Shown: positions 1 to 64,000 of the stretch, piece after piece
How positions within the stretch are numbered: the first letter of the stretch is position 1
Layout: each line of letters opens with the position of its first letter
Assembly (NCBI RefSeq): GCF_035987325.1
Contig: NZ_CP108488.1
Coordinates: 4,464,001 to 4,528,000, forward strand
Direction: 5' to 3'
DNA length: 64,000 bases
Source of the DNA: Streptomyces sp. NBC_01244
GTDB lineage: Bacteria > Actinomycetota > Actinomycetes > Streptomycetales > Streptomycetaceae
The notes under the pieces: model-generated
Told to the model about the DNA's origin: nothing
Seen by the model: the letters and a program-made list of their open reading frames with translations, nothing else
The model's database searches: none
Made by a program: the position numbers and the translations under genes

Positions 1-865
<865 letters not shown>

Positions 866-971
866 GGCAACCAGGGTAGTGCGCCTGTAGCAGTGCCCCG
901 CGACCCTTTCGGCACGCGGGGCCCGCTTTGTTGTCGAAGTGCCGCGGGAGCGGTGTGGGCGTACGGGGTAC

Positions 972-1148
972 AAGGGCCTGTCGTCACACTCCCGTCGTCG
1001 CCCGAAGGGCGGCCTCGCGGCGTCTGGTGCGTGCTCTCGGCGTGCCGGGCGGAAGCCCGCGTACTGGACGTACGTGGGCTTTCGCCCGGTGCGGCGAGAG
1101 CACGCACCAGACGCCGCGAGGCAGACGGGAGTGTGACGACAGGCCCTT
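972..1148. repeat. 177-bp palindrome, MITE-like or giant hairpin
   Basis: Positions 972-996 and 1124-1148 are perfect 25-bp inverted repeats. Positions 1012-1039 and 1095-1122 are a second perfect 28-bp pair nested inside. The centre (about 1041-1094) continues as an imperfect stem closed near 1065. The left side carries an extra small hairpin (997-1011). The right arm covers the ispF stop codon. It may be a very stable bidirectional terminator or a non-autonomous palindromic element. The length and near perfection go well beyond an ordinary terminator. Confidence 0.85.
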
Positions 1149-1692
1149 AAGCCCGGTTCGTCCGGTAGACGAGGGCCGTGGCGATGGCGGCGAGGCCTTC
1201 GGCGCGGCCGGTGAGGCCCAGTCCGTCGGTGGTGGTGCCGGAGACGGAGACGGGGGCGCCCGCCGCCGCGCCGAGCGCCTTCTGCGCCTCTTCGCGCCGC
1301 TTGCCGATCTTCGGGCGTACGCCGATCACCTGGATGGCGATGTTGCCGATCTCGAAGCCTTCGGCGCGGACGATCCGGGCCGCTTCCGCCAGAAGGGTGA
1401 TTCCGGCGGCGCCGGACCACTCGGGGCGGGAGGTGCCGAAATGTGCGCCGAGGTCGCCGACGCCGGCGGCGGAGAAGAGGGCGTCGCAGGCGGCGTGCGC
1501 GGCGACGTCCCCGTCGGAGTGCCCGGCGAGGCCGTCCTCGCCCTCCCAGAGCAGGCCGGCGCACCACAGTTCACGGCCGGTCTCGAAGGCGTGCACGTCG
1601 GTGCCGATGCCGACGAGCGGGATCAGCGGGGCCGCGGGGGCGGCGGGGGCCGCGTCGGGGGCCGGGGTGGCGGCGTTGGGGCTAGTAGGCAT
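1147..1692 (-). CDS. ispF: 2-C-methyl-D-erythritol 2,4-cyclodiphosphate synthase
   Basis: Cyclises CDP-methylerythritol phosphate, releasing CMP, in the MEP route to isoprenoids. The protein has 181 residues. The zinc site is visible as Asp32 and His34 in GTDVHAF plus His66 in the HSDGDVAAH segment, and the C-terminal half carries the TTTDGLG loop. An Ala/Pro-rich extension of about 20 residues precedes the conserved core, so the true start could be slightly internal. The start overlaps the end of ispD by 11 bp, which indicates translational coupling. The stop codon lies inside the right arm of the 972-1148 palindrome. Confidence 0.96.
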
Positions 1693-2443
1693 CGGTGGCC
1701 CTCCGGCGGGCGAGTACGGCTTCGGCGAGGACCAGGTCGAGCGGGCGGGTGACCTTGAAGGCCTCTTCGTGGCCGGGGATCACCACGACGGTGACGCCGA
1801 GCTGTTCCACCATGCCGGCGTCGTCCGTGGCACCCTCGCCGTCGCCACTGAGTCGGGCCAGCTTCTCGTGCGCGAGGCGGAGCGTGGCGAGGTCGAAGCC
1901 CTGCGGGGTCTGTACGGCGCGCAGCCGGGCCCGTACGGGGGTGGCGACGACCGGCTCGGGCTCGCCGGGCCGGCCGGGCTCGACCTCCTTGACGGTGTCG
2001 GCCAGCGGCAGGGCGGGGACGACGGCGGGTGCGCCGTCGCGGACGGCCTCGACGACGGAGTCGACGGTGTCCACGGGGACCAGGGGGCGGGCCGCGTCGT
2101 GGATGAGGACGGCGGTGATGTCGGCCGGGAGCGCGTCCAGGCCGGCGCGTACGGATTCCTGCCGGGTCTCCCCGCCGGGGACGACCAGGATCTCCGTGCG
2201 TTCGGGCAGCGCGTGCTCGTCGAGCAGCCGGCGCACCTCGGTGGTGGCGGTGCCGTCGGGAGGCGCCACGACGACGACGAGGGAGACCGCGCGGGAGCGC
2301 GCCATGGCGCGTACGGCGTGGATGAGCATGGGGGTGCCGCCCAGGGTCCGCAGGGCCTTGGGGGCTCCGGGACCGAGCCGGACCCCGCGGCCGGCGGCCG
2401 GGATCACCGCGGCGGTGCGGTGGGGGCGCGATTCGTCAGACAT
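1682..2443 (-). CDS. ispD: 2-C-methyl-D-erythritol 4-phosphate cytidylyltransferase
   Basis: Transfers CMP from CTP to methylerythritol 4-phosphate, upstream of IspF in the MEP pathway. It has 253 residues, a normal size. The nucleotide-binding signature [10 protein letters not shown] begins at residue 15, and HDAARPLV and the PQGF segment of the family are present. The ATG is preceded by GGAG at suitable spacing. IspE, the intervening enzyme of the pathway, is not in the window. The ispD-ispF pair downstream of carD is a common actinobacterial order. Confidence 0.96.
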
Positions 2444-2691
2444 CAGTAGCTCCGAGCCAGGTTTGTGACTTCGGCCGACATGGGTATGGCCTGAAGGGTG
2501 CCGGGTGCGACGCCTCTCGCCCCTTCCGTGACGACCGGTCGAGTCGGCTGCCCGGACCCGGCACGCCAGTGAGTACAGGCATCAGCGAGTACCGGTATGG
2601 GTCCAGACATGCCGCAGCGCCCGGCAACAAGTCTCCTTGTCAGCGGGCACCGCGGCACAACTGTGTACGACAAAGCGTACGAATGATCGCG

Positions 2692-3174
2692 TCAGGACGC
2701 GAGCACTTCGTCGAGGAGGGCCTCGGCCTTGTCCTCGTTGGTGTTCTCGGCGAGCGCGAGCTCGCTCACCAGGATCTGGCGCGCCTTTGCGAGCATGCGC
2801 TTCTCACCTGCGGAAAGCCCACGCTCACGCTCACGACGCCACAGGTCACGCACAACTTCGGCGACCTTGATGACATCGCCAGAAGCGAGCTTTTCCAGAT
2901 TTGCCTTGTAGCGCCGGGACCAGTTCGTCGGCTCTTCGGCGTACGGTGCGCGGAGCACCTCGAAGACCCGGTCCAGCCCGTCCTGGCCGACTACGTCGCG
3001 AACGCCTACGAACTCCGCATTGTCCGCAGGAACGCGAACGGTCAGGTCACCCTGGGCGACCTTGAGCACCAAGTAGGTCTTGTCCACGCCTTTGATCTGG
3101 CGAGTTTCGATGGCCTCGATCAGCGCGGCCCCGTGATGGGGATAGACCACGGTGTCGCCAACCTTGAACGTCAT
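2692..3174 (-). CDS. carD: CarD/CdnL-type RNA polymerase-binding regulator
   Basis: CarD binds the RNA polymerase beta subunit and stabilises open complexes at many promoters, including rRNA promoters. The protein has 160 residues. The N-terminal Tudor-like polymerase-interaction domain covers residues 1-60 ([15 protein letters not shown]), followed by the helical DNA-binding domain with its conserved Trp in TNWSRRYK and a basic [13 protein letters not shown] helix. It lies upstream of ispD with a 248-bp gap in which I see no other gene and no strong terminator. Confidence 0.95.
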
Positions 3175-3785
3175 GTGACAGGTACCCCTTCCGTGGCTAT
3201 CCAGGGTAACACGAGAATCGACCGTTATGAATGGCGTTTTCGCAGGTCAGGGCCCATCTCAGGGCTTGACAACAGCGACAGGAACGTGCTGCGGGAGCCT
3301 TGCGGAAGGGGGTATTCGCAGGTCGGAGGCGCTGTGCGGACCGGGCGAAACGGCCACGTTACACCTGTCCGGGAGCCTCGACGATGTGGCGTACGTCCCG
3401 TTTTGACGGTTTCCGGGGCGGGAAACCGAAGTACTCCGTTCGACTGGCGGCCACCCGTACGGCGTCCGTTCCGGCCCAATCCGGAATTGATCACCGGCGG
3501 TGTTCGATGAAATCCGGAAATTGATCACCGGAGCCGCGCCGGCCTTTGCGGGCGGGCCTTTTGCGAATGGAAGATCACCCGGACCCGCCGGGGCGGTGAC
3601 GGAACGCGCCGGTGCGGGGGCGGGACCCCCCGCAGGGCCCGGCCCCACGCTGCGGAGGGTCGGGTGCGGGGGCGGGGCGGCGGCTCGGTAACCTAAGCGC
3701 GCTGACACATCCTTAGAGCGGCTTTACTTCGCCGCTCCGAGGCGTCCACCCTTCCGTTCCGTACGTCCAAGGAGTTGCCTCCCCC
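3175..3785. other. 611-bp intergenic region between divergent genes
   Basis: This holds the carD promoter on the minus strand and the promoter of the lipoprotein gene on the plus strand. I found no convincing gene in either direction. Base composition changes along it: 3240-3540 is less G+C-rich than its neighbours and contains a pair of near-identical direct repeats (separate entry). A GGAGTT sequence a short distance before the GTG at 3786 serves as ribosome binding site. Confidence 0.6.
3478..3531. promoter_or_regulatory. Pair of 20-bp direct repeats, possible operator
   Basis: A 20-base unit at 3478-3497 (beginning AATCCGGA and ending GATCACCGG) returns at 3511-3531 with one extra A. The offset of 33-34 bp is three helical turns, so both copies face the same side of DNA. 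The location between carD and a lipoprotein gene suggests a protein-binding site, but I do not recognise the regulator. It does not match the PHO box. Confidence 0.4.
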
Positions 3786-4460
3786 GTGAGCCGCAGCCTT
3801 CGACGCGGCGCCCTCGCCGCCACCGCCGTCGTGTTCTCGATCGTCTCGCTGGGCGCCTGCGCCGCGGGCCACGACGCTCCGACTCTCCAGGTCAAGCCCG
3901 ACAATGCCGCCGTCACCAAGGGCGACATCAAGGTCCAGAACGCTCTGGTGATCACCCAGGAGAAGGACAAGAAGGGCCCGGCCGCAGTCTCCGCGACGGT
4001 GTTCAACAACGGCACCAAGGAGCAGACGCTCGAGGGCATCACCCTTCCGGGCGGCAAGGCCGTCGTGACGCTGAAGCCCGCGGGCAGCGGCTCCAAGATC
4101 GTCATCCCGGCCGGCGGCTCCGTCCTCCTGGGCGGCAAGGGCAACGCCTCCGCCGTGATCGTCGGCGGGGACTCCATCGTGGACGGCAACGTCCAGAAGA
4201 TCGCCTTCCAGCTGAGCACCACGGGTGACGTCGAGCTCGACGCCTTCGTCGTCCCGGCCACCGGCATCTACGAGGGCTACGGCCCGACCGCCGCGGCGGC
4301 CGTCCCGGGCGCCACCCCGTCCGGAAGCCCCTCGGGCTCTCCCTCCGGTTCCCCGTCGGGCTCGCCGTCGGGCTCGCCGTCGCCGTCCGGGTCCCCCTCG
4401 GGCTCGCCCGCGAGCAGCCCGTCCGGGTCCCCCTCCGGATCCGCGTCCGCCGGTCACTGA
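3786..4460 (+). CDS. Lipoprotein with Ser/Gly/Pro repeat tail
   Basis: Function unknown. The protein has 224 residues. The N-terminus is a lipoprotein signal peptide with lipobox LGAC, the lipidated Cys being residue 25. The middle (about 30-175) is predicted beta-rich and resembles the DUF461-like/copper-chaperone-type secreted folds only loosely. The last 45 residues are a low-complexity SGSP repeat, likely a cell-wall spacer. It starts at GTG 3786 with AGGAG upstream. It lies tail-to-tail with phoP, separated by a strong terminator and a duplicated phoP tail. The position next to phoRP is conserved in my memory of S. coelicolor, but I know no link to phosphate. Confidence 0.88.
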   Translation: MSRSLRRGALAATAVVFSIVSLGACAAGHDAPTLQVKPDNAAVTKGDIKVQNALVITQEKDKKGPAAVSATVFNNGTKEQTLEGITLPGGKAVVTLKPAGSGSKIVIPAGGSVLLGGKGNASAVIVGGDSIVDGNVQKIAFQLSTTGDVELDAFVVPATGIYEGYGPTAAAAVPGATPSGSPSGSPSGSPSGSPSGSPSPSGSPSGSPASSPSGSPSGSASAGH

Positions 4461-4480
4461 GGCGCGAAGCACCGTACTCA

Positions 4481-4527
4481 ACGGGAACGGCCCCCGTCCG
4501 CTCGATGCGGACGGGGGCCGTTCCCGT
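4481..4527. terminator. Terminator after the lipoprotein gene
   Basis: A perfect 21-bp stem (4481-4501 with 4507-4527) closes a 5-base loop 20 bp after the stop codon. It is followed by GTGTT rather than a long T run, usual in this high-G+C genus. Confidence 0.9.
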
Positions 4528-4545
4528 GTTCCGGGCCGGGCCGGG

Positions 4546-4621
4546 CCGGTTTACGGCTCGAACTTGTAGCCGAGGCCGCGGACCGTGACCAGGTAGCGCG
4601 GGGCGCCCGGGTCCGGCTCGA
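4546..4621 (-). repeat. 76-bp duplicate of the phoP 3' end
   Basis: Positions 4546-4621 are identical in all 76 bases to 4727-4802, which covers the last 23 codons of phoP, its TAA stop and a few bases beyond. The copy is 181 bp downstream of the original in the same orientation. Upstream of the copy the frame continues for a while (GRVWEGL...) but bears no relation to PhoP. It is therefore a gene fragment and not a second regulator. Perfect identity points to recent duplication or gene conversion. Confidence 0.92.
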
Positions 4622-4731
4622 GCCCCTCCCACACGCGCCCCTCGCACCGCTCGGCCCCATGGGGCCTCCCGGGCTTCGGGACGCTGCGCCGGCCTCCGAC
4701 CGGCGACGGGGACGGGCCCGCCGTCTCCGGT

Positions 4732-5412
4732 TTACGGCTCGAACTTGTAGCCGAGGCCGCGGACCGTGACCAGGTAGCGCGGGGCGCCCGGGTCCGGCTC
4801 GATCTTGGCTCGCAGGCGCTTCACGTGGACGTCGAGGGTCTTGGTGTCGCCGACGTAGTCGGCGCCCCAGACGCGGTCGATGAGCTGCATGCGGGTCAGT
4901 ACGCGGCCCGCGTTGCGCAGCAACATCTCCAGCAGGTCGAACTCCTTCAGCGGGAGGTCCACCTTGGCTCCGGCGACGGTGACCACGTGGCGGTCGACGT
5001 CCATCCGTACGGGGCCTGCCTCCAGCGCGGCCGGGGTGACCTCTTCCGGCTCGCCGCGGCGGCGCAGGACCGCGCGGATGCGGGCGACCAGCTCCCGCGA
5101 GGAGAAGGGCTTCGTGACGTAGTCGTCGGCTCCTATCTCCAGCCCGACGACCTTGTCGATCTCGCTGTCCTTGGCCGTGACCATGATCACGGGGACGTTG
5201 GAGCGGCCGCGGAGCTGCCGGCAGACCTCCGTGCCGGGCAGGCCGGGGAGCATCAGGTCGAGGAGGACGAGGTCGGCGCCGTTGCGCTCGAACTCGTCGA
5301 GCCCGTCGGGCCCGGTCGCGGCGATCGCGACCTCGAAGCCCTCCTTGCGGAGCATGTAGGACAGGGCGTCGCTGAAGGATTCCTCATCCTCGACGACTAG
5401 CACTCGGGTCAC
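4732..5412 (-). CDS. phoP: PhoP, phosphate response regulator
   Basis: OmpR-family regulator that activates the pho regulon and represses parts of primary and secondary metabolism when phosphate is scarce. The protein has 226 residues: a receiver domain (1-120) with phospho-acceptor Asp52 in LLDLMLPG and acidic pocket Glu8-Asp9, then a winged-helix DNA-binding domain ending in GLGYKFEP. The start is the GTG at 5412 (VTRVLVVEDEE), because it overlaps the phoR stop in a GTGA tetranucleotide. Longer upstream frames extend into phoR and lack family similarity. The final 23 codons are duplicated downstream at 4546-4621. Confidence 0.96.
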   Translation of the reverse strand: MTRVLVVEDEESFSDALSYMLRKEGFEVAIAATGPDGLDEFERNGADLVLLDLMLPGLPGTEVCRQLRGRSNVPVIMVTAKDSEIDKVVGLEIGADDYVTKPFSSRELVARIRAVLRRRGEPEEVTPAALEAGPVRMDVDRHVVTVAGAKVDLPLKEFDLLEMLLRNAGRVLTRMQLIDRVWGADYVGDTKTLDVHVKRLRAKIEPDPGAPRYLVTVRGLGYKFEP

Positions 5413-6653
5413 GGAAGGACCTCCGGGGCAGGGATGGCTGGTGCGGTGTGAGGTTCGAGCAGGGTGTTGGCGGGTGCGGAGGCCGTCGCCGGGACCGGCG
5501 CGGCCGCTTCGGGGAGTCGCAGGGTGAACGTGGAACCCTGACCCTCCGAGCTCCATACCGACACCTCCCCGCCGTGCGAAGCCGCTACGTGCTTCACGAT
5601 CGCAAGGCCCAGGCCGGTTCCTCCCGTGGCGCGGGAGCGGGCCGGGTCCACACGGTAGAAGCGTTCGAAGATGCGCTCGCGGTCCTTTTCCGGGATGCCG
5701 ATGCCCTGGTCGGTCACGGCTATCTCGATCAAGTCTCCACCCGGCGCGGTGACCCGGCGCGCGGCGATGCCGACGCGGGTGCGGGCGGGGCTGTAGTTGA
5801 CGGCGTTCTCGACCAGGTTTCCGAGGGCGGCCGCGAGCTGCCCCCGGTTACCCCATACCCGCAGGTCGGCGGTGCCGCCGGCGGCCATGGTGATCTGTTT
5901 CGCGGAGGCCGTGTGGCGGCAGCGGTCTATGGCCTCGGCCACGAGCGTGTCCACCCGCATCGGCTCCGCGTCCTCCAGGGGGTCGTCGTTCTGTACCCGG
6001 GAGAGGTCGATGAGTTCTTGTACGAGGTTGATCAGGCGGGTGGCCTCGATCTGCATGCGGCCGGCGAAGCGGTGCACCGCCTCGGGGTCGTCCGAGGCGT
6101 CCATGACGGCCTCGGACAGCAGGGAGATCGCGCCGACCGGGGTCTTGAGCTCGTGCGACACGTTCGCGACGAAGTCGCGGCGTACGGCCTCGATGCGGCG
6201 GGCCTCGGTGAGGTCCTCCACGAGGAGGAGCACCAGGCGGGAGCCGAGCGGGGCGACACGCGCCGAGACGGCGAGCGCCTCGCCGCGGCCGGTGCCGCGC
6301 CGGGGCAGGTCGAGCTCGACCTGGCGTATCTCCCCGTCGCGCCGGGTGTCACGGGCCATGTGGAGCATGGGCTCGACGGCCAGTTTGCCGCCGCGGACCA
6401 GGCCGAGGGCATATGCCGCCGAGCTGGCCTTGACCACCGCGTCCCCCTCGTCGAGCACGACGGCGGAGGATCGGAGTACGGAGAGGACGGTGTCCACCCC
6501 CGGTGGGAGCACCGCGTTGATGTCGGGGCGCATGGAGCTCCGGGTGGGGCGGGCTTGGTCGCGCTCGCTCCAGCGGAACGCCAGCATCGCGATCACACCG
6601 GTGCAAAGACCGGCTATCGCTGCAGCTGCGGCGACCGCCGCGTTCACGTCCAT
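5409..6653 (-). CDS. phoR: PhoR, phosphate sensor histidine kinase
   Basis: Membrane kinase that phosphorylates PhoP during phosphate limitation. The protein has 414 residues: one N-terminal membrane segment (about 5-26), a PAS-like region (50-150), an H-box with phospho-acceptor His167 in NVSHELKTP, and a HATPase domain with N-box NLVENAVNYSP, DQGIGIP and GGTGLGLAIVKH. As in other actinobacterial PhoR proteins there is no large extracellular sensor domain, consistent with control through Pst/PhoU inside the cell. The C-terminal 40 residues are Ala/Pro-rich. It is co-transcribed with phoP (4-bp overlap). Confidence 0.95.
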   Translation of the reverse strand: MDVNAAVAAAAAIAGLCTGVIAMLAFRWSERDQARPTRSSMRPDINAVLPPGVDTVLSVLRSSAVVLDEGDAVVKASSAAYALGLVRGGKLAVEPMLHMARDTRRDGEIRQVELDLPRRGTGRGEALAVSARVAPLGSRLVLLLVEDLTEARRIEAVRRDFVANVSHELKTPVGAISLLSEAVMDASDDPEAVHRFAGRMQIEATRLINLVQELIDLSRVQNDDPLEDAEPMRVDTLVAEAIDRCRHTASAKQITMAAGGTADLRVWGNRGQLAAALGNLVENAVNYSPARTRVGIAARRVTAPGGDLIEIAVTDQGIGIPEKDRERIFERFYRVDPARSRATGGTGLGLAIVKHVAASHGGEVSVWSSEGQGSTFTLRLPEAAAPVPATASAPANTLLEPHTAPAIPAPEVLP

Positions 6654-6726
6654 GACTCCAGGTTAAGCAGGCCAGGGGACACTTCCACAGCCGTTCGGGT
6701 GGCACCTCGAACAGTCGTCGCCCAGA

Positions 6727-6790
6727 GTTCACCCTGACGACCGTGCTGATTCACTTGGGATGCCGGAGTCGGTCGCGTTCGAGGTTCACC
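6727..6790. promoter_or_regulatory. PHO boxes between phoR and phoU
   Basis: GTTCACC at 6727, ATTCACT at 6749 (exactly two 11-bp units later) and GTTCACC at 6784 match the core of the PhoP direct-repeat unit (consensus GTTCAYYYRGG from S. coelicolor work). They lie between divergent phoRP and phoU, where PhoP is known in this genus to bind. Spacing of the third site (35 bp) is not a perfect multiple of 11, so it may belong to a separate block. Confidence 0.75.
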
Positions 6791-6878
6791 GTGGCAACGT
6801 GGGGCCGATGGCCGCACCGGCCCGCTCCCCGGGCAGTACTTGCAGTAGGCAGTAGTAGGTCGAGAGAGGGACACGAGA

Positions 6879-7556
6879 ATGCGTGACGCGTACCACGAGG
6901 AACTGGACTCGATCGGTGAAGGCCTGGTCGAAATGGCCCGGCTGGTCGGCTCCGCCATCGGGCGGGCCACGACCTCCATGCTCGACGCCGACCTGAAGCT
7001 CGCCGAGAGCGTCATCGCCGCCGACCAGAAGGTGGACGACCTCCAGCACGACCTGGAGGCCCGCGCGATTGCGCTGCTCGCGCGCCAGCAGCCGGTCGCC
7101 ACCGACCTGCGCATCGTCGTCACCTCGCTGCGCATGAGCGCCGACCTGGAGCGCTCCGGCGACCTGGCGCAGCACGTGGCCAAGCTCGCGCGGCTGCGCT
7201 TCCCGGACACGGCGGTCCCGCGCGACCTGCACGCGACCATCCTGGAGATGGGGCAGCTCGCGCAGCGGCTGATGGCGAAGGCCGCCGAGGTCATCATCAC
7301 CAAGGACGTCGACCTGGCGCTCCAGCTGGAGCAGGACGACGACGAGATGGACCAGCTGCACCGCACGCTGTTCCAGCACCTGATGGACGACCGCTGGAAG
7401 CACGGCATCGAGACGGCCGTCGACGTGACCCTGCTGGGCCGCTACTACGAGCGCTTCGCGGACCACGCGGTGTCGGTCGCCAAGCGCGTGGTCTACCTGG
7501 TGACGGGTGAGCACGCGGACGAGCTCCAGGCCCCCACGCAGGTCGAGGGCGTCTGA
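6879..7556 (+). CDS. phoU: PhoU, phosphate signalling protein
   Basis: Negative modulator linking the Pst transporter to PhoR. The protein has 225 residues in two three-helix bundles, each with the family metal-cluster motif of the E/DxxxD type (DQKVDDLQHD near 50 and EQDDDEMDQLH near 155), and the ARYYERFADHA-like sequence near 190. It is divergent from phoRP with PHO boxes between them. A terminator follows at 7577-7602, so it is probably monocistronic. Confidence 0.95.
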   Translation: MRDAYHEELDSIGEGLVEMARLVGSAIGRATTSMLDADLKLAESVIAADQKVDDLQHDLEARAIALLARQQPVATDLRIVVTSLRMSADLERSGDLAQHVAKLARLRFPDTAVPRDLHATILEMGQLAQRLMAKAAEVIITKDVDLALQLEQDDDEMDQLHRTLFQHLMDDRWKHGIETAVDVTLLGRYYERFADHAVSVAKRVVYLVTGEHADELQAPTQVEGV

Positions 7557-7576
7557 GCCGGAGGCCCGGGACCGCC

Positions 7577-7602
7577 GGGGGCTCGATCAACAACGAGCCC
7601 CC
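7577..7602. terminator. Terminator after phoU
   Basis: A nine-base stem GGGGGCTCG (7577-7585) pairs with CGAGCCCCC (7594-7602) around an 8-base loop, 20 bp after the phoU stop. Confidence 0.85.
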
Positions 7603-7674
7603 AATGCGCCGTTGACGCGGGGGCCGGGCTGGGCATGAATGAGGGCGAAGGCACAACGCCTACGAGGAGGATCC

Positions 7675-7827
7675 ATGCCCGATTCCCCCGTCCCCATCAC
7701 CCCGGAGCAGGAAGCGCAGCCCCCCGAGGGCCTGCGCCTGCGCTTGCCCCTGCTCGCGGCCTGCGGCTGCGGCTCGGGCTGCGGCTGCGGCTGCCAGTCC
7801 GGTGCCCCCTGCCAGTGCGGCGGCTGA
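7675..7827 (+). CDS. 50-residue Cys-rich peptide
   Basis: Not a family I can name. The peptide has a hydrophilic Pro/Glu-rich start, then seven cysteines in the last 21 residues (30, 32, 36, 38, 40, 46, 48), spaced as CGCG...CGCGC...CQC. The clustered CxC pattern resembles small metallothioneins or metal-binding tails, but no His is present. I use the ATG at 7675, which follows GAGGAGG at ideal distance. A longer frame upstream lacks a ribosome site. It has its own terminator (7852-7894) and lies between phoU and two small unknown genes. Confidence 0.75.
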   Translation: MPDSPVPITPEQEAQPPEGLRLRLPLLAACGCGSGCGCGCQSGAPCQCGG

Positions 7828-7851
7828 GGCCGCCCGCCCGGCCACCCGTAC

Positions 7852-7894
7852 GCGAAGGGCCCCGTCCGACTTCCCGTCGGCCGGGGCCCTTCGC
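7852..7894. terminator. Terminator after the Cys-rich peptide gene
   Basis: A 13-base stem (7852-7864 with 7881-7893, essentially CGAAGGGCCCCG pairing with CGGGGCCCTTCG) lies 25 bp after the stop. Confidence 0.85.
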
Positions 7895-7941
7895 ATCGGT
7901 CCCATCCAGTCGGTCCCATCGAAGAGGAGGCGGAGACGGCC

Positions 7942-8274
7942 ATGCGCCACGGCCACCCCAGCCAGGAGCAGTTGCGGCGCAACTTCGAGAGTGTGCTGAC
8001 GAACGTGTTGTCGGGGCGCGGCGTCCGCACCGAGACGGGGCTCGACACCCCGACCGAGAACGCCCTGTGGGCGATCGGCCGTGCCTTCCCCGAAGCCCCG
8101 GACGCACTGGTGGCCGCGGCGTACCGCGCCTTCGCGGGCCAGATCGACGGCAGCAACGCGGCCGCCTTGCGCGCGGAGATGGACCGCGGAATCGCCGAGC
8201 GCCAGGCACGTCCCCGCCGGCCGGCTGCGTCCGAATGCCCGCTCCGAAATGCCCGGCCCTCCCGGCCTGCTTAG
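7942..8274 (+). CDS. Hypothetical protein, 110 residues
   Basis: I do not recognise the family. The first 90 residues are predicted helical with regular charged and hydrophobic positions (QLRRNFESVLTNVL, ENALWAIGRAFPEAPDALVAAAYRAF). The last 20 are Pro/Arg-rich and look like unstructured tail or run-on. No signal peptide or membrane segment is seen. The ATG at 7942 follows GAGGAGGCGGAG. It probably forms a transcription unit with the next gene, 57 bp downstream. Confidence 0.65.
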   Translation: MRHGHPSQEQLRRNFESVLTNVLSGRGVRTETGLDTPTENALWAIGRAFPEAPDALVAAAYRAFAGQIDGSNAAALRAEMDRGIAERQARPRRPAASECPLRNARPSRPA

Positions 8275-8331
8275 CGTCGTCATGCCGTGCCGCACAGCCC
8301 GCGGCACCCGAGGTGACTGGGAGAAACCGCC

Positions 8332-8634
8332 GTGGCGATCGCGATGAACCTTTCATGGTCCGAGCTCACACCCGCGTTGTACGACGCCGCCCGCGCCCGA
8401 GTGGGCTGGGAGGAGAACGTTCCGGACGGGCTGGTGCTGCACGCCTGCTGGTTCGCCGACGACGGTTTCCACGCGCTCGACATCTGGGAGTCGGAGGACC
8501 ACTTCACCCGCTTCATCGCCGACCGGATCATCCCCGTGCTCAAGGGTGAGCTGGGCGCCCAGGGCGACCCCCAGGTGGCCATCTCCCCCCTGCACAGGCG
8601 CTTCGTCGTCCCCGGCGTGACCGGTGGCGCCTGA
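8332..8634 (+). CDS. Small ferredoxin-like (ABM-type) fold protein, unknown role
   Basis: The protein has 100 residues. The sequence pattern (strand, long helix with ALYDAARARVGW, strand LVLHACWFADDGFHALDIWES, helix EDHFTRFIADRIIPVL, strand) suggests a dimeric alpha+beta barrel of the antibiotic-biosynthesis-monooxygenase type. No catalytic motif can be assigned. The GTG start at 8332 has GGGAG about 10 bases upstream. An internal ATG at 8344 is the alternative. Two His and a Cys in the central strand (LHACWF...FHALD) could bind metal, which is inference. Confidence 0.75.
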   Translation: MAIAMNLSWSELTPALYDAARARVGWEENVPDGLVLHACWFADDGFHALDIWESEDHFTRFIADRIIPVLKGELGAQGDPQVAISPLHRRFVVPGVTGGA

Positions 8635-8643
8635 GCCAGCGGC

Positions 8644-8690
8644 GAAACAGCCCCCCATCCGCCGAGGACCGGCAGGTGGGGGGCTGTTTC
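8644..8690. terminator. Bidirectional terminator between convergent genes
   Basis: A 13-base perfect stem (8644-8656 with 8678-8690) starts with GAAACAG and ends with CTGTTTC, so either strand gives a U-containing tail. It serves the plus-strand gene ending at 8634 and the minus-strand gene ending at 8715. Confidence 0.88.
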
Positions 8691-8714
8691 GTGCTTCGGG
8701 TTGCTTCCGGCCGG

Positions 8715-10181
8715 TCAGCGGGCGAGTACGCCGAACAGGAGGCCGTTGCCGATCTGCGCGTCGGTCGGCGGGTTGACGACGCGGGTGGGCGAGGTGCCGG
8801 CGACCTTGCCGTCCTTCGTGCCGACGGACCAGACCTGCGGGACGGTCGCCGCGACCGCGAAGGTGATCTCGGGCTGCTTGTCGTTGTTCAGGTCGGTGAC
8901 CTTGAGCAGCGTGGGGATGCGGTACGTGCCCGCGGGCGTGGGCAGGCCCGGCGCGTTGTGGGCGTACCAGGAGGCCCCGATGCCGGTGACGCCCTTGGCC
9001 GTGCCCTTGAGCACGTAGAAGCCGCCGCCGCTGATGTAGCAGTGCTCGCAGGTGGACTTCCGCTCGCCCAGGGCGCCGATGATCAGCTCGGGGTTGCCGT
9101 CCTGGTTGAGGTCGGCCGCGGCGACGGAGTTGCCGAAGTAGTCGCCCGCCTCCACACCGCCCGGGATGCCGTCGCTGTCCTCGTTGAACGTCTGGACGCC
9201 GCGGCTGTCGTCCACGCCGTTGACGGAACCGAAGTTGATCCGGACCAGCCCCGCGGCGCGGTCGGTGTCGTTCTGGATCGCCGAGTCGCCCACGGCGATG
9301 TCGCCGTAGCCGTCCTTGTCGAAGTCGGCGATGGCGACGCTGCCGCCGCCGCGGATGGTGACCGGGGTGAAGCGCGGTCCGGAGGTCCCGCCGAGGAGCA
9401 CCCGGCCCCGCATCGCGTCGCCCATGCCGAAATTGCTCCGCTCGCCGAGGACGACGAGGTCGTCGATGGCGCCCTTGTTGATCCGGCCCACGGCGATCCG
9501 GTTCTGCGCGTCCTGCGGCCCGAAGACGGGGTAGTCGCGGCCGAGCTCGATCTTCTTCGTGGAGAGGGGCGAACCGTCCGCCTTGAAGGGGCCGCGGAAC
9601 AGCCAGAGCGAGGTGGAGTAGCCGACGACGAGGTCGGTCCTGCCGTCGCCGGTGAAGTCACCGGACTTCAGGACGACGCCGTAGCCGGGCCGCTTCTGCG
9701 GGTCGGCCATCGCGGTGGCGCCCTTGAGACCCGTGGCGCTGCCCCAGATGAGGGTGACCTGGTCGTCCCGCGTGCCCACGGCGAGGTCCGCGTAGCCGTC
9801 GCCGTTGAAGTCGCCGTTGGTGAGGACGGCCCCGAACTGCCGGCTCGCCTTCGCGTCACCCGGGATGCCGGGGCTGTTCTGGGTGATGACCTTCAGGCCG
9901 GTCTTCTGGGCGCCGTACTTGCCGCCGTAGGAGACGGTCACGTAGCCCGCGGCGTACACCGAGGTGGTGGCCCCGTCCGTGCCCTTGACGTTCACGGAGG
10001 CGTCCGGGGCGCCGATCGCCAGGTCGTGGTACCCGTCGCCGTTGAAGTCGTCGGCGTACCGGGTGGCCGCGGGCCCGGCGGTGGCCGCCTCGGCCGGGGT
10101 GCCGGTGGAGGCCAGCAGGCCTCCGGTGAGCGTGGTGAGCGTCGCGATGATCGCGATGGCGTGATGGATGTGGCGCCTCAC
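8715..10181 (-). CDS. Secreted FG-GAP (integrin-like) repeat protein
   Basis: Secreted beta-propeller protein of unknown ligand. A signal peptide (about residues 1-33, RRHIHHAIAII...PAEAA) is followed by at least six FG-GAP/VCBS units with calcium-type loops: DFNGDGYHDLAIG, DFNGDGYADLAVG, DFTGDGRTDLVVG, DFDKDGYGDIAVG, DLNQDGNPELIIG and a degenerate last one. Two cysteines lie in KSTCEHCYISG. I prefer the GTG at 10181, with GGGGGAA at correct distance. A TTG at 10196 would place the ribosome site inside the coding region. The DNA at 56112-57296 encodes a related protein without a signal peptide. Confidence 0.9.
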   Translation of the reverse strand: MRRHIHHAIAIIATLTTLTGGLLASTGTPAEAATAGPAATRYADDFNGDGYHDLAIGAPDASVNVKGTDGATTSVYAAGYVTVSYGGKYGAQKTGLKVITQNSPGIPGDAKASRQFGAVLTNGDFNGDGYADLAVGTRDDQVTLIWGSATGLKGATAMADPQKRPGYGVVLKSGDFTGDGRTDLVVGYSTSLWLFRGPFKADGSPLSTKKIELGRDYPVFGPQDAQNRIAVGRINKGAIDDLVVLGERSNFGMGDAMRGRVLLGGTSGPRFTPVTIRGGGSVAIADFDKDGYGDIAVGDSAIQNDTDRAAGLVRINFGSVNGVDDSRGVQTFNEDSDGIPGGVEAGDYFGNSVAAADLNQDGNPELIIGALGERKSTCEHCYISGGGFYVLKGTAKGVTGIGASWYAHNAPGLPTPAGTYRIPTLLKVTDLNNDKQPEITFAVAATVPQVWSVGTKDGKVAGTSPTRVVNPPTDAQIGNGLLFGVLAR

Positions 10182-10303
10182 GGCCGGTTCCCCCAAGAAA
10201 CTCGATCGAATGTCCGCCCCTAAGACCGCTGTTGGGCCGGAACGGTTGTACGAGTTCCCACACCGGTTCGCGCCCGGGACCCCAGCGGGCCCGGGACGGA
10301 CGA

Positions 10304-10342
10304 ATGCCCCCGATCCGCGCGGTACGCACAGGTCGGGGGCAT
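10304..10342. terminator. Terminator after gpmA
   Basis: ATGCCCCCGA (10304-10313) pairs with TCGGGGGCAT (10333-10342), 12 bp past the gpmA stop on the minus strand. A GTTTTTGTT stretch on the gpmA-proximal side would give a U tract for transcription in the opposite direction. Confidence 0.8.
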
Positions 10343-10353
10343 GATCGTTTTTG

Positions 10354-11115
10354 TTACTTCTTCTTGCCCTGGTTCTTGACGGCCTCGATGGCGGCCGCCG
10401 CGGCGTCCGGGTCGAGGTAGGTGCCGCCCGGGTTGAGGGGCTTGAAGTCGGCGTCCAGCTCGTAGGAGAGCGGGATGCCGGTCGGGATGTTCAGGCCCGC
10501 GATGTCGGCGTCGGAGACCCCGTCGAGGTGCTTGACCAGCGCGCGCAGGGAGTTGCCGTGCGCGGCGACCAGGACGGTGTGGCCGTCCAGCAGGTCCGGG
10601 ACGATCGAGTCGTACCAGTACGGGAGCATGCGGACGACGACGTCCTTGAGGCACTCGGTGCGGGGGCGCAGCTCCGGCGGGATGGAGGCGTAGCGCGGGT
10701 CCCCGGACTGCGAGAACTCCGTACCGTCTTCGAGCGCCGGCGGCGGGGTGTCGTACGAGCGGCGCCACAGCATGAACTGCTCCTCGCCGAACTCGGCGAG
10801 GGTCTGGGCCTTGTCCTTGCCCTGGAGGGCGCCGTAGTGGCGCTCGTTCAGGCGCCAGGAGCGGTGGACCGGGATCCAGTGGCGGTCGGCGGCCTCCAGC
10901 GCGAGCTGGGAGGTGCGGATCGCACGCTTCTGGAGGGACGTGTGGACCACGTCGGGGAGAAGTCCGGCGTCCTTCAGGAGTTCGCCACCGCGGACTGCCT
11001 CCTTCTCGCCCTTCTCGTTGAGATTGACGTCCACCCAGCCGGTGAACAGGTTCTTCGCGTTCCATTCGCTCTCGCCGTGGCGGAGGAGGATCAGCTTGTA
11101 CGGTGCGTCGGCCAT
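10354..11115 (-). CDS. gpmA: 2,3-bisphosphoglycerate-dependent phosphoglycerate mutase
   Basis: Interconverts 3- and 2-phosphoglycerate in glycolysis and gluconeogenesis. The protein has 253 residues, normal for the dPGM family. The phospho-acceptor His13 lies in LRHGESEWN, the catalytic second His in [11 protein letters not shown], and the substrate loop [10 protein letters not shown] is present. The start is ATG 11115 ([14 protein letters not shown]). Much longer upstream reading frames are only G+C-driven openness across the neighbouring transporter gene. Confidence 0.96.
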
Positions 11116-11277
11116 GCGTACGAGCCTAATGGACGCACCCGCCCGCCCGCGCGCGGTGTGTACGGCATGTGGGACGGTCCCCGATTGACGGCAGACGTCA
11201 ATCGAGTGGCTCTGGAGGGCCGCTATATGTAGGTTCCGAAGGAGCAGAGGGACGCTTACATCTCGGGGGGATTCCGT

Positions 11278-12621
11278 ATGTCCGTTGCCAGTGTGAGACG
11301 GGCCGCCCGCGAGAGCGTGGCGGGTCTGCCCCGGGAGTTCTGGTGGCTCTGGACGAGCACGCTGGTCAACAGGCTCGGGGCCTTCGTCGCCACGTTCATG
11401 ACCTTGTACCTGACCCTGGAGCGGGGCTATTCGGCCTCCTTCGTGGGACTTGTGGTGGCCCTGCACGGGCTCGGCGGCGTGGTGTCCTCGCTCGTCGCCG
11501 GGGTCCTCACGGACCGGCTGGGCCGGCGGCCCACGCTGATGGCGGCGCAGACGTCGACCGCGTTCTCGGTGGCGCTGCTCGGGTTCATGGAGCACCCGGC
11601 GGCGATCGCCGCGGTGGCGCTGCTGGTCGGCATGACCTCCAACGCCTCGCGGCCGGCGGTGCAGGCGATGATGGCGGACATCGTCCGCCCGGAGGACCGG
11701 GTACGGGCCTTCGCGCTGAACTACTGGGCCATCAACCTGGGCTTCGCCGTCAGCTCGACCGTGGCGGGCTTCGTAGCGGAGTACAGCTACCTGGCCGGGT
11801 TCCTCGGCGAGGCGGCCCTGACGCTGGTCTGCGCGGTGCTCGTCTACCTCAAGCTGCCGGAGTCCCGGCCGGAGAAGACGGCGGCGGAGAAGGCGGCCGC
11901 CGAGCCGGAGATCGGCATGGGGACCGTGCTGCGGGACGGGCGGTTCATGGGTGTGGTCGGGCTGTCGTTCCTGATCTCGCTGATCTTCATGCAGGGCTCG
12001 TTCGGGCTGCCGCTCGCGATGGGCGCGGCCGGGTTCTCCACCGTCGACTACGGGCTGGTCGCCGCCGTGAACGGCGTGCTGATCGTGGTGCTGCAGATCC
12101 CGGTCACCCGGTTCATCGAGCACCGCGATCCGCAGAAGCTGCTGGTGATCTCGGCGCTGCTGGCCGGGTACGGATTCGGGCTGACGGCCTTCGGCGGCTC
12201 GGTGTGGAGCCTCGCGCTGACCGTCTGCGTGTGGACGCTGGCCGAGATCGTCAACTCGCCGACCCAGATGGGTCTGGTCGCGCGGCTCTCCCCGGTGCAC
12301 GGGCGCGGCCGCTACCAGGGCATGTACACGATGTCGTGGGCGGTGGCCTCGCTGATCGCCCCGCTGATGGCGGGCTTCGTGATCGAGCACTTCGGCGCGG
12401 CCTGGCTGTGGGGCGCGACGGCGGTCCTGGGGACCATCGCCGCGGGGGGCTACTGGGTGCTGATGAGGGGGCTTACCCAGGGCGAAGCCGGCCCGGTGGA
12501 AGCGGTCGCGGAAGCGGAGGCGGTCGCGGAGGCAGAGGCGGTCGCGGAGGCGGTCGTGGAGGTCGCCGCCCCGGCGAAGGCGCAGGTGAAGAGGAAGGAT
12601 CCGGTGGCTCCGGCCGCCTGA
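11278..12621 (+). CDS. MFS drug:H+ antiporter-type transporter
   Basis: Inner-membrane transporter of the major facilitator superfamily with 447 residues and 12 predicted membrane segments. The conserved loop 2-3 motif appears as [14 protein letters not shown] (about residues 77-90). The substrate is unknown; the family includes multidrug and sugar exporters. The tail after the last segment (from about 405) is a charged Val-Ala-Glu repeat encoded by degenerate GCGGTCGCGGAAGCGGAG units. The ATG at 11278 follows GGGGGG. It is convergent with the YbjN gene (5-bp gap) and no terminator hairpin fits between them. Confidence 0.88.
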
Positions 12622-12626
12622 CCCGC

Positions 12627-13175
12627 CTACTCCGGCTGCGCCGCCGCCCCCGACGGCTGCGTCAGGTTCTTGAAGGCGTCCAGGTTGCGCGTGGACTCGC
12701 CCCGCGAGACCCGCCACTCGTACTCCCGCCGGATGGCGCTCGCGAACCCCAGCTCCAGCAGGGTGTTGAATGCCCCGTCCGCCGCCTCCAGGACCGTGCC
12801 GAGGAGCCGGTCCAGATCGTCGGGGGTGATCACCGACAGGGGGAGGCGGGCCGTCAGGTAGACGTCGCCGAGCGCGTCGACCGCGTAGGCCATGCCGTAG
12901 AGCTTGAGGTTGCGCTCCAGGAGCCACCGGTGGACGCCGGCCGCGTTCTCGTCCGGGTGGCGGATCACGAAGGCGTTGACCGACAGGGAGTGTTTCCCGG
13001 CCTTGAGCGAGCAGGTGGTGCTCAGCTTGCGGGTGCCGGGGAGCTGGACCACGTACGAGCCCGGCTCCGGGCTCTCCCAGCTCAGTTCCGCGCCGGTCAG
13101 CGTCGCTTCGATGATCGCGGCGGTGCCGGTGCCGTCCGTGCCGTCGGCGCCGTCGGTGAGGTGAGCGTCAGCCAT
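12627..13175 (-). CDS. YbjN-domain protein
   Basis: The protein has 182 residues with one YbjN/DUF1790 domain (about 20-160), including [29 protein letters not shown] and [14 protein letters not shown]. In this family the fold resembles type III secretion chaperones, but the role in actinobacteria is unknown. The start ATG overlaps the end of mshA by 8 bp (ATGGCTGA), so the two are translationally coupled. The same arrangement next to mshA is usual in Streptomyces to my knowledge. No signal peptide. Confidence 0.9.
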
Positions 13176-14556
13176 GGTGGGAGCGTACGTGACGGCGGTG
13201 ATCGTGCATCGCCCCTGTGTACACGTCGGCCGTGCCGCTCGCGGCGGTGTCCCAGCCGAAGAACTGCGCGTGCCGCGCGGCCGCCTCGCCCATCCGGCCC
13301 GACAGTCCCGGCTCGTCCACGAAGCGCCGTAGCTCGCGGGCGTAGTCCACCGGATCGTGGCCGGGTACGAGGATCCCCGTGACCCCGTCGTTGACGGCGA
13401 CCGGGAGCCCGCCGACGGCCGCGGCCAGCACCGGCGTGCCGGTGGCCTGCGCCTCTATCGCGACCAGCCCGAAGGACTCGCTGTACGAGGGCATGACCAG
13501 TACGGACGCCGCCCGGAACCAGTCCGCGAGCGCGTCCTGCGCCACCGGCGGGTGGAAGTGCACGAGGTCCGCGATGCCGAGCTTCGCGGCCAGCTTCTGC
13601 AGCCCCTCCGGCTTCGCGAGCCCGCTGCCGCTCGGCCCGCCGACGACGGGCACGAACAGGCGGGTGCGCAGCGCCGGCTCGCGGTCCACCAGTTCCGCGA
13701 CGGCCCTCAGCAGGATGTCGGGGGCCTTGAGCGGCTGGATGCGGCCCGCGAAGAGCGGGATGACGGCGTCCTGCGGCAGTCCGAGGCGGGCGCGGGCGGC
13801 GGCGCGGCCGTCGGCGACGGTGAAGCGCTCGAGGTTCACGCCGGGGTGGACGACGGCGACCTTGCCGGGGTCGGCCGCGTAGTGGCGGACGAGCTCGTCG
13901 GCTTCCTCGGCGGTGTTCGCGATGAGCCGGTCTGCGGCGTCGACGATCTGCGTCTCGCCGATGACGCGGGCGGCGGGCTCGGGGGTGTCGCCCTCGGCGA
14001 GCGCCGCGTTCTTGACCTTGGCCATGGTGTGCATGGCGTGCACGAGCGGGACGCCCCAGCGCTCGGCGGCGAGCCAGCCGACGTGACCGGAGAGCCAGTA
14101 GTGGGAGTGGACCAGGTCGTAGTAGCCGGGGCGGTGGCCGGCCCACGCCTGCATGACGCCGTGGGTGAAGGCGCACAGCTGGGCCGGCAGCTCCTCCTTG
14201 GCGAGGCCCTCGTACGGGCCGGCGTCCACGTGCCGTACGAGGACTCCGGGCGCGAGCTCGACCACGGGCGGCAGGCCGCCGGTGGTGGCACGGGTGAAGA
14301 TCTCGACCTCGATGTTGATCGCGGCGAGGCGCCGGGCCAGCTCGACGATGTAGACGTTCATGCCTCCGGCGTCGCCGGTACCGGGCTGGTGCAGCGGTGA
14401 GGTGTGCACGCTGAGCATGGCGACGCGCCGCGGCTTGCGGTGACCGCCGACGCCGGCGGGCAGGCGCAGGCGGGGCGGCTCGTGGCGGGTGCCGGAACGG
14501 GCCGCGGCGAAGCGGCCGCCGATGCTGCCGCCGATGCGGGACACGTACTGGCTCAA
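13168..14556 (-). CDS. mshA: D-inositol-3-phosphate glycosyltransferase (mycothiol step 1)
   Basis: Adds GlcNAc from UDP-GlcNAc to inositol 3-phosphate, the first step of mycothiol synthesis. The protein has 462 residues and belongs to family GT4. The N-terminal domain has [23 protein letters not shown] with the GG nucleotide loop, and the C-terminal domain has the E-x7-E motif in [17 protein letters not shown] chose the TTG at 14556 ([10 protein letters not shown]), with GAGAGGAA upstream, because known MshA proteins begin MSQYVSR. A longer ATG frame adds 30 unrelated residues. MshD, the last enzyme, is encoded at 46155. Confidence 0.94.
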
Positions 14557-14719
14557 GGGAGCAGTTCCTCTCGCTCGGACGGCATGACACGGAGAGCGCT
14601 GTCGGCGCTCTTCTAGGAGTGCAACCCGGACGGCCGTCCCCCGCATTCCGGGACGGGCCGATTTCCTGCTGCCGCGCCGGATTTTTATCGCGCGGGAACG
14701 CTCCGCTTACTCTCTGCAC

Positions 14720-15529
14720 ATGGCCTCCCGCTCCACCCCTCCCCCTCGTCGCCCCGTCGGCACGGTGACCCGCGGGACGACGAACCCGAACCGCCTGCGC
14801 CGCATGGACCGCTGGATCGCGGCAACGCACGGAGCGGCGCTGCGGCGCGCGGACGACCCCGTCGCGGTGGACCTCGGCTACGGGGCCGCGCCCTGGACCG
14901 CGGTGGAACTGCTGGCGCGGCTGCGGGAGGCGGCCCCGCGGGTGCGGGTGGTCGGCATCGAGATCGATCCGGCGCGGGTCGCGGGCGCCAAGCCGTACGA
15001 GCGGGAGGGCCTGAGCTTTAGGCACGGCGGCTTCGAGGTGCCGCTGGAGGGCGGGGTCCGGCCCGCGCTGATCCGGGCGGCGAACGTGCTGCGCCAGTAC
15101 GACGAGGAGCAGGTCGAGGCGGTGTGGGAGCGGTTGTGTGCCCGGCTCGCTCCCGACGGGCTGCTGGTGGAGGGGACCTGCGACGAGATCGGACGGCGCC
15201 ACGTCTGGGTCGCGCTGGGGCCCGAAGGGGCGCGCACGGTGACCTTCGCGACCCGGCTGGGCTCCCTGGAGCGCCCCTCGGACCTGGCGGAGCGGCTGCC
15301 GAAGGCGTTGATCCACCGCAACGTGCCGGGCGAGCCGGTGCACGCGTTCCTGCGCGACTTCGACCGGGCGTGGGCGGCGGCGGCTCCGTACGCCTCCTAC
15401 GGGGCGCGGCAGCGCTGGATCCGGACGGCGCGGGCGCTGGCCGGGGACTGGCCGCTGGCGGACGGGCCGGTGCGGTGGCGTCAGGGGGAACTGACGGTGC
15501 GGTGGGAAGCGTTGAGGCCTTCGGGGTGA
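14720..15529 (+). CDS. Class I SAM-dependent methyltransferase, substrate unknown
   Basis: The protein has 269 residues. It has a Rossmann-type SAM site with motif I variant VAVDLGYGAAPWTAVEL (about 48-64) and acidic motif II in VVGIEIDPARV. Motif IV is not an NPPY type, and LLVEGTCDEIGRRHVWVAL follows at about 150. I cannot name the substrate. The C-terminus (FLRDFDRAWAAAAPYASYGARQRW) is characteristic of an uncharacterised actinobacterial group. It is divergent from mshA with 163 bp between. A tandem-repeat tract follows. Confidence 0.85.
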   Translation: MASRSTPPPRRPVGTVTRGTTNPNRLRRMDRWIAATHGAALRRADDPVAVDLGYGAAPWTAVELLARLREAAPRVRVVGIEIDPARVAGAKPYEREGLSFRHGGFEVPLEGGVRPALIRAANVLRQYDEEQVEAVWERLCARLAPDGLLVEGTCDEIGRRHVWVALGPEGARTVTFATRLGSLERPSDLAERLPKALIHRNVPGEPVHAFLRDFDRAWAAAAPYASYGARQRWIRTARALAGDWPLADGPVRWRQGELTVRWEALRPSG

Positions 15530-15559
15530 CGTCCTCGAGGTGATGTCCTCGGGGTGACG

Positions 15560-15632
15560 GTGGCCGCGGGGGCCAGGGGGGCCGCGGGAGCCAGGGGGGC
15601 CGCCGGGGGCAGGGGGGCCGCGGGGGCGATCG
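15560..15632. repeat. Degenerate 18-bp tandem repeat
   Basis: Four imperfect copies of a GGGGGCCGCGGGGGCCA-type unit follow the methyltransferase gene. Just before them is a shorter GATGTCCTCGGGGT repeat (from about 15528). I see no gene here; slippage-prone sequence is the simplest reading. Confidence 0.7.
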
Positions 15633-15744
15633 GGACGCATCGGATGGATATCCACAAGGGTGTTGGAATTCACCGACTCGTGGCACCATCCCGAAGGCAA
15701 TCACAAGTTACTGACGATTAGTCAATCCTGTGTCTGGGGGGACC

Positions 15745-16794
15745 ATGAGGAAACGACGACGGGGTTCGATCGCCCTCACTCTGCTCTGCGCGATGGCGCT
15801 GCTGTCCGCGCCCGGCGCGCTGGCCGGTACCGCCTTCGCCGCACCGGAGCCCCAACAGGGCAAGTCCCTGGAGCAGGTCCGCAAGGACATAGAGGGCCTC
15901 TACCGCGAGGCGGGCGCCGCCACGGACGCCTTCAACCTCGCGGAGAGCGAGACCAAGACGCAGTCCGACAAGATCGTGGAGATCGCCAACCTGGTCCTCG
16001 CGGGCCAGGACCGCATCACCGCCCTGAAGGGCCGCGCGGGCGCCGCCGCCCGCGCCCAGTACCGCTCGGGCGGACTGCCGCCCGGCGCGCAGCTGGCCCT
16101 GAGCAACAACCCGACGCAGTTCCTCGACGGCAACGACCGGCTGCGCCAGGGCGAGAAGGCCACCTCGGACCTGCTCTCCGAACTGAACCGCACCCAGAGC
16201 GACTTGCAGCAGTACGCGAGGGACGCGAGCGCGCACTGGGAGACCCTGGAAGCCAACCGGGTCAAGCAGGAAGCCGCGAAGAAGCAGGTCGAGGACAAGA
16301 TCAAGGCGGCGGAGGACCTCGAGAGCAAGCTGGAGGCCGAGCAGAAGGCCCGGCTGCTGGAGCTCGAGGCGGAGGCGCAGCGCAAGGCGCAGACCGACTG
16401 GCTGTCCACGGGCGCGATGACCGGATCCGCGGGCGCCGCGGCCACCGACGCGGGCAAGCGGGCCGTGCAGTTCGCGGCCGCCCAGATGGGGAAGCCGTAC
16501 GTGTGGGGCGCAGAGGGACCCGGTTCGTTCGACTGCTCCGGGCTGACCTCGCAGGCCTGGCTCGCGGCGGGCAAGAGGATCCCGCGCACCTCTCAGGAGC
16601 AGCTGCGGCTGCCGAAGGTCGCGGTCAAGGACATGCGGCCGGGCGACCTGATCATCTACTTCGACGACGCGAGCCACGTCGGGATATACGTCGGGGACGG
16701 CGCGATGATCCATGCCCCCCGCCCCGGCCGCAACGTCACCATGGCGGGCGCGGGCTCCATGCCGATCAAGGCCGTGGTCAGGCCGGACGCGTAG
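15745..16794 (+). CDS. Secreted NlpC/P60 peptidoglycan endopeptidase
   Basis: Cleaves peptide stems of peptidoglycan outside the membrane. The protein has 349 residues: signal peptide (1-33), a long coiled coil (about 38-215) like that of RipA-type hydrolases, then a C40 domain with catalytic Cys264 in FDCSG, His311 in DASHVGIYV and a third polar residue His323 in MIHAP. The start is ATG 15745 behind GGGGGGA. An ATG at 15730 adds five residues with no ribosome site. I looked for a c-di-AMP riboswitch upstream and saw none. A second C40 enzyme is encoded at 62536. Confidence 0.94.
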   Translation: MRKRRRGSIALTLLCAMALLSAPGALAGTAFAAPEPQQGKSLEQVRKDIEGLYREAGAATDAFNLAESETKTQSDKIVEIANLVLAGQDRITALKGRAGAAARAQYRSGGLPPGAQLALSNNPTQFLDGNDRLRQGEKATSDLLSELNRTQSDLQQYARDASAHWETLEANRVKQEAAKKQVEDKIKAAEDLESKLEAEQKARLLELEAEAQRKAQTDWLSTGAMTGSAGAAATDAGKRAVQFAAAQMGKPYVWGAEGPGSFDCSGLTSQAWLAAGKRIPRTSQEQLRLPKVAVKDMRPGDLIIYFDDASHVGIYVGDGAMIHAPRPGRNVTMAGAGSMPIKAVVRPDA

Positions 16795-17056
16795 CGACGA
16801 CCCGCTCACCGACAGGCAGCGGCGCCGGGCACGGCCCGCCGCCGGCGGCGGTGCGTCTCGGTGGGCGGGATGTCTCGGTGGGCGGGATGTCGTACCCCCG
16901 CGCCGTGACGTTGGTCATTCGCCGACGCGGACTTTCCCACCCGATAACGGCATATGCCGGAGCCCCGCGCCGGACCCGCCATTCCGCTTCCCTCGTCCCG
17001 CCGCTAGGGTCGCCGGACGAGCGAACCCCCGAGGGGGCGGGAAGGAACCGGAGACG

Positions 17057-18298
17057 ATGCCCGTACCCGTACCGCGGCAGAGGGACATCCCGGGCACCGA
17101 GAGCGGACCGGGCGGCATGTCATCGCTCACCCTGCTGGTGATCGAGGACGACCCCGCCGGCGGCCTCACCGTTCCCGAGATCCTCGACGCCGACGGCCAC
17201 CGCATCCGGCTGCGCAGCGCCCGCAACCTCACGGAGGCGGCCCGGCTGCTCACCCCCGACGTGAACTGCGTCCTGCTCGATCTCGCGCTTCCGCACGGCG
17301 GCGCGGGCTCCGGCGACGCCGTCGACCCGTTCGGCGCGCTGCGCGAGGTGCTCCGCATCGCCCCGCGGCACGCCGTCCTCGTGCTCACCTCCGAGGAGGA
17401 CGCGGAGCGCGCCGCGGAGGCCGTACGCGTGGGGGCCCAGGACTTCCTGTTCCGCGACGAGCTCGACGGGCGGCTGCTCAGCCGCGCCATCCGCTACGCG
17501 GTGGAGAGAAAACGGGCGGACATCGCCCAGTACAAGCTCGCAGAATCGAAACTTCGGGCCCAGGAGAACGCCCGCCTGGAGCGCGGGCTGCTCCCGCACC
17601 CGCTCCTGGAGGGGTCCGACCTCCGCTTCGCCGCCCGCTACCGCCCCGGCCGCAGCCGCGCGCTCCTCGGCGGGGACTTCTACGACACCGTCCGCACCCC
17701 CGACGGCACCGTCCACGCGATGATCGGCGACGTCTGCGGCCACGGCCCCGACGAGGCCGCCCTCGGCGTCGAGCTGCGCATCGCCTGGCGGGCGCTGACC
17801 CTGGCCGGCCTGTGCGGCGACGACCTGCTCGCCACCCTCCAGGAGGTCCTGGAAGTCGAGCGCCCCTGCGAGGAGATCTTCGCGACGCTCTGCACGGTGG
17901 ACATCGCCCCCGACGGCCGGCGCGCGGGCCTGTGCCTGGCGGGCCACCCGGCACCGCTGATCTCCCGGCCGGGCCGCCCCGCGCGACTGCTCCCGTACGA
18001 GAACAGCGGCCCGGCGCTCGGCCTGCTGCCGCGGGCCCGCTGGCCGCGCCGCCAGGTGGAGCTGGGCGGCACGTGGAGCCTGATGCTCTACACCGACGGC
18101 CTGATCGAGGGCCGGATCGGCCAGGGCAAGGAACGGCTGGGGCAGGACGGCATGGTCGACATGATCAACCGCCATCTGGCCGACGGGCTGAGCGGCGAAG
18201 GCCTGCTCGAAGCCTCCGTGACCGAGGCCCGCCGCCTCAACGGCGGGGAGCTGACGGACGACGTCGCCGTCGTCCTCCTCTCCCGCGCCGAGGGCTGA
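17057..18298 (+). CDS. PP2C (SpoIIE-type) phosphatase with receiver domain
   Basis: Probable regulator of anti-anti-sigma factor phosphorylation. The protein has 413 residues. Residues about 22-150 form a receiver domain with acidic pocket (IEDDPAGG) and phospho-acceptor Asp in CVLLDLALPHG. A linker helix follows, then a PPM/SpoIIE phosphatase domain from about 180 with metal-site motifs LGGDFYDTV, IGDVCGHGPDEAAL and LYTDGLIEGR. The ATG at 17057 follows GGAAGGAACCGGAG. An internal ATG at 17117 is possible. No anti-sigma kinase gene is adjacent. Confidence 0.92.
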   Translation: MPVPVPRQRDIPGTESGPGGMSSLTLLVIEDDPAGGLTVPEILDADGHRIRLRSARNLTEAARLLTPDVNCVLLDLALPHGGAGSGDAVDPFGALREVLRIAPRHAVLVLTSEEDAERAAEAVRVGAQDFLFRDELDGRLLSRAIRYAVERKRADIAQYKLAESKLRAQENARLERGLLPHPLLEGSDLRFAARYRPGRSRALLGGDFYDTVRTPDGTVHAMIGDVCGHGPDEAALGVELRIAWRALTLAGLCGDDLLATLQEVLEVERPCEEIFATLCTVDIAPDGRRAGLCLAGHPAPLISRPGRPARLLPYENSGPALGLLPRARWPRRQVELGGTWSLMLYTDGLIEGRIGQGKERLGQDGMVDMINRHLADGLSGEGLLEASVTEARRLNGGELTDDVAVVLLSRAEG

Positions 18299-18378
18299 AG
18301 CCCCGGACGCCGGCCGGCCGAACCAACAGGCCGCCCGGAGATCGGGGCCTTACCGGCCACCGGCTTCCGGCCTGCCGC

Positions 18379-18720
18379 CTACCGTCCGCCGTTGTAGGGC
18401 CCGTACGGCCCGTCGCTGCTGCTGCCGCCCCGCCGGCCGCCACCGCCGCCCGAGACCTGCTTGAGGGCGGGGCGCACGTCGACGAAGAAGACGATGCTGG
18501 CGACCAGCCCGGCGATCTGCAGGAAGAGCATCCCGAGGAAGAAGTCCACGACCACGGTGATGCCGAGGATGACCAGCCAGAAGGTCTTGGTCTGCTTGCC
18601 GGCCGCCCGGTACGCGTCCTCGCGCGCCGTCAGTGCCAGCACGAACGCCACCACGGCAAGCCCGAGCATGGCGAACCCGAGCAACGGGAGCACTCCTTGG
18701 TCGAACCCGTTCATCAACAT
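18379..18720 (-). CDS. DUF2516 membrane protein
   Basis: The protein has 113 residues with three predicted membrane segments (about 10-31, 45-64, 65-82) and the family core KQTKTFWLVILGITV. The C-terminus is Gly/Ser/Tyr-rich and cytosolic. Role unknown. It lies upstream of an HBHA-like gene and XRE regulator gene in the same direction in transcription order XRE, HBHA, DUF2516, an order I recall as conserved in Streptomyces. Confidence 0.88.
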   Translation of the reverse strand: MLMNGFDQGVLPLLGFAMLGLAVVAFVLALTAREDAYRAAGKQTKTFWLVILGITVVVDFFLGMLFLQIAGLVASIVFFVDVRPALKQVSGGGGGRRGGSSSDGPYGPYNGGR

Positions 18721-18844
18721 CGCCTGACCGCCTTCTCACGCCTCGCTAGCCGGATTCCGCCTGCCTCCACGCTACCGGCAGAGCCCCTTTCCCAAACCAC
18801 AACGGACCGGACGCCCCGCGGGTGCCCGGTCCGTAGCGCGGATC

Positions 18845-19411
18845 TCAGCTCTCGTCGGCCGGCGCGGCGGCGGCCTTCTTGGCCGCGGCCTTACGGGCCG
18901 GAGCCTTCTTCGGCGCGGGCTCCGCGGCGGGCTCGGCGGCGGGCTCCGCCACCGGCTCGGCGGCTTCCGGCTCCACGACCACGGCGATGTCGACGATCTC
19001 CTCGGAGACCTCGCCGCGCCATGCCCGTACGGTCTGCTCACCGTGCTCGGCGACCTTGTCGTAGGCCTCCTTGGCCTTGACCGCGTACTCGGCGGCCACG
19101 CCGACCCCGCGCAGCGCCAGGTCCTGGGCGGTCTCCCCGAGCTTCTTCGCGTCGATCGCCCCGAACACCTCGGCGACGGTGGCGGTGACCGCCTCCTGCG
19201 CCTCCCTGGCCTTCTCCTTGGCCTTCTCCTGCACGGCCTTCGTGTCGGTGTTCTTCACGGCCTCGATGCGCGCGGGGGCCTCGGCGCGCAGCTGCTCGAT
19301 CAGCCCGGGCACCTTCCTGGCCTGCTGCACGGCGAGGTCGGCGGTGCCGGCGGCGAAGTAGAGGGGGGTCGGGTCGGTGAGGGTCTTCTTCAGGTCATCG
19401 GCGATGGCCAT
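18845..19411 (-). CDS. HBHA-like helical protein with Lys/Ala tail
   Basis: The protein has 188 residues. The first 130 residues are an amphipathic helical coil (ADDLKKTLTDPTPLYFAAGTADLAVQQARKVP...) like mycobacterial heparin-binding haemagglutinin. It is followed by a Glu/Pro/Ala repeat and a Lys-Ala-rich end with KKAPARKAAAKKAAA. In mycobacteria such tails bind heparin or DNA and the protein associates with the membrane and lipid bodies. The function here is inference. The start is ATG 19411 behind GGGAGGA. The gene lies 47 bp downstream of the XRE regulator and is probably co-transcribed with it. Confidence 0.85.
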   Translation of the reverse strand: MAIADDLKKTLTDPTPLYFAAGTADLAVQQARKVPGLIEQLRAEAPARIEAVKNTDTKAVQEKAKEKAREAQEAVTATVAEVFGAIDAKKLGETAQDLALRGVGVAAEYAVKAKEAYDKVAEHGEQTVRAWRGEVSEEIVDIAVVVEPEAAEPVAEPAAEPAAEPAPKKAPARKAAAKKAAAAPADES

Positions 19412-19458
19412 GTGGTGGTCCTCCCGGATCACGGTCTCAGTTCGTGCTCAGTGCGTAC

Positions 19459-19872
19459 TCAGTGCGTACTCGTCTCGGCATCGCCACCACCGCCGTCGGC
19501 GGCAGCTCCCGCTCCTGCCTCGGCCTCGGCGGCGTTCTCCTTGCGGAAGGAGGCGTAGATCTGGAGCAGCACCTGCTTCTGCTGCTCGCTGATGGACGGA
19601 TCGGCGAGGATCACGGCCCTCGTCTCCACGGCGTCCCGGTCCCGCTCGTCCAGGATTCCGGCCTGCACGTACAGCGTCTCGGCGGAGATCCGCAGCGCCT
19701 TGGCGAGCTGCTGCAGGATGTCCGCGCTCGGCTTGCGCAGCCCGCGTTCGATCTGACTGAGGTACGGATTCGACACCCCCGCCGCATCGGCCAGCTGTCG
19801 CAGCGAAAGCTGCGCCTGCCGCCGCTGCTCGCGCAGGTACTCGCCGAGATTCCCGACGTTGAGCGATGCCAT
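19459..19872 (-). CDS. XRE-family regulator
   Basis: The protein has 137 residues. It has a helix-turn-helix near residues 15-65 (LREQRRQAQLSLRQLADAAGVSNPYLSQIERGLRKPS), a short dimerisation region, and an Ala/Glu/Gly tail after about 110. The start is ATG 19872 (MASLNVGNLGEYL). A perfect 24-bp palindrome starts 27 bp upstream and probably is its own operator. It heads the cluster XRE - HBHA-like - DUF2516. Confidence 0.9.
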   Translation of the reverse strand: MASLNVGNLGEYLREQRRQAQLSLRQLADAAGVSNPYLSQIERGLRKPSADILQQLAKALRISAETLYVQAGILDERDRDAVETRAVILADPSISEQQKQVLLQIYASFRKENAAEAEAGAGAAADGGGGDAETSTH

Positions 19873-19899
19873 GACCCGATCCTGCCGCACCTTGCTAAC

Positions 19900-19923
19900 T
19901 ATTGCAAGCAGCTGCTTGCAATA
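19900..19923. promoter_or_regulatory. 24-bp perfect palindrome, likely XRE operator
   Basis: TATTGCAAGCAG and its exact reverse complement abut at 19900-19923. The core contains two TTGCAA half-sites. The position just upstream of the XRE gene fits autoregulation. It is unusually A+T-rich for the region. Confidence 0.75.
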
Positions 19924-20060
19924 ACTCCCACTCCTGAACTCTCACTCCTTGACTCCCACTCCTGGACTCCACCCTGCGACGCGCAGCGATGACCACGGCC
20001 GGTACATCCTGAGGGCGCGGCGATCGCCATCGAACTCGCGACCCCGGGTGAGGCGGCGCC

Positions 20061-20822
20061 CTACGGCGCCGTCGCGATGACCACCGTCGCGTAGTACTCC
20101 TCGGAGGTCACCGCACGGACCGACAGGCCTGCCGCCGTCAGGGCCGCGGCCGTGACGGGGGCCTGGCGGGCGCTCGTTTCGATCAGCAGGCTGCCGCCCG
20201 GCGCGAGCCAGGGCGGGGCGCCGGCGGCCACCCGGCGGTGGACGTCCAGGCCGTCCGCCCCGCCGTCCAGGGAGACGGGCGGTTCGTGGTCGCGGGCCTC
20301 CACCGGCAGCAGGGCGATCTCCCCGGTCGGGACGTACGGGGCGTTGACCACCAGGACGTCGACCCGGCCCCGGAGCCCGGCGGGCAGGGGTGAGTAGAGG
20401 TCGCCCTCCCACACCCGGCCGCCGTACGGGGCCACGTTGCGCCGGGCGTAGGCGAGTGCGGCCGGGTCGATGTCCGCCGCGTGCAGTTCGGCCCCCGGCA
20501 CCCGCGCGGCCACGGCGGCGCCGAGCGCGCCCACCCCGCAGCACAGGTCCACCACCACCGCGCCGGGCCGGGCCGCCTGCACCGCCTCCCGCGCGAGGAA
20601 CTCGCTGCGCCGGCGCGGCACGAAGGCCCCCTCGCCGACGGCCATCCGCAGCCCGCAGAACTCCGCCCAGCCGACGACGTGTTCCAGCGGTTCGCCCGCC
20701 ACCCGGCGGGCCAGCAGCCCCTCCAAGTGCCCCGCGTCCTCGGCGGCGGCCGCCAGCAGCTCCGCCTCCTCCTCCGCGAAGACGCAGCCGGCCGCCCGCA
20801 GGGCTTCCACCAGTGTCGCCAC
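20061..20822 (-). CDS. PrmC/HemK-like methyltransferase with NAPY motif
   Basis: The protein has 253 residues. The N-terminal helical domain (1-75, RRVAGEPLEHVVGWAEFCG) and the SAM domain with VVDLCCGVGALG follow the HemK/PrmC layout (N5-glutamine methylation of release factors). The usual NPPY catalytic motif reads NAPY (VVNAPYVP, about 158-165). The standard PrmC is expected next to prfA elsewhere in the genome, so this is a paralogue with uncertain substrate. Divergence of the substrate-holding motif is real in the sequence; altered specificity is inference. Confidence 0.85.
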   Translation of the reverse strand: MATLVEALRAAGCVFAEEEAELLAAAAEDAGHLEGLLARRVAGEPLEHVVGWAEFCGLRMAVGEGAFVPRRRSEFLAREAVQAARPGAVVVDLCCGVGALGAAVAARVPGAELHAADIDPAALAYARRNVAPYGGRVWEGDLYSPLPAGLRGRVDVLVVNAPYVPTGEIALLPVEARDHEPPVSLDGGADGLDVHRRVAAGAPPWLAPGGSLLIETSARQAPVTAAALTAAGLSVRAVTSEEYYATVVIATAP

Positions 20823-20874
20823 GTACCTCAGTCCTCCTGTTTCCCGTTGCCGTTCCAGTGTCCGGTTCGGCCGC

Positions 20875-22119
20875 TCAGAAGATGTCCGGGCACCACGGCC
20901 GCCGGGCCGTGCGGAACACCGCGTCCGCGAGCGCGAGCGCCCCGGGGCGCTCCTGCGTGATCGCGCCGAGCGCCGCCAGCCGCACCGCCGACTCGTCGCC
21001 CAGGTACAGCGCCCCCAGTGTGCCCACGTCCAGGCGCAGATCGGCCGGCTCCTCCGTGCGCACGCAGTCCCCCGCGCCCGCGTCGAGCCGGTAGCGCCCG
21101 CCCGCCGGCCCGGACGGGTCGGTGACCTCCAGGACGAGGACTCCGGGCACGGCGTACGTCCGCGCGCCGAGGGCCCGTACGACGTCCAGCAGCCGCACCC
21201 ACAGCCAGTCCGCCGAGGTCACGGTCCGGGCGGCGCGCGGGTCGGGCAGCAGCCGGGTGACGAGGTCGTCGGGGGCGCGGTAGCCGGTGCGGACCTTCAC
21301 CACCCAGTCGATGGAACACAGGAACCGCCACAGCGCCCGCTCCGCCTCCGGGGTGACGGCGAGCAACTGCCGTACCTGCACGGTGTTCAGCGGCACCTTG
21401 GCATCGGTCCAGTGGTCGTCGGCGGTGTACCGGACCAGGCCGGCCACCTCGCCCCGCGCGGTGCGGTACACCGCGTGGAACGACGGCGTGTACGGGTTGT
21501 GGGACATCGTTTCCGCACCCGTGGTCACCCGCCACCAGCGGGCGTCGCGGCTCACCGCGCCGGGCGTGGCGGCCCGCACCCGCTCGTGCAGGGCCGGGCC
21601 CAGCTCCCGTACCTCGGCCTCGTCCACGAGGTCGATCCTCCCGCCGTCGCCGGGGACGGCGGCGCGCGGGTCGAGTCCGGTGCGCGGTACGTCGATCTCC
21701 CACTCCGAGACGGAAGTGGCGGGCCCGTACCCGTACCGCCCGTAGATCGGGTACTCGGCGGCGATCAGCGTCGACAGCACGTCACCGCGCGCGTGCGCGG
21801 CGGCCAGCTCGGCGGCCATCATCCGGGTCAGCAGACCCTGCCTGCGGTGCGTGGGCGCCACGGTCACGTTCGTGACGGCGCTCGACGGAACGAACGCCCC
21901 GCCCGGCACGGTCAGTTCCTGCGGGAAGGAGCGGAAGGTCGCCACGCACCGGCCGGTGTCCGCGTCGAACCCGCCCTGGGTCCGGGCGTAGTCGGCGTAC
22001 CCGGCCAGCCGGGCGTGGTCCTCGGCCGTGGGGTGCGCCGCGTTCAGGAAACCGGTCTGCAGGGCACGCAGCCACGCGGGAAGTTCGGATGCGGCGATCG
22101 GCCGGACGTCAGCGCTCAT
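20875..22119 (-). CDS. Eis-type GNAT acetyltransferase
   Basis: The protein has 414 residues with the three-part Eis architecture: an N-terminal GNAT domain with acetyl-CoA loop [15 protein letters not shown] (about 90-104), a second GNAT-like domain without motif, and an SCP2-like C-terminal domain. It ends in Phe, whose carboxylate is the general base in Eis proteins. Eis enzymes acetylate aminoglycosides or lysine residues. The substrate here is unknown. ATG 22119 is used; a GTG two codons upstream (22125) is equally possible. Confidence 0.9.
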
Positions 22120-22191
22120 AGCCACCCACGCTAATCGGCCCGGCCCGCCCCCGTCGCCCGCATTTCCGCGGGCCCCGCACCCCCCGCCTCC

Positions 22192-22812
22192 TCAGGCCAG
22201 CAGGTCGTCCACCTGGGCCTCGCCCTCCCGGTAGCGCCGGGTGATCTCCGCGCTGCAGTCGTCGGCCGTGCGCTGGAGCTGCTGGCGGCGGCGCGAGACC
22301 TGCTGCTCGTAGCGCACCAACTTGCCCATGCCCTCGTGGAGTTCCCCGTCCGTGCGCGCGCCCAGGTCCGACAGCTCCACGTCGGAGAGCATCTCGGCCG
22401 CCAGCAGCCGGTACTCCTCCCCGTGCGGGGTGCCGAGCGTGACGTGCCGGGCGGAGGCGCTGCGGCTGGAGGGGGCGTCCGCGAGGATCTCCGAGAGCCG
22501 GTCCACCACCGGCGCCTCGGGGTCCGTGCGCCGGGCGAGCTCGGCGCGCAGGATGTCGATGCGGCCCTGGAGCAGCCGGCGCACGTAGCTCAGGTCGGCC
22601 TCGTCGCGCTGCGCGTCGCGGCGCAGCCCGCGCAGCTCCGGCAGGCCGAGCGCGGTGGTCGGCGTCGGCGGGGCGGCGTCCGCGGCCCCGGTCCGCTGCG
22701 CGGGCGGGCGCGGCGGCGAGGTCTCGGCGGACACCGCGGGCGCGACGGGCGCGCCGGATCCCACGGTTCCGATGGGCGCAGAAGCAGGTGCGGAGGTACC
22801 AGAAGTATTCAT
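22192..22812 (-). CDS. rsiG: RsiG, c-di-GMP-dependent anti-sigma factor of WhiG
   Basis: In Streptomyces RsiG with c-di-GMP sequesters sigma-WhiG and so delays sporulation. The protein has 206 residues. Two copies of the known c-di-GMP signature E-x3-S-x2-R-x3-Q-x3-D can be read exactly: Glu71, Ser75, Arg78, Gln82, Asp86, and Glu169, Ser173, Arg176, Gln180, Asp184. Each is in a long helix, as in the described antiparallel coil. The first 55 residues are a Pro/Ala-rich leader. The start is ATG 22812; longer upstream frames are unlikely. A TnpB-related gene is divergent 236 bp upstream. Confidence 0.93.
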   Translation of the reverse strand: MNTSGTSAPASAPIGTVGSGAPVAPAVSAETSPPRPPAQRTGAADAAPPTPTTALGLPELRGLRRDAQRDEADLSYVRRLLQGRIDILRAELARRTDPEAPVVDRLSEILADAPSSRSASARHVTLGTPHGEEYRLLAAEMLSDVELSDLGARTDGELHEGMGKLVRYEQQVSRRRQQLQRTADDCSAEITRRYREGEAQVDDLLA

Positions 22813-23048
22813 GCGTTCGTGTCCGTCCCCTCGACCGGTGCTGGGGGCACCGCCTGCGTGCATCGTGCCACTCCCCGTGGTACCGACGCAGTCCCACTCC
22901 ACCCGATCGGCCCCGGACGGCCCAACTGATTCGCTTGTCAGCCGTTGCCATCCACCGGATACCCCGTACGGGTGAAGAGGAAAGATTCGGAGCACGCACA
23001 CCTCAACGAAGACGTCAGTCTGAACACAGAACATCCGTGCTGTAGTCG

Positions 23049-24788
23049 GTGACAGGGAAGAGGCGGCCAGTGGCGCGCGTAAGGAGGAGCCAGGTCGGGG
23101 TAGGGCAGCGGAGGCGCAAGCCCCCGCTCCGCGCGCCAGCCGATCCCTTCACCGTTTCGGCGCCCGTGGGTTCGCGCATCCGGGATCGTCTGCGACTGTC
23201 CACCGGCGATGCCGAGGTGTTGCGGATCGTGGGCGACCACCTCGGTAGGCATGCCCGTGCCGATCTGGCCGAGCGTGTGCGGATCGGTGTGGTGCCCGCA
23301 AAGCAGAACCGGCGCGCGGAGCGTAGGCGTGCTCTGACAAAGGTGTCGTCATCGCGGTGGGCAGGGTCGATCACTCGCGCGTCGGAGGACCAGTACCAGC
23401 TGTCCCTGCGGTGCCTCTTCGATGAGCGGGCCTCGCTGCGCCGGACCGTGGTGAAGATCCGCCGTCGCCTGGCGGTGTCCTGCGGCCGGCGGGTGGCCGG
23501 CGTCCGGGGGTATCCGAGCCAGGCTGAGCGGGCACAGAAGCAGCGCCGGTTGCAGGTCCTCACCGCCCGCCTGGCCGAGGTGGAACGGCAGATCGAGGCC
23601 GGGCATCCGGCGATCGTCATCGGCGGCCGACGCTTCTCCAAGATCCGGCACAACCTCATCGACGCCGACCTCACCGCCACCCAGTGGCGAGAACGCTGGG
23701 ACGCACGGCGCATGTTCCTCACCGCCGACGGCGAGTCCGGCGCGCCGTACGGGAACTACACGATCACAGTCGACCCGGCTGACGGCACGGTCACTCTCGT
23801 CCTGCCCGAACCACTCAGGCACCTGGCCAATGCACCACGGGGCCGGTACCGACTCGCCTGTGCTGTCGCCTTCAGCCACCGCCAAAGCGAATGGCTGGAC
23901 CGGATCAGCGGCAATCGTTCCGTCCGCTACGGCATCGTGTGCGATCCGGAACGCGGCCGCTGGTACCTCGACGCCTCCTGGTCCACCCCGGCAACGGTCC
24001 TACCGACGCCAGTAGAACTTGCCGCCCTCGGTAAGAGGCTTCTGGCCGTCGACCTCAACACCGGGCACCTCGCCGTCTGCGCCGTAGACCCCCACGGCAA
24101 CCCCGTCGGCCAGCCGATCACCATCCCCACCGACCTGACCGGACCCACATCCCAGCGCGACGGACGCCTGCGCCAGGCGATCAGCGAACTCATCCGCCTC
24201 GCCCGCCAGAACGGCTGCGCCGGTCTGGCCATCGAGAACCTCGGCTTCGCCGACGCCCGTGCCACCGGCCGGGAGACGATGGGACGCGGCAAACGCGGCA
24301 AGACATTCCGCCGCACCGTCGCCGGACTGCCCACCGCGCGCTTTCGCGACCGACTGGCCGGCATGGCCCACCACGCCGGGCTCGTCCTCATCTCAGTCGA
24401 CCCCGCCTACACCAGCCGCTGGGGAGCCCAGCACTGGAAGCAGCCGCTCCAGCAGCAGTCGAAGACCACGCTCGTCACCGGCCACCACGCGGCAGCCGTG
24501 GCGATCGGTAGACGCGCCCTCGGACATGGGACACGGCGTCGGCCAGGTGTGACCGCAAACGACCAGAGGATCGTCGCGCGGAGAGCTACCGGCCAGACCG
24601 TCACCGTGCCGAGGGCGCTGGGGAACACGATCCCGCCGAGGACCACAGGCACACCCGACCCGGGTGACAAGACCTGCCGGGACCGAAGCGACCAGCTCGT
24701 GCTGTTCCCCGTCTCCCAAGACCGTTCGGGGAGACAACCGGCCAGTCCGGTGGACAGCGATGGGGCCGGTACCGGCCCACATCGATAG
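23049..24788 (+). mobile_element. TnpB-related protein (IS200/IS605 accessory type) with altered RuvC III
   Basis: TnpB proteins are RNA-guided nucleases of IS200/IS605 elements. This one has 579 residues, longer than the usual 400. RuvC I is visible with Asp335 (LLAVDLNTGH), RuvC II with Glu396 (LAIENLGF), and the DPAYTS strand at 451-456. After it the four-Cys zinc ribbon is missing (SRWGAQHW instead of SxxCxxCG). The place of the RuvC III Asp in RDxNAAxN reads GHHAAAVAIGRR (478-489), so Asp is replaced by His. Similar proteins with the same HH motif exist in Streptomyces as far as I remember. No TnpA transposase or clear terminal repeats are seen. The start (GTG 23049) is uncertain. Confidence 0.82.
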
Positions 24789-24817
24789 CAACGGTGCAAG
24801 CCTGGTACACAGGTGTT

Positions 24818-25243
24818 ATGCGAGCAGTGGTGCAGAGGGTGGACGGCGCGAGCGTCGTGGTGGCCGGCGAGACGGTCGGGGAGATCGTCGGGGAGGGGCT
24901 GTGCGTGCTGGTGGGGGTGACCCACGACGACACCCCTGAGAAGGCGGAGCTGCTGGCGCGCAAGCTCTGGTCGGTGCGGATCCTGGAGGCCGAGAAGTCC
25001 TGCAGCGACGTGGACGCGCCGCTGCTGGTGATCTCCCAGTTCACCCTCTACGGAGACGCCCGCAAGGGCCGCCGCCCCACGTGGAACGCGGCCGCCGGCG
25101 GGGCCTTCGCCGAGCCGCTCGTGGACGCGGTCGTGGCGCAGCTGCGGGCGCTGGGCGCGACGGTGGAGACGGGCCGGTTCGGCGCGGACATGCGGGTCTC
25201 GCTGACCAACCACGGCCCGTTCACCATCGTCATCGACATCTAG
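24818..25243 (+). CDS. dtd: D-aminoacyl-tRNA deacylase
   Basis: Hydrolyses D-amino acids (and glycine) mischarged onto tRNA. The protein has 141 residues, typical. Family motifs are SQFTLYGD (about 77-84) and the cross-subunit Gly-cisPro-type motif, which here reads NHGPFT near the C-terminus. It starts at ATG 24818 only 29 bp after the TnpB-related gene, without a clear ribosome site. The TAG stop lies inside the first unit of a 12-bp tandem repeat. Confidence 0.95.
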
Positions 25244-25291
25244 ACCGACATCTGGATCGACGTCTGGATCGACGTCTGGATCGACGTCTGG
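25232..25291. repeat. Five 12-bp tandem repeats over the dtd stop
   Basis: The units are ATCGACATCTAG, ACCGACATCTGG, then three ATCGACGTCTGG. The TAG in unit one is the dtd stop; the other units have TGG at that place. Confidence 0.9.
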
Positions 25292-25301
25292 CGCGCGGCG
25301 G

Positions 25302-26270
25302 TCACGGCTCTACGACGACCTCCTGCGCGGCGGCCGTCTTGCCCACCAGCAGCGGGGCGTCCACCGGAACGTTCCGCTTGACCAGCGCGAGCGCGATCGG
25401 GCCCAGCTCGTGGTGGCGGACCGAGGTGGTCACGAAGCCCAGCTGGCGGCCCTCCTCACCGTCCGCGGCCAGCCGTACGGGCGCGCCGTGCGCGGGGAGC
25501 AGCACCTCGGAGCCGTCCAGGTGCAGGAAGACCAGCCGGCGCGGCGGCTTCCCCAGGTTGTGGACGCGGGCCACCGTCTCCTGGCCGCGGTAGCAGCCCT
25601 TCTGTAGGTGCACGGCGGTGCCGATCCAGCCGAGCTCGTGCGGGATGGTGCGGTGGTCGGTCTCCAGACCGAGCCGCGGCCGGTGCGCCTCGACGCGCAG
25701 GGCCTCGTACGCGAGCAGCCCGGCGGCCGGGCCGTGGGAGGCGGCGAAGGCTTCCAGTCCGTCGCGCGGCAGGAACACGTCGCGGCCGTACGGGGTCTCG
25801 CGCACGGCGAGTTCCTTGGGGACCTCGGCGATGGAGCCGGCCGGCAGGTGCACGACGGCGAACTCGGCGGTCCGGTCGGCGACTTCCACGCGGTAGAAGA
25901 AGATCATCGACTCCAGGTAGGCGATCAGCGCCTCCTGGGTGCCGGGCTCGACGTGCATCCACATCGTCTCGCCGTCGTCGACGAGGTAGAGCGCGTGCTC
26001 GATGTGGCCGTTCGCGGAGAGGATCAGCGCCTCGGTGGCCTCGCCGGGCGGGAGCGCGGTGACGTGCTGAGTGATCAGCAGGTGCAGCCAGCTCAGCCGG
26101 TCCGAGCCGGTGACGGTGACGACCCCGCGGTGGGAGAGGTCGACGAAGCCGCGGCCGTCGGCGAGTGTGCGCTGTTCTCCGTACAGCTCTCCGTAGTGGG
26201 CGGCGACGCCCTCGTCGCGGCCTTCGGCCTGTACGGCGCCGGGGAGATGGAGCAAGGGGCTGCTGGTCAT
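25302..26270 (-). CDS. YgfZ/GcvT-like folate-binding protein
   Basis: Folate-dependent protein that helps repair or assemble Fe-S clusters. The protein has 322 residues with a GcvT-like tetrahydrofolate fold. The YgfZ signature is KGCYRGQETVARV (about 224-236) with its conserved Cys, followed by a beta-barrel domain (GKPPRRLVFLHLDG). It is convergent with dtd and precedes nur in the opposite direction of numbering; both are transcribed leftwards and separated by 32 bp. Confidence 0.93.
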   Translation of the reverse strand: MTSSPLLHLPGAVQAEGRDEGVAAHYGELYGEQRTLADGRGFVDLSHRGVVTVTGSDRLSWLHLLITQHVTALPPGEATEALILSANGHIEHALYLVDDGETMWMHVEPGTQEALIAYLESMIFFYRVEVADRTAEFAVVHLPAGSIAEVPKELAVRETPYGRDVFLPRDGLEAFAASHGPAAGLLAYEALRVEAHRPRLGLETDHRTIPHELGWIGTAVHLQKGCYRGQETVARVHNLGKPPRRLVFLHLDGSEVLLPAHGAPVRLAADGEEGRQLGFVTTSVRHHELGPIALALVKRNVPVDAPLLVGKTAAAQEVVVEP

Positions 26271-26302
26271 GGCACCAGCCTACGACCCTGCCCCCGGCAG
26301 TC

Positions 26303-26764
26303 CTAGTGCTGCTTGGCGGCGCAGGTCTTGCAGCGGCCGAAGATCGCGAAGTGCTTCATGTCGGTCTCGAAGCCGAAGGTGTCGCGGAGCTTGGAGGTGA
26401 ACTCGGCGGCGATGTCCACGTCCGCCTCGATCACCTCGGTGCAGTCGCGGCAGACCAGGTGGATGTGGTGGTGCCGGTCGGCGAGGTGGTAGGTGGGGGC
26501 CCCGTGCCCGAGGTGGGCGTGCGAGACGAGCTTCAGCTCCTCCAGGAGCTCCAGCGTGCGGTAGACCGTGGAGATGTTGACCCCGGAGGCCGTCTTGCGG
26601 ACCTCTACGAGGATCTCGTCCGGGGTGGCGTGCTCCAGGGAGTCCACGGCTTCCAGCACGAGCTGGCGCTGAGGGGTCAGGCGGTATCCGCGCTGGCGCA
26701 GGTCGCTCTTCCAGTCACCGCTGTCGGCGGCGGCGAGGTTCTCGGTGCTGTCGGTGGTCACCAC
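26303..26764 (-). CDS. nur: Nur, nickel-responsive Fur-family repressor
   Basis: In S. coelicolor Nur with Ni2+ represses nickel uptake genes and sodF and indirectly allows sodN. The protein has 153 residues. It has a winged helix (about 20-90, RLTPQRQLVLEAV and ASGVNISTVYRTLELLEEL) and a dimerisation/metal domain with HLADRHHHIHLVCRDC, DMKHFAIFGRCKTCAAK. The sequence agrees with S. coelicolor Nur as I remember it along nearly its whole length. The start is one of two consecutive GTG codons (26764 or 26761). It is followed by ygfZ in the same direction. Confidence 0.9.
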   Translation of the reverse strand: MVTTDSTENLAAADSGDWKSDLRQRGYRLTPQRQLVLEAVDSLEHATPDEILVEVRKTASGVNISTVYRTLELLEELKLVSHAHLGHGAPTYHLADRHHHIHLVCRDCTEVIEADVDIAAEFTSKLRDTFGFETDMKHFAIFGRCKTCAAKQH

Positions 26765-26825
26765 CCGGCCAGTGTAGGCCTCGGGCCCGCACGAGGGGAG
26801 CGGGGAGAGCGTGCGGGAAGCGGGA

Positions 26826-26855
26826 AGCCCCCGGCGGCCAAAGCTGCCGGGGGCT
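26826..26855. terminator. Hairpin between nitrobindin-like gene and nur
   Basis: AGCCCCCGGC (26826-26835) pairs with GCCGGGGGCT (26846-26855). It can end transcription from the nitrobindin-like gene before nur. Confidence 0.75.
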
Positions 26856-26906
26856 CCTGCGCGTACGTACGACCTCGCTCGGCCGGAAGGCCTCAAGACC
26901 TGAAGA

Positions 26907-26952
26907 CCTGGGCCGGGCTGGGCCGGGCTGGGCCGGGCCGGGCCGGGCCGGC
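26907..26952. repeat. Short (GGGCCGGGCT)n tract
   Basis: About four 10-bp units directly abut the stop codon of the nitrobindin-like gene. No coding role seen. Confidence 0.8.
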
Positions 26953-27525
26953 CTAGCGGAAGAAGGCGATGCCGTCGTCCGGCATGTCCGGAAGGTTGCG
27001 CGCCATCTCCGCGACCTCCTCGGGCGTGACGACCTTCTTCAGCTGGGCCGACATGTAGGGGCGCAGCTCCACCTCGGGGGTGGCCTTCTCGCCGACCCAC
27101 ATCAGGTCGCTCTTCACGTAGCCGTAGAGCCGCTTGCCACCGCTGTACGGGCCGGAGGCCGCGGTGCGGGCGACCGCGTCGGTGACGACGTCGATCTGAG
27201 GCTTCTTGTCGGCGAGCTCGCCGTACCAGACCTCGACGACGCCCTGGTCGCGGACCATGACGATCTCGACCTTGCGGTCCTTGTCGATGCGCCAGTAGCC
27301 CGACTCGGACTCCAGCGGCCGCACCTTGTTGCCCTCGGCGTCGAGCACCCAGGTGTGGGAGGTGTACTCCAGGAAGTCCCGGCCGTCGTGGCTGAAGACG
27401 ACTTCCTGGCCGAAGTTGCACTTCTCCTCACCGGGGAAGTCGAAGACGCCTGCGCCCTCCCAGTTGCCGAGGAGGAAGGCGAGGGGAACGAGACCCGGGT
27501 TCAGGTCGGACGGGATCTGGATCAT
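26953..27525 (-). CDS. Nitrobindin/FABP-like beta-barrel protein
   Basis: The protein has 190 residues. The N-terminal GxWxGxG motif of the nitrobindin/peroxynitrite isomerase family is LGNWEGAGVFDFPG (19-32), and the barrel strands (ESGYWRI, VEIVMVRDQGVVEVWYGEL) follow. In haem-binding nitrobindins a C-terminal strand supplies the axial His. At the corresponding place I read RPYMSAQLKK, without His, so haem binding is doubtful. It lies upstream of nur but with a hairpin between. The ATG at 27525 has a poor ribosome site. Confidence 0.85.
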   Translation of the reverse strand: MIQIPSDLNPGLVPLAFLLGNWEGAGVFDFPGEEKCNFGQEVVFSHDGRDFLEYTSHTWVLDAEGNKVRPLESESGYWRIDKDRKVEIVMVRDQGVVEVWYGELADKKPQIDVVTDAVARTAASGPYSGGKRLYGYVKSDLMWVGEKATPEVELRPYMSAQLKKVVTPEEVAEMARNLPDMPDDGIAFFR

Positions 27526-27600
27526 GAATGGCTGCTCAGCTCAGGCGATCTGTGGGAGGGGTTCCGGTATCCGGGGCGGTCGGCGGCAGATCCGAGGGGA

Positions 27601-27702
27601 TCAGCGCTGGCCCTGGTACAGCTTCTTCACGGCCAGGACGGAGAAGGCGAGGACGCCGACACAGACCAGGACCAGCAGGGAGGTGAAGACTGCCTCAAGC
27701 AC
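27601..27702 (-). CDS. 33-residue single-span membrane peptide
   Basis: Starts at GTG 27702, seven bases after GAGGAG, and encodes a hydrophobic helix (TSLLVLVCVGVLAFSVLAV) flanked by Glu at the N-terminus and KKLYQGQR at the C-terminus. I believe near-identical peptides occur in other streptomycetes at this place. That would support a real gene despite its size. Function unknown. It is upstream of the nitrobindin-like gene in the same direction (75 bp). Confidence 0.72.
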   Translation of the reverse strand: MLEAVFTSLLVLVCVGVLAFSVLAVKKLYQGQR

Positions 27703-27843
27703 GGGGTGCTCCTCGGAGTGTTAAGGGTGGCGTTACGGGGCCGGTCCCCAAGCCTACTGGCCTGCGGACCGGGGCACCGTGTGAGGTAGCCCGTACGACG
27801 CGCTCCCCCGTACCGCGCTCCCCCCGTACCGCGCTACCGCGCC

Positions 27844-28797
27844 CTAGCCGAGCAGCTGGTGCTGGAGGATCACCGTCTGGTGGAAGGGCACGCTCGCCAC
27901 CTCGCCCTTGCGGGTCTGCAGGACGAGGGCCTGGATGTCGCCGGACTGGATGCAGCCCAGCTTCGTCTGCTCGTCGCCCGTGGGCTTGGGCTCCCGGTAG
28001 AGGATGACGTCGCTGGTGTTGCCCTGCGTGCTGTACCCGGAGGTCCGGGCTCCCAGCGGGTGCCGCTGCGAGGACTTGGCATTGCGCCAGACCGTGTCGG
28101 GCTCCAGCCTCGCGACGCCGCTGAGGCTGGTGTCGGCGCCGCAGCCCTTGAAGGCGACCAGGAAATCGGGCGCGTGGAAGCGCAGCAGGTAGACCCGGGT
28201 ACGGGTGCCGTCCGGGGTGGTCCACCCGCGCGCGACGACCTGACGCAGTCCTTCGTTCTCGAACTGCTCCTTCAGCTTCTCGCGGGCGGTGGCCTCGTAC
28301 TCCTCCAGGAATGTGTCAACTTTCACCACCCCGTCCTTCTCCAGTTTCAGCGTGGAGTCGGGCGCCGAGCCGGTGGGGGCCGGCAGGAGCAGTTCGGTGA
28401 GACCCGCGTAGTGGATGCCACCCGGGTTGTCCTCGGCGAACGGCAGGGCGGCGCCCGGCGGCAGCGTCGGCTTGGTCAGCGCCGGGAACGTCCAGCGGCC
28501 GTCGGCCTTGGTGGACAGGCCCGGGACGTCGGTGCGCTCCGGCTGGGTGACCCCGTACGCGACACCCGTGCCGACGGCGGCGAAGACGAGTACGGCGGCG
28601 GTCCAGCGCAGCGCGGCGAACAGCTTGCGGCGGTCCTTGGGCGCGGCCGGGACGTCCGGGGCCGCGAAGGGGTTGGCCGCGAGCGGGTCCGCGGCGAACG
28701 CGACGGCCGCGGCCGTCGCCTGCTCGTCCGCGGCGGGCCGCGGTGCGGAGTCCTCGAGGAGCTCCGGCACGGCTCCGGTGGTGTTCTGCTCGGTCAC
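27844..28797 (-). CDS. Membrane-anchored extracellular protein C of a three-paralogue operon
   Basis: The protein has 317 residues and an unrecognised family. A 56-residue hydrophilic Ala/Pro-rich cytosolic part is followed by one membrane helix (about 63-84, LRWTAAVLVFAAVGTGVAYGV) and a 230-residue outside domain. Two Cys (FKGCGAD, KLGCIQSGD) may form a disulfide. GDIQALVL near the end aligns with GDVMVTFR and GDIVLDIH of the two upstream proteins. The start is GTG 28797, overlapping the previous stop by 4 bp. It is the last gene of the operon. Confidence 0.85.
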   Translation of the reverse strand: MTEQNTTGAVPELLEDSAPRPAADEQATAAAVAFAADPLAANPFAAPDVPAAPKDRRKLFAALRWTAAVLVFAAVGTGVAYGVTQPERTDVPGLSTKADGRWTFPALTKPTLPPGAALPFAEDNPGGIHYAGLTELLLPAPTGSAPDSTLKLEKDGVVKVDTFLEEYEATAREKLKEQFENEGLRQVVARGWTTPDGTRTRVYLLRFHAPDFLVAFKGCGADTSLSGVARLEPDTVWRNAKSSQRHPLGARTSGYSTQGNTSDVILYREPKPTGDEQTKLGCIQSGDIQALVLQTRKGEVASVPFHQTVILQHQLLG

Positions 28798-29597
28798 GCG
28801 GACTCCCCGGGGGACTTCAGGTGGTTCATCTGGTTCTGGAAGAGCGCGACGGCAGCGGCGGTGGCGAAGGGCTTGGGCCCGTACGCGCGGAAGGTGACCA
28901 TCACGTCGCCCTCGACGGCCACGCAGTCGAGGGAGTCGATCTTTTCCTTCTTCTTCTCGCCGATCGCCTCCAGCGAGCACTTGGCGTCGGGGAACCCGTC
29001 CACCTTCGGCGCCTGGCGGCCGTCGCCCTGGAAGTCGAGGAACTTCTTGCTGACCTCCGAGAAGGCGCCCACGGCCTTCGGGTCGGCCTGCATGATGCGG
29101 ATCTCGGCGAACCAGCTGGTCCGCTCGTTCACGTAGCTGCGCCCCGCCAGTCCCTTGAGCTTCAGGTTGGCCAGCATCTTGTCGCGGTCCTTGCGCTGGG
29201 CGCTGGTCAGGCCGCTGCGGGTCTCCTTGAAGCCCTCGACCGCCTTCTCGCCGGAGACGAAGAAGTCGTTGCCGTCCTCTTCCAGGTCCGGACCCGGGAC
29301 GAATCCGGCCGGAATCGGCAGCAGTTTGCCCAGGAGGGCGTTCGCCGGCACGGAGCCGGGCGCTTCGCGCGTCGCGAGCTGCTCGCCGAGGGGGACCCAG
29401 TAGGCGGTGGGCGCCTCCCGGTCGGCGTCCGCGACGGCGGAGGACGCCCAGATCCCGCCGCCCACGAGCACCGCGGCGGCCACGCCGCCGGCGATCAGGG
29501 CGACCGCCTTGCGGTTGACCTTGCGCGCGGGCTTCGCGGGCGCCGGGGCCGGCGTCTCTTCCTGAGCCGCCGTCACGTCGTTCTGCGGCTCGGTCAC
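28794..29597 (-). CDS. Membrane-anchored extracellular protein B of the same operon
   Basis: The protein has 267 residues. It has a 32-residue cytosolic N-terminus, a membrane helix (about 33-55, VALIAGGVAAAVLVGGGIW) and a 210-residue extracellular domain with two Cys (DAKCSLE and SLDCVAVEGD) placed like the pair in protein C. The shared pattern of all three is an Arg, then a strand ending in RxxQ/RxxRF (here AEIRIMQAD), and a GD[IV] strand followed by a C-terminal helix. No enzyme motif found. It overlaps both neighbours by 4 bp. Confidence 0.85.
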   Translation of the reverse strand: MTEPQNDVTAAQEETPAPAPAKPARKVNRKAVALIAGGVAAAVLVGGGIWASSAVADADREAPTAYWVPLGEQLATREAPGSVPANALLGKLLPIPAGFVPGPDLEEDGNDFFVSGEKAVEGFKETRSGLTSAQRKDRDKMLANLKLKGLAGRSYVNERTSWFAEIRIMQADPKAVGAFSEVSKKFLDFQGDGRQAPKVDGFPDAKCSLEAIGEKKKEKIDSLDCVAVEGDVMVTFRAYGPKPFATAAAVALFQNQMNHLKSPGESA

Positions 29598-30400
29598 AGT
29601 CGCTCCAGCTGTCGCTTGGCCAGGTCCACGACATCGCCTTGGCTGACCTTGCCGCGGTTGTTCGTGTAGTGGATGTCGAGCACGATGTCGCCTCGCCGGG
29701 CAATGGCGCGGGCTCCGCGCATCGGGAGGTATCCCGCCTTCTCCTCGGCCTTGGAGTCCACCCAGACGCGCCCGAGGTCCGAAGGAAGACCCGGAATGAG
29801 AACGCCGCTGTTGCCCGCGTACTCCTCCTCGGGCATGTATGCGGACTGATGGGTCTGGTAGCTGTCCGCCCCGGAGCGTTCGTTGAACTGGATCAGCCGC
29901 ACGTGGACGAAGGTCGTGTCGTTCACCGCCCAGCTCACCGACGCGATGCGCCGGATGTTCTGTTCGGCGAGGTAGCTCAGCTGGCTGTCCGGCTTCTTGA
30001 AGAAGGTCGCGAAGTATTCGATGGGCTCGTAGCCCGCCGCCTCGACCTTCGCCCCGCCCGGCGCCTCGATCAGCAGCTTCGCGAGGTCGTCGTCCGTCTT
30101 GTGCCAGCGGTGCGCGTTGATCGTCTTGTGCGTGGTGGTGTCGTCGGGCGCGAGCGCCTTCGGCGCCACCAGGTCCGCCTGCGCCAGCGGCGCCAGCGGC
30201 GTCGGTTCGCGGTCGTACTGGATCGCGTAGCCGGTGATCGTGCCCGCCAGTACGCCGAGGACGACGGCGCCCGCGATCAGGAGGACGGTTCGGCCGCCGC
30301 GACGGCGTCGGGGACCGGCCTGAGCGGCGTCCGGAGTGCCCGGTTCCGGGTCACTCTCCGCCCCTTTCCGCTGCTCAGGGATGGTCTGTTCGTGTTCCAA
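29594..30400 (-). CDS. Membrane-anchored extracellular protein A, first gene of the operon
   Basis: The protein has 268 residues. It has a 38-residue charged N-terminus (PRRRRGGR), a membrane helix (about 39-60) and an extracellular domain with VHVRLIQFNERSGAD and a C-terminal GDIVLDIHYTNNRG...AKRQLERL segment that aligns with B and C. Cysteines are absent, unlike B and C. The operon order A-B-C has GTGA/ATGA overlaps, so the products are made in equal amounts and may work as one complex at the membrane. The upstream region (30401-30514) has no obvious known operator. Confidence 0.85.
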   Translation of the reverse strand: MEHEQTIPEQRKGAESDPEPGTPDAAQAGPRRRRGGRTVLLIAGAVVLGVLAGTITGYAIQYDREPTPLAPLAQADLVAPKALAPDDTTTHKTINAHRWHKTDDDLAKLLIEAPGGAKVEAAGYEPIEYFATFFKKPDSQLSYLAEQNIRRIASVSWAVNDTTFVHVRLIQFNERSGADSYQTHQSAYMPEEEYAGNSGVLIPGLPSDLGRVWVDSKAEEKAGYLPMRGARAIARRGDIVLDIHYTNNRGKVSQGDVVDLAKRQLERL

Positions 30401-30514
30401 GGGAGGTCCCCCCGCAGGGCTTCGATCGCGGGCCGATTGACCGCGTACAGAGAGGACACACTGCCTCGGGGGGATGTTGTACTCATACTTATTACGGTTT
30501 TATATCGAGCGGTT

Positions 30515-30778
30515 TCAATCCTCGCGACGCGGCTTTCCATCCAGTTCGTCCCACCACTCGTCGGACTTCCGGTCTCCCGAGGGGTCGTCCCACCAGCGGT
30601 CGTCCGGGCCGCGCCGGTTCGCGACCATCGCGGCGACGGGCGGAATGACCATGGCGACCACGCACAGCGCCACGGCCGCCTCGACGGACCACAGACGCAC
30701 GAAGGACCAGGCGGAGACGAAGAGGAACAGACATCCGCCCATGAGCAGGAAGTAGGCGCGCCGGCGCCGGGCGTACAT
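30515..30778 (-). CDS. DUF3099 small membrane protein
   Basis: The protein has 87 residues. It has a basic start (MYARRRRAYFLLMGGCLFLF), two membrane segments (about 9-27 and 32-52) and an acidic Trp-rich tail (DRWWDDPSG, DEWWDEL). This is the DUF3099 pattern. Role unknown. ATG 30778 has GGAGG upstream. Confidence 0.88.
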   Translation of the reverse strand: MYARRRRAYFLLMGGCLFLFVSAWSFVRLWSVEAAVALCVVAMVIPPVAAMVANRRGPDDRWWDDPSGDRKSDEWWDELDGKPRRED

Positions 30779-30838
30779 ACCTCCAGGGTAGAGCCGCCCC
30801 GCGCTAGCGGGGAGGCCCCGAACGGCCCGGAACGACAC

Positions 30839-30891
30839 GAAGGACCGCACCCCGATCCGATGGCGTCCAACCCCCGGGGGTGCGGCCCTTC
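30839..30891. terminator. Terminator after the DUF1416 gene
   Basis: GAAGGACCGCACCCC (30839-30853) pairs with GGGGTGCGGCCCTTC (30877-30891) with one mismatch. It lies downstream of DUF1416 on the minus strand. Confidence 0.82.
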
Positions 30892-30930
30892 GGCCGGTCA
30901 TGCGGTCATACGGTCACACAGGTGCGGTGC

Positions 30931-31221
30931 TCAGACCGCGATCGCCACGTCCGTGACGCCGCCGGACTCGACGACGACCACGGCGCGGTCCGCCTGGGCG
31001 CCGGGCACGAGGGCGCGCAGCGTCCAGGAGCCCTCGGCCGCGTAGAAGCGGAACTGGCCGGTGGCCGAGGTCGGGACCTCGGCGGTGAACTCGCCGGTCG
31101 AGTCCAGCAGACGGACGTAGCCGCTGATGGGCTCGCCGTCCTTGGTGACCTGGCCCTGGATGGCCGTCTCACCGGGCTTCAGCGTCGAGAGGTCGGGCCC
31201 GCCGATCTTTGCTCCACACAT
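30931..31221 (-). CDS. DUF1416 protein, partner of the rhodanese
   Basis: The protein has 96 residues, a prealbumin-like beta-sandwich (GQVTKDGEPISGYVRLLDSTGEFTAEVPT). It begins MCGAKIGG with a Cys conserved in the family. In actinobacteria it is nearly always immediately downstream of the thiosulfate sulfurtransferase, as here (101-bp gap), and is sometimes called SseC. A direct role in sulfane-sulfur transfer via Cys2 is plausible but unproven. Confidence 0.92.
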   Translation of the reverse strand: MCGAKIGGPDLSTLKPGETAIQGQVTKDGEPISGYVRLLDSTGEFTAEVPTSATGQFRFYAAEGSWTLRALVPGAQADRAVVVVESGGVTDVAIAV

Positions 31222-31322
31222 GTTCTCTGTCCTGTCCTAGAGAGGTATGACTACGGGCGTCGCATGCCCGGAATGCCTGTTTGTCCGGAACGCCGGGTAC
31301 CCGGACCGCTGCGCGCCTGGAA

Positions 31323-32168
31323 CTACTTGTTGGCGCCGAGCTCGATCGGCACGCCGACCAGCGAGCCGTACTCGGTCCACGAGCCGTCGTAGTTCTTGAC
31401 GTTCTCCTGGCCCAGGAGCTCGTGCAGCACGAACCAGGTGAGCGCGGAGCGCTCACCGATGCGGCAGTAGGCGATGGTGTCCTTCGCCAGGTCGACCTGC
31501 TCGGCCTGGTAGAGGGCCGTCAGCTCTTCGTCGGACTTGAAGGTGCCGTCGTCGTTGGCGTTCTTCGACCACGGGATGTTGCGGGCGCTCGGGATGTGAC
31601 CCGGGCGCTGCGACTGCTCCTGCGGGAGGTGCGCCGGCGCGAGCAGCTTGCCCGAGAACTCGTCGGGCGAGCGGACGTCGACCAGGTTCTTGGTGCCGAT
31701 CGCGGCGACCGCGTCGTCACGGAAGGCGCGGATCGAGGTGTCCTGGGCCTTGGCCTTGTACTCGGTGGCCGGGCGGCTGGGGACCTCGGTGCCGTCGACC
31801 AGGTCGCGGGAGTCGAGCTCCCACTTCTTGCGGCCGCCGTCGAGCAGGCGGACGTCCTGGTGGCCGTAGAGCTTGAAGTACCAGTAGGCGTAGGACGCGA
31901 ACCAGTTGTTGTTGCCGCCGTAGAGGACGACGGTGTCGTCGTTGGAGATGCCCTTGGCGGAGAGGAGCTTCTCGAAGCCCTCCTGGTCCACGAAGTCGCG
32001 GCGGACCGGGTCCTGGAGGTCGCTCTTCCAGTCGATCCGGACGGCGTTGGTGATGTGGTTCTTGTCGTACGCGGACGTGTCCTCGTCCACCTCGACGATG
32101 ACGACGTTCGCGTCGTTCAGGTGGGCCTCGACCCAGTCGGCGTCTACAAGGACGTCGCTGCGGCTCAT
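31323..32168 (-). CDS. Thiosulfate sulfurtransferase (rhodanese)
   Basis: Transfers sulfane sulfur from thiosulfate to cyanide or a thiol. The protein has 281 residues and two rhodanese domains: the inactive N-terminal one begins VLVDADWVEAHLN, and the catalytic one has Cys235 in YCRIGERS, the active-site loop CRxGxR(S/T). Homologues are named sseA or cysA. The gene is preceded by a conserved-type leader peptide (32346-32435) and followed by DUF1416, so the unit is probably controlled by sulfur or cysteine supply. Confidence 0.95.
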   Translation of the reverse strand: MSRSDVLVDADWVEAHLNDANVVIVEVDEDTSAYDKNHITNAVRIDWKSDLQDPVRRDFVDQEGFEKLLSAKGISNDDTVVLYGGNNNWFASYAYWYFKLYGHQDVRLLDGGRKKWELDSRDLVDGTEVPSRPATEYKAKAQDTSIRAFRDDAVAAIGTKNLVDVRSPDEFSGKLLAPAHLPQEQSQRPGHIPSARNIPWSKNANDDGTFKSDEELTALYQAEQVDLAKDTIAYCRIGERSALTWFVLHELLGQENVKNYDGSWTEYGSLVGVPIELGANK

Positions 32169-32345
32169 GGTGTTCTCCTCCGGGGCAGTGTGCGGCGGGG
32201 TGGTGCTGGTGGTGCGGGGTGCGTGCGTCCGGGTGCGCTCGCGGGATCCTGTTGCGGGGAGGCTTCAGGAGGGCGCGGGGCAGAGGTGGTCACACGGGAA
32301 AGCGGAAGGCCGTCGTCCGGCTATGGAGCGGGATGCGCTCACACG

Positions 32346-32435
32346 TCACATGGATCGACAGAGCATGGCGGCGACGCGACACAGGTCTACTGCCCGTCGC
32401 TTCGTGAGGTCCGCCTGCTGATGCTTCATAGCCAT
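32346..32435 (-). CDS. Leader peptide (LCR type) of the rhodanese operon
   Basis: The peptide has 29 residues starting at ATG 32435 (or the second ATG two codons on). It carries the string KRRAVDLCRVAAMLCR and stops one Met after LCRS. Such RxVDLxRVxxxLCR peptides are recognised in actinobacteria upstream of sulfur-assimilation genes and probably act by cysteine-dependent attenuation. The stop lies 177 bp before the rhodanese start. I found no textbook terminator in the gap, so control could be Rho-dependent or translational. Confidence 0.8.
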   Translation of the reverse strand: MAMKHQQADLTKRRAVDLCRVAAMLCRSM

Positions 32436-32593
32436 GGATCGTAGGGACGAATCGGCCGCCCTGTCACCGCCGTGTCATATTTCGAGACGGGATCGTCCGC
32501 ATAGTGGGATCGGCGCTCTTTTGGATCTCCGGGCGCGGGGGGTGCGGAGCCCCCTACGGCCCTCCCATCTGCGGATCGGACCCACCCGTCTCA

Positions 32594-33307
32594 CTATCCG
32601 GCCAAAGCCAGATTCTTACCGCCCAGGGTGAGCACCACACCGGATTCGTCCGAGGTCAGCTCCGTCAGCCGGACCCCCGACGGCAGACCGCCGTCGATCC
32701 GCCGGTCGAAGTCGGTCTTCCTGCGGACCACGGCCTCGATCCCGGGGAGACCCTCACCCGGCACCTCGTCGGCGCGGACCCGGACGATCGTCGAGCCCTT
32801 CCCGTCGCCGGAGTCGACCAGCGAGACCGTCGACACCACGCTGCGGCTGAGGGTCCTGCCGAGGAACTCCACGCTCGCGGTCACCTTCAGCTTGCCCGGC
32901 GCCCCGCCGTAGGCGACCGTCACCCCGGGCTGGGCGGCCGCGGTCAGGTCGGCGTACGTGACGAGGGCCGATCCCTTGGCGGACCGTGCGGTGCCGCCGT
33001 CGTAATCGCCGTTCAGCTCCACGCCGCGGAAGGCGACCCGCAGCCGGGACAGGTGCGTCGTACGGCCGTCCGCGGTCGCCACGTCGACGCCGGCCACCTT
33101 CAGGTCGACCTGGTCGAGGTCCCGGGAGAGCAGCTGGGTCAGGAAGGGGAACCCGTGGACGTCCGCCTCCACTCCGGACAGCCCCTGCCTGGCCTGGATC
33201 CGGTCCGCCAGCCGGTCCTCGGCGTAGCCGGCGGCCCAGCGGTCCAGGCCGACGAACAGCCCACCGAGGACCACTCCGATGATCACAACGACACGCAGGA
33301 CACGCAC
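32594..33307 (-). CDS. LmeA-like (DUF2993) phospholipid-binding protein
   Basis: The protein has 237 residues. It has an N-terminal membrane anchor or signal (VRVLRVVVIIGVVLGGLFVG), then a tubular lipid-binding domain with RLADRIQARQGLSGVEADVHGFPFLTQLL, the DUF2993 hallmark. LmeA in mycobacteria contributes to lipomannan maturation. The role in Streptomyces is unknown. The GTG at 33307 with GGGGGG upstream is preferred to longer frames that start in Ser/Arg-rich nonsense. Confidence 0.9.
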   Translation of the reverse strand: MRVLRVVVIIGVVLGGLFVGLDRWAAGYAEDRLADRIQARQGLSGVEADVHGFPFLTQLLSRDLDQVDLKVAGVDVATADGRTTHLSRLRVAFRGVELNGDYDGGTARSAKGSALVTYADLTAAAQPGVTVAYGGAPGKLKVTASVEFLGRTLSRSVVSTVSLVDSGDGKGSTIVRVRADEVPGEGLPGIEAVVRRKTDFDRRIDGGLPSGVRLTELTSDESGVVLTLGGKNLALAG

Positions 33308-33448
33308 GTGCCCACCCCCCAGACGATTGGTACGTCGGCCCAGTGGACCATGACCGGCCGTGAGGGCGCTGTGAGTTGACGTGGGGCGGCGGTATGGCAA
33401 CGCCCGCCCCGGGGCGGGGCGGGCGCGCGGGAAGGGCGGGCGGGGGCC

Positions 33449-34870
33449 TCAGCCCACCACCCTGCCGATCAGGTAGACCGCCGGAGCGGCCGCGGCCAGC
33501 GGCAGCGCGACACCGGCCGTCATGTGGACGAACTTCGACGGGTAGTCGTACGCCGCCACGCGCAGCCCGATCAGCGCGCACACCCCGGCCGCCAGGCCGA
33601 TCAGCGCACCGCCCGCTCCGACGGACGTCAGCCCGCCCACGGCGATGCCCGCACCGGCCGCGGCGGCCAGCGAGACGCCGACCGAGGGCGCGGTGGGCAG
33701 CGGGAGCGCCCGGGCGAAGACGGCCACCGCCACGGCGGCGGCGCCCACGCTCACGGCGGCGGAGTCGGCCGCGAGGTAGCCCGCGCAGACGATGGCCAGC
33801 GCGGCCGAGGCCACCGAGGCCATCAGCCCGTACATCCGCTCGTCCGGCTCGGCGTGGCTGCGCAGCTGGAGCACCAGCGTCAGCAGCACCCAGGCACCGA
33901 GGGTGCCGATGATCGCGCCGGGGCCGTACGGCTCGTCCACCGCGAGCACGGCCACATCGGCGACGACCGCCCCGGCGAAGGCCAGGGCGATGCCCTGACG
34001 GGCCGGCCACATGCCGTTGAGCCGGAACCAGCCCGCCGCGGTGAGGCCCTGGAGGGCGATCAGGGGCGCGAGCAGCGCGTACTCGCTCAGCGCGGCGGAG
34101 GCGGCGATGACCAGCCCGAGAGCGGCCGTCAGTATGGCCGCCTGCGGACCGGGATCGATGATCGGAGAGCGGCCTTCGGCGCGGGCCTGGGCCGGGTCCA
34201 CGGCGCGCAGCGTGTTGCCGGCGAGGGTGGGCGGCGACCAGGCGGGCTCCTCCTCGGCCGCGCCGGTGGCCACCCCGGCGGCCGCCGCGTCGGCCACCGC
34301 CGGGTCCGCGGCGGGAGACCCGCCCGGGGCCTCGGCCGCCTGCTGCGGGAGGTACGGGTCGGACGGGCCGGGGTAGGCGGGCGGGTACGCCGTCTCCCCC
34401 CACGGCTGTGGGGACTCGCCCTGCCCGGCCGGCCCGGCCGGCCCGGCCGGCCCGGCCGGCCCGGCCGGCGGGGCCTGCTGCGCCGGCGCCTCGTCGCGGA
34501 ACCAGTGGTCCGGGGCCGCGGGCTGCGGGTAGGCCGGAGCGGCGTACGGATCCGCGTAGGGGTCCGCGTACGCCTGCTGCTGCCCCCACTCCTGCCCGGA
34601 GACGGGCGCCTGGGCCTGCGGCTGGGCCGGAGCCGGAGCCTGCGGCTCCTCGCGGAACCAGCCCTCGGGGGCGACCGGGTACTGCGCCGGTACGCCGTCC
34701 AGCGGCACCTGCACCGGCTGGTACGAGGTGTCCCACGTAGGGGACTGCCAGGTCTGGGTCCCGTAGGGATCCGGCTGCTGCAGTTGTTCCTGCTGTTGCT
34801 GCTGCTCCAGAAACTGCTGTTGCTGCTGCTGCTGTAGCTGTTGCTGCTGCTGTTCCTCAGGCGTGCTCAT
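33449..34870 (-). CDS. Poly-Gln multi-span membrane protein
   Basis: The protein has 473 residues. Residues 1-32 are almost pure Gln with Leu/Glu interruptions, and 33-215 are Pro/Ala/Gln-rich and disordered with a (PAG)n collagen-like run near 136-148. Residues 240-473 hold about nine or ten membrane segments. The segments contain YALLAPLIALQGLTAAGWFRLNG and a Leu/Ala/Gly-rich core with no transporter motif I recognise. It is divergent from nothing nearby and followed leftward by the LmeA-like gene. The poly-Gln tract is coded by CAG/CAA repeats. Confidence 0.82.
   Translation of the reverse strand: MSTPEEQQQQQLQQQQQQQFLEQQQQQEQLQQPDPYGTQTWQSPTWDTSYQPVQVPLDGVPAQYPVAPEGWFREEPQAPAPAQPQAQAPVSGQEWGQQQAYADPYADPYAAPAYPQPAAPDHWFRDEAPAQQAPPAGPAGPAGPAGPAGQGESPQPWGETAYPPAYPGPSDPYLPQQAAEAPGGSPAADPAVADAAAAGVATGAAEEEPAWSPPTLAGNTLRAVDPAQARAEGRSPIIDPGPQAAILTAALGLVIAASAALSEYALLAPLIALQGLTAAGWFRLNGMWPARQGIALAFAGAVVADVAVLAVDEPYGPGAIIGTLGAWVLLTLVLQLRSHAEPDERMYGLMASVASAALAIVCAGYLAADSAAVSVGAAAVAVAVFARALPLPTAPSVGVSLAAAAGAGIAVGGLTSVGAGGALIGLAAGVCALIGLRVAAYDYPSKFVHMTAGVALPLAAAAPAVYLIGRVVG
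34425..34472. repeat. Perfect 9-bp tandem repeat coding (PAG)n
   Basis: Five units of CCGGCCGGC type lie inside the disordered part of the membrane protein gene. A second simple tract of CTG/TTG triplets (34774-34858) codes the poly-Gln start. Confidence 0.9.
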
Positions 34871-34880
34871 GGGGCTCCGC

Positions 34881-35135
34881 TCACCCGCCCGCGAACGGCG
34901 GGAGCACCTCGACGGTGCCCCCCTCGGTCAGCTCGACGGAATCGTGCGGGCGCTTGCCCACGGGCTCTTCGTTCACGAGGAAGGAGCAGCGCAGCAGGAC
35001 CCGGGTCAGCTCCCCGGGGTGGCGTTCCCGCACGGTGTCGAGCGCCTCGGCCAGTGTCCGCGCCGAGTACGGCTCCTCCGCCGTCTTGGCCGCGGCCTTC
35101 GCCGCCGCCCAGTAGCGGATGGTTCCGGTTGCCAC
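34881..35135 (-). CDS. MoaD/ThiS-family sulfur carrier
   Basis: The protein has 84 residues with the ubiquitin-like fold, TIRYWAAAKAAAK start, FLVNEEPVG strand, and the C-terminal Gly-Gly that becomes a thiocarboxylate. In Streptomyces such stand-alone proteins serve molybdopterin or other sulfur transfers. The partner E1 enzyme is not in the window. It is divergent from glnR with about 400 bp between. Confidence 0.9.
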   Translation of the reverse strand: MATGTIRYWAAAKAAAKTAEEPYSARTLAEALDTVRERHPGELTRVLLRCSFLVNEEPVGKRPHDSVELTEGGTVEVLPPFAGG

Positions 35136-35349
35136 TGCACGCTCCTCTCGTCGGCGCTCTGCCGTCGGCCTCCATCATGAACCCTCGCGCCCCCGATCCC
35201 GGCGTGCCTCCGCGCGCCCCTCGTGCGCCCAGGCGGCCCCCACCGGGCCCACCGATCCGGTGAAACCGGCGCATATGCAGGTGGCGGGGGTGGTGGGAAC
35301 CACAGAAGTGGAACGCTCCGAAGCCTCGGCCCCGCCGGGGCGGGTGGGC

Positions 35350-35397
35350 TATTCTGCTGGCGAGAGGATCCGGGCAACGTAGCCCCCGGGTCCTTTT
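35350..35397 (+). promoter_or_regulatory. glnR leader: possible -10 box and terminator-like hairpin
   Basis: TATTCT at 35350-35355 is a possible -10 box. At 35365-35374 AGGATCCGGG pairs with CCCGGGTCCT at 35385-35394 (one U-G wobble), followed by TTTT. This is an intrinsic-terminator shape pointing toward glnR. No gene on the plus strand ends just before it, so it could be an attenuator or a 5'-end stability element. The moaD-like gene is on the other strand. Confidence 0.55.
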
Positions 35398-35535
35398 GTG
35401 CTTTCAGCACGTTGAACGGACCGAGAACAGTGGTATCCATCCGGACCTCAGGGCGCGGGGACCGGACGGACACAGGCAAGTCGTACGAAGCAGTGCCGCG
35501 AAAGTCCTCGACGGGACCGAGGAGGAACCGACGTG

Positions 35536-35667
35536 ATGGACCAGCGAACCGTCGTGCAAGTGCAGGTGCGGGCAGAGGTACAGGCGCACGCACCTGCGCA
35601 CGCACACCACCAGCACCACCAGAACCACCAGTACCACCGTCCGACCCGGGTGGGTGGTCGGGCATGA
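35536..35667 (+). CDS. Gln/His-rich upstream ORF coupled to glnR
   Basis: The ORF has 43 codons. It has a strong ribosome site GGAGGAA (35521-35527) eight bases before its ATG, better than any before glnR. The peptide contains 7 Gln and 8 His, mostly in [13 protein letters not shown] (residues 22-34). Its TGA overlaps the glnR ATG (ATGA), a classical coupling arrangement. Low-complexity composition could mean a non-functional peptide whose translation matters rather than its product. Confidence 0.65.
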
Positions 35668-36434
35668 GCTCACTCCTGCTCCTGACCAATGCCCTGCAGC
35701 CCTCGACCGAGGTGCTGCCGGCCCTCGGCCTGCTGCTCCACAGCGTCCGGGTGGCCCCCGCCGAGGGCCCCGCCCTCGTGGACACCCCGGGCGCCGACGT
35801 GATCCTCGTCGACGGCCGCCGCGACCTGCCCCAGGTGCGGTCGCTGTGCCAGCTGCTCCGCTCCACGGGGCCCGGCTGCCCGCTGATCCTCGTCGTCACC
35901 GAGGGCGGCCTCGCGGCCGTCACCGCCGACTGGGGCATCGACGACGTCCTCCTCGACACCGCGGGACCGGCCGAGGTCGAAGCGCGGCTGCGCCTCGCCA
36001 CCGGCCGCCAGCAGCTCGGCTCGGACGACTCCCCGATGGAGATCCGCAACGGCGACCTGTCGGTCGACGAGGCGACGTACTCGGCGAAGCTGAAGGGCCG
36101 GGTCCTGGACCTGACCTTCAAGGAGTTCGAGCTCCTCAAGTACCTGGCCCAGCACCCGGGCCGGGTCTTCACCCGCGCGCAGCTCCTCCAGGAGGTGTGG
36201 GGCTACGACTACTTCGGCGGCACCCGCACGGTCGACGTGCACGTACGGCGTCTGCGCGCGAAACTCGGGCCCGAGCACGAGTCGCTGATCGGTACCGTCC
36301 GCAACGTCGGGTACCGCTTCGTCACCCCGGAGAAGGTGGAACGGGCGGCGGCGGAAGCGGCCGCGCAGGCGGCCACGAAGGCGGCGGCCGAGGCCTCCGC
36401 GCGGGCCGCCGCGGCACTCACCCGGATGGACTAG
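35664..36434 (+). CDS. glnR: GlnR, global nitrogen regulator
   Basis: Orphan OmpR-family regulator of glnA, amtB, nirB and other nitrogen genes in Streptomyces. The protein has 256 residues. The receiver-like domain starts [12 protein letters not shown] and has Asp50 but lacks the full acidic pocket, as known for GlnR, which is not controlled by simple Asp phosphorylation. The winged helix is at about 130-225 ([19 protein letters not shown]...[11 protein letters not shown]). The C-terminal tail is Ala-rich. The start codon overlaps the stop of the upstream ORF and has only a weak ribosome site of its own. Confidence 0.95.
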
Positions 36435-36515
36435 GGGGCCTGCGCGAAGGCTGTGGGAATGACCTCCTCCGGACGCCCTGCCCAGAGGTAGGTCACCCCG
36501 CGTAGACTTCCGCGC

Positions 36516-37538
36516 GTGGCCAAGGTGACGCGGGATGACGTGGCACGACTTGCGGGTACTTCTACCGCCGTCGTGAGCTACGTCATCAACAACGGACCCA
36601 GGCCGGTTGCCCCGGCCACGCGCGAGCGTGTCCTCGCCGCGATCAAGGACCTGGGCTACCGCCCGGACCGGGTCGCCCAGGCGATGGCCTCACGCCGCAC
36701 CGACCTCATAGGCATGATCGTCCCCGATGCCCGCCAGCCGTTCTTCGCGGAGATGGCGCACGCGGTCGAGCAGGCCGCCGCCGAGCGCGGAAAGATGGTG
36801 CTGGTCGGCAACTCCGACTACCGCACCGAGCGCGAGGTCCACTACCTGCGGGCCTTCCTCGGCATGCGGGTCTCGGGCCTGATCCTGGTCAGCCAGGGCA
36901 TGAGCGAGCAGGCCGCCTCCGAGATCGAGGCCTGGGACGCCCGCGTGGTCCTCCTCCACGAGCGCCCCGAGGCCATCGACGACGTCGCCGTCGTCACCGA
37001 CGACATCGGCGGCGCGCAGCTCGCCACCCGGCACCTCCTCGAACACGGGCATCCGTACGTGGCCTGCCTGGGCGGCGTCGAGAGCACCCCCGAGGTCGGC
37101 GACCCGGTGGCCGACCACGTCGAGGGCTGGCGGCGGGCCATGCTCGAATCCGGCCGCTCGGTGGAGGGCCGCCTCTTCCAGGCCCCGTACAACCGCTACG
37201 ACGCGTACAAGGTCGCCCTGGAGCTGCTGGCCGGACCGGACCGCCCGCCGGCGATCTTCTGCGCTACGGACGACCAGGCGATCGGCGTCCTGCGCGCCGC
37301 GCGGGAGCTGCGCATCGACGTGCCCGAGCAGCTGGCGGTGGCCGGCTTCGACGACGTCAAGGAGGCGGCCCTGACGGACCCGCCCCTCACCACCATCGCC
37401 TCGGACCGCCCGGCGATGGCCCGCGCCGCGGTGGACCTCGTCCTGGACGACGCCCTGCGGGTGGCGGGCTCCCGGCGCGAACGCCTGAAGCAGTTCCCCT
37501 CGGCCCTGGTCATCCGCCGCTCCTGCGGCTGCCGCTAG
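36516..37538 (+). CDS. LacI-family transcriptional regulator
   Basis: The protein has 340 residues. The helix-turn-helix is at residues 4-25 ([23 protein letters not shown]) with the hinge helix after it, followed by a periplasmic-binding-protein-like effector domain ([33 protein letters not shown]). The GTG at 36516 is the start. The ligand is unknown; adjacent genes do not encode sugar catabolism. It ends CGCR, where three-residue Cys pairing is of unknown meaning. Confidence 0.92.
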
Positions 37539-37582
37539 CCAAGCCTTTTCGACGCACCCCTCGTGCGGTGCGGGGCCGGTGG

Positions 37583-37860
37583 GCGGGTGCGGCCGGGTCC
37601 GGCCCTGCGGGGCGGAGTTCCCCTACCCGCCCTTCGCCCGTTCCCCGGGCTCTGCCCGGACCCGGTCCTCAAACGCCGGACGGGCTGGATTTTCCGGGCC
37701 CCTGGGCATGCACATGCAGGCTGACGCCGGCCGCATCCAGCCCCGCCGGCGTTTGAGGCGCGGGGTCTGGGGCGGAGCCCCGGGGGGTCCGGGCGCAGCT
37801 CGGGGAACGGGCGAAGGGCGGGTAGGGGACTTCGCCCCGCAGGGTCCAGCCACCCGCACA
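37583..37860. repeat. Large intergenic inverted repeat with REP-like core
   Basis: The outer arms (about 37583-37650 and 37795-37860) are imperfect inverted repeats containing CCCTACCCGCCCTTCGCCCG and its complement. The inner arms carry CTCAAACGCCGG (37672) and CCGGCGTTTGAGG (37746), a sequence I recall as frequent between Streptomyces genes. A 30-base piece of the right inner arm (37735-37764) recurs at 51542. No gene is seen in the whole 37539-37986 gap. Confidence 0.82.
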
Positions 37861-37986
37861 TGGCCCGCCGGGCCCGTTCCCAGCCCACTCGGCCCAGCCG
37901 GGCCTTATATCGGGCATACACGGTTCTGTCGGGCTTCTCAGCGGGGACTCAGGAAGCTCTCATCATCGGCGGACACAGTCGTATCC

Positions 37987-39237
37987 ATGACCGAGAACCT
38001 CCGCCGCGAAGGCGAGTACCCCCAGGAGAACCGCCCCCAGCAGCCCGCCCCCTGGGGCGAGGACTGGCAGCGCGGTCGTGACCGGCTCGCACAGGACGCC
38101 GCGTACCCGCCTCCGCCCGCCTACCCCCCGGCGACCCCCGCCCCCGGCTGGCACGAGGCCCACGCGGCCCCGGTCATCCAGGGCGAGACCGTCCCGCAGA
38201 GCGGCGGCAGCGCCGCCGGCGGCAACGGCAGCGGCGGCTGGGCCACCTGGGGCGGGGCCGCCCCGGCGGCCGCCGCCCCGCAGGGCGGCCAGGGACAGGG
38301 CCACGCCCGCGCCAAGCGCCCGGTCGCCCTCCTCGCCGCCGTGGCCCTCGCGGCCGCCGTCGTCGGCGGTGGAACGGCCGCCGCCGTCCAGCAGATGCTG
38401 AACAAGACCAACGGCACCGGCACCGGCGTCAACGGCAGCACCATCTCCCAGTCGAACAGCGGCACCGTCACCGGCGTAGCCGAGAACGTCAGCCCCTCCG
38501 TCGTCCGCATCGACACCCGCACCGCCTCCGGCCAGGGCACCGGCTCCGGCATCGTGATCACCGCCGACGGCGAGATCGTCACCAACAACCACGTGATCGA
38601 CGGCGCGAGCCAGATCCAGGTGACGATGAGCGACGGCAAGAAGTACAACGCGAAGATCGTCGGCACGGACCCGGACAAGGACCTCGCCCTCATCAAGCTG
38701 GAAGGCGCGAGCGGACTCAAGCCCGCGAGCCTCGGCAACTCCGACAGCCTCAAGGTCGGCGACGAGGTCGTCGCCATCGGCTCCCCCGACCGCCTCACCG
38801 GCACGGTCACCAGCGGCATCGTCTCCGCGCTCGACCGCGAGGTGAACGTCCCCAAGTCCGAGCAGAAGCAGCAGTCGCCCGAGGACGGCTTCCCGTTCTC
38901 CTACGGCGGCCGGCAGTTCAACGGGAACACCGGCACGGACACCACCTCGTACAAGGCCATCCAGACGGACGCCTCCCTGAACCCCGGCAACTCCGGCGGC
39001 GCCCTCGTCAACATGAACGGCGAGATCGTGGGCATGCCCTCCGCGATCTACTCCCCCTCCAGCGGCAGCGGCTCCGCCGGCAGCGTCGGCCTCGGCTTCG
39101 CCATCCCCGTCAACACCATCAAGGCCGACCTCCCCTCCCTCCGCAAGGGCGGTCCGGGCGGCGACGGCAGCAGCAACGGCACCAGCGGCAACGGCTCCGG
39201 CAACAACGCCGCGAACGGTTTCGGGACCTCCTTCTAG
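37987..39237 (+). CDS. HtrA/DegP-like membrane serine protease
   Basis: The protein has 416 residues. It has a 110-residue Pro/Gly-rich cytosolic part, a membrane segment (112-133) and an extracellular trypsin-like domain with catalytic His202 (NNHVID), Asp232 (DPDKDLALI) and Ser336 (NPGNSGGAL). No PDZ domain follows. The protein ends in a Gly/Ser/Asn tail. Next downstream is an MprAB-like system, so the trio resembles mycobacterial PepD-MprAB, an envelope-stress loop, but PepD has a PDZ domain. The start is ATG 37987. Confidence 0.93.
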   Translation: MTENLRREGEYPQENRPQQPAPWGEDWQRGRDRLAQDAAYPPPPAYPPATPAPGWHEAHAAPVIQGETVPQSGGSAAGGNGSGGWATWGGAAPAAAAPQGGQGQGHARAKRPVALLAAVALAAAVVGGGTAAAVQQMLNKTNGTGTGVNGSTISQSNSGTVTGVAENVSPSVVRIDTRTASGQGTGSGIVITADGEIVTNNHVIDGASQIQVTMSDGKKYNAKIVGTDPDKDLALIKLEGASGLKPASLGNSDSLKVGDEVVAIGSPDRLTGTVTSGIVSALDREVNVPKSEQKQQSPEDGFPFSYGGRQFNGNTGTDTTSYKAIQTDASLNPGNSGGALVNMNGEIVGMPSAIYSPSSGSGSAGSVGLGFAIPVNTIKADLPSLRKGGPGGDGSSNGTSGNGSGNNAANGFGTSF

Positions 39238-39301
39238 CCCGACTTCCAGCCCGCCCGTGCGAGCCTGGTAGGAGACCGACCACCACCTGGGGGGACCCCG
39301 T

Positions 39302-40051
39302 ATGAGCGCCGAAGGCGACCAGCAGCGCATCCTCGTCGTCGACGACGAACCGGCCGTACGCGAGGCCCTGCGCCGCAGCCTGGCCTTCGAGGGGTACGGC
39401 ACGCAGACCGCCGTCGACGGGCTCGACGCCCTCGACAAAGCGGACTCGTACGCCCCCGACCTGATCATCCTGGACATCCAGATGCCGCGGATGGACGGTC
39501 TGACGGCCGCCCGCCGCCTGCGCGCCGCCGGCAGCACCACGCCCGTCCTGATGCTGACCGCCCGCGATACGGTCGGCGACCGCGTCACCGGACTCGACGC
39601 CGGCGCCGACGACTACCTGGTCAAGCCGTTCGAGCTGGACGAGCTCTTCGCCCGGGTGCGCGCCCTGCTGCGCCGCAGCTCCTACGCCGCCCCCTCCGGC
39701 GGGGACGGCCGGACCGCGGACGCCGACGCGCTGACCTTCGGCGACCTGCGCATGGACCTCGCCACCCGCGAGGTCACCCGCGGCGGCCGCCCGGTGGAGC
39801 TGACCCGTACCGAGTTCACCCTGCTGGAGATGTTCCTCGCGCACCCGCGCCAGGTCCTGACCCGCGAGCAGATCCTCAAGACCGTATGGGGCTTCGACTT
39901 CGAGCCCAGCTCCAACTCCCTGGACGTGTACGTGATGTACCTGCGCCGCAAGACCGAGGCCGGGGGCGAGCCCCGCCTGGTCCACACCGTGCGCGGGGTG
40001 GGCTACGTACTGCGCGCGGCCGGGGCGGGCGACACCGGCGGTCCGGAGTGA
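39302..40051 (+). CDS. OmpR-family response regulator, MprA-like
   Basis: The protein has 249 residues. It has a receiver with acidic pair in LVVDDEPAV, phospho-acceptor Asp58 ([13 protein letters not shown]) and Lys in YLVKPFEL, then a winged helix ([23 protein letters not shown]). It overlaps the kinase gene by 4 bp (GTGA). The upstream protease gene suggests control of envelope stress. Confidence 0.93.
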
Positions 40052-41493
40052 GCCCCACCGCCAGATTCCGCGCCCTCCCGCTCCGTTCCCGCCTCGCCCT
40101 GCTGGTCACCGTCGCGGTGGCGCTCGCCGTCGCGGCGGTCGCCTGCGTGAGCTGGTTCATGGTCCGCACCCAGCTCAACGATCAGCTGAACAGCTCCCTG
40201 CGCTCCACCAACGCCCGGGCCCAGGCGAGCCAGACGCTGAACCGGCTCGGTTGCCAGGACAAGGTGCCCGGACCCTTCGAGAACAACCTGAGCGCGCAGG
40301 TCCAGATCGTGCTGCCCGCGGGCGGCCGCTGCTGGGTCGACGGGAAGAACACCCTCCCCGTCACCGACTACGACCTCGACGTGGCCAAGGGGGTCCGCGG
40401 CGCGACCCTGTACGACGGCAAGACCACGGACGGCACCCCCGTACGCGTCTACACGCAGCCCGTGGAGCTGTCCGCCGGACCGGCCGCACAGAACTCCATC
40501 GCCGCGATCTCGGTGGCCAAGCCCCTCTCCGACATCACCGAACCGCTGTCCACCCTGGCCTGGGTGCTCCTGTTCGTCTCCGCCGTCGGCATCCTCGGCG
40601 CCGGCGTCGCCGGCCTCTGGGTGGCCCGTACGGGCCTGCGCCCGGTCGACGAACTGACCGGCGCCGTCGAGCACATCGCCCGTACCGAGGACCTCACCGT
40701 CCGCATCCCCGACGAGGGCGACGACGAGATCGCCCGGCTGTCGCGCTCCTTCAACTCCATGACGGCCGCGCTCGCCTCCTCCCAGGAGCGCCAAGCCCAG
40801 CTGATCGCGGACGCCGGGCACGAGCTGCGCACCCCGCTCACCTCGCTGCGCACCAACATCGAGCTGCTGGCGCGCAGCGAGGAGACCGGCCGGGCCATCC
40901 CGCCGGAGGATCGCAAGGAGCTGCTGGCCTCGGTCAAGGCACAGATGACGGAACTGGCCTCGCTGATCGGCGACTTGCAGGAGCTGTCCCGCCCGGACGC
41001 GGCCGCTCCCGGCCCCCTCGGAGTGGTGGCCCTGCACGAGATCGCGGGTGCGGCACTGTCCCGGGCCCGGCTGCGCGGTCCCGAGCTGGACTTCGACTCG
41101 GACCTGGCGCCCTGGTACGTACGCGGCGAGGCGGCGGCCCTGGAGCGGGCGGTGGTCAACGTCCTGGACAACGCGGTGAAGTTCAGCCCGCCCGGCAGCA
41201 CGGTCACCGTGTCTCTGCGCGCGGGCGAGCTGACCGTACGGGACCGCGGTCCCGGCATCCCGGCCGACGACCTCCCGCACGTCTTCGAGCGCTTCTGGCG
41301 CTCCCCGTCCGCCCGGGCCCTGCCCGGCAGCGGCCTCGGCCTGTCCATCGTGGCCCGTACGGTGCAGCGCGCGGGCGGCGCGGCCGAACTGCGCGCCCCG
41401 GCGGACGGCGGCCCGGGCACCGAGGCGGTGCTCAGCATCCCGGGCGCGCCGACTCCGCCGCCCGTTCAGGCGTCAGTTGTGCCGGATCAGTGA
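40048..41493 (+). CDS. Sensor histidine kinase, MprB-like
   Basis: The protein has 481 residues. Membrane segments at about 15-38 and 168-192 bracket an extracellular sensor domain of 130 residues with two Cys (69 and 95) that may form a disulfide. HAMP follows, then an H-box with His258 ([15 protein letters not shown]) and an ATPase domain ([28 protein letters not shown]). The last 21 bp overlap the end of the convergent phospholipase gene. Confidence 0.93.
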
Positions 41494-42531
41494 GGCGACC
41501 AGGCCGGAGCGGGTGTTGGGGAAGTCCATGGGGACGATCCCGAGCCCGGTCCGGCCGGTCAGCTCCGAGCCGTCGACGAAGGCGTGCACCTGCGGGTTGA
41601 GCCGGTCGGAGTTCCAGCGGGGCGGCAGGGCGGCGGCCGTGCTGGTGTAGTTCACGAAGAACCTGCCGGGCTGCTGGACGGCCTTGCGGAAGTGGTTCTC
41701 GATCTTGCCCCGTTTGGCGAAGGGCTCGGCCATGTAGTCGTCCTGGATGTCGAAGACGTTGCCGTCGCCGTAGCGCAGGCCGCCGGGGAGGCCGCCGTTG
41801 TCGGGGAGCAGCAGCACCTTGCCGCGCACCTGGCCGAGGGCGGGCAGCGAGTCCGCGATCTTGAAGAGCGGGCTCCAGCCGCGGTTGTTCAGGTAGTCGT
41901 CGAAGACGGCGCGGAAGGTGGCGTCGCTCTCCTCGGAGTACTCCTGCTTGAGCCGCATCAGCACGGTCTCGGTGGGGTGTGCGGCGAGGAAGTTCCAGCA
42001 GGCGGCGAGGACGTCGCCGAACATCAGGTTCTGGTAGTACGCGCCGTGGTGGATCGCGAACGATGCGCCCGTCACCCGGCAGCGGACGTCGAGGAAGCGG
42101 ATCCCGGAGCCGAGCTGGTCGGCGATGGAGGTGTTCTGGCAGGCGACGTAGAGCCCGCCCCGGGTGGCGCCCGAGTCGTGGGTGCCGGGGATGGTCATCC
42201 GCTGGAGGGGGGTGGCGTCGCCGAGGCCGCTCATCCAGTCCTGGGTGGAGAGCGCGCGCACTGCCGTGGCGGTGGCCCGGGTGGCTCCAGTGGCCCCGGT
42301 GGCCCCGGTGGCCCCGGTGGCGGCCGAGGCCGTCCCGGCGCCCGCGCCGAGCAGGGTCGCGCCGCCCAGGGCGGCCGCCCCCGCCAGGAATCCCCGCCGC
42401 CGCAGCCCCGTACCCGGGCCCGCATCCATGCCCGCGCCGCCCGTACCCGTACCCACGCCCGTACCCGCGCCCATGCCCGCCCCTTTGCCGACCCAGTGGT
42501 GGCCCGGATTATGGCGTGCGGAGCCATGCAT
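41473..42531 (-). CDS. Secreted PI-PLC-like phosphodiesterase
   Basis: The protein has 352 residues. A twin-arginine signal (LRRRGFLAG, about 43-51) is preceded by a Gly/Thr/Met repeat extension that may not be translated; an internal Met near residue 20 or 35 is possible. The catalytic X domain has IPGTHDSG and FAIHHGAYY with the two His expected of bacterial phosphatidylinositol phospholipase C, which cleaves phosphatidylinositol without calcium. A (GAT)n stretch from a 9-bp DNA repeat lies after the signal. Convergent with the kinase gene (21-bp overlap). Confidence 0.88.
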   Translation of the reverse strand: MHGSARHNPGHHWVGKGAGMGAGTGVGTGTGGAGMDAGPGTGLRRRGFLAGAAALGGATLLGAGAGTASAATGATGATGATGATRATATAVRALSTQDWMSGLGDATPLQRMTIPGTHDSGATRGGLYVACQNTSIADQLGSGIRFLDVRCRVTGASFAIHHGAYYQNLMFGDVLAACWNFLAAHPTETVLMRLKQEYSEESDATFRAVFDDYLNNRGWSPLFKIADSLPALGQVRGKVLLLPDNGGLPGGLRYGDGNVFDIQDDYMAEPFAKRGKIENHFRKAVQQPGRFFVNYTSTAAALPPRWNSDRLNPQVHAFVDGSELTGRTGLGIVPMDFPNTRSGLVASLIRHN

Positions 42532-42550
42532 TACTACCCACGGGTAGCAC

Positions 42551-43120
42551 TCAGCTTTCGAGCAACTCCGCCATCAGGCGCAGCCCTTGGGCGAGGGACC
42601 GGCCGTCCGGGGCGTGCTCCGGGTCGGTCAGGCACTGCACCATGACCCCGGTCAGCAGCGCGATGTGCACCGACCCGAGGCTCCGTACGTCCTCCTCCGC
42701 GACCTCCTCGACGGGGACTCCGCGCAACTGCGCGGCCACCATGCGCCGGTTGTGGCGCTGCCCCTCGGCCAGGACGGCGAGCAGCTCGGGCGAGGACTGC
42801 GCGTGCACGAAGGCCTCGACGGAGGCGGTCCAGAGCCAGCGCATCTCGCCGAAGTCCCGGATCTTGCGGTCCCAGGTGTCGGCGTAGCGCTCCCGCGCGG
42901 TGTCACCCTGCCCGGCGAGCCGACCCGACCCCGCGGCCCACTCGTCCATGGCCGCGAACAGCGCCTGGTTGAGCAGCACCTCGCGGGTGCCGAAGTGGTA
43001 GCCGATCGCGGCCATGCTCACCTGCGCGGCCGAGGCGATATCGCGCACGGTCGTCCGGAGGTAGCCCTTCTCCTCCAGGCAGCGCCGGGCTCCGGCCAGC
43101 AGGTCCTCGCGATTTCCCAT
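42551..43120 (-). CDS. TetR-family repressor
   Basis: The protein has 189 residues. It has a helix-turn-helix at about 10-50 (LRTTVRDIASAAQVSMAAIGYHFGTREVLL) and a ligand domain of unknown specificity. The start ATG 43120 is 124 bp from the divergent hydrolase gene, with a 15-bp inverted repeat between, so it probably represses that gene and itself. A much longer frame across the hydrolase gene is spurious. Confidence 0.92.
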   Translation of the reverse strand: MGNREDLLAGARRCLEEKGYLRTTVRDIASAAQVSMAAIGYHFGTREVLLNQALFAAMDEWAAGSGRLAGQGDTARERYADTWDRKIRDFGEMRWLWTASVEAFVHAQSSPELLAVLAEGQRHNRRMVAAQLRGVPVEEVAEEDVRSLGSVHIALLTGVMVQCLTDPEHAPDGRSLAQGLRLMAELLES

Positions 43121-43144
43121 GCCCGGATCGTATCCGCGCCCACT

Positions 43145-43188
43145 TTTGGGCAAGTGCGCTACACAGTTGTATTGCGCGCTTGCCCAAA
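43145..43188. promoter_or_regulatory. Inverted-repeat operator between tetR and hydrolase
   Basis: TTTGGGCAAGTGCGC (43145-43159) and GCGCGCTTGCCCAAA (43174-43188) are inverted repeats with one mismatch around 14 bases, placed over the expected promoters of both divergent genes. Confidence 0.75.
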
Positions 43189-43243
43189 TCCTGTCAGGCT
43201 GAACCCAGGCCCACCGACCAGCACACACGGGGAGAGCAACGCC

Positions 43244-44026
43244 ATGCGCCACGAGCTGAAGATCGACGACCGCACCCTGTCCTACCTGGACTTCGGCGGG
43301 CCCGGCCGCCCCCTGCTCGCCCTGCACGGCGGGCTCTCCGAGGGCGCCCACTTCGCCGCCCTCGCCGCCGACCTCGGCGAGCAATGGCGGGTCATCGCCC
43401 CCGACCAGCGCGGGCACGGCGACTCCGGCCTCGCCTCCGAGTACAGCCGCGCGGGCTACGCCGCCGACGCCGCCGCCCTGCTGGAACACCTCGCCCCCGG
43501 CGGCCCGGTGCCCGTCCTCGGCTTCTCCCTCGGCGGGGTCAACGCCTACCACCTGGCCGCCACCCGGCCCGATCTGGTGTCCGCCCTGATCAACGTCGAC
43601 GCCCCGGTGGAGAGCCCGAGCCGGGACGCCCTGTCCTTCTGGGACTTCCTGCACGACCTCCCGTACACCGCGCCCACCCGCGAGGAACTCCTCGCCGCCC
43701 TCGGCCCGCTCGCCGAGGGGACCGGGCCCTTCTTGCGCCCGCTGCCACAGGACACCGGCTGGCGGCTGCCGTTCGACCCCGCGGCCACCCTGGCCACCCT
43801 CGCCGGGGACGAGAGCTCGCGCTGGGACGTCTGGCTCGCGAGCAGCTGCCCGGCGCTGCTCGTCCACGGGCTGCGCAGCGACGTGCTCTCCCGGGAGCTG
43901 GCCGAGGCGATGGTCGCCCGGCGCCCCGGGACCTCGTACGCCGGCCTCGACACCGAGCACTTCGTGCCCTTCCAGGACCCGAAGGGCCTCGCAGAGGCCG
44001 TACGCGGCTTCCTGGCCGCGCTGTAG
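43244..44026 (+). CDS. Alpha/beta hydrolase
   Basis: The protein has 260 residues. The nucleophile elbow GFSLGG holds Ser, the oxyanion strand is LLALHGGLS, and the His is in DTEHFVPF; an Asp in RSDVL fits the triad. The substrate is unknown; esters or lactones are usual. ATG 43244 follows GGGGAGAG. Expression is probably controlled by the divergent TetR protein. Confidence 0.9.
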   Translation: MRHELKIDDRTLSYLDFGGPGRPLLALHGGLSEGAHFAALAADLGEQWRVIAPDQRGHGDSGLASEYSRAGYAADAAALLEHLAPGGPVPVLGFSLGGVNAYHLAATRPDLVSALINVDAPVESPSRDALSFWDFLHDLPYTAPTREELLAALGPLAEGTGPFLRPLPQDTGWRLPFDPAATLATLAGDESSRWDVWLASSCPALLVHGLRSDVLSRELAEAMVARRPGTSYAGLDTEHFVPFQDPKGLAEAVRGFLAAL

Positions 44027-44045
44027 GCCGCCCGGGAACGCCGAA

Positions 44046-44074
44046 GGGGCGGCGGACCGATGGCCCACCGCCCC
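44046..44074. terminator. Terminator between convergent hydrolase and nucleotidase
   Basis: GGGGCGGCGG (44046-44055) pairs with CCACCGCCCC (44065-44074) with one mismatch. A 15-bp direct repeat (CAGGTACTGCTT) follows at 44083-44110. Confidence 0.72.
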
Positions 44075-44112
44075 TCGAGAGGCAGGTACTGCTTCAGGTA
44101 CTGCTTCAGGTG

Positions 44113-45936
44113 CTACTTGATGACCGTGATCCGGTCCGCCACCGGCGGGGCCAGCGGCGCGGCCGCCGAGGAGTGCGCGGCCAGGTAGGCGTTGAAGACG
44201 TCCAGGTCGGACGCGCCGACCAGCTTGTTCTTGTGCTCCTTCAGGACACCGAAGCCGTCACCGCCGCCCGCGAGGAACTCGTTCATCGCGACCCGGTAGG
44301 TACGGGCGGGGTCGATGGCCTCGCCGTTCAGCTTCACCGAGTCCACGACGATGCGGTCGGCACCCGCCTTGGTGGTGTCCAGGGTGTAGGAGAAGCCCTT
44401 GGAGATCTGCAGGATCTTCGGGCTCACCCCGTTGACCGGGCCGCTGACCTGCTGCTGGAGCGCGGTGATCAGCTGGGCGCCGGTCAGGTCGACGACCGTC
44501 ATCATGTTGGTGAACGGCTGGACCGTGTACGACTCCCCGTACGTCACCACTCCGTCGCCCTCGGCGCCGGCGGCCTTGTGGGCCAGGTCCGCGCGGATGC
44601 CGCCCGGGTTCATGATGGCGAGCTGGGCACCGCCCTTGGCCGCCGGGGCCAGGGCCTCCAGCTGCGCGTCGGCGATCACGTCACCGAGCGGCTTCTCGTA
44701 CTCCGCCGAGCCGCGGCCCGCGATGTCGGCCGAGATGTAGCCCATCGGACGGTTCGCGATCGGCGCGGCCAGCGCGTTCCAGCGCTCGATCAGCGCGGTC
44801 AGGTCCGGGGCCTTGGGCTGGTCCCGGGTGACGACCTTCTGGACCGGCTTCGGCGACGCGACCGGCGTACGGACGATGTCCTTGGTCCGGCGGTCGTACG
44901 TCAGGGTGGTGTCCGTGAACAGCCGGCCGTACGAGGCGGCCGAGGTGACCGTGCGCGGATTGCCCGCCGGGTCGGGGATGTTGCACGCGTACGCCTGGTG
45001 CGTGTGGCCGGTGACCAGGGCGTCGACCTTCGGCGAGATGTTCTTCGCGATGTCGACGATGGCCCCGGAGACGCCGGCGCCGGCGCCCGGCACGTCACAG
45101 TCGTAGTTGTACGCGCCGCTCGCGGGCAGGCCGCCCTCGTGGATCAGCGCCACGATCGACTTCACGCCCTGCTTGTTCAGCTCCTCGGCGTACTTGTTGA
45201 CCGTCTCGACCTCGTCGCCGAACTTGAGGCCCTTGACCCCTTCGGCGGTCACGATGTCGGGCGTGCCCTCCAGGGTGACGCCGATGAAGCCGATCTTCAC
45301 GTCCCCCTTCTTCCAGATGAAGGTGGGGTTCATCATCGGGCGCTTGGTCTTCTGGTCCACCACGTTCGCGGCGAGGTACTTGAACTCGGCGCCGCCGAAC
45401 TCCTTGCCGTACTCGAAGCAGCCCTCGACCGGGTGGCAGCCGCCGTACTGCATGCGGCGCAGCTCGGTCTTGCCCTCGTCGAACTCGTGGTTGCCGACGC
45501 CGCTCACGTCCAGGTCGAGGTCGTTGAGCGCCTCGATCGCCGGCTCGTCGTGGAAGAGGCCCGACACCATCGGGCTGGCGCCGATCATGTCGCCGGCCGC
45601 GGCGGTGACGGAGTAACGCTTGCCCTTGCGGGCCTCGCGCAGGCTGGTGGCGAGGAACTCGACACCGCCCGCGGGTATGGCCTTGGTGGTGCCGTCGGCC
45701 TGACGCTCGGTCACGGTGCCCGAGGAGCCCTGCGGGGGCTCCAGCGTGCCGTGGAGGTCGTTGAACGACAGCATCTGTACGTCGACGGTGCGGCCGTGGT
45801 CCTGGCCGTATCCGTCACCACTCGCGGCTCCGGCCGGAAGGGCGGCGGCGAGCATCGCACCGCCGGCCGTTGCCACGGCGAGAGCGGTGAGGGCCAACCG
45901 GCCGGTTCGGCGGTGCCGTTGTGGCGTCGCTGACAT
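44113..45936 (-). CDS. Secreted bifunctional 5'-nucleotidase/metallophosphatase
   Basis: Releases phosphate from nucleotides or nucleotide sugars outside the cell. The protein has 607 residues. It has a signal peptide (about 1-36), a metallophosphatase domain with SFNDLHGTLEPP, GNHEFDEG and TGHTHQAY metal motifs, then the 5'-nucleotidase C domain (from about 330) with MNEFLAGGGDGF substrate loop. A phosphate-scavenging role fits the phosphate-rich context, but I see no GTTCACC repeat in front of it. A TTGACT sequence about 60 bp upstream could be a -35 box. Confidence 0.94.
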   Translation of the reverse strand: MSATPQRHRRTGRLALTALAVATAGGAMLAAALPAGAASGDGYGQDHGRTVDVQMLSFNDLHGTLEPPQGSSGTVTERQADGTTKAIPAGGVEFLATSLREARKGKRYSVTAAAGDMIGASPMVSGLFHDEPAIEALNDLDLDVSGVGNHEFDEGKTELRRMQYGGCHPVEGCFEYGKEFGGAEFKYLAANVVDQKTKRPMMNPTFIWKKGDVKIGFIGVTLEGTPDIVTAEGVKGLKFGDEVETVNKYAEELNKQGVKSIVALIHEGGLPASGAYNYDCDVPGAGAGVSGAIVDIAKNISPKVDALVTGHTHQAYACNIPDPAGNPRTVTSAASYGRLFTDTTLTYDRRTKDIVRTPVASPKPVQKVVTRDQPKAPDLTALIERWNALAAPIANRPMGYISADIAGRGSAEYEKPLGDVIADAQLEALAPAAKGGAQLAIMNPGGIRADLAHKAAGAEGDGVVTYGESYTVQPFTNMMTVVDLTGAQLITALQQQVSGPVNGVSPKILQISKGFSYTLDTTKAGADRIVVDSVKLNGEAIDPARTYRVAMNEFLAGGGDGFGVLKEHKNKLVGASDLDVFNAYLAAHSSAAAPLAPPVADRITVIK

Positions 45937-46154
45937 TTGGTCCCCTTTGCGGACAGCGATACATCTTGGGAGGTCTGCCGAAGCCTAGAGTCAACGCGCG
46001 TAGCGCGACAGGGGGTACCGGGTATCGAGCTGGTTACACGCAGGAGACCGGTGCCCGTCCGCGGGGCCGTCCGCGGTGCCGTCCTCGGTGCCATCCGGGC
46101 GCCCGTCCGGGCCGCACCCCGCCGGTCCCCCACCGTGGTCGTAGGCTCGGTTCC

Positions 46155-47087
46155 ATGACTGACGACGCAGCAGTGGTCCTGGAGCCGGGACGGCAGATCC
46201 AGACCCTCGACGAACTGACGGACGAACAGGCCGACGCCGTTCTCGCCCTGATCGAGGACGCGGCCCGCACCGACGGCACCACCGCCGTGTCCGAGCAGGG
46301 CCGGCTCCAGCTGCGCGGCGGAGCGCGGGAGGGGATCCGCCACTTCCTCCTGACCTCCGACGGGCGGCTCACCGCGTACGGGCAACTGGAGGACACCGAC
46401 CCGGTGGAGGCCCCCGCCGCCGAGCTCGTCGTACACCCCGCGATGCGCGGGCGCGGGCACGGACGGGCGCTGGGCACCGCCCTGCTGGCCGCCTCCGGCA
46501 AGCGGATCCGGGTGTGGGCGCACGGCGGCAAGTCGGCGGCCCGCCACCTCGCGCAGGTGCTCGGCCTGACCCTGTTCCGCGAACTGCGTCAGCTCCGCCG
46601 CCCCCTCGGCGCCCAGGCGCCCGCCCTGCCGGAGGTCGTCCTCCCCGCGGGAGTGACCGTACGCACCTTCGTGCCCGGCACCGACGACGCCGCCTGGCTG
46701 GCCGTCAACACGGAGGCCTTCGCCCACCACCCCGAGCAGGGCTCACTCACCCAGCGGAACCTGAACGACCGCATCGCGCAGCCCTGGTTCGACGCCAAGG
46801 GCTTCTTCCTCGCGGAGCGCGACGGCGAAGTCATCGGCTTCCACTGGACGAAGGTGCACGCCGAGCAACAGCTGGGCGAGGTCTACGTCCTCGGAGTACG
46901 CCCCGGCGCGCAGGGCGGCGGCCTCGGCAAGGCCCTCACCGCGATCGGCCTGCGCCACCTCGCCGGGGCGGGCCTGCCCACGGCGATGCTCTACGTGGAC
47001 GCCGACAACCCGGCGGCCCTGGCCGTGTACGAGGGCCTCGGCTTCTCCACCCACGAGGTGGACCTGATGTACCGCACGGAAAGCTGA
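46155..47087 (+). CDS. mshD: Mycothiol acetyltransferase
   Basis: Last step of mycothiol synthesis: acetylates Cys-GlcN-Ins. The protein has 310 residues with two GNAT domains. The N-terminal one has VVHPAMRGRGHGRALG, the C-terminal active one LGVRPGAQGGGLGKALTAIGLRHL and the final YVDADNPAALAVYEGLGF. ATG 46155 is used. Upstream DNA (46047-46120) has 12-bp GTCCGCGGTGCC-like repeats. Pairs functionally with mshA at 13168. Confidence 0.95.
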   Translation: MTDDAAVVLEPGRQIQTLDELTDEQADAVLALIEDAARTDGTTAVSEQGRLQLRGGAREGIRHFLLTSDGRLTAYGQLEDTDPVEAPAAELVVHPAMRGRGHGRALGTALLAASGKRIRVWAHGGKSAARHLAQVLGLTLFRELRQLRRPLGAQAPALPEVVLPAGVTVRTFVPGTDDAAWLAVNTEAFAHHPEQGSLTQRNLNDRIAQPWFDAKGFFLAERDGEVIGFHWTKVHAEQQLGEVYVLGVRPGAQGGGLGKALTAIGLRHLAGAGLPTAMLYVDADNPAALAVYEGLGFSTHEVDLMYRTES

Positions 47088-47179
47088 CCCACGCCCCGCC
47101 CCGGTCGGCCGGGGGGCCGGAAGCCTCCCCGGCTCCCGGCTCCCCGACTACTCGGCTCCCCGACTCCCCGACTACTCGA

Positions 47180-47464
47180 CTACTCGGCGCCCAGCTTGCA
47201 GGCGCTCTCCGCGGTCGCCTTGGTCACCCCGCTGCCCTCGGTCAGGCCGGTCACACACTCGTCCTGGGCCCCGGTCAGCGCGATGTAGCACGAGGCGCGG
47301 ACGGATGCCGGAGCCTCGCCACCCTTCAGCTCCCGCTCGACCTTGTTGATACAGGCCGAGACGTCCGCGGGTGCGGCCAGGGCGGCGGGCGCCGTCAGGG
47401 CCGCGCCTCCCAGGGCGAGGGTCAGACCGGTCAGGACACTTGCGATACGGGTCGACGTGCGCAT
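47180..47464 (-). CDS. Small secreted protein with four Cys
   Basis: The protein has 94 residues. It has a signal peptide (about 1-31, ending PAALAAP) and a 63-residue mature part with four Cys (SACINKVE, ASCYIAL, DECVTGL, ESACKLG), likely two disulfides. I do not recognise the family. The start is ATG 47464 with GGTAC-rich upstream; the longer frame reaching 48118 is repeat-driven. Confidence 0.85.
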   Translation of the reverse strand: MRTSTRIASVLTGLTLALGGAALTAPAALAAPADVSACINKVERELKGGEAPASVRASCYIALTGAQDECVTGLTEGSGVTKATAESACKLGAE

Positions 47465-47499
47465 GGGACGTACCTGCTCTCCGAGATCCCCACGCGGCC

Positions 47500-47720
47500 C
47501 GAACCTAGACCGGACCTGGACCTTCCCGGACCCGACCTGGAACCGACCCGGACCTGCCCGGACCAGACCCGGACCTGGACGGGACGGACCGGGCCGGGCC
47601 GGACCGGGACCGGCCCTAGACCAGACCCGGACCCAGACCCGGACCCAGACCGACCAGACCGGGACACTGGACCGGACCCGAACGGGACCCGAACCGGACC
47701 CCACTGGGCCCTGGCCGGAC
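47500..47720. repeat. Degenerate GACCCGGACC minisatellite
   Basis: About 220 bp made of imperfect ACCGGACCTGG/GACCCGGACC hexamer-decamer units, with a strongly strand-biased C/A content. It fills the space between the small secreted gene and the ppk upstream region. The remainder (47721-48237) holds no gene I can support and should contain the ppk promoter. I see no clear PHO box there. Confidence 0.85.
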
Positions 47721-48237
47721 CGGGTCCCGCCCGTGGCGGTGCCCGGGTGTGCCGGACCACGTGAGTAACGGCGCCGAGCACGCGCGGCCGACGTGCGGCC
47801 GGGCCCGGTCCCCGTACCGGACCGGCTCGGCAGGACATCCCTCCCTCCTACCGACGCTAGAACACCCCCCGACCCGACGCACCCGCTGGCGCCCCCCGCC
47901 GCCCCGGCGCGAACCGCAGCCCCTGCCCCGCGGCCCCGCCCCCGCGCACCGCCACCGCCGCCACCCCATCGGCCCGCTCGGTGGCCTCCACCTCGCCACG
48001 GCGGGCCGTCTGCCCCTCCTCCCCAGGCGCAGCCACGACTCACGCTCCGCGGCGCAGCCGAGCCGCCCCCCGTTCCCGGTCGGCACCAGCCGACCCCCGC
48101 CCGGACCCTGGAAGCCATACGCCATTAACCGGGCATTAATGCGCGGTCGCGAAGCTGACCGCATGCAGCCCCGACTCCGACTGACGGCCGACACTTCCGA
48201 CGCGCCTGTCCTCCCGCGCGCGCGGAAGAATGGAGTC

Positions 48238-50568
48238 ATGAGCCACAAGCCCAGCGCAGCCCCTTCCGAGGTCCCCACCCAGCAGCCGGCGCACAAGTTC
48301 GCCTCGCCGTCCGCACCCAGCGCCGCCGATGTCTCCGATTCCGCGGCCGCGCGTGCGGCCACGCCCGAGGCCGTGGCGGCCCGCGCGGCCACCGGTGCCC
48401 ACGCCCGCCTGGGGTCCATAGCCGCCCACCGCCCGCACGTGGATCTGGAACCGGATCTCGACGCGGACCTGGACGCCTACGACGAGAAGGACACCGGTGA
48501 GCTGCCCCCGGGCCGCTTCCTCGACCGGGAGCGCAGCTGGCTCGCCTTCAACGAGCGCGTCCTGGAGCTCGCGGAGGACCCCGCCACGCCCCTCCTGGAG
48601 CGCGCGAACTTCCTGGCGATCTTCGCCAGCAACCTCGACGAGTTCTTCATGGTCCGCGTCGCCGGCCTCAAGCGCCGCATCGCGACCGGCGTCGCCACCC
48701 GTTCGGCCTCAGGCCTGCAGCCCCGTGAGGTCCTCGACCTCATCTGGACCCGCTCCCGCGAGCTCATGGCCCGCCACGCCGCCTGCTTCCAGCAGGACAT
48801 CTCCCCGCAGCTCGCCGAGGAAGGCGTCCACCTCATCCGGTGGCCCGACCTCACCGAGAAGGAGCAGGCGCGCCTCTTCACCCTGTTCCGCAACCAGATC
48901 TTCCCGGTGCTCACCCCGCTGGCCGTGGACCCCGCGCACCCGTTCCCGTACATCTCCGGCCTGTCCCTGAACCTGGCCGTGGTCGTACGCAATCCCGTCA
49001 GCGGCCACCGCCACTTCGCCCGGGTCAAGGTCCCCCCGCTCCTCTCCCGCTTCCTGGAGGCCTCCCCGCAGCGCTACGTCCCGCTGGAGGACGTCATCGC
49101 CGCGCACCTGGAGGAGCTGTTCCCCGGCATGGAGGTGCTCGCGCACCACATGTTCCGCGTGACCCGCAACGAGGACCTCGAAGTGGAGGAGGACGACGCG
49201 GAAAACCTCCTCCAGGCCCTCGAAAAGGAACTCATGCGGCGCCGCTTCGGCCCGCCGGTGCGCCTGGAGGTCGAGGAGTCCATCGACCCCGGCGTCCTGG
49301 ACCTCCTGGTCCAGGAGCTGAAGGTCAACCCGTCCGAGGTGTACCCGCTCCCCGGCCCCCTCGACCTCACCGCCCTCTTCGGGATCGCCTCCCTGGACCG
49401 CCCGGAGCTGAAGTTCCCGAAGTTCGTCGCCGGCACGCACCGCGACCTCGCCGAGGTCGAGTCCGCGTCCGCGCCCGACATCTTCGCGGCGCTGCGCGAG
49501 CGGGACGTGCTCCTGCACCACCCGTACGACTCCTTCTCCACCTCCGTGCAGGCCTTCCTGGAGCAGGCGGCCGCCGACCCGGACGTCCTCGCCATCAAGC
49601 AGACGCTGTACCGGACCTCCGGCGACTCCCCGATCGTGGACGCCCTGATCGACGCCGCCGAATCCGGCAAGCAGGTCCTCGTACTCGTCGAGATCAAGGC
49701 CCGCTTCGACGAGCAGGCCAACATCAAGTGGGCCCGCAAGCTCGAGGAATCCGGCTGCCACGTCGTCTACGGGCTCGTCGGCCTCAAGACCCACTGCAAG
49801 CTGTCGCTCGTCGTCCGTCAGGAGGGCGATACGCTGCGCCGCTACTCCCACGTCGGCACCGGCAACTACCACCCCAAGACGGCACGGCTCTACGAGGACC
49901 TCGGCCTGCTCACCGCCGACTCCCAGGTCGGCGCGGACCTCTCGGACCTCTTCAACCGGCTGTCCGGCTACTCGCGCCGCGAGACCTACCGCCGGCTGCT
50001 GGTGGCCCCGCGCTCGCTGCGCGACGGCCTGATCTCCCGGATCGACAAGGAGGCGGCCCATCACAAGGCGGGCCGTCCCGCGTACGTCCGCCTCAAGATG
50101 AACTCGATCGTCGACGAGGCGCTCATCGACTCCCTCTACCGGGCCTCGCAGGCGGGCGTGCCCATCGACATCTGGGTCCGCGGCATCTGCGCGATCCGCC
50201 CCGGTGTCCCCGGGCTCTCGGACAACATCCGGGTCCGCTCGATCCTCGGCCGCTTCCTCGAGCACTCCCGGGTCTTCGCCTTCGGCAACGGCGGCGAGCC
50301 CGAGGTGTACATAGGCAGCGCCGACATGATGCACCGCAACCTCGACCGCCGTATCGAGGCACTGGTCAGGGTCGCCGACCCGGCCCACCGCGCGGCTCTG
50401 GACCGGCTGCTGGAAACCGGCATGTCCGACGCCACCACCTCCTGGCACCTGGGCCCGGACGGCGAATGGACCCGGCACAGCACGGACAGCGAGGGCCAGC
50501 CGCTGCGGCACGTTCAGGAGATGCTCATTGACGCCCGGAGGCGCCGGCGTGGCTCAGCCAAATCATGA
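48238..50568 (+). CDS. ppk: Polyphosphate kinase 1
   Basis: Reversibly makes polyphosphate from ATP. The protein has 776 residues. About 90 extra Ala/Ser-rich residues precede the N-domain ([18 protein letters not shown]). Other landmarks are [14 protein letters not shown], the His538 segment [21 protein letters not shown] near the autophosphorylated histidine, and [17 protein letters not shown]. ppk is a PhoP target in streptomycetes. The 3' end overlaps the CHAD gene by 20 bp. Confidence 0.96.
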
Positions 50569-51505
50569 CCTGACCGCGACGACGGCAGGCACCGTGCTCG
50601 GTACGTACCTGCGTGCGCAGGCCACCGCGTTCCTACGGGGCCTGCGCCTCCACGAGGAGGGCGCCGCGAGCGGCGGCGCCGAGGGCAGCGAGGCGGCGCG
50701 CAGCCTGCGGGGGGCTGCGCGCCGGATCTCCTGCTCCCTGTCCACGTTCAGGGCGGTGGCCGATTCCTCCTGGGCGGACTCGCTGCGCACCGAGCTGGTC
50801 TGGCTCTCGGCGACCCTGGCCGACGAGCACGCGTACGCGGCCCGTCTGTCACGGCTGATGGACGCCCTGCAGCGGCTGTCGGGAAGCCCCGAGGTGCCGG
50901 CTCCCAGGGGTACGGCGGGCTCGCTGACCGTGGGCTCGGCCCGCGCGGGCGCCCTGCTGGAGCGCCAGCTCACCCTGGCCCGTACCCGGGCCCACTCCGC
51001 GACCCTGCAGGCGCTCGGCTCGTCCCGCTTCCACGCGGTCGCGGACGCGGTGGCGGTCCTGGCCTCCGAGGTCCCGCTGGACCCGGTGGCGGCCCGCGGC
51101 CGGGTGGACGACGTCCTGGTCCCGCTCGCCGAGGTGGCGCATTCCCGCCTGTCCACGGCGGTGCACTCGCTCCCCGCCCCCTCGCCCTCGCACCCGTACG
51201 ACGCGGACCACGACGGCTCGTGGAACGAGGTGCGCCGCCTGCTGCGCGTCCACCGCTACGCCCGGGAGGCCCTGGGCGGCGACGTGGCCCGCCTGACGGC
51301 CGCGGGCGAGGCCCTGACCCGGCACCGGGACGCGGCGGAAGCCGCCGCCGCCTCGGCCACGGCGGCCCGCACCCCCCGCATCGCCCCGGCGACGGCGTAC
51401 GCCCTGGGCGTCCTGCACGCGGACCAGCGCCACGAGGTCGAAGCCTCCCGGGCCACCTTCCAGCACATCTGGCAACCGGCCGATTCCAGCCACGCGGGCG
51501 TGTGA
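50549..51505 (+). CDS. CHAD-domain protein
   Basis: CHAD proteins are helical and bind polyphosphate granules. The protein has 318 residues with conserved basic residues on helices ([36 protein letters not shown]). I use the GTG at 50549 with GGAGG seven bases upstream. A TTG at 50528 lacks one. Coupling to ppk by overlap strongly supports a polyphosphate role. Confidence 0.9.
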
Positions 51506-51539
51506 CCCCTCCAGCCCCCACCGCGCGCCGGCGGCGGCC

Positions 51540-51600
51540 GAATCCAGCCCCGCCGGCGTTTGAGGCGCGGGGGTCCGGGGGCTGGTCCCCGGCAACGGCG
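51540..51600. repeat. Second copy of the REP-like intergenic unit
   Basis: A 30-base string starting ATCCAGCCCCGCC at 51542 is identical to 37735-37764 and is followed by a divergent G-rich tail that can fold (GGGGG...CCCC). Confidence 0.8.
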
Positions 51601-51700
51601 CCGCACGCACCCGCGACGGGTCACGCATCGGTAACGGCGGGATAACAGAAGATGACCCCCAGTCGCGGCACGGACCTCTCACACCACCCCGTCCGCCACG

Positions 51701-51722
51701 GTTCACCGTCCGTTCACTTACC
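51701..51722. promoter_or_regulatory. PHO box of pstS
   Basis: Two adjacent 11-bp direct repeats, GTTCACCGTCC (51701-51711) and GTTCACTTACC (51712-51722), match the PhoP unit. A third weaker TTCACCTGATC lies at 51735. The site is 157 bp before the pstS start. Confidence 0.9.
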
Positions 51723-51878
51723 CCGGTCGGCCGCTTCACCTGATCTGCCTAACTTCGGAGATGCAAGGGCGAGTCGCCGCGAAGGCGGAGGATTCACCCG
51801 GGCAACCGACGTAGTCCTCTTCGCACGCCGCCCCGATTCAGAAAGCGGCCGGCGGCTTCTGGAAGGAAACACCCGAAA

Positions 51879-53015
51879 GTGAAGCTTCAGCGCAAGAACA
51901 TGCTTCGTGCCTCCGCCCTCGGGGCGCTCGTCGTGTCCGGCGCCCTGGTCCTCACGGCGTGCGGCTCGGACGACAACACCAAGACCGACGCCGGCGCCTC
52001 GGGCAAGCCTTCCGCCGCCGTGGGCGACATCAAGTGCGACGGCGCCAAGGGCAAGCTCCTCGCCTCGGGCTCCTCCGCGCAGAAGAACGCGGTCGACCTG
52101 TGGGTCAAGAACTACATGGCGGCCTGCCCGGGCGTCGAGGTCAACTACAAGTCCTCCTCCTCCGGCGAGGGCATCGTCGCGTTCAACCAGGGCACCGTCG
52201 GCTTCGCCGGCTCGGACTCGGCGCTGAAGCCCGAGGCCGTCGAGGAGTCGAAGAAGATCTGCACCGGCGGTCAGGGCATCGACCTGCCGATGGTCGGCGG
52301 CCCCATCGCCATCGGCTTCAACGTCGCCGGCGTGGACAAGCTGACGCTGGACGCCCCCACCCTCGCCGCGATCTTCAACGACAAGATCAAGAAGTGGGAC
52401 GACGAGGCGATCAAGAAGCTGAACCCGGGCGTCACGCTTCCCGCCACCGCGATCCAGGCGTTCCACCGCTCCGAGGACTCGGGCACCACCGAGAACCTCG
52501 GCAAGTACCTCAAGGCCGCCGCTCCCGAGGCCTGGACGTACGAGGCCGCGAAGAAGTGGCCGGCCCCGGGTGGCCAGGCCGCCTCCGGCTCCTCCGGTGT
52601 CGCCTCGCAGGTCAAGGCCGTTGACGGCGCGATCGGCTACTTCGAGCTCTCGTACGCCTCCTCGCAGAGCATCAAGACCGTGGACGTCGCCACCGGCGCC
52701 GCCGCTCCGGTCAAGGCCACCGGCGAGAACGCCTCCAAGGCCATCGCCGCCGCCAAGATCTCCGGTACCGGCGACGACCTGGCGCTGAAGCTCGACTACG
52801 CCACCAAGGCCGAGGGTGCCTACCCGATCGTCCTGGTGACCTACGAGGTCGTCTGCGACAAGGGCAACAAGGCCGAGACCCTCTCGACCGTGAAGTCCTT
52901 CCTGAACTACACCGCGTCCGACGCGGGCCAGAAGGTCCTGACCGAGAACGGCTACGCCCCGATCCCGGCCGAGATCAACGCCAAGGTCCGCGAAGTCATC
53001 GCGAAGCTCGCCTAA
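51879..53015 (+). CDS. pstS: Phosphate-binding lipoprotein PstS
   Basis: Captures phosphate outside the membrane for the Pst ABC transporter. The protein has 378 residues with lipobox LTAC (Cys28). The phosphate-contact segments ASGSSAQKNA, GSDSAL and HRSEDSGTTENL are present. The GTG at 51879 follows GGAAGGAA. Controlled by the PHO box at 51701. A strong hairpin separates it from pstC, which should make pstS mRNA more abundant. Confidence 0.96.
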   Translation: MKLQRKNMLRASALGALVVSGALVLTACGSDDNTKTDAGASGKPSAAVGDIKCDGAKGKLLASGSSAQKNAVDLWVKNYMAACPGVEVNYKSSSSGEGIVAFNQGTVGFAGSDSALKPEAVEESKKICTGGQGIDLPMVGGPIAIGFNVAGVDKLTLDAPTLAAIFNDKIKKWDDEAIKKLNPGVTLPATAIQAFHRSEDSGTTENLGKYLKAAAPEAWTYEAAKKWPAPGGQAASGSSGVASQVKAVDGAIGYFELSYASSQSIKTVDVATGAAAPVKATGENASKAIAAAKISGTGDDLALKLDYATKAEGAYPIVLVTYEVVCDKGNKAETLSTVKSFLNYTASDAGQKVLTENGYAPIPAEINAKVREVIAKLA

Positions 53016-53033
53016 TCCAGACCCCCGGGACCA

Positions 53034-53067
53034 CCGGTCCGCTCCCCCCGTCCGGGGGGCGGACCGG
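53034..53067 (+). terminator. Hairpin between pstS and pstC
   Basis: CCGGTCCG plus CCCCCC (53034-53049) pairs with GGGGGG plus CGGACCGG (53054-53067), without a T run. A partial terminator or mRNA 3'-end protector is likely. Confidence 0.72.
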
Positions 53068-53147
53068 CCCGGGGACCCTCCCCTCCACCCAGGGGATCCG
53101 GTGCACCGCCGCCAGGGGGCCTGCCCCCCATCCAGACCGGAAAGATC

Positions 53148-54137
53148 ATGGCTTCCACCACACCCACCCAGATAGACACGGCTCCGCCTGTCTCCAAGAG
53201 CGGAAGGTCCACCGGCCGCGCCGGTGACAAGATCTTCGCGGGCCTCTCCAAGGGCTCCGGCATCCTGCTCCTGGTGATCATGGCGTCGATCGCCGTCTTC
53301 CTCACCTACCGCGCCTCCATCGCGCTGGCCGACAACGAGGGCAACTTCCTCACCACGTTCGACTGGAACGCGTCGGCCAATCCCCCCGTCTTCGGCATCG
53401 CCGTCCTGCTCTTCGGCACCGTCGTCAGCTCGATCATCGCGATGGCCATCGCGGTTCCGATCGCCGTCGGCATCGCCCTCTTCATCTCGCACTACGCGCC
53501 GCGCAAGCTGGCCGCCCCCCTCGCCTACGTGGTCGACCTGCTGGCCGCCGTGCCGTCGATCATCTACGGCATCTGGGGCGCCCTCTTCCTCGTCCCGCAG
53601 CTCGCCGGACTGAACCTCTGGCTCGACGAGTACATGGGCTGGACCTACGTCTTCGACAAGACCCAGGTCGGCGTCGCACGCTCGCTCTTCACCGTCGGCA
53701 TCCTGCTCGCGATCATGATCCTGCCGATCGTGACCAGCGTCAGCCGCGAGGTCTTCCTGCAGGTCCCGCGCATGAACGAGGAAGCCGCACTGGCCCTCGG
53801 CGCGACCCGCTGGGAAGTCATCCGCATGTCGGTCCTGCCCTTCGGCCGCTCCGGAGTCATCTCCGCCTCGATGCTCGGCCTCGGCCGCGCCCTCGGCGAG
53901 ACGATGGCCGTCGCGACCGTCCTCTCCCCGAGCTTCCTGATCTCCGGCCACATCCTGGACCCGGGCGGCGGCACGTTCGCACAGAACATCGCCGCGAAGT
54001 TCGACGAGGCCAACGAGTTCGGACGCGACGCCCTGATCGCCTCCGGTCTCGTGCTCTTCCTGCTCACCCTGCTGGTCAACGGCGCCGCCCGGCTGATCAT
54101 CGCCCGTCGCAAGGACTTCTCGGGGGCGAACGCCTGA
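53148..54137 (+). CDS. pstC: Phosphate ABC transporter permease PstC
   Basis: Inner-membrane subunit with 329 residues and six membrane segments. The ABC-contact loop is NEEAALALGATRWEVIRMSVLP (about 206-227, EAA-type motif). The stop overlaps the pstA ATG by one base (TGATG). The N-terminal 40 residues are Ser/Thr/Lys-rich and cytosolic. Confidence 0.95.
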   Translation: MASTTPTQIDTAPPVSKSGRSTGRAGDKIFAGLSKGSGILLLVIMASIAVFLTYRASIALADNEGNFLTTFDWNASANPPVFGIAVLLFGTVVSSIIAMAIAVPIAVGIALFISHYAPRKLAAPLAYVVDLLAAVPSIIYGIWGALFLVPQLAGLNLWLDEYMGWTYVFDKTQVGVARSLFTVGILLAIMILPIVTSVSREVFLQVPRMNEEAALALGATRWEVIRMSVLPFGRSGVISASMLGLGRALGETMAVATVLSPSFLISGHILDPGGGTFAQNIAAKFDEANEFGRDALIASGLVLFLLTLLVNGAARLIIARRKDFSGANA

Positions 54138-55219
54138 TGAGCCACGCACTCCAGGACCAGCGGCCCTCCCGGGCCACCAAGTCCGCCGCCCCCAGCAGCC
54201 TGACGCAGGGCCACCTGCCCCGCTGGGCCCCGGCCGGCATCGCCGTCGCCTCGGTCGCGCTCGGCTCCGGCCTCGGCGCCGTCTTCGGCCTCCACAGCAA
54301 GATCCAGTGGGGTCTGCTCGCGGCCGCCCTGTTCGTGATCATCACGTACACGGCCAGCTCGATCGTCGAGAACCGCCGCCAGGCCAAGGACCGGGTCGCG
54401 ACCTCCGTCGTCTGGGTCTGCTTCGTCCTCGCCCTCGCCCCGCTGCTCTCGCTGCTGTGGACGACCATCAGCCGCGGCATGAAGGTCCTCGACGGGGACT
54501 TCCTCGGCCACTCGATGAACGGCGTGACCAGCTTCGAGCCCGGCGGCGGCGTCTACCACGCCCTGCTCGGCACCATCGAGCAGGTCGCCCTGGCCACCGC
54601 GATCTCGGCCCCCATCGGCCTGCTGACCGCCGTCTACCTGGTCGAGTACGGCAAGGGCTCGCTCGCCAAGGCCGTCACCTTCTTCGTCGACGTCATGACC
54701 GGCATCCCCTCCATCGTCGCGGGTCTGTTCATCCTGACGACGTGGAACCTGATGCTCGGCTTCGGTCCCTCCGGCTTCGCCGGCGCCATGGCCCTGTCGA
54801 TCCTGATGATGCCCGTCGTGGTCCGCTCCACCGAGGAAATGCTCAAGCTCGTCCCGAACGAGCTGCGCGAGGCCGCCCTGGCCCTCGGTGTGCCCAAGTG
54901 GCGCGTGATCCTCAAGGTCGTGCTCCCCACGGCCATCGGCGGCATCGCCACCGGCGTGATGCTGGCCGTGGCCCGCATCGCGGGTGAGACCGCCCCGATC
55001 ATGCTGCTGGTCTTCGGTACCCAGCTGATCAACAACAACCCCTTCGAAGGTGCCCAGTCCTCGCTCCCCCTGTACATCTGGGAGCAGTACAAGGTCGGCA
55101 GTGAAGCCTCCTACGACCGGGCATGGGGCGCAGCGCTCGTCCTGATCGCCTTCGTCATGATCCTCAATCTGGTGGCTCGCGGCATCGCCCGCTGGAAGGC
55201 CCCCAAGACCGGTCGCTGA
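54137..55219 (+). CDS. pstA: Phosphate ABC transporter permease PstA
   Basis: Second permease subunit, 360 residues, about eight membrane segments (two extra at the N-terminus before the PstA core). EAA-type loop PNELREAALALGVPKWRVILKVVLP is at about 239-263. Forms the heterodimeric channel with PstC. 30 bp before pstB. Confidence 0.95.
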   Translation: MSHALQDQRPSRATKSAAPSSLTQGHLPRWAPAGIAVASVALGSGLGAVFGLHSKIQWGLLAAALFVIITYTASSIVENRRQAKDRVATSVVWVCFVLALAPLLSLLWTTISRGMKVLDGDFLGHSMNGVTSFEPGGGVYHALLGTIEQVALATAISAPIGLLTAVYLVEYGKGSLAKAVTFFVDVMTGIPSIVAGLFILTTWNLMLGFGPSGFAGAMALSILMMPVVVRSTEEMLKLVPNELREAALALGVPKWRVILKVVLPTAIGGIATGVMLAVARIAGETAPIMLLVFGTQLINNNPFEGAQSSLPLYIWEQYKVGSEASYDRAWGAALVLIAFVMILNLVARGIARWKAPKTGR

Positions 55220-55249
55220 CGCGACCACCCGAAAGCGAAGTGACCCCTC

Positions 55250-56026
55250 ATGGCTAAGCGAATCGACGTCAGCGGACTGTCCGCCTTCTACGGCACCCAC
55301 AAGGCCATCGACGACATCTCGATGACCGTGGAGCCCCGCTCCGTGACCGCCTTCATCGGCCCCTCCGGCTGCGGCAAGTCCACCTTCCTGCGCACCCTGA
55401 ACCGCATGCACGAGGTCACCCCCGGCGGCCGCGTCGAGGGCAAGGTGCTGCTGGACGACGAGAACCTGTACGGCCCCGGCGTGGACCCGGTCGCGGTCCG
55501 CCGCACGGTCGGCATGGTCTTCCAGCGCCCGAATCCCTTCCCCACCATGTCGATCTTCGACAACGTGGCGGCGGGCCTGCGCCTGAACGGCTCCTTCAAG
55601 AAGTCCGAGCTCGCGGAGATCGTCGAGAAGTCCCTCCAGGGCGCCAACCTCTGGAACGAGGTCAAGGACCGCCTGAACAAGCCCGGCTCCGGCCTCTCCG
55701 GCGGCCAGCAGCAGCGCCTGTGCATCGCCCGCGCCATCGCGGTCGAGCCCCAGGTCCTCCTGATGGACGAGCCCTGCTCGGCCCTCGACCCGATCTCCAC
55801 CCTCGCCATCGAGGACCTGATCGGCGAGCTCAAGGAGCGCTTCACGATCGTCATCGTGACGCACAACATGCAGCAGGCGGCGCGCGTCTCCGACCGCACG
55901 GCCTTCTTCAACCTCTCCGCGGTCGGCCAGCCCGGCAAGCTGATCGAGATCGACGACACGGACCGGATCTTCTCGAACCCGTCCGTGCAGGCGACCGAGG
56001 ACTACATCTCGGGCCGCTTCGGCTAA
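55250..56026 (+). CDS. pstB: Phosphate ABC transporter ATPase PstB
   Basis: Energises the Pst importer. The protein has 258 residues with Walker [10 protein letters not shown] (about 37-45), signature LSGGQQQRL and Walker [13 protein letters not shown], then the switch His in [11 protein letters not shown] 55250 with GAAGTGA upstream. Ends just before a strong terminator. A paralogous phoU is not here but at 6879. Confidence 0.97.
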
Positions 56027-56094
56027 ACCGAGATGTGATTGAGCGTCCTGCGGTGCTGCATGGCGGTGCCACCGCAAGGCGAAAGAAAGAAAAA

Positions 56095-56128
56095 GGGCCG
56101 GCTCCCCCTGGGTGGGGGGAGCCGGCCC
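56095..56128. terminator. Bidirectional terminator after pstB
   Basis: A 14-base perfect stem (56095-56108 with 56115-56128) is preceded by AAAGAAAAA and followed by CTTCTTTTT, a textbook two-way terminator 68 bp after pstB. Confidence 0.95.
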
Positions 56129-57296
56129 GCTTCTTTTTCCGGCCCCGCACGCCACCGCGGACTTCAACGGCGACGGCTACCCCGACCTCGCGACCAGCGC
56201 CCACTCCGCGACCGTCGGCAGTCTCCCCAGAGCCGGGATGATCTCCGTCCAGTACGGCTCCCGCACCGGCCTGCAGACCACGGCCGCGCTGATCTCCCGG
56301 GCCACCCCGGGCGTTCCCGGCGAGCCGACCGAGAACGGCGGGTTCGGCTCGATCTCCGGCCAGGGCGACGTGAACCACGACGGATACACCGACCTGATCG
56401 TGCGCGACGGCCACGGGGTCCTCATCCTGCGCGGCGGCAAGGACGGCCTCACGGGCCGCGACCCAGGCCAGATCAATTACGGATCGCGCCTCCCCGACGG
56501 GTCGTACCTGTCACCGAACACGGCCGTCGCGGTCGGCGACGTCACCGGCTGGAACAACGGCGTGGTCTACCAGGGCGGCCCCGCCGGCCCGACCCCCGTC
56601 GGCGTGGTCAGGGGCCCGACCGACGGCGCGTTCGGCGACATCGACAAGGACGGCTACCAGGACTTCGTCGGCGGCGAGGCCGGCCAGTCCGACAAGGACG
56701 GCAGCCGGATCCACGTCTCCTACGGCGGCCCGAAGATGCCCCGCACCCTGTCCGAGGTGCTCACCTACACGCAGGACAGTCCCGGTGTCCCCGGCGTCGC
56801 GGAAGCCGACGACCGGTGGGGCAGCGCGGTCGCCGTCGGGGACACCGACGGCGACGGTTACGCCGACATCGTCGTCGGCGCCCCCTGGGAGACCGGCACC
56901 GACCTGACCGCCACGCACCAGTCCGGCTCGGTGACGGTGCTGCGCGGCAGCGCCTCGGGGATCACCGGGACAGGCTCCAAGGTGTTCACCCAGAACTCGG
57001 CGGGCATCCCCAGCACGTCCGAACGCTTCGACCACTTCGGCGCGCGCACCACCTTGCTCGACTCGGACAAGGACGGCAGGCCCGAGCTCTACGTCAGCGG
57101 GTACGGCGAGGACAACTTCACCGGCCGGGTCTGGAAGCTGAAGACCGACACCACCGGCGTCACCGGCACCGGCGCCACCAGCCACAACCTGGCCGGCCTC
57201 GGCGGCCCGTCCGGCCGCGCCCACTTCGGCTACGGCTTCGGCACCGGAAGCTCCCGCTCCCCTAGCGGTCTCACCCCACCCCCGACATGCCAGTGA
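56112..57296 (+). pseudogene. FG-GAP repeat protein remnant without signal peptide
   Basis: The 394-codon frame codes for FG-GAP units (ADFNGDGYPDLAT, GDVNHDGYTDLIV, GDIDKDGYQDFVG, GDTDGDGYADIVVG, DSDKDGRPELYV) like the secreted protein at 8715. It has no signal peptide. The only in-frame start codon at the beginning (GTG 56112) lies inside the pstB terminator stem. The stop (57294-57296) lies inside the next terminator. The interior has no frameshift and normal third-position G+C, so truncation is recent or the frame is expressed in some other way. Confidence 0.72.
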
Positions 57297-57333
57297 GCCC
57301 CGCCGGATCAGCCGATCCGGCGGGGCTCACTGG
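57290..57333. terminator. 20-bp-stem terminator between FG-GAP remnant and pit
   Basis: CCAGTGAGCCCCGCCGGATC (57290-57309) pairs perfectly with 57314-57333 around a four-base loop. It overlaps the stop codon of the FG-GAP frame and lies 23 bp beyond the pit stop. Confidence 0.93.
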
Positions 57334-57355
57334 TGTCCGTACCCGACGCGTGCGG

Positions 57356-58354
57356 TCACACGAAGGCGAGGTTGACCACCCAGAAGCTGAGCGCCGCGAC
57401 CAGCGCAGCGGCCGGCATGGTGATGAACCAGCCCAGGATGATGTTCTTGGCGACGCCCCAGCGGACCGCGTTCACCCGCTTGGTCGCGCCCACGCCCATG
57501 ATCGCCGAGGTGATGACGTGGGTGGTGGAGATCGGCGCGTGGAAGAGGAACGCCGAGCCGAACATGATCGAGGCACCGGTGGTCTCCGCCGCGAAGCCCT
57601 GCGGCGGGTCCAGCTCGATGATCTTGCGGCCGAGGGTGCGCATGATGCGCCAGCCGCCCGCGTACGTACCCAGCGAGAGCATCACGGCACACGCGATCTT
57701 GACCCAGACCGGGATCTCGTCGCCCGCGCTGTTCACGTCGGCGATGACCAGGGCCATCATCACGATGCCCATCGTCTTCTGCGCGTCCTGCAGACCGTGG
57801 CCGAGCGCCATGCCGGCCGCCGACACCGTCTGCGCGATGCGGAAACCGCGCTTCGCCTTGTGCGGGTTGGCGCGGCGGAACATCCACAGGATGGCGACCA
57901 TCACCAGGTAACCGACGACAAGACCGACCACCGGCGAGACGAACATCGGGATGACGACCTTGTCGACCACTCCCGACCAGAGCACCTCCGTACCGCCCGC
58001 CAGCGCCGCGCCCACCATGCCGCCGAACAGCGCGTGCGAGGAGGACGAGGGCAGGCCGAAGTACCAGGTGATCAGGTTCCACACGATCGCGCCGACGAGC
58101 GCCGCGAAGAGGATCCACATGCCCCGGTTGCCGTGGGGCGTCTCGATCAGGCCCTCGCTCACCGTCTTGGCGACCCCGCTGCCGAGGAAGGCGCCGGCGA
58201 GGTTCATGACCGCGGCCATCGCGAGCGCGGCGCGCGGGGTCAGCGCACGGGTCGAGACCGAGGTCGCGATCGCGTTCGCGGAGTCGTGAAAACCATTCGT
58301 ATACGTAAAGCCGAGCGCGACACCGATGGTCACGACCAGAGCGAAGGTGTCCAC
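57356..58354 (-). CDS. pit: Low-affinity inorganic phosphate transporter Pit
   Basis: H+/metal-phosphate symporter of 332 residues with about nine or ten membrane segments. Pit signatures are GFHDSANAIATSVSTRALTP (about 21-40) and the later repeat GVGATKRVNAVRWGVAKNI. The DUF47 gene is directly upstream (5-bp gap), an operon typical of bacteria. The position next to pstSCAB places both phosphate uptake systems together. Confidence 0.95.
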   Translation of the reverse strand: MDTFALVVTIGVALGFTYTNGFHDSANAIATSVSTRALTPRAALAMAAVMNLAGAFLGSGVAKTVSEGLIETPHGNRGMWILFAALVGAIVWNLITWYFGLPSSSSHALFGGMVGAALAGGTEVLWSGVVDKVVIPMFVSPVVGLVVGYLVMVAILWMFRRANPHKAKRGFRIAQTVSAAGMALGHGLQDAQKTMGIVMMALVIADVNSAGDEIPVWVKIACAVMLSLGTYAGGWRIMRTLGRKIIELDPPQGFAAETTGASIMFGSAFLFHAPISTTHVITSAIMGVGATKRVNAVRWGVAKNIILGWFITMPAAALVAALSFWVVNLAFV

Positions 58355-58359
58355 GAGGT

Positions 58360-58980
58360 TCAGGACTCCTTGACCGCGATGGTCTCCACCGTGTTCGCGA
58401 CGTGCTCGAACGCGTCGGCCGCCTCTTCGAGCACGTCGACGATCTGCTTGAGCTTCAGCACCTCGATGGCGTCGTACTTGCCGTTGAAGAGCTGGGCGAG
58501 CAGCTTGCGGTGGATCTGGTCGGCCTGGTTCTCCAGGCGGTTGACCTCGATCCAGTACTCGGTCAGGTTCTCCATCGTGCGCAGGTGGGGCATGGCCTCG
58601 GCCGTCAGCTCGGCCGCGCGCGCCAGTACCTCGATCTGCTGCTCGACACCCTTGGGGAGCTCCTCCACGTTGTAGAGGACGACCAGGTCGACCGCCTCTT
58701 CCATGAAGTCCATGATGTCGTCGAGGCAGGACGCCAGCTTGTAGATGTCCTCGCGGTCGAACGGCGTAATGAAGGAGGAGTTGAGCTGGTGGAAGATCGC
58801 GTGGGTGGCGTCGTCTCCCGCGTGCTCCGCTGCCCGCATCCGCTCCGCGATCTCGACCCGGGCGGAGGAGTCCGCTCCGAGCAGTTCCATGAGGAGCTTG
58901 GAGCCCGTGACGATGTTGTCCGCGGATGCGGCGAACATGTCGTAGAAGCTCGTCTCCCTGGGGGTCAGACGAAATCGCAC
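58360..58980 (-). CDS. DUF47 PhoU-like Pit accessory protein
   Basis: The protein has 206 residues, all helical, with PhoU-like metal motifs (EHAGDDATH, EEAADAFEHVAN). DUF47 proteins regulate Pit transporters. GTG start at 58980 with GAGGTCC upstream. First gene of the pit operon; I do not see a PHO box in the 150 bp before it. Confidence 0.92.
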   Translation of the reverse strand: MRFRLTPRETSFYDMFAASADNIVTGSKLLMELLGADSSARVEIAERMRAAEHAGDDATHAIFHQLNSSFITPFDREDIYKLASCLDDIMDFMEEAVDLVVLYNVEELPKGVEQQIEVLARAAELTAEAMPHLRTMENLTEYWIEVNRLENQADQIHRKLLAQLFNGKYDAIEVLKLKQIVDVLEEAADAFEHVANTVETIAVKES

Positions 58981-59123
58981 GTGAGGTCCTCGGGGTGCAT
59001 TGGATTCGGTCAGGCTGATGCTAGGCGCATCCCCCGGCCACGGCTAACCGGCAGTTCCCCAGTGTCCTCCATCAGGCAGAGTGAGGGCCACGGGCCCCTG
59101 CCCCTGCGGCCGGGGGCCGGTAC

Positions 59124-59146
59124 CCTATACCCATGAGGGGTATAGG
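59124..59146. promoter_or_regulatory. CsoR-type operator
   Basis: CCTATACCC-ATGAG-GGGTATAGG forms a near-perfect palindrome, the G/C-tract-with-TA pattern of CsoR/RcnR operators, 28 bp before the regulator start. Confidence 0.85.
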
Positions 59147-59174
59147 TCCCCCATTCCGGACCACGGGAGGACGC

Positions 59175-59513
59175 ATGACTGCCATCCAGGCGGAGGGCTC
59201 CGGAGCCACCACGGACACGGACACCGGCGCGGTGCACGGCTACCACCACCAGAAGGACGAGCACCTCAAGCGCCTGCGCCGGATCGAGGGGCAGATCCGG
59301 GGGCTCCAGCGCCTCGTCGACGAGGACGTCTACTGCATCGACATACTCACCCAGGTCTCGGCGAGCACGAAGGCGCTCCAGTCCTTCGCGCTCCAGCTCC
59401 TGGAGGAGCACCTGCGGCACTGCGTCGCCGACGCCGCCGTCAAGGGCGGGGGAGAGATCGACGCCAAGGTCGAGGAAGCGACGAAGGCGATCGCCCGGCT
59501 GCTGCGCACCTGA
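59175..59513 (+). CDS. CsoR-family copper-sensing repressor
   Basis: All-helical regulator of 112 residues. Copper ligands of CsoR are present: Cys54 (DVYCIDIL), His79 and Cys83 (EEHLRHC). The start is ATG 59175 with GGGAGG upstream. A longer upstream frame passes through the operator. Copper exporter genes are not adjacent, so it may act elsewhere as well as on itself. Another CsoR-family metal or persulfide specificity is less likely given the Cys-His-Cys set. Confidence 0.92.
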   Translation: MTAIQAEGSGATTDTDTGAVHGYHHQKDEHLKRLRRIEGQIRGLQRLVDEDVYCIDILTQVSASTKALQSFALQLLEEHLRHCVADAAVKGGGEIDAKVEEATKAIARLLRT

Positions 59514-59528
59514 CCCGGGGAGCGGGGG

Positions 59529-59684
59529 TCAGCCGGACCACACGCCCATCAGCACCTCGTCGATCCGGTCCTGGCTGAGCCTCTCCTCGGCCACGGCCGA
59601 CGCCGCGATGATCAACTCTCCGCATAGTTCGATCTCGGCCAGAGCCACGAGGTCCTGCACCGTAGAACCGCCTGCGGGAGTCAC
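59529..59684 (-). CDS. Small conserved protein, 51 residues
   Basis: Starts at GTG 59684 with GAGGTG seven bases upstream (a GTG three codons earlier overlaps the ribosome site). Contains VQDLVALAEIELCGELIIAA, a helical segment, and RLSQDRIDEVL. I recall similar short proteins in other streptomycetes. Function unknown. It is convergent with the csoR-like gene (15 bp). Confidence 0.7.
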   Translation of the reverse strand: MTPAGGSTVQDLVALAEIELCGELIIAASAVAEERLSQDRIDEVLMGVWSG

Positions 59685-59854
59685 GCGTGTCACCTCAATC
59701 TGCCGTCGTCCGGTCGCCGGCGCTCGGCTTCTCAGCGTAGGGAGCGCGCGGCGCGGCGCACATGACACGGATGGACCATTTCCGGCCCCCCCCACACCGG
59801 ACCGATGGCCTGCCGCGGCCCGATCGCGCCGCCTGCCCCGGGGGCTCCCGGCGG

Positions 59855-60694
59855 CTAATCGGCGATCTTTCCGGCGTAAATGTCCCCTTCGGCCGGCAAT
59901 ACGACGGTGACCGGGGTCCCGAAGCCGTAGAGCAGCGTGGTGGAGGACACATCGATCACGCCATTGTTGACGTACGTGAAGCGGTGGCGGACCTTCCGCA
60001 GCAGGCCCTCCGCGTCGAGGTAGGCGTCGAACGGCACCGCGTCCTTGCTGAACCCTTTCGCCGCCGCCTCCAGCGCCCCCTTCACCGCCGGTGAGGCCTG
60101 CGCGGCGGCCCGCGCGATGTCCGTCGTGCCCCGGTAGTGCCGCACCTTGGTCCCGGCCACCTCGGTCTCACCCACGTACGTCACCTCCTGCGCCCCGCGC
60201 AGCAGCTCCGCGGCGGCCATCGGGTCGGTGGCCCCGCCGGTGACGAGGTTCCCGTCGGCGAGGGCCGTCGTGTCGACCCGGACCCACTTGTCGTCGGGTA
60301 CTCCGGCGCCCCGGTTCTTCATGTAGAGCGCGCCCGGTACGAGCAGCTCGGTGATGGGCCGGTGTTCCGCCTTGCCCTTGGCGTCGTCGGGGAGCATGAC
60401 CAGCAGCTGCCCCATCCGGTTCTTGAAGTCGACCCCTCCCTCGCCCCGGATCGTGACCCGGGTGCCGCCCGTGGCCATCTCCATGGCCGTACGGGTCTGC
60501 GCGCTCCCGGTCGCCAGGAGCGCGTCGGCGGCCCCGCGGACCGTCGCCGCCGGGTCGTCGGCGGGCCGGGCGTCGTCGCCCGCGACGGCGTCGCCACCGC
60601 ACCCGCTCAACGCCGCCACCGTCAGGGCCAGGCCGACCGCGACCGCAGCCCGACCCGCGCGTCCCCGCCTCCGCCTGTGCTGGTGCACCACCAT
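59855..60694 (-). CDS. LppX/LprAFG-like lipoprotein
   Basis: Outer-surface lipid-binding lipoprotein of 279 residues. It has a lipobox LSGC (Cys32) and a LolA-like half-barrel with GGVDFKNRMGQLLVMLP and strands up to the C-terminus. In mycobacteria such proteins shuttle lipids, for example lipomannan or DIM. The role in Streptomyces is unknown. Start ATG 60694. Confidence 0.85.
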   Translation of the reverse strand: MVVHQHRRRRGRAGRAAVAVGLALTVAALSGCGGDAVAGDDARPADDPAATVRGAADALLATGSAQTRTAMEMATGGTRVTIRGEGGVDFKNRMGQLLVMLPDDAKGKAEHRPITELLVPGALYMKNRGAGVPDDKWVRVDTTALADGNLVTGGATDPMAAAELLRGAQEVTYVGETEVAGTKVRHYRGTTDIARAAAQASPAVKGALEAAAKGFSKDAVPFDAYLDAEGLLRKVRHRFTYVNNGVIDVSSTTLLYGFGTPVTVVLPAEGDIYAGKIAD

Positions 60695-60839
60695 CGCCTG
60701 CCAACCCCCAACGCGTGACCGCTTTTTGCCCGAGGCCCCACCCGCTCCGCTTAACGAGGTCCCGGGCCTCCCGTCACGGCCGCGGCCTCCTCGCCCCGCG
60801 CCAGTGCCCCACCGGCACCCGGCCCGGTACCTTGGTGGA

Positions 60840-61061
60840 GTGGAACCGCACACCGAAGCGACCCTCGTCCCTCCGCTTGCCTCAGTGCCGCTGCCCCGCG
60901 ACTCCTCCAGCGCGGCGCCGGCACCGTCCACCGATCACGCCACGAGCACTTCCGAACGGGGCTCGTTCAGCCTGGCCGCCTGTACGTGCGGCTGGCGCGG
61001 CCCCGCCCGCCGCTCCCGCGACCTGGCCCGCAAGGACGCCACCGGCCACGCCCCGGAGTAG
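60840..61061 (+). CDS. Hypothetical 73-residue protein with CxCGWRG motif
   Basis: GTG 60840 start. The N-terminal half is Pro/Ser-rich and disordered. The C-terminal half has FSLAACTCGWRGPARRSRDLARKDA, a basic segment with two Cys. It seems conserved in the genus from memory. No clear ribosome binding site, possibly leaderless. Confidence 0.6.
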   Translation: MEPHTEATLVPPLASVPLPRDSSSAAPAPSTDHATSTSERGSFSLAACTCGWRGPARRSRDLARKDATGHAPE

Positions 61062-61228
61062 CCCGGAGCTCGTCACCACGGGCCAGCCACGGGCCGGGCA
61101 CCCCTGCCGGCCACGGGCCCGCCGCCGGCCCGGCACCGGCCGGCAGCCCCGCACGCCTGCACGCCGACGGGTCGCCCGATCGGACGGCCCGGCTGGCCGA
61201 CACGCCCGGGAGCGGTTGCCCTTGACTC

Positions 61229-61468
61229 ATGCCCGGACCCGCGCCCCGACTCGCCGCCCTCTTCTGGGCCCTGCTGATCGCGTTCGCCCCCGCCACCCCG
61301 GCCCGGGCCAGCCCCGTGGGCACGGCCGACGGACCCGGCGACGTCGCCCTGGCCATCGGGGTCACCACCACCGCGGCCGCCGCGACCGGCCTGTGGCTGC
61401 GCTCCCGCTACCGGCGCTCCGACGCGGAGGCGCCTGCGGACGCCACGGACCCGGGCGGCGATCCGTGA
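61229..61468 (+). CDS. Small membrane protein, 79 residues
   Basis: Signal-like N-terminal hydrophobic stretch (LAALFWALLIAFAPATPARA), a second hydrophobic segment (VALAIGVTTTAAAATGLWL) and a charged acidic end. No family known. Overlaps the next tiny frame by 4 bp (GTGA). Confidence 0.5.
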   Translation: MPGPAPRLAALFWALLIAFAPATPARASPVGTADGPGDVALAIGVTTTAAAATGLWLRSRYRRSDAEAPADATDPGGDP

Positions 61469-61581
61469 CCCCGCCCCAGCGCTCCCGTCCGGCCGCGGTC
61501 CGCGTCTGCTTCGGGGCCGCGGCGCTGTGCCTGTTGGCGGCCGTGGTGCTGAGCGTCTGGGACTCGTACCGCATCGGCTGA
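61465..61581 (+). CDS. Possible 38-residue membrane peptide
   Basis: GTG 61465 overlaps the preceding stop. A single hydrophobic helix (VCFGAAALCLLAAVVLSVW) lies between a basic N-terminus and DSYRIG. Coupling and topology make it plausible; length makes it uncertain. Confidence 0.42.
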   Translation: MTPPQRSRPAAVRVCFGAAALCLLAAVVLSVWDSYRIG

Positions 61582-61609
61582 CGCTCCGGGCACCGCCCGG
61601 AGCGGCGCG

Positions 61610-62323
61610 TCAGGCGGCGAGGTCGCTCTCGTGTCCGCGCCCCGCCGGCGGCGTCGCCGCGAGGTCCACCGGCCGGGCCACCACGCGGTCGCGCGACCGG
61701 ACCAGTACGCCGAGCCGCGGGGACCGGGCCACCGCCCGCACCGCCGGGGTCAGCAGCGCCATCGCGAGCGGCGCGAGCAGCAGCACCACCGCGGTGCCCA
61801 GGGCGAGCCCGCCGATGACGTCGGTCGGATAGTGCAGGCCCATGTAGACCCGGGTGAACCCCTCCAGCAGGGCCAGCCCGATCCCGATGAAGCCGAGCCT
61901 GCGGTGGGCGACGAACAGGCCGACGCCGAGCGCCATCGCGAGCGTCGCGTGGTCGCTGACGAAGGAGAAGGCGCTCTGGCCGATCCCGGTGCCGCTGTCC
62001 AGCACCTCGACCTCGCCGTGCTGCGCGGCCGGCCGCGGCCGGCCCACGAACTCCCGCAGCGGAACGTTCAGGAGCAGCGCGGCCCCGGCGGCGAGCGGGG
62101 CCCACACGAGCGCCGCGAAGGACTCGACGGCGGCGGGCTCGTCCTGCCGGCGCGCTCCGCGCCAGCACCACAGCACCAGGAGCACGAGGGCCAGCGGGAT
62201 CCCGTACTCGCCGAGGACCGCGACCGTGCGGTCCAGCCAGCCCGGGGCTCGCCCCGCCAGTCCGTTGATCTCGTACAGCAGGCTTACATCCACGTTCGGC
62301 CCACCTGTTGTGAGTCCAGCCAT
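61610..62323 (-). CDS. PAP2-family membrane phosphatase
   Basis: The protein has 237 residues and about six membrane segments. Phosphatase motifs: REFVGRPRP (motif 1), FSFVSDHA (motif 2, where the usual PSGH reads VSDH), and TRVYMGLHYPTDVIGG (motif 3). Likely substrates are undecaprenyl pyrophosphate or phosphatidic acid. The C-terminal 40 residues are Arg/Ala-rich and cytosolic. The start could be an internal codon after the first ten residues. Confidence 0.88.
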   Translation of the reverse strand: MAGLTTGGPNVDVSLLYEINGLAGRAPGWLDRTVAVLGEYGIPLALVLLVLWCWRGARRQDEPAAVESFAALVWAPLAAGAALLLNVPLREFVGRPRPAAQHGEVEVLDSGTGIGQSAFSFVSDHATLAMALGVGLFVAHRRLGFIGIGLALLEGFTRVYMGLHYPTDVIGGLALGTAVVLLLAPLAMALLTPAVRAVARSPRLGVLVRSRDRVVARPVDLAATPPAGRGHESDLAA

Positions 62324-62535
62324 GGTGATGCGGCCCCTTGCCCTTGCCTTGGTACCCGTACGGCCGCACGCCGATGTGCGGCCCTTCGCCCCCCGGTGAT
62401 CAATCCGGCGCTTCCGCTCGTCCTGCCCCGGTGACCATGGAACGCCCGTTCTGGCGGCTACGTTCCACTCTCCACCGAATGATCACCCCAACGTTATCGA
62501 AGAGTGACTCATCGTCGCAGCTCAGGGCCTTCGCT

Positions 62536-63555
62536 TCACGCTGTGTTGCCGACGCCCTCGCGCCGCGGCAGCGCCTCCGCCCCGTCCTTCGTCACGCGCG
62601 TCGCGCCGAAGTAGTCGGGTGTGTCGATCTTGTCGAAACGGATCACGGCTCCGGTGAACGGTGCGTTGATCATGTAGCCGCCGCCGACGTAGAGCCCGAC
62701 GTGCCGGATCTCCCGGGAGTTCGTCAGATCGTCGGAGAAGAACACCAGGTCCCCCGGCAGCAGTTCCGCGCGCGAGGGATGCGGACCGGCGTTGTACTGG
62801 TCATTGGCCACGCGCGGCAGGTCGATCCCCACCGACTCGTACGCGGCCTTGGTCAGCCCCGAGCAGTCGAACCGCCCGCCCTGCTCCGGCGTCCCGTTCC
62901 CGCCCCACAGGTACGGGGTCCCCAGCTGCTTCTGCGCGAAGTAGATCGCCCCGGCGGCCTGCTGGGAGGGCGCGACCCGCCCGACGGGGGCCTCGAAGCT
63001 CTTGGCGAGGTTCGTGATGGTCTTCACGTACCCCTCGGTCTCCCGGTACGGCGGGACGCCCCCGTACTGCTTCACCGCGCCGGGACCCGCGTTGTAGGCG
63101 GCCAGCATGTTCTTCACCGGATCTCCGGGCACCTTGGACACGTAGCGCGCCAGCTCGCAGTCGTACGAAGCCGCCGACGGGATCGCGTCGTTCGGGTCCC
63201 AGATGTCACGGTCCCCGTCACCGTCCCCGTCGATACCGTGCGTCGCCCACGTCCCCGGGATGAACTGCGCGATGCCCCGCGCGTCGGCCGGACTCACCGC
63301 GCCCGGGTTCCAGCCGCTCTCCGAGTAGAGCTGGGCGGCCAGCAACGCCGGGGAGAGCGTCGGGCAGAGGTTGCCCCACTTCTGCACGAGGGGCTGGTAC
63401 TTCCCCGGGACGGCCCCCTTCGCGAGCCCGCCGGCCCGCCCGCCCGCGCCGGTCGCGATGCCCGCGGCCGCCGAGTACGTACCGACCACGAGCAGGGCGA
63501 GAAAGCACAGGCACGCCCCGAAGCTGATTCCACCGACCACCCAGAGTCTGCGCAC
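62536..63555 (-). CDS. Membrane-anchored transglycosylase/NlpC-P60 hydrolase
   Basis: Cleaves peptidoglycan at both glycan and peptide. The protein has 339 residues. Order: membrane segment (5-26), SLT domain with catalytic Glu79 (SESGWNPGA) and a DGDGDGDRD insertion (110-118), then a C40 domain with Cys231 (FDCSG) and His285 (IRHVGLYV). I chose GTG 63555, seven bases after GGGGGAAGG. An ATG at 63573 would use part of that same sequence as codons. Confidence 0.9.
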   Translation of the reverse strand: MRRLWVVGGISFGACLCFLALLVVGTYSAAAGIATGAGGRAGGLAKGAVPGKYQPLVQKWGNLCPTLSPALLAAQLYSESGWNPGAVSPADARGIAQFIPGTWATHGIDGDGDGDRDIWDPNDAIPSAASYDCELARYVSKVPGDPVKNMLAAYNAGPGAVKQYGGVPPYRETEGYVKTITNLAKSFEAPVGRVAPSQQAAGAIYFAQKQLGTPYLWGGNGTPEQGGRFDCSGLTKAAYESVGIDLPRVANDQYNAGPHPSRAELLPGDLVFFSDDLTNSREIRHVGLYVGGGYMINAPFTGAVIRFDKIDTPDYFGATRVTKDGAEALPRREGVGNTA

Positions 63556-63735
63556 CCGCCAACCTTCCCCCATCGAACGACTTTTCCCGGGGCTCCCGCC
63601 ACCCCGTGTCGAATCATCCCGCTGGGGGACCGGCACAGGAACCGCCCCACCCGGGGCACTTGGAGCACAGAACACGGCGGACGGGTGAACTCATAAGACG
63701 ATAAGACCTATTGGGGACTCGGCCTGCCCCGGCTC

Positions 63736-64000
63736 CTACCCCCTCGGCGCAACGAACAGACTCTGCGCGCTCCGCCCGATCGGCCCCTTCTCGTCGTGCA
63801 GCCGTGCGTCCGCCAGTCCGATGCCCGCCGCGTCCACGCTCGTACGGGCCTCCACGCACACCCATTCACCGGCCGGATGGCGGTGCAGGTGCACGGTGAG
63901 GTCGCCGTTGACGAAGAGGTACCGCCCGAAGTCCACGACGGAACTGATGCCGTTCCCCGAATCCGCCGCGACCAGGACCCGGTCCAGAGGCCGCGGCTCC
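63736..64000 (-). CDS. Acyl-CoA thioesterase-like protein, N-terminal part missing
   Basis: The last 87 residues of a hot-dog-fold protein are visible (DFGRYLFVNGDLTVHLHRHPAG, ARTSVDAAGIGLADARLHDEKGPIGRSAQSLFV), the pattern of TesB-like thioesterase-family C-termini. It enters from the right edge. The precise substrate cannot be told. Confidence 0.8.
   Translation of the reverse strand, partial: EPRPLDRVLVAADSGNGISSVVDFGRYLFVNGDLTVHLHRHPAGEWVCVEARTSVDAAGIGLADARLHDEKGPIGRSAQSLFVAPRG

Follow-up and report, generated by a model that had tools for sequence, protein, structure and literature searches.

Organization of the glnR leader region

The gene glnR and its leader were analysed on the plus strand of the window, which is the whole stretch of 64,000 nucleotides from Streptomyces sp. 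NBC_01244. The protein product of 35664-36434 is GlnR (PF21695 GlnR_1st, 2e-44). The features of the locus are as follows.

35350-35355, plus strand: TATTCT, predicted -10 box of the glnR promoter, based on its spacing to the hairpin in relatives
35362-35397, plus strand: conserved leader hairpin, based on fold z-score, models R1 and R2, covariation and the G-U to A-C ratio of 62:0
35365-35371 with 35388-35394, plus strand: hairpin helix P1, extended to 35362/35397 by G-U and A-U pairs
35372-35375 with 35382-35385, plus strand: hairpin helix P2
35376-35381, plus strand: hexaloop
35386-35387, plus strand: bulge
35394-35405, plus strand: U-rich tail of terminator type, TTTTGTGCTTTC, with the conserved GYGYUU, based on the T content of 153 copies
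35519-35525, plus strand: GAGGAGG, Shine-Dalgarno (SD) sequence of the upstream open reading frame (uORF), equivalent to the own SD of glnR in 32 relatives that have no uORF
35533-35667, plus strand: uORF, start GTG 35533 or ATG 35536, stop TGA 35665-35667, with its frame kept in 71 of 71 uORF loci
35605-35638, plus strand: 9-bp tandem repeat CACCACCAG, 3.8 copies, encoding a Gln/His-rich stretch
35649-35657, plus strand: weak SD-like GGTGGGTGG before glnR
35664-36434, plus strand: glnR, 256 aa, Pfam GlnR_1st and Trans_reg_C

The uORF stop overlaps the glnR start codon ATG (35664-35666) by 4 nt, as ATGA. A first-pass annotation of the window had reported a hairpin followed by TTTT (35394-35397), an ORF of 43 codons at 35536-35667 with 7 Gln and 8 His residues whose stop overlaps the glnR start, a strong ribosome site before this ORF and a weak one before glnR, and all of these are present. 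It had also pointed out that the terminator-shaped hairpin comes before the ORF, unlike the order in a classic attenuator; this is correct for the window (35362-35397 and 35533-35667), and the same order was found in relatives.

One further ORF in the window (473 aa, 33449-34870, minus strand) carries long poly-Gln runs at its start (MSTPEEQQQQQLQQQQQQQFLEQQQQQ...); Pfam gave no match for it.

Structure and conservation of the leader hairpin

The minimum free energy (MFE) of 35362-35401 is -20.7 kcal/mol, a value equalled by none of 200 shuffles (z = -3.81). The structure of the whole 313-nt leader is not unusual (z = -0.20). A simple terminator scan of the window did not have 35362-35397 among its calls, for which the 2-nt bulge may be the reason, and terminator-like hairpins scanned across the 64-kb window did not yield a clear base rate.

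Covariation was evaluated in 49 aligned matches (48 distinct), in an alignment fitted to the model, which is a bias in its favour. On the sense strand, 96.4% of the cells pair. Changes on both sides of a pair were found in 24 cells in five pairs, compared with 0-3 in slid structures. These 24 cells and the covariation score were each reached by 0 of 500 shuffles; the number of pairs with both-side changes (reached by 49 of 500) and the number of pair types (reached by 39 of 500) do not go beyond the shuffles. By the first two measures, covariation in this model-fitted alignment exceeds the controls, as expected of a conserved structured RNA. The alignment contains 62 G-U cells and no A-C cells, an asymmetry that a DNA palindrome would not yield and that indicates that the hairpin acts as RNA. 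In P2, two pairs out of four are invariant across the 48 distinct sequences, as is position 4 of the loop, and the hexaloop G is conserved.

In 153 distinct hairpin copies chosen by pattern, the MFE ranges from -17.0 to -32.3 (mean -20.3). The T content of the tail in these copies is 95, 98, 92 and 78% at positions 1-4, and 96 and 99% at positions 9 and 10, respectively. The hairpin therefore has the stable GC-rich stem and the direct U-tract of an intrinsic terminator, with a U-tract that is weak outside Streptomycetaceae, where the mean is 4 T of 8 and a GYGYTT-like sequence is kept in 22 of 29.

A known family was sought in Rfam release 15 and none was found: the window hairpin had no match, five sub-threshold matches lay elsewhere in 34800-36600 (best E 0.55), and five distant glnR loci gave one sub-threshold match (isrL, 18.4 bits, cut-off 35) on the opposite strand. 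A pseudoknot between loop and tail was rejected by reasoning only; P1 intervenes, and loop and tail seem not to covary.

Distribution of the hairpin

The gene glnR is present in all 41 related genomes. The hairpin was found in the leaders of 25 Streptomyces loci, and a version whose bulge is one base longer was found in five loci from a different family of this order. The whole-hairpin pattern precedes glnR in 105 of 105 Streptomycetaceae loci, which consist of sets of 25 and 80 loci with 102 distinct glnR sequences, so that a few genomes are present in both sets. The hairpin is thus conserved across Streptomyces, a comparison that the first-pass annotation had proposed.

The covariance model R1, built from 13 Streptomyces sequences, scores the glnR locus of the window genome at 67.1 bits; no other site in that genome exceeds 28.3 bits. 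R1 matches 118 of the 119 genomes of the order, the sole miss being G039, though glnR is present there; in genomes of the order outside the genus, 14 of 14 matches are located upstream of glnR. At E 0.01, R1 matches 44 of 197 class genomes, 28 of which lie outside the order. In 21 of these 28, the match shares its strand with the GlnR protein match and is 16-112 bases upstream of it; in the other seven it is away from glnR and has at most 32 bits. A broader model, R2, was used for the wider search of class and phylum. It matches 93 of 394 class genomes, counted irrespective of position relative to glnR for the added genomes, and among 198 phylum genomes it has only weak matches (at most 32.5 bits) in eight genomes outside the own genus. 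Matches of either model away from glnR (at most 32 bits in the class and 32.5 bits in the phylum listing) were read as chance. This distribution ties the hairpin to glnR and to one part of the class.

Among ten class genomes with glnR and no R1 match, G040, G146 and G159 show P1-like arms with longer inserts; so does a further genome, G243, whose weak R1 match is located elsewhere. By eye, only a P2-like remnant was recognised in G150 and G161, and nothing convincing was recognised before glnR in G143, G148, G152, G153 and G157.

In four loci (L188, L199, L205 and L211) the bulge is enlarged by insertions, the shortest about 9 nt and the longest above 60 nt, and P1-like arms are kept; two others (L202 and L207) show by eye a P2-like remnant only.

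Position of the hairpin at the promoter

Each of the 153 distinct copies has a TA...T hexamer 7-13 nt ahead of the hairpin's first GGA, and in 114 it is exactly 10 nt ahead. The window hairpin lies 10 nt behind the TATTCT box; a consensus scan of the window gave no sigma-70-type promoter. The gap between hairpin and glnR varies from 16 nt (class genomes) to 301 nt, and from 67 to 301 nt within Streptomycetaceae. The near-fixed spacing to the -10 box, together with the variable spacing to glnR, suggests that the hairpin acts at transcription or at the 5' end of the RNA. If transcription starts as predicted, 6-8 nt past the -10 box, the hairpin would occupy about +1 to +36 of the transcript.

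Start sites of glnR were mapped by Wray 1991, according to PMC10704036, and transcription start site and ribosome-profiling data of S. coelicolor have been published (PMC4895711). A glnR construct of S. venezuelae, the protein product of which was detectable, starts with GTGGGCTATTCTCCT, 264 bp upstream of glnR (PMC3087709). This start is at the predicted -10 box; transcription driven by the vector is also possible.

The upstream open reading frame and its probable coupling to glnR

The uORF was identified in 71 of the 105 Streptomycetaceae loci, behind GAGGAGG (AGGAGG in L109). An uORF was counted when it ended at most 40 bases from the glnR start, and no locus was left over with an ORF ending elsewhere. 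The overlap with glnR is 4 nt in 70 of the 71 loci (63 ATGA and 7 GTGA) and 1 nt in one (L100). There are 17 distinct uORF lengths, from 17 to 44 codons (in the window, 43 aa from ATG and 44 aa from GTG). All 71 end in frame at the glnR start with distances of 2 mod 3; by chance, each independent length would fall in this frame one time in three. Loss of the frame among close relatives, named in the first-pass annotation as a result that would speak against its ORF, was looked for and did not occur.

The remaining 34 loci have no uORF. In 32 of them GAGGAGG precedes the ATG of glnR by 9 or 10 nt, and in L056 and L101 a related AGGAAGGA site lies directly before glnR. In the 71 uORF loci, the SD of glnR is GGCAGGTGG in 39, AGGTGG in 5 and neither in 27; a few of these 27, e.g., L019, L025, L038 and L066, show a GGAGG- or GAGGAG-like site. 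Two features of reinitiation systems are thus found here, a strong uORF SD with a weaker SD of the main ORF, and an in-frame overlap of stop and start across species.

The uORF peptides have similar ends (MGERTVHD... and ...AGGxR) and a free middle. The 3' ends are similar partly because they hold the ribosome site of glnR. Genes of Streptomyces usually have a higher GC content at third positions than the 0.71 of the uORF. At least eight changes between uORF and no uORF were found on the glnR tree, six of them forced by well-supported branches, which indicates that the uORF is dispensable; transfer from strain to strain might move it as well. As judged from sequence comparison, the coupling is kept, the peptide is not, and the entire uORF can be lost.

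An unrelated uORF of 23 aa with a GTGA overlap with glnR was found in L179 and L186 (genus g50, family f19), which are 2 of 45 leaders outside Streptomycetaceae. The coupling apparently arose there independently.

Pairing of UCCUCG with CGAGGA (35505-35523) could cover half of the SD of the uORF; the pattern is present in 84 of 105 loci and absent in 21. A stem covering the SD is not claimed here, and compensatory support for it was not found.

From its ATG, the window uORF contains 7 Gln and 8 His, i.e., 15 of 43 residues, and its Gln/His-rich stretch corresponds to the 9-bp repeat CACCACCAG. Among 66 distinct uORF peptides, only those of the window and of Streptomyces sp. TBY4 (3 Gln and 6 His) are Gln/His-rich; no other peptide exceeds 4 Gln or 3 His, and that of the near relative L002 has 1 Gln and 3 His. 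A conserved Gln/His content, which the first-pass annotation had suggested looking for, was therefore not observed. The richness is that of a local repeat. Judged by conservation, the hairpin and the ORF frame go beyond chance, and the Gln/His content does not.

Possible functions of the leader elements

Two separate cis elements, a promoter-proximal terminator or pause hairpin and a reinitiation uORF, are proposed with moderate confidence to set the output of glnR. From the predicted start, RNA polymerase would transcribe the hairpin first. The hairpin would most likely be a promoter-proximal intrinsic terminator or a hairpin pause, i.e., an attenuator without a leader peptide, and only a fraction of the initiated transcripts would reach glnR. 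The uORF probably takes the strong ribosome site and passes ribosomes to glnR by termination-reinitiation at the overlap, and its peptide sequence would hardly matter. The earlier proposal that the ORF gates translation of glnR is kept in the form of coupling by the overlap (4 nt in 70 of 71 loci), which is its likeliest reading; the part concerning tRNA-Gln and tRNA-His is not.

The two next-best R1 matches in the same genome bear on the terminator type. L112 is located 22 nt behind an ORF stop and has the tail CCTTTCGTGTG. L113, on the minus strand, follows a tRNA-Thr gene of the same strand at a distance of 47 nt and has the tail CCTTTTGCGTG; it also closely follows an ORF stop of the opposite strand. 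Both look like ordinary terminators at expected terminator sites, which supports the terminator type of the glnR hairpin. They are more stable than the glnR hairpin by about 10-12 kcal/mol (L113 folded on the plus strand). This weaker stem and the poor U-tract outside Streptomycetaceae argue against a terminator, and the hexaloop G and the GYGYUU tail exceed what a terminator needs. Antiterminator pairings were sought by eye only; no alternative was found, and the short pairings seen are not conserved. For the uORF, the low GC content at third positions and the repeated gain or loss weigh against the proposal.

The hairpin could instead be a stabiliser of the 5' end that blocks 5'-end-dependent RNases and involves no termination. 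All 153 copies have the hairpin a few nucleotides from where the transcript is predicted to begin, and the stability of the stem is maintained, both of which are consistent with such a role. Conservation of the U-rich tail, the invariant hexaloop G and the inner P2 pairs would be left unexplained, and this explanation, although a serious competitor, is considered unlikely.

A more doubtful explanation, likewise a serious competitor, is that the hairpin is a sensor or part of one, in which a protein or a small ligand reporting a nitrogen signal binds P2, the hexaloop or the tail and sets termination. The two P2 pairs and the loop position that never vary point in this direction, as do the P2-like remnants seen by eye in two genomes without visible P1 and the P1 arms kept where insertions fill the bulge. 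However, the hairpin is only about 40 nt long, a mutually exclusive partner helix was not found, Rfam gave no match, and slow evolution of the promoter-proximal stretch could mimic the conservation of P2 and loop. It is similarly doubtful that the 5' hairpin of glnR represents an undescribed, very small class of regulatory RNA (about 40 nt) that responds to a nitrogen or energy signal via early termination or pausing. If so, it would add an input to the GlnR network besides the promoter and protein modification.

A role as a DNA operator, an inverted repeat bound by a regulator of the glnR promoter, would fit the site at the promoter and the reported binding of PhoP and AfsR to the glnR promoter region of S. 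coelicolor (PMC10704036), but is very improbable given the G-U asymmetry and an arm spacing that varies by insertions of one to dozens of nucleotides. Almost no credence is given to the first-pass view of the uORF as a Gln/His codon sensor or metal-binding peptide gating glnR, which drew on the 15 Gln and His residues of the window, because this content is not shared even by the near relative L002, comes from a repeat in an uORF missing from 34 of 105 loci, and stands behind the hairpin rather than before it.

Comparison with known leader systems

The pyrG leader of B. subtilis has a terminator close behind the start site and no leader peptide, and is tuned by slippage on a G-run at the start. 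The glnR leader resembles it in the early, terminator-type hairpin and the lack of a leader peptide, and has no visible G-run at its predicted start.

In the uPPE2-ppe2 system of Mycobacterium tuberculosis, a short uORF with an SD overlaps by AUGA a main ORF without an SD, and experiments have shown that it works mainly by termination-reinitiation (PMC11260477). The glnR locus is similar in its SD-bearing uORF, AUGA overlap and structured RNA upstream. In uPPE2-ppe2, however, a B12 riboswitch governs access to the uORF SD (PMC11260477), whereas glnR has no known aptamer and its hairpin sits by the promoter and not by the SD.

Actinobacterial leader genes also consist of a short ORF next to the start of the structural gene; special codons are not needed and reinitiation raises translation (PMC4833913). 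The survey of these genes covered non-overlapping ORFs only, with a peak at 10-11 bp, whereas a 4-nt overlap is the rule at glnR.

The leader-peptide attenuators of trp, ilv and leuS in Actinobacteria share with glnR a GC-rich hairpin, a U-run and a short ORF (PMC1262725, PMC8079986). The glnR leader differs from them in its reversed order, in the lack of conserved regulatory codons and in that no antiterminator was found. Neither a conserved ORF rich in regulated codons (66 distinct peptides) nor a terminator downstream of the ORF, as in leader-peptide systems of the trp/his type, was found at glnR.

Implications for glnR regulation

A sigma-E promoter of sco4159 has been predicted via ChIP-seq in S. 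coelicolor, 16 bp from the start codon; glnR is not among the 17 S1-mapped genes given in that source (PMC6767563). Of 295 genomes of the genus, six contain the printed promoter sequence, in each case inside a uORF reading MGERTGHDHKPSQAGGAR and 16 bases before glnR. The exact sequence is absent from the genome of the window. The uORF is present in the six genomes with the published sequence of the S. coelicolor glnR promoter region. Stress transcripts from the predicted sigma-E promoter may skip the hairpin and the uORF start.

The sigma-E promoter sites are in L227-L232 (and L123, from the same genome as L231), and the equivalent in the window is at about 35543-35570.

Literature on a leader RNA or uORF of glnR was not found among the matches listed, in which subscription papers are little covered. 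Based on Rfam and these matches, the leader RNA is apparently undescribed; it is kept in part of the class, and the example is new while the kind is known. The coupled uORF is real but replaceable.

In actinomycetes, nitrogen regulation centres on GlnR, which also has a bearing on antibiotic production; the route by which the nitrogen state reaches GlnR is understood only in part, as far as PMC10704036 and general background indicate. Both the hairpin and the ORF have the appearance of genuine control elements. With a hairpin at the predicted mRNA start of glnR in many families and a coupled uORF behind it, expression of this regulator would have two control points.
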